Virus record (IMG/VR): IMGVR_UViG_3300008110_000901
Span: 1-31,755 of that record
From: a virus
DNA length: 31,755 bases
Direction: 5' to 3' (one strand)
Below, one piece after another: positions 1 to 31,755 of this stretch (the first letter of the stretch is position 1; every line of letters begins with the position of its first letter). The translations under genes were made by a program, and so were the position numbers. The notes beneath the pieces were generated by a model. It saw only the letters and a program-made list of their open reading frames with translations, was not told the origin of the DNA and searched no databases.

Positions 1-63
1 CTTGATATGTTGGCTGCAGATGATGATACTGCAGAACCAACTCTAGAGGAAGTCCAGTTCTAA
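1..63 (+). CDS. 3' end of an unidentified gene
   Basis: Frame 1 is open from the first base of the window and ends at TAA 61-63, giving the last 20 residues of a protein (it ends TLEEVQF). The tail is acidic, with an Ala-Asp-Asp-Asp stretch. Too little is present to name the product. It is followed 16 bases later by the hairpin and promoter that serve the next gene, so it is probably the last gene of the preceding transcription unit. Confidence 0.6.
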   Translation, partial: LDMLAADDDTAEPTLEEVQF

Positions 64-74
64 AAGTGTCCCAA

Positions 75-108
75 GGGGGTTGACAATCCAGCCCCCAACC
101 TGTAATCT
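75..108 (+). promoter_or_regulatory. Sigma70-type promoter inside a GC hairpin
   Basis: TTGACA (80-85) and TAATCT (103-108) are separated by 17 bases, a good match to a bacterial housekeeping promoter, as expected for a phage early gene read by host polymerase. The -35 box lies in the loop between GGGGG (75-79) and CCCCC (92-96), so the same DNA could form a hairpin that ends the upstream transcript. The predicted start falls near 115, just ahead of the gene at 136. Promoter use is inferred from sequence only. Confidence 0.55.
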
Positions 109-135
109 AATTGTTGTTCACTCACTGAAACCATC

Positions 136-396
136 ATGGCAACCATTTCCCCCGTTCATCGCCAATTCTCTGTAGATCAGTCCAGTGCTATTCACAGTGT
201 AACTGTAGAAGGTACTGATGTTGTTATCACTTATCAGTCCAATCCTGATAAAGCTTATGCATTCACTGCAACAGAAACCTATGCAGAGTTTCTGAGCGAT
301 CTGCTGACCAACGATGAACAGCTGATGAAAGTTAGCCTAGGTGCTACAATTGCAGATGGCCGCCGATCTGAAGAACTCAGCCAGGCTGCTATCTGA
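136..396 (+). CDS. KTSC-domain-like small protein (86 aa)
   Basis: The 86-residue protein has the pattern of a KTSC-type domain: a Ser-rich start (SSAIHSVTVEG), a beta strand with alternating hydrophobics (VVITYQ), an aromatic strand (KAYAFTA), then a helix with Tyr and Leu (TYAEFLSDLL) and a C-terminal Gly-rich turn. KTSC proteins are small, often phage-borne and of unknown function, sometimes linked to nucleic-acid binding. I see no signal peptide or membrane segment. The ATG at 136 is chosen because a good promoter ends at 108 and no earlier in-frame ATG precedes it. No clear Shine-Dalgarno is visible. A strong terminator follows, so it looks monocistronic. The family assignment is tentative. 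Confidence 0.7.
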   Translation: MATISPVHRQFSVDQSSAIHSVTVEGTDVVITYQSNPDKAYAFTATETYAEFLSDLLTNDEQLMKVSLGATIADGRRSEELSQAAI

Positions 397-404
397 TACA
401 ATTT

Positions 405-428
405 AGGGGGGTGAGATTCCCCCCTTTC
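405..428 (+). terminator. Rho-independent terminator
   Basis: AGGGGGG (405-411), loop TGAGATT (412-418) and CCCCCCT (419-425) form a perfect 7-bp stem followed by TTTCCTTTC. It lies 8 bases after the stop of the 86-aa gene. The tail is U-rich but interrupted, so termination should be good rather than complete. Confidence 0.75.
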
Positions 429-517
429 CTTTCATCATTACATTCTGTGACAGCTGAACTGTTCATCCTGATTGTTGGCTTTACACTGTGGAAGTCCTTT
501 GAACGTAGGTTCCTCTA

Positions 518-709
518 ATGGAAACAATTGTTGCAGTCAAGCCTATCTCAAAGAAGGCCAAAAACAGGTTCGCTAATCTAATGGATTCCTGCGAGCATTG
601 CATCATTGAACAACACAAAGGAGACAAAGTGTTCCTGCAAAGTGTTAACGGCAGGAATTTCTTCTGGGTCAATGTACATCATGATCAGGATTGGGAGCTG
701 GAGATGTAA
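518..709 (+). CDS. Hypothetical phage protein with CEHC motif (63 aa)
   Basis: I do not recognise this 63-residue protein. It has a basic N-terminal part rich in Lys (PISKKAKNRFANL), a Cys-x-x-Cys pair (CEHC at about 25-28) with nearby His residues, and a beta-rich C-terminus (DKVFLQSVNGRNFFWVNVHH) ending in an acidic tail. The single CxxC plus His residues could bind a metal, but there is no second Cys pair, so this is weak. ATG 518 is the only sensible start; a weak AGG lies about 10 bases upstream. It sits alone between a terminator and the next hairpin-promoter element. A reverse-strand frame over the same bases is not credible because every other gene here is on the + strand. Confidence 0.6.
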   Translation: METIVAVKPISKKAKNRFANLMDSCEHCIIEQHKGDKVFLQSVNGRNFFWVNVHHDQDWELEM

Positions 710-720
710 TTATTACGAAT

Positions 721-774
721 TGTAACAAAGGGGGCCAGGTGGCTCCCACCATGCTGTAGGATTCTCTCAGTTCA
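721..774 (+). promoter_or_regulatory. Hairpin plus -10-like element, copy 1
   Basis: TGTAAC (721-726) is followed by the stem GGGGGCC (730-736) and GGCTCCC (741-747), with loop AGGT and one G-U pair. Nine bases later comes TAGGAT (757-762), which resembles a -10 box, within the 18-mer TAGGATTCTCTCAGTTCA (757-774). The same arrangement recurs at 1884-1938. No good -35 box is present at the expected distance (it would fall in the hairpin loop). The element is probably both the end of the upstream unit and the promoter of the gene at 785. Confidence 0.5.
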
Positions 775-784
775 CACCCAAGCC

Positions 785-1453
785 ATGAACTTCGCCCTCA
801 CCGCCATCAGCAGCAACGCTAAGACGGGTCCGATCCCCACCAGCACCAGCAGCCGTGAGACTTGCCCCAGCAGCTGCCCTTTCTACGATAAAGGTTGCTA
901 TGCAAAGTCTGGCCCACAGAACATTCACTGGAAAAAGGTTACTGAAGGTGAGCGTGGCGTGAGCTTTCAAGAGTTCACAAGTGCAATCCGCAAGTTACAG
1001 CGTGGCCAGATCTGGCGCCACAACGTTAGTGGTGATCTGCCACACATTCTCGGGGACATTAATGCTCCCATGGTGGAAGCCCTCGCTGATGCAAACAAAG
1101 GACGCAAAGGGTACACTTACACTCACCACGTTCTGAATGATCACAACCTAAAAGTGATCAAGGAAGCTAACAGCAAAGGCTTCACAATTAATGCATCCAC
1201 AGAGGATGTAGAGGTGGCTGATGCTGTTATGTCAGAGCATGGAATCCCTGCTGTTGCTGTTGTAAAGTCCGACAAAACAGATCGGTTCTACACTACAGAA
1301 TCGGGTCGCAAAGTGATCACCTGCCCTGCAACAATCCACGAGAATGTAACTTGTGCAACCTGTAAGCTTTGTGCAAAGTCTGACCGAGACTTTATCATTG
1401 CATTCCCTGCTCACGGCAATGCAAAGAAAACAGTCAATGAAATTGTCGCCTAA
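785..1453 (+). CDS. Cysteine-rich phage protein of unknown function (DUF7227-like)
   Basis: The 222-residue protein closely resembles a family found in many phages and plasmids that I recall as DUF7227; the function is unknown. It starts with a conserved SSNAKTGPIPTSTSSRETCP stretch and has two Cys clusters: C27-x3-C31-x6-C38 (ending GCYA) and C180, C190-x2-C193-x2-C196. Between them are a GQIWRHNVSGDLP motif and a YTYTHH motif, and the protein ends with IAFPAHG (His210). The clusters suggest bound metal, perhaps an iron-sulphur centre, which is inference. A GCYA-type N-terminal cluster recalls radical-SAM-like phage proteins but the canonical CxxxCxxC is absent. There is no clear ribosome site; ATG 785 begins the conserved part. 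A hairpin and promoter precede it and another follows. Confidence 0.8.
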   Translation: MNFALTAISSNAKTGPIPTSTSSRETCPSSCPFYDKGCYAKSGPQNIHWKKVTEGERGVSFQEFTSAIRKLQRGQIWRHNVSGDLPHILGDINAPMVEALADANKGRKGYTYTHHVLNDHNLKVIKEANSKGFTINASTEDVEVADAVMSEHGIPAVAVVKSDKTDRFYTTESGRKVITCPATIHENVTCATCKLCAKSDRDFIIAFPAHGNAKKTVNEIVA

Positions 1454-1478
1454 AATATAATTATTTCATTTTGTTACA

Positions 1479-1523
1479 GGATCGGCTCTGAGCCATAGCC
1501 AGGCTCCCCCGATCCCCTATAAT
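1479..1523 (+). promoter_or_regulatory. Nested hairpin followed by a TATAAT box
   Basis: GGATCGG (1479-1485) pairs perfectly with CCGATCC (1509-1515); inside it GAGCC (1490-1494) pairs with GGCTC (1502-1506). Two bases after the outer stem is a perfect -10 box, TATAAT (1518-1523). No -35 box is recognisable 17 bases upstream, which again falls in the hairpin loop. It lies between the 222-aa gene and the 103-aa gene and probably ends one transcript and starts the next. Confidence 0.5.
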
Positions 1524-1531
1524 ATGAACAC

Positions 1532-1550
1532 GGGGGCGAGAGAAGCCCCC
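1532..1550 (+). promoter_or_regulatory. Leader hairpin upstream of the 103-aa gene
   Basis: GGGGGC (1532-1537) and GCCCCC (1545-1550) form a 6-bp stem with loop GAGAGAA. It lies just downstream of the TATAAT box at 1518, so it would be at the very 5' end of the transcript, 16 bases before the ATG at 1567. There is no U tract, so it is more likely an mRNA-stabilising or translation-affecting leader than a terminator. Confidence 0.4.
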
Positions 1551-1566
1551 ACAACCCCCTGAGACC

Positions 1567-1878
1567 ATGACCCGCTCTGACCGTCTGACCCGCACCAGCG
1601 TTCCCACCATCATCGCTGTTGCCCTTGCCAAGCGCACCATCAAGGAACCCACCATCGTGGGCCGCCATCGGGCACAGTGGCTGTTCGATCTGGCCACCAG
1701 TGAGGTTGCCCTTCCCTCTGAGCGCAAGCTGGGCCGCCAAGCCCTGCAGGCTGCCGCTGATGCTGCTGGCCGCTCTGTGATCACCGTGAATGGCCAAACC
1801 ATCGGGGACCGTGTTTACAGCAAGGCTAGCAACCGCAGGCTTCGCAATTGGAGCCAGGATCGCAACACCCCTGTGTGA
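1567..1878 (+). CDS. Hypothetical basic protein (103 aa)
   Basis: I do not recognise this 103-residue protein. It is Arg- and Ala-rich, mostly alpha-helical by composition, with two helical stretches (TSVPTIIAVALAKR and ERKLGRQALQAAADAAGR) separated by a WLFDLATSEVALPS segment, and a basic C-terminus (YSKASNRRLRNWSQDR). Small basic helical proteins in phage early regions often bind nucleic acid or host proteins, but nothing specific supports that here. Codons are rich in C and G (CTG, GCC, ATC, CGC), unlike the AT-rich late genes from 2517 on. A perfect TATAAT and a leader hairpin precede it. No Shine-Dalgarno is evident. Overlapping reverse-strand frames are judged to be shadows caused by the high GC content. 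Confidence 0.6.
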   Translation: MTRSDRLTRTSVPTIIAVALAKRTIKEPTIVGRHRAQWLFDLATSEVALPSERKLGRQALQAAADAAGRSVITVNGQTIGDRVYSKASNRRLRNWSQDRNTPV

Positions 1879-1883
1879 ACAGA

Positions 1884-1938
1884 TGTAACGGGGCTGGCCA
1901 AGGCTGGCCCCCAACCATGCTAGGATTCTCTCAGTTCA
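1884..1938 (+). promoter_or_regulatory. Hairpin plus -10-like element, copy 2
   Basis: TGTAAC (1884-1889) is followed by GGGGCTGGCC (1890-1899) and GGCTGGCCCC (1902-1911), which pair with two G-U wobbles around a very short loop. Nine bases later is the same 18-mer as in copy 1, TAGGATTCTCTCAGTTCA (1921-1938), with TAGGAT as a possible -10 box. It lies just upstream of the 55-aa gene, and the AAGGA at 1939-1943 right after it could serve as ribosome site. Confidence 0.5.
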
Positions 1939-1951
1939 AAGGAACCCACCG

Positions 1952-2119
1952 ATGGCCACCAAGACTCTGACCCTGACCAACGCCGAGATCCGTATCATCC
2001 GTCGCCTGATTATGTCTGGCCTGATCACCGCTGACCGTCGCAGTCAGCCCTGGCAGCTGTTTGAATCCCGCCAAGATGTGGAAGCCCTGTTGGGCAAGCT
2101 TCTGGAGATGAACGTCTGA
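1952..2119 (+). CDS. Small hypothetical protein (55 aa)
   Basis: ATG 1952 to TGA 2117-2119 encodes 55 residues: a Thr/Leu-rich start (MATKTLTLTNAEIRIIRRLI), then MSGLITADRRSQPWQ and a helical C-terminus (DVEALLGKLLEM). The N-terminal helix with an Ile-Arg-Arg pattern and the later helix could form a small helix-turn-helix-sized fold, but I cannot assign a family. Support for it being real: its own hairpin-promoter element identical in part to the one before the 222-aa gene, an AAGGA 8 bases upstream of the ATG, the same C/G-rich codon use as its neighbour, and a hairpin 8 bases after its stop. Confidence 0.6.
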   Translation: MATKTLTLTNAEIRIIRRLIMSGLITADRRSQPWQLFESRQDVEALLGKLLEMNV

Positions 2120-2127
2120 TCAGCAAA

Positions 2128-2146
2128 GGGGGAGCCAGTCTCCCCC
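2128..2146 (+). terminator. GC hairpin after the 55-aa gene
   Basis: GGGGGAG (2128-2134), loop CCAGT, CTCCCCC (2140-2146) form a perfect 7-bp stem 8 bases after the stop. No T run follows, so it may stabilise the 3' end or act as a weak terminator. Its form matches the other hairpins between genes in the first 2 kb. Confidence 0.45.
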
Positions 2147-2149
2147 ACC

Positions 2150-2183
2150 CATCAGCAGTTCTGATGCATCAGCAGTCCTGATC
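2150..2183 (+). repeat. Tandem 17-base repeat, each unit a mini-hairpin
   Basis: CATCAGCAGTTCTGATG (2150-2166) is followed directly by CATCAGCAGTCCTGATC (2167-2183), differing at two positions. The first unit is an inverted repeat (CATCAG/CTGATG, loop CAGTT); the second keeps ATCAG/CTGAT. This could be a pair of protein-binding sites or small RNA hairpins. Confidence 0.6.
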
Positions 2184-2345
2184 AGTCAGCCAGGGCAGTA
2201 TAAGCGCCCCTTATGGGTCGCCCCCCGCCGCCCCGTGATTAAAAGTTTGGGTCCCTCCTAAGCTATAACGTACCCACAAAGACCGAGAGATACTCAACCA
2301 ACTCAAAAAATTTTCCGAGCCACCCCCGAGTCCCTCCAAGGTCCT

Positions 2346-2373
2346 CCCAAGTTTCCCCCATGAACCCCCTCCC
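2346..2373 (-). other. G-quadruplex-pattern motif on the minus strand
   Basis: On the + strand four C runs occur: CCC 2346-2348, CCCCC 2355-2359, CCCCC 2365-2369 and CCC 2371-2373, with spacers of 6, 5 and 1 bases. The minus strand therefore fits the usual G3+N1-7 four-run pattern. Further C runs lie just upstream (2323-2327, 2332-2334). Folding is not shown, only the pattern. Confidence 0.5.
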
Positions 2374-2516
2374 AACTCACACAAGTCTCCGAGAGCAATT
2401 TTCATACATTGCCCTCTGCATCACAGAGACACTCAAACTAATCTCAGAAAAATTTTTCTACAAAAAAATTTCTGAAAAATGTTGATATATACTGTAGTTT
2501 TAGAGAAAAAATAAAA

Positions 2517-2699
2517 ATGTCTACATTTTCTTCGTTTACCACAGAAGTTCAGTATGATGATAGATCTGGTGAATATTTCATTACATTCCCCGATGAGATT
2601 CTCGATGAAATGCAATGGCAGGAGGGAGACACTTTAGAGTTTGAGTACTTTGATCATCATGATACTCCTGGGATTCGTATACATAAAGTAGGAGAATAG
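2517..2699 (+). CDS. AbrB/MazE-like swapped-hairpin protein (60 aa)
   Basis: The 60-residue protein has the look of an AbrB/MazE/SpoVT DNA-binding domain: GEYFITFPDEILDEMQWQEGD is the usual strand, short helix and 'W-x-x-GD' turn, followed by a strand (TLEFEYFD) and a final strand (GIRIHKV). Such domains normally dimerise and bind DNA; similar small proteins are common in T4-like cyanophages, mostly without known role. Here it is acidic overall, unusual for a DNA binder, so DNA binding is inference. It is the first gene after the gene-free spacer and just upstream of the structural genes, a place where a transcriptional regulator would make sense. ATG 2517 follows a TATACT box at 2488 and a weak AGAG; the gene at 2724 begins 24 bases after its stop. 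Confidence 0.65.
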   Translation: MSTFSSFTTEVQYDDRSGEYFITFPDEILDEMQWQEGDTLEFEYFDHHDTPGIRIHKVGE

Positions 2700-2723
2700 C
2701 GTCTTATACGATCTTATTGAAAT

Positions 2724-5642
2724 ATGTCTAATTGTAGTCCAAAGAAAGAAAGGAAAGAAGCTACAGCAACGTTTACTTATACTCCCCCAGCAACTGAGGG
2801 TAATCCATTTCCTCAGCCTGTTACATTATCCTTTACTTACATTGATAAGTTTTGGCATGAGATTCGACCACCTAGCAATACTAGGAAGACTATACAGAAT
2901 GGTCAGAAGAAGCCAAAGCTTAGAACAAGCTACATCGCCGTTCCTAGTGGTGAGACTGCAGACGGTGAAGTAACTTTTACCAACCAGGAGTACACTCAAC
3001 AGGAATATGAGTATGATCCTGCTACAGGTATTTCTAAGCCTGTCTATGAGCGTCAGTGCATAGCAGAGATTTCTTATGATGAAAAGTACTTTTACCATAT
3101 CATTGAGTGGCCCACCAGTCACACTATGGAAACCAGAGCAGTTGGTGGCTTTACTAAAACATCTACGACAAGTACAAGCTCTGGACAAGGTGGTGCAGCA
3201 ACTACTACTACTGTAGATACCTATGCTGTAGAGTCTTCTAACGTATCTGCTAACTTTAGTCTTGCTAAAGTAGACAGTGAAGTAACTGGACTACCTGATG
3301 GTAGCGTTGCTTATCATGGTGGTACTGATGATAACAAAATCTTCTTTACATACAACAGCAACTCTGATACTGTCATTGCAGTTGGTGATGTTGTAAATGG
3401 TTGGACCGTAAATAAAGTTGTAAACTATAGTACAGTCTATACAGGTGGTGATCAGTCATATTACATCACCAAAAAGATTAGAAAGAGAGTTTCTAGAACT
3501 TCAAAGAAGAATGAGAGTCCATCATTCATTTACATTAACAATAACTCTGCCAATAACAGTGTTGGAGTTGTTTCTGTAGGTGATGTTGTAAATGGTAAAG
3601 GCATCAGTAAAGGAACTACAGTTACAGCAATTGATGGTAATAAAATTACTTTATCAAAGCCATTAACTTCTAGAAAAGTCAGAGAAGCTCTATTTAAAAA
3701 GACTACAGTAGCAAATAAGGTAAATGAAACAACAGTTTGCTATGCAGAGATCTCTGGTGGAAGTTCTAACTTTACTGCAGATCAAACTTATACCGCAACT
3801 GGTTCTGGAGCATCCATTAAAGTTATTTCTGGTAAGGGAATTATTAACCGCTCTGCTGTGGTTGGTTGTTACATAAGCAAAGACAAAAAAGAGTTTAGAT
3901 ATACTCCGTTGTTTTATTCTAAGGATAATGATTGTTCTCCAACCATTACATCTGATGAATACTCTGAGTATGTTCTTGGTGATATTATTCTCAGTGATGG
4001 TTCTGAGCTATTAGCTTCTAAACTACTTGTCACCAGACCTAAGACTAACTTAGCATATAATATCAATAACATCTATTGGGCAAATCTGAATAGACCTGTT
4101 GATCAAGATAGTCTAAAGAAATGGATCTCTAAGTTTAACAATAATATTCTTGAACTAGAGAAGACGATTGTTCAGCACGAAACTGCAGTTATGGGATCTA
4201 AAAAGGTTTCCCGAGCTGTAGACTCTGAGTGTGGTAATAATCTCTATCAGGAATATACTAAAGTCTATTATCCAGATCAAGAAATCAAAGCATTTAATGA
4301 TGGTATTTCTACATTCCAACAAGAAGTATCTCAGGATCCTTGTACAGATGTTAAATCTCCTGATGCCTATACTAAAGATGAGATTGCTAATATCATTACT
4401 TCTAACATTTCTGGTCTGACCTCACTTTCTTCTATTCGTCTACCAGAAGAAATGTTCAAGCAGATTGTATCTAATCCAGATTCATTGCAGAATATGCTTC
4501 TCAACGCATTAGATACGATTGGTGCATCTGTTCCAACTAAAACTACTATTCCAAACCTTCCACCACAAATTGAAGGTGATAACAAGTCTAGTCAAGTCTT
4601 TAGTACCGAAGAAGTAACAAGAATTCCTCCAAGAATGAAATCTCTTGAGTATCTTGTTGATGATCTATCATTCTTCAGTGATGTAGAACTTACTCCTTCT
4701 GCAAGTGGTAATATCTTTACCTTTACCATTAAGTCTATTCCAAGGTGGACTGGTAATGCAAGCTGCTCTGGACAAACTGGAGCTGATATTAGTCCTGCAG
4801 GAACTGGTCTACGTATTGTTACAAACAAAACAGGTGGGTATGTAGATAGCATCACAGCAAGTGCTGCATCTTTCAATGCAGATTCCAGCATTACAAATCC
4901 ACTTTTCCCATTAAATCCAACCACCACAACTAAAACATGGGTTGGCGGTTCTCCTTATCCTTCTACTGTATGGCAAGGTGCAGGTACAAACTACCAGCAA
5001 GACTTTGAAAAAACAGTAGAATTTAGATTTAATGAAGTTACAGAGTATGTAACTGAGTCAATTAGAACAAAAGGTAGTCCATTTGTGGATTCTCCAATCT
5101 ATGCTCAGCTATCTACAGCACTTGGAACCACCGATACTACCATTAAAGTGAACTCTACAGATGGATTCTTATCCTCTGGATACTTAATTATTCCAAAATT
5201 TATCATAAAACTAGAGAAAAATCCAGAAACCAAGAATGTAAACACCAATCATTACTATCTTGGCGAAGAAATTATCTATTATCGTCGTAAAACAGCTACA
5301 GAATTCCAGCAATGCACCCGTGCAATGTTTGATAGTACGTCCACTTTTGAGATGTCAGTCAATTCTGGCAAGATTGAGAAGGGCGTAACCTATATAATTA
5401 AGACTTTGGGATCTGTGAATTGGCAAAGTTATGGTGCTCCAGATGGAGCAAAGGTAGGAACTATCTTTACTGCTGAGATAGATGGTCCTCAAACCACTGA
5501 ATCTGGAGAAGTTACACTCTTTGAAAGCACTCTTATACCATTTGAAAGTGCTCCAGATGTCAATCAGGTGGCTCATAGCTATGAAAAACGTAGTTATTTG
5601 ACCCAATATTGGCCAGTCCGAGTTCAAAACAAATCCGTATGA
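2724..5642 (+). CDS. Large virion structural protein, baseplate-associated (972 aa)
   Basis: This 972-residue protein has no T4 namesake that I can name, but it is built from modules common in phage tail proteins and lies directly upstream of the PAAR tip and gp25 genes. Two copies of a VGDVVNG module occur at about residues 218 and 284; their DNA shares a 17-base direct repeat (3384-3400 and 3579-3595). At about 800-868 is a 'GFLSSGYLIIP ... GEEIIYYRRKTATEFQQCTRA' module also seen in neighbouring giant proteins, and at about 885-925 a GVTYIIKTLGSVNWQSYGAP module known from other phage tail proteins. Ser/Thr-rich linkers (about 145-165) separate domains. The C-terminal end overlaps the next start by ATGA, so the two are co-translated. 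A baseplate or spike-proximal role is inferred from position. Confidence 0.8.
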   Translation: MSNCSPKKERKEATATFTYTPPATEGNPFPQPVTLSFTYIDKFWHEIRPPSNTRKTIQNGQKKPKLRTSYIAVPSGETADGEVTFTNQEYTQQEYEYDPATGISKPVYERQCIAEISYDEKYFYHIIEWPTSHTMETRAVGGFTKTSTTSTSSGQGGAATTTTVDTYAVESSNVSANFSLAKVDSEVTGLPDGSVAYHGGTDDNKIFFTYNSNSDTVIAVGDVVNGWTVNKVVNYSTVYTGGDQSYYITKKIRKRVSRTSKKNESPSFIYINNNSANNSVGVVSVGDVVNGKGISKGTTVTAIDGNKITLSKPLTSRKVREALFKKTTVANKVNETTVCYAEISGGSSNFTADQTYTATGSGASIKVISGKGIINRSAVVGCYISKDKKEFRYTPLFYSKDNDCSPTITSDEYSEYVLGDIILSDGSELLASKLLVTRPKTNLAYNINNIYWANLNRPVDQDSLKKWISKFNNNILELEKTIVQHETAVMGSKKVSRAVDSECGNNLYQEYTKVYYPDQEIKAFNDGISTFQQEVSQDPCTDVKSPDAYTKDEIANIITSNISGLTSLSSIRLPEEMFKQIVSNPDSLQNMLLNALDTIGASVPTKTTIPNLPPQIEGDNKSSQVFSTEEVTRIPPRMKSLEYLVDDLSFFSDVELTPSASGNIFTFTIKSIPRWTGNASCSGQTGADISPAGTGLRIVTNKTGGYVDSITASAASFNADSSITNPLFPLNPTTTTKTWVGGSPYPSTVWQGAGTNYQQDFEKTVEFRFNEVTEYVTESIRTKGSPFVDSPIYAQLSTALGTTDTTIKVNSTDGFLSSGYLIIPKFIIKLEKNPETKNVNTNHYYLGEEIIYYRRKTATEFQQCTRAMFDSTSTFEMSVNSGKIEKGVTYIIKTLGSVNWQSYGAPDGAKVGTIFTAEIDGPQTTESGEVTLFESTLIPFESAPDVNQVAHSYEKRSYLTQYWPVRVQNKSV

Positions 5643-5962
5643 CCAGACCAGTAGCCCTTTTGGGCAATCCAGACTCAATTTCTTTTAGACCTTGCTGTGT
5701 TTACCCACCAAATACAGTAACACCTATTGTATCAACAGTAATTGCAAATGGTCGTCCAAGGGCTAAAGTGGGCGATGTACTGACTCCTGCACCTGGATTT
5801 CCAGTTTGTAAGGACACTTTCTGCCCTCCCTTGGAAAGAACCATCATTGGAGTAAGTAAAGTCATCGTAAATGGGCTTCCATCAGCCCACGTAGGGGACT
5901 TGACAAATCCAGCTTCTCCACGTACAATACTACCTGCCCCCACAAACCTATTCGTGAACTGA
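5639..5962 (+). CDS. PAAR-motif spike-tip protein
   Basis: The 107-residue protein is a PAAR-type protein, which caps the central spike of contractile tails (T4 counterpart gp5.4, about 97 aa). It shows two half-repeats, VIANGRPRAKVGD and VIVNGLPSAHVGD, each a turn of the beta cone, plus Cys residues (CC near 18-19 of the N-terminal part and CKDTFCPP) and a His that could hold the metal ion at the tip. ATG 5639 overlaps the TGA of the 972-aa gene by four bases and starts the conserved MTRPVALLG segment; a longer in-frame TTG start at 5609 is not preferred. Being next to the gp25 and gp6 genes fits assembly at the baseplate centre. Confidence 0.85.
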   Translation: MTRPVALLGNPDSISFRPCCVYPPNTVTPIVSTVIANGRPRAKVGDVLTPAPGFPVCKDTFCPPLERTIIGVSKVIVNGLPSAHVGDLTNPASPRTILPAPTNLFVN

Positions 5963-5963
5963 T

Positions 5964-6107
5964 ATGGCAAAAGCACCTAGTTTCAACAAGTCTGGTTACA
6001 CCCCAGGAAAGCCCAAAATGACCCGTCAAGGTCGTTCAAAGAACACCCGACTCTCTGCTTCTAGCCGCAATGGTCGGAAAAAAGCTTATCGAGGTCAAGG
6101 ACATTGA
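5964..6107 (+). CDS. Very basic small protein (47 aa)
   Basis: ATG 5964 starts one base after the PAAR stop codon and ends at TGA 6105-6107, giving 47 residues. It is rich in Lys, Arg, Ser and Gly, with almost no acidic residues: starts MAKAPSFNKSGYTPGKPKM, then TRQGRSKNTRLSASSRNGRK and ends KAYRGQGH. It has no hydrophobic core, so it is probably disordered and may bind nucleic acid or an acidic virion surface; that is inference. The tight spacing after the PAAR gene and the perfect terminator six bases after its stop mark it as the last gene of the operon. I recall similar tiny basic proteins next to this position in other T4-like cyanophages but cannot confirm. Confidence 0.7.
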   Translation: MAKAPSFNKSGYTPGKPKMTRQGRSKNTRLSASSRNGRKKAYRGQGH

Positions 6108-6112
6108 TATTC

Positions 6113-6137
6113 GGGGGTCTAATGACCCCCCTTTTTT
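6113..6137 (+). terminator. Strong Rho-independent terminator
   Basis: GGGGGTC (6113-6119), loop TAAT, GACCCCC (6124-6130) form a perfect 7-bp stem followed by C and six T (6132-6137). It closes the unit that begins with the AbrB-like gene and ends with the 47-aa gene. Confidence 0.9.
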
Positions 6138-6140
6138 ATG

Positions 6141-6148
6141 GATAAATA
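6141..6148 (+). promoter_or_regulatory. T4-type late promoter (GATAAATA)
   Basis: GATAAATA matches the cyanophage late-promoter form NATAAATA (T4 consensus TATAAATA), read by host polymerase with the phage sigma gp55. It lies three bases after the T tail of the terminator and 62 bases before the ATG of the 51-aa gene, so it should restart transcription into the gp25-gp6 unit. Confidence 0.65.
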
Positions 6149-6209
6149 CTACCGAAGGGATAGCAACCCCTTTAAAAGTTCTGTTCGACCCATTTTTTGG
6201 AGAAAACAG

Positions 6210-6365
6210 ATGGCAATTCACCCAAATCCCGATAGGGATATTTCATACATGAAACAAATGTGGGGAACTACAAGATTAATCACTGATTATGTTCCTCAGA
6301 GACCTAAAACTAAAAAAGCTTATCGAGTTGATTATTGCGAATACTTTGAAGATACATCTAAATAG
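6210..6365 (+). CDS. Small hypothetical protein (51 aa)
   Basis: ATG 6210 has a good ribosome site, GGAG at 6199-6202, seven bases upstream, and is preferred over an upstream in-frame ATG at 6138 that lies inside the terminator and promoter. The product (51 aa) starts MAIHPNPDRDISYMKQMWG, contains TTRLITDYVPQRP and ends in an acidic, aromatic tail (DYCEYFEDTSK). I do not recognise it. It shares KKAYR with the 47-aa protein, encoded by an identical 16-base DNA segment. It stands between a late promoter and gp25, so it is expressed late with the baseplate genes. Confidence 0.65.
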   Translation: MAIHPNPDRDISYMKQMWGTTRLITDYVPQRPKTKKAYRVDYCEYFEDTSK

Positions 6366-6367
6366 TT

Positions 6368-6375
6368 TATAAATC
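6368..6375 (+). promoter_or_regulatory. Possible late promoter before gp25
   Basis: TATAAATC differs from the T4 late consensus TATAAATA at the last base. It lies 16 bases before the gp25 start, just after the stop of the 51-aa gene. Chance occurrence in AT-rich DNA is possible. Confidence 0.35.
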
Positions 6376-6391
6376 TCGTTTATCTGCGTCA

Positions 6392-6808
6392 ATGTCCCTT
6401 GTTTCAGACGAATTAGGAAAAATATCCAGGTCATTTAAGGACATTAGCTTGAATTTTGGGCTGAATCCAGTTACAAAGGACGTTGTTGTACTTAAAAATG
6501 AGGAGGCGATCAAACAGTCTGTAAAAAATTTAGTATTAACTAAGCTTGGAGAGAGACTTTTTAACCCTCTAGTTGGAACTAACACCACTGGATACCTTTT
6601 TGAACTCACTACAACATTTTCTGCTAACTCTCTAATCGAAGAAATTGAGAATGTCTTGCAAAGTTATGAGCCAAGAATAACTTTGAGCAATATTACTGTA
6701 AATGTTGAAGATGATTCCAATGAATTTGATGTAACAATAGAATATTTAATAGTTGGGTTGCCTCCAATATTACAAACAGTAGACTTTATCCTCGTAAGAG
6801 AAAGCTAA
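6392..6808 (+). CDS. gp25: Baseplate wedge subunit gp25
   Basis: The 138-residue protein is the T4 gp25 homologue (T4: 132 aa), a conserved wedge component of contractile tails that joins the wedge core to the start of the sheath. The family signature is plain: DISLNFGLNPVTKDVVVLKNEEAIKQSVKNLVLTK is split over residues 17-51, then LGERLFNPLVGTNTTGYLFE (about 52-71), where the GERLFNP motif is the most conserved part, and a C-terminal beta region (ITVNVEDDSNEFDVTIEYLI). ATG 6392 starts the conserved MSLVSDELGK segment. The next gene, gp6, begins three bases after its stop, as expected for proteins that assemble together. Confidence 0.95.
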   Translation: MSLVSDELGKISRSFKDISLNFGLNPVTKDVVVLKNEEAIKQSVKNLVLTKLGERLFNPLVGTNTTGYLFELTTTFSANSLIEEIENVLQSYEPRITLSNITVNVEDDSNEFDVTIEYLIVGLPPILQTVDFILVRES

Positions 6809-6811
6809 TAA

Positions 6812-9004
6812 ATGGAATTACCTACTATCTCTGCTTTAGAATTTTCTCAAATCAGAGAATCCATCAAAAATTACATCAAAACTAAGACAGATTTCAAAGA
6901 CTACGACTTTGAAGGCTCTAACTTGTCCATGCTTGTGGACATTTTAGCGTATAATAGCATGTATTCGTCATATAACGTCAATATGGCGGCGAATGAGCTA
7001 AATCTTGACACCTCTGTTCTTCGTGACAATGTAGTTTCTCATGCAAAGAGACTAGGTTATACTCCAAATTCATATACTTCAGCAAGAATTGAGTTTAATA
7101 TTACAGCAAACAATATTTCTCAGTATCAGAGCATCTATATTCCAGCAGGTCCACTATTTTCAGTAACTCAAAATAATAAAACTTATACATTTATTACTAG
7201 AGACAGATATATTTTAAACACTCAAGGTGTATCTAGTGCAACGTTTACAAATATTGAAGTTAAAGAAGGACAAGAGTTTTCAATCAGATATACAGTAGAC
7301 GATAGTAACGAAAACCAAAGATTTTTTGTACCTAATAATTTTGTAGACGCAGATTCTATTAAAATTTCTGTAATTTCAGATCCTGCGACAAACTTAGAAG
7401 TAGAGTACGAGAAGAAAACTAGTATTGTTGGTGTTGGTCCATCAGACAAGATTTTCTTCGTAGAAGAAGTTCAGGATCAGAAGTACGAAATTATTTTTGG
7501 CGATGATGTTATTGGAAGAAAATTACAGAATGGAGAAGTTATCATCATTCGTTATGTAATTACATCTGGTTCTACAGCAAATGATATTGCAGGGTCTCAG
7601 TTAAAGTTTGTTGGGACTGTAAAGGGTGTCAACAATGGCGTAGAGACCACAATTGGAGCTGTTAATATTACATCAACTCCACTATCTACTAAAACTGATG
7701 GTGGCTCAGAGTTTGAACCAATCAAATCAATTAAATACAGGGCTCCAAGGTATTACGCTTCACAACAAAGAGCTGTAGTAAATAATGACTATGAGAGCAT
7801 TCTTCAAAATATTTACGCTAATGCTGATTTAGTCCGAGTTGTTGGCGGGGAGACCAAATCTCCACCAGAATATGGCAAAGTTTTTATCTCAATCCAGCCT
7901 AAAGTAGGAAGTAAGATCTCTCCAGTAGAGAAAAGACGTATTGTAGATGAAATTAAGACTTATACTGTAGGTTCTATTACCCCAGTAATTGAAGATGCAA
8001 TTCCATTTACCATTCTATTAAATGTCAATGTAATTTATGACAAAAATAGAACCAAAAATGATCCCGCATCATTAACTAGTTTGGTAAATGAAACAATTTC
8101 AAATTATAATCTAGATGATGAATTTAAAAACTTCAATGGTATATTCTCATCATCTAAGTTAATTTGCAGCATTCGTGATATTGATTCAGCTATCAAATTT
8201 GTAGTTCTAAAACCTCTCTTCATGAGAACTGTAGAATTATTTGATAACCTATCATATGAATATAAACTAGATTTCTACTCAAAAATTAAAAATAACACTG
8301 AAGACAAATATACAATGATTAGTGATCCTTTCTGCATCAAAGGATTCAATGAACCAGTATTTTTAGCAGCATTTAGTGATAAATTTGCATCATATAACGT
8401 AAATGATTGTAGTCAAAGAGAAAACGCAGACATTTATCTATTAACTCTAAAAGAGAGAGTTGTAGCAAAGGTAGGAAAAATCAATTATGAGACTGGAGAA
8501 CTCAATTTTACAGTAGTTGCATGTCAAGATGCCCCAATAAATATTTACGTAGTTCCAGATAGTCCAGATATTACAACGGGTTCAGACACTTATCCTAACA
8601 TTGAAGTAACTGATGTAAATCCTCTTGACGTGACCGAATACTCAAATGATGATTTAAGTACAGAAGCAATTGTTCCAAGAACATTTACGTCCACAACATC
8701 ATCTGGCGATCCTTTAGGATCAAATCCAATTAATGACGTACCAGGAAGCACAACCGTAAATCCAGATGGCAGTGTTACTACTGTAGATGATGATGGAACT
8801 GCCACAACGACTAATCCTGATGGATCTACCACAGTCGAGGAACCAACAACTGCAACTGATGAGTGTGAAAAGCTATATGCCAAGATTTCTGCCCAAGGTT
8901 TTGCAGATAATGCAACTCTACAGGCTCTTGCAACACTAGGTTGTCCCCCTCCTGATACTGATATCGAAGACTTTACACCAATAAATCCAGATACCTGCTC
9001 ATGA
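6812..9004 (+). CDS. gp6: Baseplate wedge subunit gp6 (baseplate J-like)
   Basis: This 730-residue protein is the gp6 homologue (T4 gp6: 660 aa), whose dimers form the inner iris of the baseplate. The N-terminus (KTKTDFKDYDFEGSNLSMLV, then DILAYNSMYSSYNVNMAANE and LDTSVLRDNVVSHAKRLGYT, residues about 23-89) is the family hallmark, followed by a beta-rich J-like core with GGSEFEPIKSIKYRAPRYYA (about 296-315) and VFISIQPKVGSKISPVEKRR (about 355). The last 150 residues are extra: a Thr/Asp-rich linker with NPDGS repeats (about 649-680) and a short C-terminal domain with four Cys. Start ATG 6812 is three bases after gp25; the stop overlaps the next start by ATGA. Confidence 0.95.
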   Translation: MELPTISALEFSQIRESIKNYIKTKTDFKDYDFEGSNLSMLVDILAYNSMYSSYNVNMAANELNLDTSVLRDNVVSHAKRLGYTPNSYTSARIEFNITANNISQYQSIYIPAGPLFSVTQNNKTYTFITRDRYILNTQGVSSATFTNIEVKEGQEFSIRYTVDDSNENQRFFVPNNFVDADSIKISVISDPATNLEVEYEKKTSIVGVGPSDKIFFVEEVQDQKYEIIFGDDVIGRKLQNGEVIIIRYVITSGSTANDIAGSQLKFVGTVKGVNNGVETTIGAVNITSTPLSTKTDGGSEFEPIKSIKYRAPRYYASQQRAVVNNDYESILQNIYANADLVRVVGGETKSPPEYGKVFISIQPKVGSKISPVEKRRIVDEIKTYTVGSITPVIEDAIPFTILLNVNVIYDKNRTKNDPASLTSLVNETISNYNLDDEFKNFNGIFSSSKLICSIRDIDSAIKFVVLKPLFMRTVELFDNLSYEYKLDFYSKIKNNTEDKYTMISDPFCIKGFNEPVFLAAFSDKFASYNVNDCSQRENADIYLLTLKERVVAKVGKINYETGELNFTVVACQDAPINIYVVPDSPDITTGSDTYPNIEVTDVNPLDVTEYSNDDLSTEAIVPRTFTSTTSSGDPLGSNPINDVPGSTTVNPDGSVTTVDDDGTATTTNPDGSTTVEEPTTATDECEKLYAKISAQGFADNATLQALATLGCPPPDTDIEDFTPINPDTCS

Positions 9005-12000
9005 CAACTTTAGACCAAAAAATTGTTGACACTTCAGTATTAATTGAGAAGCAACTTCCGTCATTTGTAAGGGAATCTAATCAAAAGTTTATATCTTTCC
9101 TAACCTCTTATTATGAATCGCAAGAGGTTAAATATAATTCTTTAGATATTGTAGAGAACTTAATTGATTATTACAATATTGGATACTATACTCCTAGCAA
9201 GCTAGTTGAGTATACTACAGTAATGTCTTTGGTTTCTGCTGATGCAACTACGATTACTGTATTGAGCACTATTGGATTTCCAGAATCTAATGGATATATT
9301 CAAATTGGCGATGAAATAATTTTCTATAAATCAAAAACAAAAACTCAGTTTGTAGATTGTGTACGTGCAACTGGGGCGTTTGTTCTTGACAAAATTCCAA
9401 CATCAGAAGTAGTATATAAAAAGAGCAAAGAAGCATCAAGTTATATTCCCGAAACTAAAGTATATAATATTTCATATCAGTTTGTTACTGAATTTTTTGA
9501 TAGAATTAAGTCTGAAATCTCTCCAACATTACCAGAGACTTTAGCACCAGAATTAAATATATCATCTTTCCTAAAAAATATCAGTTCTTTTTATCGTGCA
9601 AAAGGAACTGAAAATTCACATAAACTACTCTTTAGAATCTTATTTAATGAGAGGAGAGTAAAGTTAAAATTAAAGTCAAGTGGTACTGGAGCAGTAATTG
9701 ATATTCTAAACTATTCTGGAGATATCAGTTCTTTCCAAATTTCTTCTGCTGGAAGTGGTTATTATTACGAACTACCAACTAATGGTGGACCTTTGGTTGC
9801 TCCACCTGTAATCGACATCATTGGTTCTGGAACTGGAGCAGTGAACCCAGTGACTTCTATTGCTTCAAAGAGAGCTGAAATGGTTGTTACTGGAATGAAT
9901 TCTTCTGGTGGCATTACTGCTGTTCAAGTTGCAAACAAAGGATCTGGATATATTGGTCCTATTACTGCAAGAGTTAGAGAGAGAATTTTCGACCAAGATC
10001 AGATCGTCAACTGCCTAGATTCAAATAATAACGTTATTGGTAGGGGGAAAGTCTATAGTTGGAGCGATTCCTCCCGAGAGCTTATTTTATATGAAATTAC
10101 TGGGTATTTTAAGGCCAATTCAAAGCTTATTGGAGTGGGTGGCGAGAGCCCTCGCTCTATAATTTCTGCTGCATATCCAGTAACTACTCTAAACAAAGAG
10201 GGCAACCCATCAATTGAGATTATTCCAAATGAAGTTAGAGTAGAGAGACCTAAAGAGAATGTAATTCGACCATCTTCATCTTCATTCTATGAAAGACGAA
10301 TTGTTCGTTGCGAATTAATTTCTGGAGCCCAAAATTTAGATAATGTAAAGCTACTAGAGTTAGTCCAAAGCAGAGACTTGTCATATGAAATTCCTGGAGT
10401 AGTGTTAGAAATAACAGAGATTCAAAAGCTACAGGATAATTTATACGAATTTGAAATCGGAGATAATTTAAAGTACAATAAATTATTTTTGCCACCATCT
10501 ACAGTAGTAACTCAAACTTCTACATTAACATCAAATACACTTGCAACAGTTACTACCACCAATGCTAAAAATTTCCCTACAAGAAATGGAAAATTATACA
10601 TCAATGGTAGAATAGTAGAATATCAATCAAGAAATGATACTCAGTTTTTAAGCTGTAGAATAATTTCAGGAACATCTCCATTAGTAGTTCAAAATAAAGA
10701 TAATGCATATCTTTATGGAAGAACTTGTATTACTTCTGGAAGTGTAAATTATTTTCTAAATGGATATATTAATGGAGATAGAAGCTTAACTCCTATTGTG
10801 TTCAAAATTATTGGTGTTCCATCTGAGATTAAAATTTCTAATGGAGGAGCTTTATATTCATCATCATTATTTAAATTTGCTACTGATACTACAGATTCAA
10901 TTTTAACTGGTAAATTATACAATTTTGGTTCAGTTGATCAAATAATTATAGAAAACGTTGGTCAAGGATATAAAGTAAATGATAGAGTTATAGTAAATAA
11001 CGAATTTACTTCTGGAAGTGGATTTTCAGCATATGTTTCAGAAATTTCAGGTGTTAATATATCATCCTATCAATTTGTAACTCAATTAGATCAACAGCTA
11101 ATAAAAATTACAACCACACAGAATCATAATCTCGCTCAAAACGATGTTGTACTTTTTGCCAACTCTCAAATTGGCAGGAAAAAGGTATTTTCAGTAGATT
11201 CCAGCACTCAATTTTCAATTCCTTGCCCAGTAGGATTTGTCACTCAAAATTTAACCTTAACATATACAACTACTTCAAGAGGAGCATCAGGTTCTATTGT
11301 AAAGATTTTAATTTCAAATAAAGGCAATAACTATAAAAAACTCCCAGAAGTAGTTGGTGTGCAATCTGAAAATGGATATGGTGCATTGCTCCAACTAAAC
11401 TCTTCTACTATTGGAAGACTATCATCTATTAGATGTGAATCCATTTATGGTGAACTAATTGGTGATCGAAAAGCTCAGTTTAATGTAAAGTTTCCATCTA
11501 CTGCAAAACTTAAAAATAATTATCAAATTGCTAGAATTGATGTCATCTCTGGCGGAAATAATTATAGACCAACTGATAAAGTCAAAGTAAATGGTGTCGT
11601 TGACAATAATTATCAATTTAAAATTATAACTTCATCTGGTGTTATCACAGCAATTGAAGTAATTTATGGTGGCAATAATTTAAATGCTATTCCAACAATC
11701 ACTATTCAAAGTGATTATGGAACTGGAGCACAACTAGAAGCAAAATTAGCAAGAAAATTACTATTTAAAAATGATACTTTAAATTTTGGTTCTTATTCTT
11801 CCCCAACGGGAACAGCCAAGGTAATCAATTTTGATGCTCAAACATCAACCTTAGAGTTTGAACTTGTATCAGGAGCTATCAATGAAAATGATACAATTTA
11901 CTTTGCAAACAATGTAGTATATGGTCAGATATTTTCTATTAAATCTGCATCTGCATATGCTACAACATCACCATATGTTTCATTCCCATTCAAGTTTTTA

Positions 12001-12591
12001 GACAACTATGGTTTCCTGAATGACTCTTCTCAGAGAATTCATGATAGTGATTATTATCAAGATTGGTCATATACTATTGCGTCTACAAAAAATACTCTTG
12101 AGTGGCGTAATGAAGTAATTGCAAATACTCATCCATCAGGCTTCAAGCTATTTGGCAAAAATTTAATTGAAAACCAGAAGCCACTATTTAAAAGCCAACA
12201 AGACGTATTTAACAGCTCTGTAATATTTAAAGCCACTTTATCAAATCTTCTAAACTTAAATATAAAATTAAGTGACTGCAAGACTCAAAAAGTACTAATT
12301 GAGAACTATGCTGCATATGCAGTTGGAGATTTTGTATATGGAAATATTTCTGGAGCAACAGGTATTGTAAAAGATATCTCTGAAAGTTACATAGAAATTT
12401 TATTACTCGGAACCTCCTCATTTGTAGTAGGTGAGTACATTTTTGAGGTTTCAAGAGATTTTGCAGCTTTTGGTAATCATGAAAGCAATACTCTATTCAC
12501 CTTTTATTCTGGCATTTTACAAAAACCAGTTGATTCATATTATGTTTCAAACAATAATTGGGTCCGCAGAGAAACTATTAATTTCAGTTAA
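9001..12591 (+). CDS. Giant baseplate protein in gp7 position, N-terminal part (1196 aa)
   Basis: The 1196-residue frame starts with ATGA overlapping the gp6 stop. Its N-terminus (VLIEKQLPSFVRESNQKFIS then FLTSYYES) is typical of the large gp7-position wedge proteins of T4-like cyanophages; it is longer than and only distantly like T4 gp7 (1032 aa). At about 78-124 and 513-563 it has a 'GYIQIGDEIIFY ... FVDCVRATG' module. Several G-x-G-Y/G-N-N-Y beta repeats occur at about 250, 310, 650, 770, 848 and 886. The end (about 1090-1196) holds 'VGDFVYGNISGATGIVKD' and then FYSGILQKPVDSYYVSNN, which looks like the first unit of the repeat array that fills the next frame. The frame stops at TAA 12589, and the array continues in a +1-shifted frame: probably one gene broken by an extra G at 12560-12562. 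Confidence 0.85.
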   Translation: MTTLDQKIVDTSVLIEKQLPSFVRESNQKFISFLTSYYESQEVKYNSLDIVENLIDYYNIGYYTPSKLVEYTTVMSLVSADATTITVLSTIGFPESNGYIQIGDEIIFYKSKTKTQFVDCVRATGAFVLDKIPTSEVVYKKSKEASSYIPETKVYNISYQFVTEFFDRIKSEISPTLPETLAPELNISSFLKNISSFYRAKGTENSHKLLFRILFNERRVKLKLKSSGTGAVIDILNYSGDISSFQISSAGSGYYYELPTNGGPLVAPPVIDIIGSGTGAVNPVTSIASKRAEMVVTGMNSSGGITAVQVANKGSGYIGPITARVRERIFDQDQIVNCLDSNNNVIGRGKVYSWSDSSRELILYEITGYFKANSKLIGVGGESPRSIISAAYPVTTLNKEGNPSIEIIPNEVRVERPKENVIRPSSSSFYERRIVRCELISGAQNLDNVKLLELVQSRDLSYEIPGVVLEITEIQKLQDNLYEFEIGDNLKYNKLFLPPSTVVTQTSTLTSNTLATVTTTNAKNFPTRNGKLYINGRIVEYQSRNDTQFLSCRIISGTSPLVVQNKDNAYLYGRTCITSGSVNYFLNGYINGDRSLTPIVFKIIGVPSEIKISNGGALYSSSLFKFATDTTDSILTGKLYNFGSVDQIIIENVGQGYKVNDRVIVNNEFTSGSGFSAYVSEISGVNISSYQFVTQLDQQLIKITTTQNHNLAQNDVVLFANSQIGRKKVFSVDSSTQFSIPCPVGFVTQNLTLTYTTTSRGASGSIVKILISNKGNNYKKLPEVVGVQSENGYGALLQLNSSTIGRLSSIRCESIYGELIGDRKAQFNVKFPSTAKLKNNYQIARIDVISGGNNYRPTDKVKVNGVVDNNYQFKIITSSGVITAIEVIYGGNNLNAIPTITIQSDYGTGAQLEAKLARKLLFKNDTLNFGSYSSPTGTAKVINFDAQTSTLEFELVSGAINENDTIYFANNVVYGQIFSIKSASAYATTSPYVSFPFKFLDNYGFLNDSSQRIHDSDYYQDWSYTIASTKNTLEWRNEVIANTHPSGFKLFGKNLIENQKPLFKSQQDVFNSSVIFKATLSNLLNLNIKLSDCKTQKVLIENYAAYAVGDFVYGNISGATGIVKDISESYIEILLLGTSSFVVGEYIFEVSRDFAAFGNHESNTLFTFYSGILQKPVDSYYVSNNNWVRRETINFS

Positions 12592-15500
12592 TGGTGTTGT
12601 GCAAAATCCAACATATACTTTATCTGGAAATATTGTAACACTGAGCACTGCACTTTCCACATCCGACACTATTTTTGTATTATATCAGCAAAATTTAAGA
12701 GTATTAACTCTATCTGGCTCTGGTACAAATTATACTATAAACTATACCCCAAGTTCTAGTTGCAATTTACTACTGTTTGCTAATTCTGTATACCAATCAC
12801 AACTCTTAACTGATTTCTCTATCGTCGGTAATCAGGTATCTCTCTCAGAATCTGTAAATTCATCAAGTATCTTTGGTTGGTATATTGACGAGACAGTTAC
12901 ATGTTATCTTCTCAATGTCTCTACCCTCAGTGCAAACAAGATTCTAGATGTTAATAATTGCGAAGTTAAAAAATTAACTCAATATATTGAATCAAATGTA
13001 GTAAAAACCCCAGAGTCTTTATATCAAATAACCAAAGATCTTTTAGATGGAACTGTCTATGCAGATCCAGATAATACTACTGTATATGGATTTGATAGCA
13101 GATTTACCTATACAAATCCAGAATATTCAAGTAGTTATGTAGAAGTATTAAACGAAATAACTTTTAATGGATCTACAACAACATTTAATCTACGTTATAC
13201 CGATGGGCTTCCATATGCACCAGTAAATGGAAAAAATACTTTACTTGTATATGTTAATAATCAAGTTGTAGATCAAGATCAATATACAATTTCAGGATCT
13301 ACAATTACATTTAACCAGGCATATAGTGCATCTGCAAAGTGTACAATTATTGATTTCAATAGCAAATACTTAGCCAATAATACTTCTTCTAAATCAGCTA
13401 ATTTAGATAGATTAAATGTAGTTCAAAATGGAACTAGAAAAACATTTAACCTATCTGATAAAGGTGTACCACAATATGTTAAAAATGTAGGTGATCTATT
13501 TGTAATTAAAAATGGAAATCTTAGAAGACCAGAAACTCAAGAACATTCTATCTCTTCCAATAAAATTACATTTGTCACTGCTCCAACTACAAATGATAAT
13601 ATTAAATTATGTTATTTTAACAGACAACTAGAACCAGAGAAAACTAAAAATGTAATTCTTGATTCCTTTATTTGTTTCAACGGAGTAAGAGCAACATTCC
13701 CAATTTCTTTAGATGGAATTTTGTTTGCTCCAATTACTGAGCATCATTTATTTGTAGTTAGAAACAGTGTATATCAAAAGCCAACTATTGATTATACTAT
13801 TTCTGGCACAAATATTACATTTACAACCGCTCCTCTCTATGGAGAAGAGGTTTCCGTTTATTATTCATATGATGGATTAACTCAAAACTTTAAATTTGAT
13901 GATTTGAGGATGTATACTGGCAGTCAGTCAACATTCTCTTTGACTAAAAATTATATTAGCACTACAGTGTATAGTGCTAGCCACTTACAAGTAGTCAGAA
14001 ACGGAGTATATCAATATCCTGGTATTGATTATAGCGTTGGCGGAGTTTCTGATTCTAGGTACATTAATTTTGTAACTGCACCAACAAATTCAGATGATAT
14101 CAGCATCGTAAATTATAAATCTGAAGATTTAGTTGATGTTACTAATAGATTTACTCAAATTAACACAACTTCTCTACAATATACTTCTCAAGCACCTGCA
14201 ATTGATACTTCTGTATTCTTAATCTATGTAAATGGCATTCTTCAGGTTGGTAATTCATGGAGTTTTAATACTACTACTAATGTATTAACTTTCCAAGGTT
14301 TTGTAAGTCTTTCTCTCGATAAAGTACAAGTTTTAGCATTCAAGACTGCAAAGAGAATACTAGATCCTATTACTATTGTTTCTGGAACAACCACTTACAA
14401 TTTACAAGTTAATAATTCTACCATAACAACAAGTCTTCCAACAAATAGTTCAGACTTACTAGTAAGCGTCAATGGAGTCCAGCAGCTACCAATTTCTGCG
14501 TACACTGTTTCTGGATCTACTATCACATTTATTGATTCAAATCTTCCTGTAGGCGGCTCTGTTTACATCTATCAAATTGGATCATCCACTTTTGATACTG
14601 AAGTTATTGATTATATTAATGATAATTATGCAAAATCAACATATAAACTACAAGTAAACTACAAGAGTTTTAATCCTCCAGCATCTTCTGACATTTTTGT
14701 ATTGAGAAATGGAGTTCTACAGAATCCTGGCGAAGACTTTATTGCTGGAAATGGATATATCACATTCACCACAAATATTACTGGTGCAGATGATGTATAC
14801 TTAGGATATCGTCATGGCACTACAGAAATTGCAATTAACAGCGTAAGTGGAACTACAGTAACACTGGCTACATCAATTCCATCCTCTCAATACAAAGATT
14901 TAGTTCTTCATATCAATGGAGTTCCTCAATTCTATGGAACTAACTTTACTATTTCTGGAAATGTCGTAACATTATCTTCTTCAGTTCAAATTGATTCAAT
15001 TTTTGCAATTAAATATGTTCCAATAACTTTTATAGATCCTATCGAAGATTGTCCAAATTCAATCAGAACTAAATTTAGATTATTCTATAATGCTCAAAAT
15101 TTAATTATTGCAAACATTTTGCAAGATGCAGATATTCTAGTGTCTGTAAATGGAATTATTCAATACCCAGGAGTTCAATATACAATATCTCCAAATAGAG
15201 GAATCATTGAATTCTTAACTCCTCCACAATTCACTGATCAAATTTTCATGGTTAGGATGAGTGGAAATGAAGTGGTTAATCTTACTTCTGTTTCTGGTTC
15301 AAATACTGTATATAATCTAAGTCAATCAATTCCAACACAGAGACAGGAAAATCTAGTAGTATTTTCAAACAATGCATGGAAATTTAATGAACTAGGAGAA
15401 TATACTTATAACACCACATCAAGAATTACTCTAGCAGCTGCAAATACATCAACATACGTGTTTGGCATTAAATTTGCTGGAATATTCCATCTATTAGATC

Positions 15501-16882
15501 AAATTAATACACCATATAATGGATCCAATATTAAATTTAACCTATTCTTAAACCAGGAAAACTTTATGCCTCCTGGAACAATCGAGAATGATGTAATCCC
15601 ATCTGAATCTAGTTTGGTTGTTGTTAAAAATGGTAAAATTCTGGATCCTGGAGTAGAATACACACTTCAGGGAGATATCAAGAGTCAAATTCAATTCTCA
15701 GTTGCTCCAATTTCAACTGATGTAATTTCAGTGAAGTGTGTCGGATCTTTCTTAAAACTTCTATCTATTACTTCTGGATTTGGCGGAAAAACCTACAGTC
15801 TTAAAAAACAAGACAATACTGCATATTATCCAAATGCAGGCATTAATCGTCCAAGATCCTATGAGAATCAAATTCTCGTAATTAAAGATGGAAACATTCA
15901 AAGCCCACTCTATGATTACTATGTTGACAACGACAAATTAATCTTTAACAATAACTTAACCGCATCAAAATTAGTCATTCTTGATTTTAGAGGTACTAAG
16001 TCAGATGTAAACATTGATAGTGTTTCATATCAAGTTAACGCTGGAGATAGAATTAAAATTGATGGTGAGCAGAATGAAAGAATTGTTTCTGAAGTAATAT
16101 CTCCAACAGTCTTAAAAACAATTTCTTATGCTGGATCTAAGCCTTCTGGTTTTACTGGAACTGCTACCACATCTAGTGGCAAATTAACAGCAATTACTGT
16201 AACAAATGGCGGAAAAGGATACAAATACCCAGTTGTTCTCAGAACTTCTGGAAGTGGTCATGGAGCAAAAGCAACTGCATCAGTAAATAATACTCTTGGT
16301 GGTGCAATCCAAGCTCCAATTCTAATTCAATATCCTGGTTATAATCAATACGTAACTCAGAATGTAATCCCAACATCATATGCATACGCACAGAAGAGAA
16401 CTCAGTTAAGTACTTCAAATGTAAAAATTGGAACTAAGTTAACTGCAAATATTAACTCCACCACTGAGGTTATTCCTCTTGCAAATGCACAAAACTTTGA
16501 GCAAAGTGATGCTGTAGTTAATATTACATCCTCTACTGGATCTGGAGCTACATTTAGAGCGTTTATAAGTAATGGAAGAGTTAGAAAAGTAGAAGTTCTA
16601 ACTCCAGGAATTGGTTATGATGATAGAGACGCCGAGATTACCATCACTGGCGGTGGCGGAAGTGGTTGCGTTCTAGAAACAATTCTTGATAGTATGGGTA
16701 GAGTTACCTCTGTTGTTGTTAGAAATTCTGGAGAGGGATATGATGTGTTTAGAGTAATTATTGATAGGGATATAATTGAATATACTAATATTGTTTCAAA
16801 TCAATTAGTGGGATGTACCAGATTACCATCTTCACTTGCCCACAACCAAGATGACATCGTATATTATGACAAATTTATATAA
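12542..16882 (+). CDS. Giant baseplate protein, C-terminal part (VNG-repeat protein)
   Basis: From about 12560 this frame encodes a beta-repeat protein. I count 14 units of the form 'LLVSVNGVxQxPxxxYTxSGxxITFxxAPxxxDxIxVxY', then a C-terminal region with three G-x-G-Y repeats (GGKGYKYP, PGIGYDDRD, SGEGYDVF) and a last half-module 'DRDIIEYTNIVSNQLVGCTR'. Repeats of this kind build elongated beta rods. The start is doubtful: ATG 12542 (1446 aa) lies inside the preceding gene, has no Shine-Dalgarno, and the first residues up to about 12565 look non-coding; ATG 12479 and GTG 12431 are less likely. The TAATG at 12589 opens a different frame that stops after 15 codons. Fusion to the upstream frame through removal of one base gives a 2626-residue protein with repeats running across the joint. 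Late promoter AATAAATA overlaps its stop. Confidence 0.8.
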   Translation: MFQTIIGSAEKLLISVNGVVQNPTYTLSGNIVTLSTALSTSDTIFVLYQQNLRVLTLSGSGTNYTINYTPSSSCNLLLFANSVYQSQLLTDFSIVGNQVSLSESVNSSSIFGWYIDETVTCYLLNVSTLSANKILDVNNCEVKKLTQYIESNVVKTPESLYQITKDLLDGTVYADPDNTTVYGFDSRFTYTNPEYSSSYVEVLNEITFNGSTTTFNLRYTDGLPYAPVNGKNTLLVYVNNQVVDQDQYTISGSTITFNQAYSASAKCTIIDFNSKYLANNTSSKSANLDRLNVVQNGTRKTFNLSDKGVPQYVKNVGDLFVIKNGNLRRPETQEHSISSNKITFVTAPTTNDNIKLCYFNRQLEPEKTKNVILDSFICFNGVRATFPISLDGILFAPITEHHLFVVRNSVYQKPTIDYTISGTNITFTTAPLYGEEVSVYYSYDGLTQNFKFDDLRMYTGSQSTFSLTKNYISTTVYSASHLQVVRNGVYQYPGIDYSVGGVSDSRYINFVTAPTNSDDISIVNYKSEDLVDVTNRFTQINTTSLQYTSQAPAIDTSVFLIYVNGILQVGNSWSFNTTTNVLTFQGFVSLSLDKVQVLAFKTAKRILDPITIVSGTTTYNLQVNNSTITTSLPTNSSDLLVSVNGVQQLPISAYTVSGSTITFIDSNLPVGGSVYIYQIGSSTFDTEVIDYINDNYAKSTYKLQVNYKSFNPPASSDIFVLRNGVLQNPGEDFIAGNGYITFTTNITGADDVYLGYRHGTTEIAINSVSGTTVTLATSIPSSQYKDLVLHINGVPQFYGTNFTISGNVVTLSSSVQIDSIFAIKYVPITFIDPIEDCPNSIRTKFRLFYNAQNLIIANILQDADILVSVNGIIQYPGVQYTISPNRGIIEFLTPPQFTDQIFMVRMSGNEVVNLTSVSGSNTVYNLSQSIPTQRQENLVVFSNNAWKFNELGEYTYNTTSRITLAAANTSTYVFGIKFAGIFHLLDQINTPYNGSNIKFNLFLNQENFMPPGTIENDVIPSESSLVVVKNGKILDPGVEYTLQGDIKSQIQFSVAPISTDVISVKCVGSFLKLLSITSGFGGKTYSLKKQDNTAYYPNAGINRPRSYENQILVIKDGNIQSPLYDYYVDNDKLIFNNNLTASKLVILDFRGTKSDVNIDSVSYQVNAGDRIKIDGEQNERIVSEVISPTVLKTISYAGSKPSGFTGTATTSSGKLTAITVTNGGKGYKYPVVLRTSGSGHGAKATASVNNTLGGAIQAPILIQYPGYNQYVTQNVIPTSYAYAQKRTQLSTSNVKIGTKLTANINSTTEVIPLANAQNFEQSDAVVNITSSTGSGATFRAFISNGRVRKVEVLTPGIGYDDRDAEITITGGGGSGCVLETILDSMGRVTSVVVRNSGEGYDVFRVIIDRDIIEYTNIVSNQLVGCTRLPSSLAHNQDDIVYYDKFI

Positions 16883-16888
16883 TAAATA
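16881..16888 (+). promoter_or_regulatory. T4-type late promoter before gp8
   Basis: AATAAATA (part of AATAAATAAT) fits NATAAATA, overlaps the stop codon of the preceding gene, and lies 36 bases before the gp8 start. The ribosome site AAGGA (16910-16914) follows, nine bases before the ATG. Confidence 0.65.
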
Positions 16889-16923
16889 ATCATAACAAAG
16901 ACAAACTATAAGGACACCGAATA

Positions 16924-18540
16924 ATGCCTTCATTAGTATCAGATAATTTTAGAATTTTTGCGTCTCAACAATTTATCGAGTCTCTAGAAGAGCCATACAA
17001 CAGTTCTTCTGCTCCAACTTCAGAAGATGCTGTCGGTAATCCTACCGAATCAGCAGCATCTCAAGCTTACAGAAGCAAAATTTATCTTTTTATTGGACGT
17101 TCATATAACTGGAATGATACTACTGCAGGCGCTGTTGCAGAGAAATATGCAGGAGTTTCTACTGTATCCGACTTTTCTCCACCAAATCCAGTAGATTCAT
17201 TTGATGAATTGAGTGAGATTTATGATGATATGATCGCTATCAAGAGAGTTACCCGAAGCGACGTATCAGAAGTAATTAGAAGAAGAGTGTGGCAGACTGG
17301 CGTAGTCTATGATATGTACAAGCATGATTATGGAACTGTGATCAATGGTCAGCCAAAAATTTCTGCAACTGGTCAATCAAAGCTTTATGATTCTCAGTTC
17401 TATGTGATGAATAAAGATTTCCAGGTTTATAAGTGCATCTACAATGGTCAAGATCCAGATGTAAACCAAAATGGAAAGGTTTCAACAGTAGAACCTACTG
17501 GGACAAGCACTAGTATTTTCACTACCTCTGATGGATATAAGTGGAAGTACATGTATACTATTTCCATCTCCGATTATATTAAATTTGTTTCTTCAGATTT
17601 TATCCCTGTAAGGAGAGATACATCTGTTCAAAACGCTGCAGTCGATGGGGCTATTCATCAAGCTCTGATCACGAATAGAGGAACAGGTCTTACAAATGGA
17701 ACTTTCTATACACCAGTAATTGGTGATGGGACTTCTAAGTGTATCATTAGAGTTACAGTAGCTTCTTCTCAAATTACTGCTGCAGAAGTAGAGAATGCAT
17801 ATCTCGGTGCTGGATATACATATGGAATTGTTGATTTGACCAAGTGCTATTCAAGTGCTGCAAATGCAAATACTGAGACTGGCACTGTGACTAGCTTAGG
17901 CACCACTGCTAAACTTGAGGCTATTATTTCTCCTCCAGGCGGACATGGCTCAAATGCAATTTATGAGCTAGGTGGATTCAGAGTAATGATCAATAAGAGT
18001 TTAGACTTCCTAGATGGAAATGGTGATATTCCTATCAACATGCAGTTTAGAAGATTTGGTCTTATCGAAGATCCTCAAACTGTAGGAAACTTAGATTATA
18101 CCGCTCCAACTGCTGCAGTTTGCAGAGCGATTAAGTTCCCATCAACCACCACAGATAATTTCCAAAATGGTGAAATTATCACTCAAGCTACTACTGGGGC
18201 AAAGGGAAGAGTTATTCATTGGGATCCAGTAGATAAAATTTTAAGATATTATCAAAACGAATATATTAGCACTACTCAAGATGGTGCTAATAAGAGCAAA
18301 TTGATTGCATTCTCTGGAGCATATGCAATCACTGGAGCTACCAGCCAAATCACTGCAACTCCAGACACAGCATATAGCACAGCTCCAGGAACCGTTCTAT
18401 CAGGAACTACATTTACTTCTGGATATTCAACTGGTGAAATCAAGAAATATAGTGGTAAAATCATCTATATTGAAAATAGAAAGCCAGTATTCAGATCTAA
18501 CGATCAGATTGAAGATATCAAATTAGTGGTAGAATTTTAA
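16924..18540 (+). CDS. gp8: Baseplate wedge subunit gp8
   Basis: The 538-residue protein is the gp8 homologue (T4 gp8: 334 aa), a wedge protein that binds gp6, gp7 and gp10. The conserved core is clear: FIGRSYNWND (about 51-60), DDMIAIKRVTRSDVSEVIRR (about 102-121), YDSQFYVMNKDFQVYKCIYN (about 156-175), then SDGYKWKYMYTISISDYIKF (about 202-221). Beyond this it carries cyanophage-type additions: a G-x-G module (LITNRGTGL near 247 and YLGAGYTYG near 295) and a 'GEIITQATTGAKGRVIHWDP' module near 415-430, also present in gp14. ATG 16924 has an AAGGA ribosome site and its own late promoter; the C-terminal DQIEDIKLVVEF is a usual gp8 ending. Confidence 0.95.
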   Translation: MPSLVSDNFRIFASQQFIESLEEPYNSSSAPTSEDAVGNPTESAASQAYRSKIYLFIGRSYNWNDTTAGAVAEKYAGVSTVSDFSPPNPVDSFDELSEIYDDMIAIKRVTRSDVSEVIRRRVWQTGVVYDMYKHDYGTVINGQPKISATGQSKLYDSQFYVMNKDFQVYKCIYNGQDPDVNQNGKVSTVEPTGTSTSIFTTSDGYKWKYMYTISISDYIKFVSSDFIPVRRDTSVQNAAVDGAIHQALITNRGTGLTNGTFYTPVIGDGTSKCIIRVTVASSQITAAEVENAYLGAGYTYGIVDLTKCYSSAANANTETGTVTSLGTTAKLEAIISPPGGHGSNAIYELGGFRVMINKSLDFLDGNGDIPINMQFRRFGLIEDPQTVGNLDYTAPTAAVCRAIKFPSTTTDNFQNGEIITQATTGAKGRVIHWDPVDKILRYYQNEYISTTQDGANKSKLIAFSGAYAITGATSQITATPDTAYSTAPGTVLSGTTFTSGYSTGEIKKYSGKIIYIENRKPVFRSNDQIEDIKLVVEF

Positions 18541-18548
18541 AATAAATA
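18541..18548 (+). promoter_or_regulatory. T4-type late promoter before the 2097-aa gene
   Basis: AATAAATA (again within AATAAATAAT, the same 10-mer as at 16881) begins directly after the gp8 stop and lies 37 bases before the next ATG. GAAGG (18571-18575) is the ribosome site. Confidence 0.65.
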
Positions 18549-18584
18549 ATAAAAAACGACTATAAACTTTGAAGGTTTAAATAA

Positions 18585-21500
18585 ATGCAAGATACAAATC
18601 TTAATTTGCAGCCATATTTTGACGATTTTGAGTCCTCTAAAAATTTTTATAGGGTTCTGTTTAAGCCTAACTATCCTGTTCAAGCCAGGGAGCTTACTAC
18701 ACTACAATCAATCCTTCAAAGTCAAATTGAAAAGTTTGGAAAGCATGTATTCAAGGAAGGTTCTGTCGTTATTCCAGGGCAGATTGGATATGATCTTCAA
18801 TATAATGCAGTTCTAGTTCAGAATACTGTAAACGGAGTTTCTTTTGAAACTCTCAGAAAAAATTTACATGATAAAATTTTAGTAGGTGAAAGTTCAGGTG
18901 TAAAGGCTAAAGTTTTAAACAGTATTAGCTCTACTGAATCTGAAAAATCTACTGCAACTCTATACGTAAAATATGTTTCATCTGGTAATGTAGTTAATGG
19001 AGTTCAGCTAACTAAATTTACAAATGGTGAAACTCTTAGAGATGAAAATAACAATCCAGTAGCAGTCACTACTACTCAAAATGCATCTTCATTTGTGGGT
19101 AGTGCTGCATATATCACTTCTGGAGTTTTCTTTATTCGTGGATTCTTTGTAGAGGTTCCTACTCAAAATATTATTCTAGACCAATATAGCAATTTCTCCA
19201 CATATAAAATTGGTTTATCAGTAGTAGAATCTATTGTAACCACCGATGAGGATAATTCACTATATGATAATGCTGTCGGTTCTCCAAACTTTACAGCTCC
19301 AGGAGCCGATAGATTAAAAATTGAAGCCATTTTAAGCAAACAAGATATTGATTTCCCAACAGACCCATCTTTCATTGAACTACTTCGACTACAAGATGGT
19401 AATCTAATTAAATTAGTTGAAAATTCACTTTATAATGAACTAGAAAAAAATCTAGCAAGAAGAACCTTTGACGAATCTGGAAACTATACTGTAAACAATT
19501 ATACAGTAAATATTAGAGAAACATTTAATGATGGCGAAAATGAAGGAGTATATTCATTTAATGATGTTCTATTAGACGGAACTAAAGTATTAAATAGAAC
19601 TCCAACTTCTACTGATGGCAAAGCAATTGACGGTAGAAATTACTACACTGTAGAATTATCTCCTATCAAAGCTTATGTAAAAGGCTTTGAAGTTAACAAT
19701 ACAGATAAAAAATATATTACTACAGAAAAACCAAGAAAGTCATTAGCACTTAACAATCAAGGTTTAGTATCAGCATTTGGCAATTATATTGAAATTGATA
19801 CATCCACAGTTCAAGGATCAATTGTTCCTGGGACTACAGTTACTTTAAAGAAAACAATTAACTCTGTAGAGACTTCTATTGGTAAAGCTCTAGCTTTATC
19901 CCTAATTGTTGGTGGAAAATTATATCTTGCTGATATAACGATGTTTACTACCATTGTTACATCAGAAGCTTCTCCTGCAGTAGCAGCAGGAGATTTTGTT
20001 TTTACTAATACTGGATCAAGTGCAGTAGTAGAATCCGTAAATGGAACTACTATTGTATTGAGACAAGTAACTGGTAGCATTTCTCAAGGCTCTACATTTA
20101 CAAATAGCAAAAATACTTCAACCTATACAATTTCTTCTGTTGACAACAATAAGATTGAAAATATTACAAATCTCAGCACTTCCAATTTTAGTGCTACAGT
20201 TAAACTTGAAGCTGTATCCGTTTCTGGTTCTACATTTAATGTAACTGGAACTTCATTGACTGGAGTAGGAACTAATTTTGCTTCAGAAGTACAAGTTCCT
20301 ATGAAACTTCAAATTGGAACTTCTATTGTAACCGTTACCAATGTAACTTCAAGCACTATTACTTTTAGTGGCACTCTAACCAATGGCACATATTATAACA
20401 TTAAAAAATTAGTACCAAAGGTAAAAACTACAGGCTCCAATTTCTTCACTAAAATTTCTAATACTTCTGTAAAATCATCTACAGATTTTACTTACTACAA
20501 AACTGTAACTGAAGTAAAGACCGTAACTAATGCTCTAGCTACTATCTCTACAACTTCAAATTTTACTATTTCTCCAAGTGATATCATTGTTACTAATAAC
20601 AGTGGCGAAGTTCAATTCTCTGCAACTTCAACATCTGCAACATCTGTAAATATTTCAGTAAATGCTGCTTTAAATGGCACTTCTATAAATATCACTTACA
20701 AAGTAAGAGTAAATAATCCATCTCTCAGAACAAAATCTGCAAGTAAATTTAATTTCTTGCTTGTAGATAAAGTTAAAAATTCTACTAATACAATTTATGG
20801 AACCAGAATTTCTGATAGAGATGTCTCACTAAAATTCCCAGATGTTTATAGAATTCACGCTGTTCGTGAGGCGTTAAATTCTAATGCATCAAATGAAGAT
20901 CTTTTTGATAGAGTTTCTGTAAATGATTCCACAGGATTAACTGCTGGGGATATTATTACGTATCAAAATATTAGTGCTAAAATTGTTTCTATTAATGGCA
21001 ATACTTTATACGTAATTTATACCTCTGCAACTAAATTGCAGCCTGGAACAAACTTAACTTTATCCGTAGACGTTACTTCTGCAGCTCCAGTTGTAGGTAA
21101 GTTTATTACCTCAGTCACAAACGGAAATTATAGAGATATTACTGCAGATTTTGTTTTGAATAAAAATGATTCTGCAGAGTTTTACAATATTTCTAAGCTG
21201 ACCAGACTACAGAATAGCCCATCTCCACAGAATAAATTTATTGTACTATTTGATTATTTCATTCACAATAATACAAATAATGATTTCTATTCAACAAATT
21301 CATATGATGTTACTCAAATTGAATATTCACAAATTCCACTATGCTTTGATGGCACTCCTTACACAGACATCGTAGATTTTAGATATGAAACTGTTCCTTC
21401 AACTGGATCTGGTGGCTCATTAATTACACCATATCAAGAATCTATTTCTGCATTTGACTCTCTTGGACTATCAAGAATAATTCCAAATTTTGCATTCCCA

Positions 21501-24500
21501 GGAGAAATTATTAGCCTAGATTATGACTATTATCTAGGAAGAATTGATAAAATTTTCTTAGACGAAAATGGAAACGTAATAGTATCTAAAGGTTCCGAGT
21601 CTCTAACTCCAAAAGACCCAGAGGATATTCCTAATGCATTACATTTAGGAACACTAACTATTCCTCCATATATGAAGTCAGTTGCAGATGCAACTCTAAG
21701 ATTGGTTGAATCTAAGCGTTATACTATGAGAGATATCGGTTCAATTGACAGAAGATTGCAAACTGTTGAAGAACTCACTTCACTAAATCTTCTTGAAATT
21801 GGAACCAATAGTCTTACTATTGTAGATGAGGATGGCAATAATAGATTCAAAACTGGTTTTGTAGCAGACAATTTCAAGACTACTGATTTAGCAGATTTGA
21901 ATAATGTTGCTTATACCGCATCTATTGATACTGAAAATGCTTTACTACGTCCATATCCTTATGTTACCAACGTTGAATTAAAGCCAGTTTCTACTGGAAC
22001 TACAACAAAACAAACTGGAACTTTAGTAACAGTTCCATATACAGAAATTCCATTTATTACTCAAAGTTATGCAAGTAGAGTAGAAAATTTACAGCCATTT
22101 GAAATTATCCAGTGGTATGGAGATCTTCAACTTGATCCTGAAAAGGATGTGTGGTTTGATACTATTAGAACACAAGGACAGGCTCAGAGAATTGACCTAA
22201 GCGAGCCAATTAGATTCCTATTTGATAATAGTAGTGCTAGAGGAGAGCAGTGGGGAGCATGGACCAACACTGGAGCTGCTAGAACTGGTGGTGGTACAAA
22301 TGTATTCCAAGAAAGAACTGGTGTTAATAATACCTTCTCTACATTAACACAGGATATTCAGGTAGGAGATTCAATCAATTCTATTACAGCTTCAGAATTT
22401 GTAAGATCTAGAATTGTTGAATTAGTCTCAACAAAATTAAAACCAAATACAGTATTCCACTTCTTTGTCGATGACAATTTAAACAATTCTATCATCTTCC
22501 CAAAAGAAATTACTGGGATGACATCTAGAAATGGAGCGTTTGTCACTGGCGAAGTAGTAGAATTATATAATATTCCACCTAGCGGAACTTCTACTCTTGC
22601 AATTCCACCAATTAATCCTGTAAGAGCTACAGTTGTTACTTCTACTCTTGGATCATATACTGCAGTTACCACTTTCCTTAAAATTGATAATATTACAACT
22701 AGAGATGGTTCTGAACTAAGTCCAGATAGACTTGGAGATACAGTTCAAATCAGAGGGTTAACTTCTGGAGCTACTGGAACAATAACATTTAATGGAGCTA
22801 GAGTTAAATCAGATTCAAGAGGAACAGTTGATGCTTTTGTAATTATTCCACCAAACACATATAGGACTGGAGAAGCTATCTTCAAACTTTGTGATCAAAT
22901 AACTGGAACATCCATTTATGGCATTTCAGATTCTAGTTCCCAAGCTACATACGATACTATGGGAACTAGAGTATCTCTGACAAGCAACGTAGTATCTCTC
23001 ACAACTCCACAAATTACCTCAACTCCAATTAGAGGAACCAGAACTGTATTCATTCCAGATCCACCACCACCTCCACCAGCAGGGGGCGGAGATCCTCTAG
23101 CACAATCATTCTTGGTTGATATTGAAGGTGGAATGTATATAACTTCCATCGACTTATATTTCCAAACAAAGGATGAAACTCTTCCAGTTTCTATCGAGAT
23201 TAGAACCATGGAAAATGGTACTCTAACTAGTACTATTGTTCCAAATGGAATTACTACTGTTCAAGCTGCAGACATTAAAATTTCAAATAATGGCTCAGTT
23301 GCAACTAAATTTACTTTCCCATCTCCAGTATACCTAAACCAGAATACAGAATATGCATTCATGGTAAGAAGCGTATCCAAGAACTATAAAGTATGGATCT
23401 CAAGATTGTCTGAGGTAGATGTACTTGGAGGATTTATTATTGACAAGCAGCCATATTCTGGCTCACTCTATAAGTCTCAAAACATGTCTGTCTGGACTCC
23501 AGATCAATTTGAAGACATGAAGTTTGTTCTGAATAGAGCAAAATTTGCTACTGGAGCAACTTATACTTGCAAGCTATCAAATAAGCCAGTTAATGATGCG
23601 TCATTACCTGCAAATGCACTTAAGTTTACTCAGTCATCTGGATCAATTGAAGTCTATCATCCAAATCATGGCATGAATAGCATTCAAAATTATGTTAAAA
23701 TTTCATCAGTGCTCTCAAATGCACCTCTAACCACGTTAAATACTGCGATTACAACTGCCACTCAAACAGGACCACTCACAGTAGGAAATGCATCTGATGC
23801 TACTTGGACTACAATCGGAGAGGCTGCAGTTTCATCTACAAATCCAGGATTCATTTTAGTCAACAACGAAATTATCAAGTATACTGGAATTTCTGGAAAC
23901 ACCATTACAGTTCCTGCAGATGGAAGAGGTCAATTTGGAACAACTGCTGCGGTTCATGCAGCAGGTGCTACATTATACTGCTATTCCATCAATGGAATTC
24001 CACTATCAGAAATCAATAAAACTCACAAAATTACTGAATTAATTGACTTGGACAGATACAAAATTAGTGCTGGCGTAAATGCTAACTCAAGTACTGTTGC
24101 TGGAGGTTCTAACATAAAAGCATCCAGAAACATTCAATTTGAAGAACTATATCCAAACCTAAATATTCTTTCTATTCCATCTACTAGTGTTTCTGTTGGA
24201 TTTGAAAGTATCACTGGAAATAGTCCATATCAAACAGGATCTTCATTTGCAAGCATTGCTGAACAGCCTGTTCAAAACAGACAATACAATGAACTAACTA
24301 CAACTAGATTAGTTGCGTCTCCAACAAACTCAAATCAATACTTTAGCTCAACCGAAGCTTCAACTCTAACATTTAATATCAATCTTTCAACTGAAAAGGA
24401 TAATATTAGCCCTGCGATTGATGTTGCTGGCTCATCTGCTATTGCAATATCAAACAGAATTATTCGCAAAGTATTAAATAATGCGGTAGATATTTCTGCA

Positions 24501-24878
24501 GAACTCACACCTTCATCAGGAATATATTCATCATACATAACCAAAAAAGTTACACTTCAAAATACTTCAACTTCAGTAAAAGTTCTTCTAGATGGTATCC
24601 GAGCACAGGGACTAAACGGAGAATACTCCGACATTAAAGTATTTGTAAAGATCTACAGTGAAGGAAATCTAGGAGTATTTGATTCCATGAATTATATTGA
24701 AGTTCCTGCAGTTTCATACCCAAGATCAACAAATTCTAAAGAATACAAGGCATTTGATTTTGAATTGAAGAACCTACCAGAGTTTAAAGAATTTGCAGTT
24801 AAAATCTGCATGGTTAGCGGAGATCAAACTAACATTCCTAAGATTAGAAACTTTAGAGCTATTGCACTTGCTGTATAA
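18585..24878 (+). CDS. Giant virion structural protein, DUF4815-type, gp10 region (2097 aa)
   Basis: The N-terminus (LQPYFDDFESSKNFYRVLFK then PNYPVQARELTTLQSILQSQ and IEKFGKHVFKEGSVVIPGQ) matches the phage DUF4815 family as I remember it: very large structural proteins downstream of gp8 in T4-like cyanophages, in the place of T4 gp9/gp10. The middle (about 480-760) consists of Thr/Ser-rich beta modules, including 'FNVTGTSLTGVGTNF'. At 1493-1498 six prolines form a hinge; after it DPLAQSFLVDIEGGMYITSI begins a compact domain with DLYFQTKDETLPVSIEIR. A 'FILVNNEIIKY' module lies near 1750-1785. The last 100 residues look like a separate beta domain. Function (wedge, pin or fibre attachment) is inferred from position only. 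No clear frameshift is seen. It has its own late promoter and GAAGG ribosome site. Confidence 0.88.
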   Translation: MQDTNLNLQPYFDDFESSKNFYRVLFKPNYPVQARELTTLQSILQSQIEKFGKHVFKEGSVVIPGQIGYDLQYNAVLVQNTVNGVSFETLRKNLHDKILVGESSGVKAKVLNSISSTESEKSTATLYVKYVSSGNVVNGVQLTKFTNGETLRDENNNPVAVTTTQNASSFVGSAAYITSGVFFIRGFFVEVPTQNIILDQYSNFSTYKIGLSVVESIVTTDEDNSLYDNAVGSPNFTAPGADRLKIEAILSKQDIDFPTDPSFIELLRLQDGNLIKLVENSLYNELEKNLARRTFDESGNYTVNNYTVNIRETFNDGENEGVYSFNDVLLDGTKVLNRTPTSTDGKAIDGRNYYTVELSPIKAYVKGFEVNNTDKKYITTEKPRKSLALNNQGLVSAFGNYIEIDTSTVQGSIVPGTTVTLKKTINSVETSIGKALALSLIVGGKLYLADITMFTTIVTSEASPAVAAGDFVFTNTGSSAVVESVNGTTIVLRQVTGSISQGSTFTNSKNTSTYTISSVDNNKIENITNLSTSNFSATVKLEAVSVSGSTFNVTGTSLTGVGTNFASEVQVPMKLQIGTSIVTVTNVTSSTITFSGTLTNGTYYNIKKLVPKVKTTGSNFFTKISNTSVKSSTDFTYYKTVTEVKTVTNALATISTTSNFTISPSDIIVTNNSGEVQFSATSTSATSVNISVNAALNGTSINITYKVRVNNPSLRTKSASKFNFLLVDKVKNSTNTIYGTRISDRDVSLKFPDVYRIHAVREALNSNASNEDLFDRVSVNDSTGLTAGDIITYQNISAKIVSINGNTLYVIYTSATKLQPGTNLTLSVDVTSAAPVVGKFITSVTNGNYRDITADFVLNKNDSAEFYNISKLTRLQNSPSPQNKFIVLFDYFIHNNTNNDFYSTNSYDVTQIEYSQIPLCFDGTPYTDIVDFRYETVPSTGSGGSLITPYQESISAFDSLGLSRIIPNFAFPGEIISLDYDYYLGRIDKIFLDENGNVIVSKGSESLTPKDPEDIPNALHLGTLTIPPYMKSVADATLRLVESKRYTMRDIGSIDRRLQTVEELTSLNLLEIGTNSLTIVDEDGNNRFKTGFVADNFKTTDLADLNNVAYTASIDTENALLRPYPYVTNVELKPVSTGTTTKQTGTLVTVPYTEIPFITQSYASRVENLQPFEIIQWYGDLQLDPEKDVWFDTIRTQGQAQRIDLSEPIRFLFDNSSARGEQWGAWTNTGAARTGGGTNVFQERTGVNNTFSTLTQDIQVGDSINSITASEFVRSRIVELVSTKLKPNTVFHFFVDDNLNNSIIFPKEITGMTSRNGAFVTGEVVELYNIPPSGTSTLAIPPINPVRATVVTSTLGSYTAVTTFLKIDNITTRDGSELSPDRLGDTVQIRGLTSGATGTITFNGARVKSDSRGTVDAFVIIPPNTYRTGEAIFKLCDQITGTSIYGISDSSSQATYDTMGTRVSLTSNVVSLTTPQITSTPIRGTRTVFIPDPPPPPPAGGGDPLAQSFLVDIEGGMYITSIDLYFQTKDETLPVSIEIRTMENGTLTSTIVPNGITTVQAADIKISNNGSVATKFTFPSPVYLNQNTEYAFMVRSVSKNYKVWISRLSEVDVLGGFIIDKQPYSGSLYKSQNMSVWTPDQFEDMKFVLNRAKFATGATYTCKLSNKPVNDASLPANALKFTQSSGSIEVYHPNHGMNSIQNYVKISSVLSNAPLTTLNTAITTATQTGPLTVGNASDATWTTIGEAAVSSTNPGFILVNNEIIKYTGISGNTITVPADGRGQFGTTAAVHAAGATLYCYSINGIPLSEINKTHKITELIDLDRYKISAGVNANSSTVAGGSNIKASRNIQFEELYPNLNILSIPSTSVSVGFESITGNSPYQTGSSFASIAEQPVQNRQYNELTTTRLVASPTNSNQYFSSTEASTLTFNINLSTEKDNISPAIDVAGSSAIAISNRIIRKVLNNAVDISAELTPSSGIYSSYITKKVTLQNTSTSVKVLLDGIRAQGLNGEYSDIKVFVKIYSEGNLGVFDSMNYIEVPAVSYPRSTNSKEYKAFDFELKNLPEFKEFAVKICMVSGDQTNIPKIRNFRAIALAV

Positions 24879-24879
24879 T

Positions 24880-25113
24880 ATGGATAAACTAATGGTTGAT
24901 GGGCACCCAGGTCTTTATAGAGATATGAAAAGTGGTGCCATTGTAAATGATAACTCTTATGAGTATGAGTCTTATATGAAACAGTATCAAGCAAGACAAC
25001 ATAAATCATATAGAGTAGATAAAATTGAAGAAGATTTGAATAATCTCAAATCAGAAATTGGTGAAATTAAATCTTTGCTTTTACAATTAAATGGACGAAT
25101 TACCTCTGGCTAA
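24880..25113 (+). CDS. Small coiled-coil protein (77 aa)
   Basis: ATG 24880 begins one base after the stop of the giant gene; a longer in-frame TTG start at 24793 would lie deep in that gene and is rejected. The 77-residue protein starts with MDKLMVDGHPGLYRDMKSGA, a segment I recall from small conserved cyanophage proteins next to structural genes. A Tyr-rich middle (YEYESYMKQYQARQHKSY) leads into a C-terminal heptad-like helix (DKIEEDLNNLKSEIGEIKS, then LLLQLNGR) that should form a coiled coil. It may be a virion accessory or assembly factor; function is unknown. The following gene starts inside its 3' end, overlapping by 23 bases. Confidence 0.75.
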   Translation: MDKLMVDGHPGLYRDMKSGAIVNDNSYEYESYMKQYQARQHKSYRVDKIEEDLNNLKSEIGEIKSLLLQLNGRITSG

Positions 25114-25249
25114 GCAGTTTGCGCTTCAAAAAATTTATAATGACATCGACACATTGAATGAAGAGCAGGCTAAAAAGATAGCAAAAGACTTTGCTAGATT
25201 ATATTATACTCATCAGCATGTTGCCATGAATATGCTTCTAAAAAAATAG
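25091..25249 (+). CDS. NblA-like small protein (52 aa, candidate)
   Basis: ATG 25091 to TAG 25247-25249 encodes 52 residues. The protein has the plan of NblA, the small protein that triggers phycobilisome breakdown in cyanobacteria and is also found in some cyanophages: LPLAKQFALQKIYNDIDTL resembles the 'L-x-L-x-x-Q-F' first helix, EEQAKKIAKDFARLYY the 'EQA ... LY' second helix, and it ends MNMLLKK. NblA proteins are about 50-65 aa, two antiparallel helices. Similarity is judged by eye and short helical proteins match easily, so an unrelated structural accessory protein is possible. It overlaps the preceding coiled-coil gene by 23 bases in another frame and is followed nine bases later by a hairpin. 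No clear Shine-Dalgarno is visible. Confidence 0.6.
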   Translation: MDELPLAKQFALQKIYNDIDTLNEEQAKKIAKDFARLYYTHQHVAMNMLLKK

Positions 25250-25257
25250 AAAGAAAA

Positions 25258-25286
25258 AGGTCTCCTTATAAATACTAGGGAGACCT
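25258..25286 (+). terminator. Hairpin holding a late promoter in its loop
   Basis: AGGTCTCC (25258-25265) pairs perfectly with GGAGACCT (25279-25286); the 13-base loop contains TATAAATA. The stem is followed by CTCTATATAAATATTTTT, T-rich only from 25300. It may end the transcript of the giant gene unit. Confidence 0.55.
25267..25274 (+). promoter_or_regulatory. Consensus T4 late promoter, upstream of a tandem pair
   Basis: TATAAATA is a perfect match to the T4 late promoter. It lies within the loop of the hairpin at 25258-25286 and 32 bases before the ATG at 25307, giving a predicted start near 25280. Confidence 0.7.
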
Positions 25287-25291
25287 CTCTA

Positions 25292-25299
25292 TATAAATA
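25292..25299 (+). promoter_or_regulatory. Consensus T4 late promoter, downstream of a tandem pair
   Basis: A second perfect TATAAATA, 25 bases after the first and only seven bases before the ATG at 25307. A start 6-7 bases downstream would produce a nearly leaderless message for the 110-aa gene, so this copy may be less used or give leaderless translation. Confidence 0.5.
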
Positions 25300-25306
25300 T
25301 TTTTAA

Positions 25307-25639
25307 ATGGCAGCTGTAAAAAATCTGTATATTGACCAGGGCTCTGATTTCAACGCTCAAATTACAATTTATGATGACAACAATGCTCCCTGGGATTTGA
25401 CTGGATACACTGGTCAAGCTAAAATAAGGAAATCTTATTATAGCACAAATTATGTAAATTTTACAGTATCTTTTCCTGTTATCAGAACTACTGGAACTGT
25501 TATTCTTGATTTAACTTCTGCACAAACTTCTTTATTAGAACAAGGCAGATACTTATATGATGTAGTACTTACCAATTCTTCTGGTAAAAAAACTAGAGTT
25601 ATAGAGGGAATTGTTACTATCAATCCTGGAGTAACATGA
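25307..25639 (+). CDS. Conserved virion-associated protein (110 aa)
   Basis: The 110-residue protein starts MAAVKNLYIDQGSDFNAQI and continues with DLTGYTGQAKIRKSYYSTN, TGTVILDLTSAQTSLLEQGR, YLYDVVLTNSSGKKTRVIEG and a PGVT end. This plan (a beta sandwich with 'DLTGYT ... IRKS ... LEQGRYxYDV ... RVIEGxVxxxPGVT') recurs in T4-like cyanophages next to tail-fibre genes and resembles the N-terminal baseplate-binding domain of some fibre and receptor-binding proteins; the exact role is unknown. Two late promoters precede the ATG. The stop overlaps the next start by ATGA, so both proteins are likely made together. Confidence 0.8.
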   Translation: MAAVKNLYIDQGSDFNAQITIYDDNNAPWDLTGYTGQAKIRKSYYSTNYVNFTVSFPVIRTTGTVILDLTSAQTSLLEQGRYLYDVVLTNSSGKKTRVIEGIVTINPGVT

Positions 25640-25842
25640 AAACAAAAGTAACGGTTTCAAATCAGCCACAAGTAATAACTGTTGCACAAAATGCAGCACA
25701 AAAAATATCTTCGTTAAGTGATGTTGATGCTTTAAACGCACAACACGGAGCCCTTTTACAATATGATGCCACTGTTGGGGCTTGGGTTGCTTCTAATATT
25801 ATAGAACGTAATGGTCTAACCATTAATTGCGGTAACTACTAA
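25636..25842 (+). CDS. Small virion-associated protein (68 aa)
   Basis: The 68-residue protein begins at the ATGA overlap with the 110-aa gene. It has a beta-strand start (KTKVTVSNQPQVITVAQNAA), a SSLSDVDALNAQHGALLQYD segment and a 'VGAWVASNIIERNGLTINCG' end. The pattern 'LSDVDxxxxxxGxxLxYDxxxxxWVAS' is common in phage fibre and fibre-adaptor proteins, where it marks a short beta unit. It is likely a partner or adaptor of the fibre-like protein encoded next. The gene at 25861 starts 18 bases after its stop, with a GGGAAACAG ribosome site. Confidence 0.75.
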   Translation: MKTKVTVSNQPQVITVAQNAAQKISSLSDVDALNAQHGALLQYDATVGAWVASNIIERNGLTINCGNY

Positions 25843-25860
25843 ACCATCAGGGAAACAGAA

Positions 25861-26886
25861 ATGGCAACTATCATTAAAATTAAAAGATCCTCTGGAACTG
25901 GACAACCAAACCTTGGACAAGGTGAATTAGGTTATTCCTGGGGTACAGTGACCTATACCGATGCTCAGAGTGCTACGGTAACATCTTATGGTAAGATGTA
26001 CCTAGGCACTGGCACTGAGTCTGGAGGTATTGCAGCCAATATTGAAGTTATTGGCGGTAAATACTTCACTGACATGCTAGATCATGGGCATGGAACACTG
26101 ACTGCCAACTCTGCACTGATTGTAGACTCATCAAAGAGAATTAACGAGTTTTACGTTGATAATTTAGGATTTGATGGGAATACAATTTCCTCAACCAATA
26201 CTGATGGAGATATTAACCTAGATCCAAACGGTGCTGGAGAAGTAGTAATTCCAGATGATACTTATCTAACATTTGGAACCAGCAAAGATACAAAAATTAA
26301 ATATGATGAAGCCACTGATGACCGTCTAGAGGTCACAGGTGCAGATTGGAACTTTGCGAATGGCGTTGCAATTAGCATTAGCGATAATACCCCATCATCT
26401 TCAACTACAACTGGTGCTCTAACAGTTGCGGGTGGTGTTGGTATTGGAGAAGATCTATATGTTGCAGGTTCTGCATATGTAGGATCACTTGCAGCTCCTT
26501 CAGACTTCACCATTTCTGGAGATCTAACTGTCCAGGGTGGAGATATCAATTTAACCCAAGTAGCTACAAATATTAATCTAAAAGATAATACTGTAGATGC
26601 TCTTGCAATCAAAGAAGGAACAAACGTTTATCTTGACATTACAACAACTGATAACGCTGAGAAAATTACTCTTGGTAATTCTCTAGCTTCTGTAGATGTT
26701 GTAGTTGAAGACAACGTTAGTGGGGCATTTATAGTAGCTCAAGGAGCAAATCAATATATTGCTGTTGATACAACTAACGAAGCAGAGCTACTAGTTTTAG
26801 GTAACTCAATAGCTGCAGTAAGAACAGTAGTTCAAGATGCAGATGCAAATGCATATTCTGTAAAAGAAGGTAGGGTGGTGATCTAA
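25861..26886 (+). CDS. Tail-fibre-like repeat protein, N-terminal part (341 aa)
   Basis: The frame begins with MATIIKIKRSSGTGQPNLGQ and GELGYSWGT, the standard start of cyanophage fibre-like structural proteins. After a 'MLDHGHGTLTANSALIVDSS' segment come Gly/Asp/Thr-rich beta repeats (GDINLDPNGAGEVVIPDDTY near 120-140; TTGALTVAGGVGIGEDLYVA near 180-200) typical of trimeric fibres. The frame ends 'AYSVKEGRVVI' at TAA 26884-26886. In the -1 frame the same bases read GGDLTTNQTTFNL and continue seamlessly into the 54-residue repeats, which have no start codon of their own. The gene therefore appears split by a missing base near the GGG at 26873-26875; one added base yields a 799-residue protein ending at 28259. 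Confidence 0.85.
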   Translation: MATIIKIKRSSGTGQPNLGQGELGYSWGTVTYTDAQSATVTSYGKMYLGTGTESGGIAANIEVIGGKYFTDMLDHGHGTLTANSALIVDSSKRINEFYVDNLGFDGNTISSTNTDGDINLDPNGAGEVVIPDDTYLTFGTSKDTKIKYDEATDDRLEVTGADWNFANGVAISISDNTPSSSTTTGALTVAGGVGIGEDLYVAGSAYVGSLAAPSDFTISGDLTVQGGDINLTQVATNINLKDNTVDALAIKEGTNVYLDITTTDNAEKITLGNSLASVDVVVEDNVSGAFIVAQGANQYIAVDTTNEAELLVLGNSIAAVRTVVQDADANAYSVKEGRVVI

Positions 26887-27490
26887 CAACTAATCAGACT
26901 ACCTTTAATCTATTAAATGGTACTGCGACAACTGTAAACTTTGCGGGTGCTGCAACCACAATTGAAATTGGTGCCGCAACTGGTACTACCAATATTAATA
27001 ATAACCTTGATGTTGACGGAGATGTTAACATTGACGGCGGAGACCTAACAGTTTCAACTTCAACCTTCAATCTTGCTACTACAAATGCAACTACAGTAAA
27101 TGCATTTACCTCTGCTACAACTCTAGAGCTTGGTGCTGCTACTGGAACAACTAACATCAACAATAACCTTGATGTTGATGGAGATGTCAATATTGATGGT
27201 GGGGATCTCACAGTATCCACTACAACCTTCAATCTTGCAAACACTAACGCAACCACCGTAAACTTTGCTGGTGCTGCTACTACTATTGAGATTGGTGCTG
27301 CTACAGGTACTACCAATATTAATAATAACTTAGATGTTGACGGAGATGTTAACATTGATGGTGGCGATCTAACTGTATCTACCACTACATTTAACTTAGC
27401 AAACACAAATGCAACTACAGTAAACGCATTTGGCGCTGCAACAACCATTAATTTCGGTACTGCTGCTACTACAACAGATTTTGGTGATCT
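26874..27490 (+). repeat. 162-base tandem repeat coding for 54-residue fibre units
   Basis: Units begin with the Gly-Gly-Asp codons at 26874, 27036, 27198 and 27360, a constant spacing of 162 bases; the last unit is partial. Codon third positions differ between units while most residues are kept, so the copies are old enough to have diverged silently but are under protein-level selection. Confidence 0.9.
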
Positions 27491-28259
27491 AAAAATTAAT
27501 GGATCTACAATTTATGGAGACACCAATGGTCAAACTATTACCCTTGACCCTTATCCTGCTGGCGGAGATGCTGGTGGTGATGTCATTGTACGAGGCAACT
27601 TCAAGGTAACTGGTACAACTACTACTGTAAATTCTACAGTAATGACAGTTAATGATCCTATCTTCACTCTTGGAGATGCGATCAGTGAAAAAGTGTTGAC
27701 TTCATCTGCTGCAAATGGAGCAACAACTTTAACTTTAGATAATACCACTGGTCTTAATACTGGTGATATTGTCAGTGGTAGTGCTAACATTCCTGCAAAT
27801 ACCACAATCACCGTAACTTCAGGAACTCAAGTTACTATTAGCAATGCTTTAACTGGCGGCATTTCATCTGGCACCGAATTAACTTTCACTCAAGGTGCTG
27901 ATGATAATATGGACCGTGGTATCGAGTATAGATACTATCGTGATAGTCTAAAAACTGGCTTCTTTGGTTATGACGAGTCTGGAATTAGTGAAGATGTAGT
28001 AACATACTATTTTACATACATTCCAGATGCTACTAATAGTGGAAACGTATTTAGTGGAACAAGAGGTAGTGCATACTTCAAGACTGTAAAGCTAGATGAT
28101 GGTATTACAAATGGTATTCCATTCTTCGATGCATACAAGAGAATTACTACCACTGTTGCTGCAGGAACTGCAGACGCATCAACTTCAAACCAAATTCTAA
28201 CTGTAAATGGTTCTGGAGTTCCAGTTTGGACCACAACTCTCGATGGAGGGACCTACTAA
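26874..28259 (+). CDS. Tail-fibre-like repeat protein, C-terminal part in shifted frame
   Basis: This frame is open from 26874 (after TAG 26871-26873) to TAA 28257-28259 and has no ATG, GTG or TTG until ATG 27642, although the bases from 26874 on are clearly coding. It carries three full and one partial copy of a 54-residue repeat (GGDLTVSTTTFNLANTNATT, then VNFAGAATTIEIGAATGTTN, INNNLDVDGDVNID), then DPYPAGGDAGGDVIVRGNFK and 'TTTTVNSTVMTVNDPIFTLG', followed by a 'LTLDNTTGLNTGDIVSGSAN' module and a C-terminal domain with 'RGIEYRYYRDSLKTGFFGYD'. A gene caller restricted to start codons would report 27642-28259 (205 aa). It is most likely the second part of the gene at 25861. A reverse-strand frame of 184 codons across the repeats is a shadow. 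Confidence 0.75.
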   Translation, partial: GGDLTTNQTTFNLLNGTATTVNFAGAATTIEIGAATGTTNINNNLDVDGDVNIDGGDLTVSTSTFNLATTNATTVNAFTSATTLELGAATGTTNINNNLDVDGDVNIDGGDLTVSTTTFNLANTNATTVNFAGAATTIEIGAATGTTNINNNLDVDGDVNIDGGDLTVSTTTFNLANTNATTVNAFGAATTINFGTAATTTDFGDLKINGSTIYGDTNGQTITLDPYPAGGDAGGDVIVRGNFKVTGTTTTVNSTVMTVNDPIFTLGDAISEKVLTSSAANGATTLTLDNTTGLNTGDIVSGSANIPANTTITVTSGTQVTISNALTGGISSGTELTFTQGADDNMDRGIEYRYYRDSLKTGFFGYDESGISEDVVTYYFTYIPDATNSGNVFSGTRGSAYFKTVKLDDGITNGIPFFDAYKRITTTVAAGTADASTSNQILTVNGSGVPVWTTTLDGGTY

Positions 28260-28278
28260 TCATTAATTGGAGAAAATT

Positions 28279-28494
28279 ATGAATCAAGATGAAATTAGCA
28301 ATTTAATAGGTGTGATGCAAAAGAAAATCAATGAATTGACATCACAAAATATTATGTTTGAGGCTAAAATAATTTACCTCAATAGTGTTATCACTAAAAT
28401 GACTACAGAATCTTCAGTATCTGATGGAGGAGCTTTTGGCGAAGATTCTCCATCTATCCAAAAAGAAGCTTCCAAAACTAGAAGGTCAGCATAA
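28279..28494 (+). CDS. Small coiled-coil protein (71 aa)
   Basis: ATG 28279 has GGAG at 28269-28272, six bases upstream, and is preferred over an in-frame TTG at 28267 that would overlap this ribosome site. The 71-residue product starts MNQDEISNLIGVMQKKINEL and continues with heptad-like hydrophobics (TSQNIMFEAKIIYLNSVITK), so a coiled coil is likely; the tail is polar (SDGGAFGEDSPSIQKEASKT) and basic at the end. I do not recognise the family; its place between the fibre-like gene and gp13 and its coiled coil suggest an accessory virion or assembly protein such as a chaperone for the fibre, which is inference. The stop overlaps the gp13 start (TAATG). Confidence 0.7.
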   Translation: MNQDEISNLIGVMQKKINELTSQNIMFEAKIIYLNSVITKMTTESSVSDGGAFGEDSPSIQKEASKTRRSA

Positions 28495-29315
28495 TGGCAA
28501 AACCAAGTAGTAGAGTACAATTAAAAGAATATTGTCTTCGTAAACTTGGAAAACCAGTGATTGAAGTCAATGTGGATGATGATCAGATTGAAGATCTGAT
28601 TGATGATACCATTCAGATTTATAATGAAAGAGCGTATGGTGGTATGGAAAGAATGTACCTCAAGTACAAACTTACTCAAGAAGATGTTGATAATGGAAAG
28701 AAAAGAAACTTTACTACTACTCAAACTGATACCAACGATTCTGATAGTTTAAGAACTTTAAACTTTGAAGAAGGAAGAGGATATTTAACTGTTCCAGATC
28801 ATATTATTGGCGTTCAAGGCATTTTTAAAGTATCAAATGCTTTCGTCAATAATATGTTTGGATTTAGATATCAATTTTTCCTAAATGACTTTTATAATTT
28901 TTATTCATATGATATTATGAATTATTACATGGTCTTAACTTATCTTGAGACCTTAGATTTTATGTTGGAAGGAAATAAAGATATCAGATTTAATAAAGTT
29001 CAAAATAGACTTTACATAGATTTAGATTGGGGAATGCAAAGTGTTGATGACTTTATTGTTATTGATTGTTATAGAGCATTAGATCCTAACACATTTACTA
29101 AATTATATAATGAAATGTGGGTTAAAAAATATTTAACTTCACTTATCAAAAAACAGTGGGGGCAGAACTTATCAAAATTTGAAGGTATTCAAATGCCAGG
29201 TGGAGTAACTTTCAATGGTCGTCAATTATATGATGATGCAACAGGAGAATTAGATAAACTATACGAAGAGCTTCTAAGTACATATGAACTGCCTCCACTT
29301 GATATGGTAGGATAA
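28494..29315 (+). CDS. gp13: Neck protein gp13
   Basis: The 273-residue protein is the gp13 homologue (T4 gp13: 309 aa), which with gp14 forms the neck that closes the filled head and accepts the tail. The signature start is SSRVQLKEYCLRKLGKPVIE (about 5-24) followed by VNVDDDQIEDLIDDTIQIYN ER; then YLTVPDHIIGVQGIFKVSNA (about 98-117), and a well-kept DWGMQSVDDFIVIDCYRALD (about 178-197) with the C-terminal LIKKQWGQNLSKFEGIQMPG segment (about 218-237). The start shares one base with the preceding stop, and the stop shares one base with the gp14 start (TAATG), so gp13, gp14 and gp15 should be translationally coupled. Confidence 0.93.
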   Translation: MAKPSSRVQLKEYCLRKLGKPVIEVNVDDDQIEDLIDDTIQIYNERAYGGMERMYLKYKLTQEDVDNGKKRNFTTTQTDTNDSDSLRTLNFEEGRGYLTVPDHIIGVQGIFKVSNAFVNNMFGFRYQFFLNDFYNFYSYDIMNYYMVLTYLETLDFMLEGNKDIRFNKVQNRLYIDLDWGMQSVDDFIVIDCYRALDPNTFTKLYNEMWVKKYLTSLIKKQWGQNLSKFEGIQMPGGVTFNGRQLYDDATGELDKLYEELLSTYELPPLDMVG

Positions 29316-30412
29316 TGAAAAACGTTTATTTTTCACATGGGACATCATCAGAACAGAGACTCTATGAGGATTTAATCATTGAGTCTCTGAAAATTTATGG
29401 TTTTGATGTGTATTATTTGCCAAGAGAATTTTCAGATGATGATAGATTATTCAGAGAAGATCCTCTTGCATTATTTGATGAAAACTACATGATCGAAATG
29501 TATGTTTCCAACTATGAGGGATTTACTGGAGAAGGGACTTTATTAACTAAATTTGGAGTACGTATTGCAGAAGAGGCAACATTTATAATTTCAAAGAGAA
29601 GATGGGAAGATCTAATTTCATCATCAAATAATTTACTCACCAATGAAAGACCTAATGAAGGTGATGTAATTTATTTTCCACTTACAAATCAACTATTTCA
29701 AATTAAATTTGTAGAGCACAATAAGCCATTTAGACAGCTAGGACAGATTGCAACTTATCAACTAGTCTGTGAAGTAATGGAAGATTCCAGTGAAAGATTT
29801 GAAACTGGAATTGATGAAATTGATAAAATCAGAAGGGATGAAGGATATTCTATCACATTCAAACTTACAGATGGTCTCAAGCAAATTAATGTTCTCAGTG
29901 GAGGAACTGGTTATACTGCGTCTGGAACTACTGTAACTTTTGGTACTGTTAATGGAGCGACTGTTGCTCAAGCTGCTGCTACGGTTTCAGCAGGAGTAAT
30001 CACAGGGATTAAAATTATTCAACCTGGATCTGGATATAATTCTGTTCCTGCAGTAATTATTGGTGGCGCTGGAAATGGTGCTACTGCACAAGCTGTATTA
30101 GCACCAAAAGGAACTTATAAATTTGAAGAAATTGTAACAGGTTCTAGAAGTGGAGCTAAAGGAAAAGTTATAAGGTATGATGTAACAAATAAAGAACTTG
30201 AGCTTATAGATATAGTAGGAAAGTTTCAAGACGGAGAAACTCTAGTCGGAGGAACTAGTAATGCAGAGTGGGTAATCAATACCTTTAGCTCTATTGAAAA
30301 TGAAAATGATGACTTCAACGAAAACAAATGGTTTGAAGATGAAGGTGATAAAATTATCGACTGGTCTGAAAGAAATCCATTCGGTGAATATTCAAATATG
30401 GGAGAATTTTAA
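29315..30412 (+). CDS. gp14: Neck protein gp14 with inserted beta modules
   Basis: The 365-residue protein is the gp14 homologue (T4 gp14: 256 aa). Conserved parts are the start (VYFSHGTSSEQRLYEDLIIE, IYGFDVYYLPRE), GFTGEGTLLTKFGVRIAEEA (about 69-88), FIISKRRWEDL, RPNEGDVIYFPLTNQLFQIK (about 113-132) and VEHNKPFRQLGQIATYQLVC (about 134-153). Between about 190 and 265 it carries an insertion of two G-x-G-Y beta units (VLSGGTGYTASG and IIQPGSGYNSVPAVIIGGAG NG) that T4 gp14 lacks, then a 'GSRSGAKGKVIRYD ... GETLVGGTSNAEW' module also seen in gp8. The C-terminus (WFEDEGDKIIDWSERNPFGE) is again gp14-like. The extra length comes from these modules. Confidence 0.93.
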   Translation: MKNVYFSHGTSSEQRLYEDLIIESLKIYGFDVYYLPREFSDDDRLFREDPLALFDENYMIEMYVSNYEGFTGEGTLLTKFGVRIAEEATFIISKRRWEDLISSSNNLLTNERPNEGDVIYFPLTNQLFQIKFVEHNKPFRQLGQIATYQLVCEVMEDSSERFETGIDEIDKIRRDEGYSITFKLTDGLKQINVLSGGTGYTASGTTVTFGTVNGATVAQAAATVSAGVITGIKIIQPGSGYNSVPAVIIGGAGNGATAQAVLAPKGTYKFEEIVTGSRSGAKGKVIRYDVTNKELELIDIVGKFQDGETLVGGTSNAEWVINTFSSIENENDDFNENKWFEDEGDKIIDWSERNPFGEYSNMGEF

Positions 30413-31209
30413 TGTTAGGCACACACTTTTATAACGAATCAATTCGTAAAACAATTATTGGATTTGGCACTTTATTCAATAATATAGAACTTAAAAGAAG
30501 AGATAAGGATGGAGTTGTTCAGCAATCCATCAAGGTTCCTTTTGCATACGGACCTACAGAAAAATTTCTAGCTAGAATAGACGCAGAACCAAATCTAGAT
30601 AAAAGAAGGCCAACTCAAATTCAGTTACCTAGAATTTCATTTGAATTGAAAGGTATTTCATATGATCCTACAAGAAAGTTAGGACCAACTCAGGTATGCA
30701 GAACTCCAAAAAATGGAGAGACTGAGATATCTTATTCACATTATATGCCAGTTCCTTATAATCTAGATTTTGAACTTGCTATCATCAGCAAAAATAATGA
30801 TGATGCTGTTCAAATTTTAGAGCAAATTTTACCTTTCTTTCAACCATATTTTTCAATTACAATTAATATGGTTGCAGAAACAGACGAGAAGAAAGATATT
30901 CCAATTTTACTAAACAATGTAACTATTCAAGATGAGTATGAGGGAGATTTTAGAGTCAGAAGAACTATTATTTACACTCTAACATTTACTGCAAAGTCAT
31001 ACATTTACGGACCAGTTACAACATCAGATGTAATTAAGAAGGTCAATGTTGATATTGGAACCGCAATTAATGCCAACAGATATGTTACATATAGTGTAAC
31101 TCCAAAAGCACTAGAAGATAATAATAATGATGGAATTATTAATGCATTAGATGACGCTCTAGTAGAACCAGACGATGACTTTGGATTTAATGAACTTTGG
31201 ACTGAATAA
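30412..31209 (+). CDS. gp15: Tail sheath stabilisation and completion protein gp15
   Basis: The 265-residue protein is the gp15 homologue (T4 gp15: 272 aa), a hexameric ring at the head-proximal end of the tail that holds the sheath and binds the neck. The family features are LGTHFYNESIRKTIIGFGTL FN at the N-terminus, KVPFAYGPTEKFLARIDAEP (about 41-60), LPRISFELKGISYDPTRKLG (about 73-92) and a long beta segment with YMPVPYNLDFELAIISKNND DAVQILEQILPFFQP (about 110-145). A conserved FRVRRTIIYTLTFTAKSYIY GP lies near 180-201. ATG 30412 overlaps the gp14 stop by one base. Confidence 0.94.
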   Translation: MLGTHFYNESIRKTIIGFGTLFNNIELKRRDKDGVVQQSIKVPFAYGPTEKFLARIDAEPNLDKRRPTQIQLPRISFELKGISYDPTRKLGPTQVCRTPKNGETEISYSHYMPVPYNLDFELAIISKNNDDAVQILEQILPFFQPYFSITINMVAETDEKKDIPILLNNVTIQDEYEGDFRVRRTIIYTLTFTAKSYIYGPVTTSDVIKKVNVDIGTAINANRYVTYSVTPKALEDNNNDGIINALDDALVEPDDDFGFNELWTE

Positions 31210-31211
31210 TT

Positions 31212-31628
31212 ATGTCAACATTCGATAAACTAGATGACGCTTTTAATATTGTCCCTCAAGATGCAGTTTCTGAAGCAGAGATTGTAAAACTTGAGAATGA
31301 TTCAAAAGATATTGAAAAGGACTATGAATACAGCAGAGGACAATTATACAATTTAATTGAAAAGGGTCAGGAAGCAATTGACGGTATTATGGATGTAGCT
31401 AGAAATAGTGATCACCCAAGAGCATACGAAGTTGCATTTCAAGGCATCAAAAATATTGCTGACATGACTGATAAATTAATTGATTTACAGAAAAAAATGA
31501 AGACAATTGAAGAAGATATTCCTTCACGAAAGGGTCCATCTACTGTAAATAATACAATGTTTATCGGAAGCACCGCAGAACTTCAAAAGTTTCTAAAGCA
31601 ATCAAAAATAAATAATACAGAAGAATAG
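31212..31628 (+). CDS. gp16: Terminase small subunit gp16
   Basis: The 138-residue protein is the small terminase subunit (T4 gp16: 164 aa), the ring-forming DNA-recognition partner of the packaging motor gp17. It starts STFDKLDDAFNIVPQ, followed by a charged helical centre with EKDYEYSRGQLYNLIEKGQE AIDGIMDVARNSDHPRAYEV (about 35-74) and AFQGIKNIADMTDKLIDLQK (about 75-94), the typical coiled-coil core, and a tail with SRKGPSTVNNTMFIGSTAEL QKFLKQ. It begins two bases after the gp15 stop. The gp17 gene is not within the window; a structural-type gene follows instead. Confidence 0.9.
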   Translation: MSTFDKLDDAFNIVPQDAVSEAEIVKLENDSKDIEKDYEYSRGQLYNLIEKGQEAIDGIMDVARNSDHPRAYEVAFQGIKNIADMTDKLIDLQKKMKTIEEDIPSRKGPSTVNNTMFIGSTAELQKFLKQSKINNTEE

Positions 31629-31638
31629 GAGTATCTTA

Positions 31639-31755
31639 ATGTCTGTTTTAAAAGTTGTACAAAATATTGCAGCTGTATCTTGCACGGGGGGAAATGCAGC
31701 TCAATCTTCTGCAGTTATTGTAAGAAGTGGAATTTATCGCTTTACTGCTGATGCA
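31639..31755 (+). CDS. Start of a conserved structural-type protein (truncated by the window end)
   Basis: ATG 31639 is preceded by AGGAG (31627-31631), seven bases upstream, which overlaps the gp16 stop codon. The frame is open to the last base (39 residues so far): MSVLKVVQNIAAVSCTGGNA and AQSSAVIVRSGIYRFTADA. Starts of the form 'MSVLKV ... SxVxSGxYRxxA' belong to small conserved proteins of T4-like cyanophages, usually near gp16 and gp17 and thought to be virion components; the function is unknown. The rest lies beyond the window. Confidence 0.75.
   Translation, partial: MSVLKVVQNIAAVSCTGGNAAQSSAVIVRSGIYRFTADA

Follow-up and report, generated by a model that had tools for sequence, protein, structure and literature searches.

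A putative NblA-superfamily protein encoded in the tail-gene block of T4-like cyanophages

The window analyzed in this study (the whole 31,755-nt stretch of IMG/VR record IMGVR_UViG_3300008110_000901) spans a gene block of a T4-like cyanophage that runs from the baseplate to the terminase; PHROGs were matched for baseplate wedge subunits, for a head-tail adaptor and for the small subunit of terminase. Within this block, a small ORF with an ATG start codon is located between a gene for a virion structural protein and a gene resembling those for tail fiber assembly (Table 1). Its 52-aa product is MDELPLAKQFALQKIYNDIDTLNEEQAKKIAKDFARLYYTHQHVAMNMLLKK. The two motifs on which a preliminary description of this DNA based the proposal of an NblA homologue, L-x-L-x-x-Q-F and EQA...LY, are both present in the translation (L4-P-L6-A-K-Q9-F10 and E25-Q-A27...L37-Y38), and the 23-base overlap with the upstream neighbor that it reported is exact. 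This overlap likely provides translational coupling. The same description regarded the gene as hidden between structural genes and held that automated calling could miss it. The gene is not hidden, as relatives carry an annotated ORF at this place, mostly labeled ‘hypothetical protein’ in GenBank, but the records of phages Sf-CH5 and Sf-CH8 indeed have no annotation there. In Sf-CH8 (L032, PV340853.1) the family member lies at 2986-3156 with no gene annotated under it, and Sf-CH5 is alike.

Table 1. Features at the locus of the NblA-like ORF (positions refer to the window).
Feature	Position	Strand	Remarks
Upstream virion structural protein ORF, 77 aa	24880..25113	+	phrog_473 (E 4.5e-26); adjacent in 22/22 close relatives
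Overlap of the NblA-like ORF with the upstream structural ORF, 23 nt	25091..25113	+	Start context and overlap kept in relatives
NblA-like ORF, 52 aa	25091..25249	+	PHROG 27081; AlphaFold helices 6-20 and 24-50
11-bp hairpin	25258..25286	+	z -3.7; right after the NblA-like ORF
TATAAATA	25267-25274	+	T4-late-promoter-like; largely within the hairpin loop
Second TATAAATA	25292..25299	+	Immediately precedes the next gene
Downstream ORF, 110 aa, L-shaped tail fibre protein assembly-like	25307..25639	+	phrog_1084 / phrog_3304; kept in 22/22 close relatives

The ORF represents a real gene under purifying selection and no chance reading frame. Among 12 distinct sequences of the window clade (the window protein and its close relatives), the mean pN/pS outside the overlap is 0.135, with a Jukes-Cantor dN/dS of about 0.08, while the same DNA read in the two shifted frames gives a pN/pS of about 2-3. 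Variable columns in the ORF alignment are distributed over codon positions 1, 2 and 3 as 13, 7 and 38, respectively.

The arrangement of hairpin and TATAAATA behind the gene is kept in many relatives of the window clade. This region possibly forms a boundary where a transcript ends, followed by a T4-type late promoter for the next gene. We infer this role from the arrangement, because TATAAATA by itself is not enriched in the window (three copies found vs. 4.2 expected). Two of the three window copies are those at or after the hairpin (25258-25299).

Two contigs, L004 and L005, are at least 99.9% identical to the window over the shared region. A psbA gene is present on the 121-kb contig of L005 (99.9% identical to the window) and also on the 172-kb contig of L021, and the hosts are therefore photosynthetic. 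CpeT was looked for on the relatives and not found. Two irregularities in the window itself were observed. Two long ORFs in different frames (9001-12591 and 12431-16882) share about 160 nt, and each of them matches phrog_2885 and phrog_701, which are PHROGs of long virion structural proteins; they may be a single gene interrupted by a frameshift or indel, or else two genes. At 26871/26872, inside a repetitive tail-fiber-like gene, both L004 and L005 carry 346 extra bases, and it is likely that a repeat was collapsed, or a deletion occurred, in the window.

PF04485 (NblA) is the top Pfam match of the 52-aa protein, and the alignment is full-length (residues 3-48 against positions 1-46 of the 50 in the model), but the score of 14.3 bits (E 0.06) stays below the curated cut-off of 25 bits. 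When PF04485 was run over the complete records of two longer relatives, of 80 kb and 172 kb, the syntenic ORF was the only match, also sub-threshold. PHROG 27081, for which the listed function is unknown, matches the protein far better (E 4.1e-7) and also captures 23/23 members of the family alignment. The best match is thus to another cyanophage family, yet one whose member in phage S-SCSM1 has been published as a predicted NblA. Querying phage records with the marine member Bellamy gp115 retrieved this S-SCSM1 protein (ORF237, QFG06501.1, whose annotation reads phycobilisome degradation protein) together with a protein of S-TIM5 and the ‘NblA’ of S-SCSM2R. The S-SCSM1 gene was predicted as nblA by HHpred and further homologues were reported in cyanomyoviruses, one of them in a freshwater phage (PMC9602691). 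PMC9602691 also credits an nblA prediction in S-TIM5 to Nadel et al. 2019 and does not name the locus; the S-TIM5 protein matched here is likely the same one.

The window protein and S-SCSM1 ORF237 share the match to PHROG 27081 and the pattern L..K.F...I..ID...LY..QQ with the cyanomyovirus NblA-like family. The window protein differs from the family proteins of the isolates in being only about 25-40% identical to them and in having a shorter N-terminus. From these sequence comparisons, it belongs with the cyanomyovirus NblA-like family as a distant homologue within the NblA superfamily, and not as a confirmed member of PF04485. The assignment of this family as NblA-like is already known, and the window protein is a new, diverged branch of it. 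We infer that the window clade is ‘freshwater-type’; the contig records shown state no habitat. An NCBIfam search found nothing, and neither a tblastn search with Anabaena NblA nor a nucleotide BLAST of the ORF gave a match in phages. Weak matches to IDH, SidC and AcrIIA15 were rejected as chance.

The link to cyanobacterial NblA was evaluated with a profile of 44 sequences from cyanobacterial genomes, which superseded an earlier three-sequence profile that gave only 10%. The window protein scores 12.4 bits against the 44-sequence profile, a value reached by two of 6900 shuffled family sequences, and no branch of the family scores closer to classical NblA than the window clade; marine members score like shuffles on the NblA HMM. 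In profile-profile comparison (hhalign), the window clade matches NblA with 71% and P 3.6e-5, mainly over helix 1, and the best of 150 column permutations reached 16.8 vs. 25.1 for the real comparison.

Stronger links run via intermediates. The first is formed by proteins from 13 other phage contigs (L411-L423), all of which (13/13) match PF04485. The window clade matches this phage group over its full length (94%, P 1e-7), and the group in turn matches NblA over its full length (95%, P 4e-8). Its proteins share MNDLP..KQ.T...AKQ...LY..QQ with the window clade, but are nearer to classical NblA and, unlike the genes of the window clade, are encoded among unrelated neighbors. A designation of this group as cyanopodovirus NblA was dropped after searches of isolates gave no confirmation; nothing in the isolate phage collection closely matches its members. 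The second link consists of two cyanobacterial sequences, G183 and G195. When 194 cyanobacterial genomes were scanned separately with PF04485 and with the family profile, both models hit these two places, in the same register. A close relative of the window protein (sequence identical to L013) alone finds G183 with 39% identity (E 3.2e-4), and PF04485 matches the same place with 22.7 bits. The contig of G195 (G195:C1) is an ordinary cyanobacterial contig, which was a further reason for dropping the cyanopodovirus label. The genes around the one for G183 gave no useful information. We should note that these intermediates were found by family or NblA searches and are hence no random sample; such selection does not account, however, for both models matching at one and the same place.

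In PDB sequence searches, neither the single protein nor a 23-member family profile retrieved NblA. A broader profile of 80 sequences gave Anabaena NblA as first match (E 0.0037), although this profile includes the PF04485-like phage group and is therefore not independent. A tree of 92 sequences, limited by the small number of columns, places NblA apart and the PF04485-like phage group beside a clade that unites the window family, marine phage proteins and homologues from small-genome cyanobacteria.

The predicted structure is in line with these links. The AlphaFold model (AF2, monomer prediction) has a mean pLDDT of 90 and two helices at the positions given in Table 1, compared with residues 9-23 and 27-55 in an Anabaena-type NblA modeled by the same method. 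With a three-residue offset that aligns the conserved phenylalanines, helix 1, the three-residue turn and the start of helix 2 coincide exactly in both models, and the protein is thus predicted to be a helix-turn-helix with the helix spacing of NblA. The likeness to cyanobacterial NblA (Anabaena, PDB 1OJH) extends to the length of the protein and to the positions of ELxLxxQF and QAK, which lie in ungapped register with 9/50 identical residues. A Foldseek search of the model against PDB and BFVD gave no match, but a control model of genuine NblA likewise failed to recover its PDB entry, and the negative result is therefore uninformative.

It is very improbable, in our judgment, that the similarity to NblA merely reflects chance between short helical proteins. 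The protein is indeed short and rich in helix, its Pfam score is sub-threshold and PHROG 27081 has no assigned function. Against this, reversed and column-permuted alignments score far below the real profile-profile comparisons, two intermediates match both models in register and the helix spacing is equal. Homology of the window protein to NblA is thus statistically supported at the level of sequence profiles, directly and more strongly via the intermediates. The homology proposed in the preliminary description holds as a distant one, whereas clean membership of PF04485 does not.

The position of the gene is strongly conserved in some clades. In the window clade it is always located in the tail-gene slot, with both neighbors kept in 22/22 IMG/VR loci that a search with the protein recovered (69-100% identity). 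Other family proteins occupy this slot too, flanked by the phrog_473 gene and the tail fiber assembly gene, as seen for Bellamy gp115, S-SM2_101 (T4-GC 1205) and S-SRM01 QPX48163, all annotated as hypothetical; they differ from the window protein in their greater length and weaker NblA signal. On the upstream side, the slot is kept in 73/73 Bellamy-type and 78/78 S-SRM01-type loci. This near-invariant position between structural genes in some clades counts against an NblA role and could mean a role in morphogenesis. Together with the 23-nt overlap with a structural gene, it would fit a small virion or tail-assembly protein in which the resemblance to NblA is an old fold reused or a product of convergence. 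We regard this explanation as improbable, since the family is also found outside structural blocks and the slot also occurs without it. The upstream neighbor is present in 362 phage records vs. 25 for the family, and has no family gene beside it in P-SSM2, S-CAM9, S-CRM01 and DSL-LC02. In S-SCSM1 the slot is empty and the family gene is located instead upstream of helicase and oxygenase genes, while in S-TIM5, S-B05 and S-SKS1 it lies among small non-structural genes; others are likewise placed outside structural blocks. In addition, the annotation of S-SCSM1 marks virion proteins but gives ORF237 no such tag, although a small protein can readily escape mass spectrometry, and cyanobacteria themselves encode homologues. 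The gene is optional and mobile and has host homologues, and therefore behaves as an accessory gene. This optional, moving placement favors an accessory host-takeover protein over a part of the tail.

NblA is an adaptor of ClpC of about 60 aa with a helix-loop-helix fold, which forms four-helix-bundle dimers and delivers phycobilisome proteins for degradation (PMC7966870). Expression of cyanophage nblA genes in Synechocystis or S. elongatus was reported to cause phycobilin loss (PMC9602691). We therefore favor, with moderate confidence, the reading that the ORF is an accessory gene of T4-like cyanophages for a divergent NblA-superfamily protein, most likely acting as NblA does late in infection. 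The small helix-turn-helix protein would bind host phycobiliprotein, presumably as a dimer, and hand it over to the host ClpC chaperone/protease by docking to ClpC, so that the antenna would be stripped during infection. Late synthesis is expected because the ORF is part of the tail/neck gene block and shares bases with a structural gene. The product would then be made at a stage when virion protein synthesis needs amino acids and the dying cell may capture more light than it is able to use.

Several features count against this reading, namely the unreached PF04485 cut-off, a direct link to NblA mainly over helix 1, the shuffle-like scores of marine members and the family signature LYxxQQ, which replaces the helix-2 pattern of classical NblA. 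The conserved difference in helix 2 also bears on the main alternative to NblA-like action, in which an NblA-fold proteolysis adaptor keeps the ClpC-docking mechanism and takes other host cargo, as paralogues in picocyanobacteria may do. The small cyanobacterial genomes G141 (L182-L186) and G191 (L187-L191) each encode five diverged NblA-like small proteins. Under the alternative, this set would suggest different targets. The phage family moreover groups more with such paralogues of small-genome cyanobacteria than with classical NblA. We consider this alternative unlikely, as the window clade is the very branch that scores closest to classical NblA. A wider proposal, which we offer tentatively and likewise hold to be doubtful, is that T4-like cyanophages and picocyanobacteria share a diversified family of NblA-fold adaptors with cargo beyond the phycobilisome, and that the phage copy, tied to late tail genes, would turn Clp proteolysis of the host toward other targets during virion assembly.

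The favored reading, an accessory protein acting like NblA, concerns a family (PHROG 27081) with hundreds of relatives in IMG/VR, where scans with two queries yielded 330 and 293 confirmed stretches. Our analysis ties this cyanophage family to NblA through sequences matching both. To what is already known, it adds a diverged branch closest in score to classical NblA, sequence bridges between the PHROG and NblA, the conserved late tail-gene slot and the optional nature of the gene. In several clades, the family gene rides within the late tail-gene block. If the protein is active, a gene now annotated as hypothetical would serve many cyanomyoviruses to strip the antenna or to redirect Clp.
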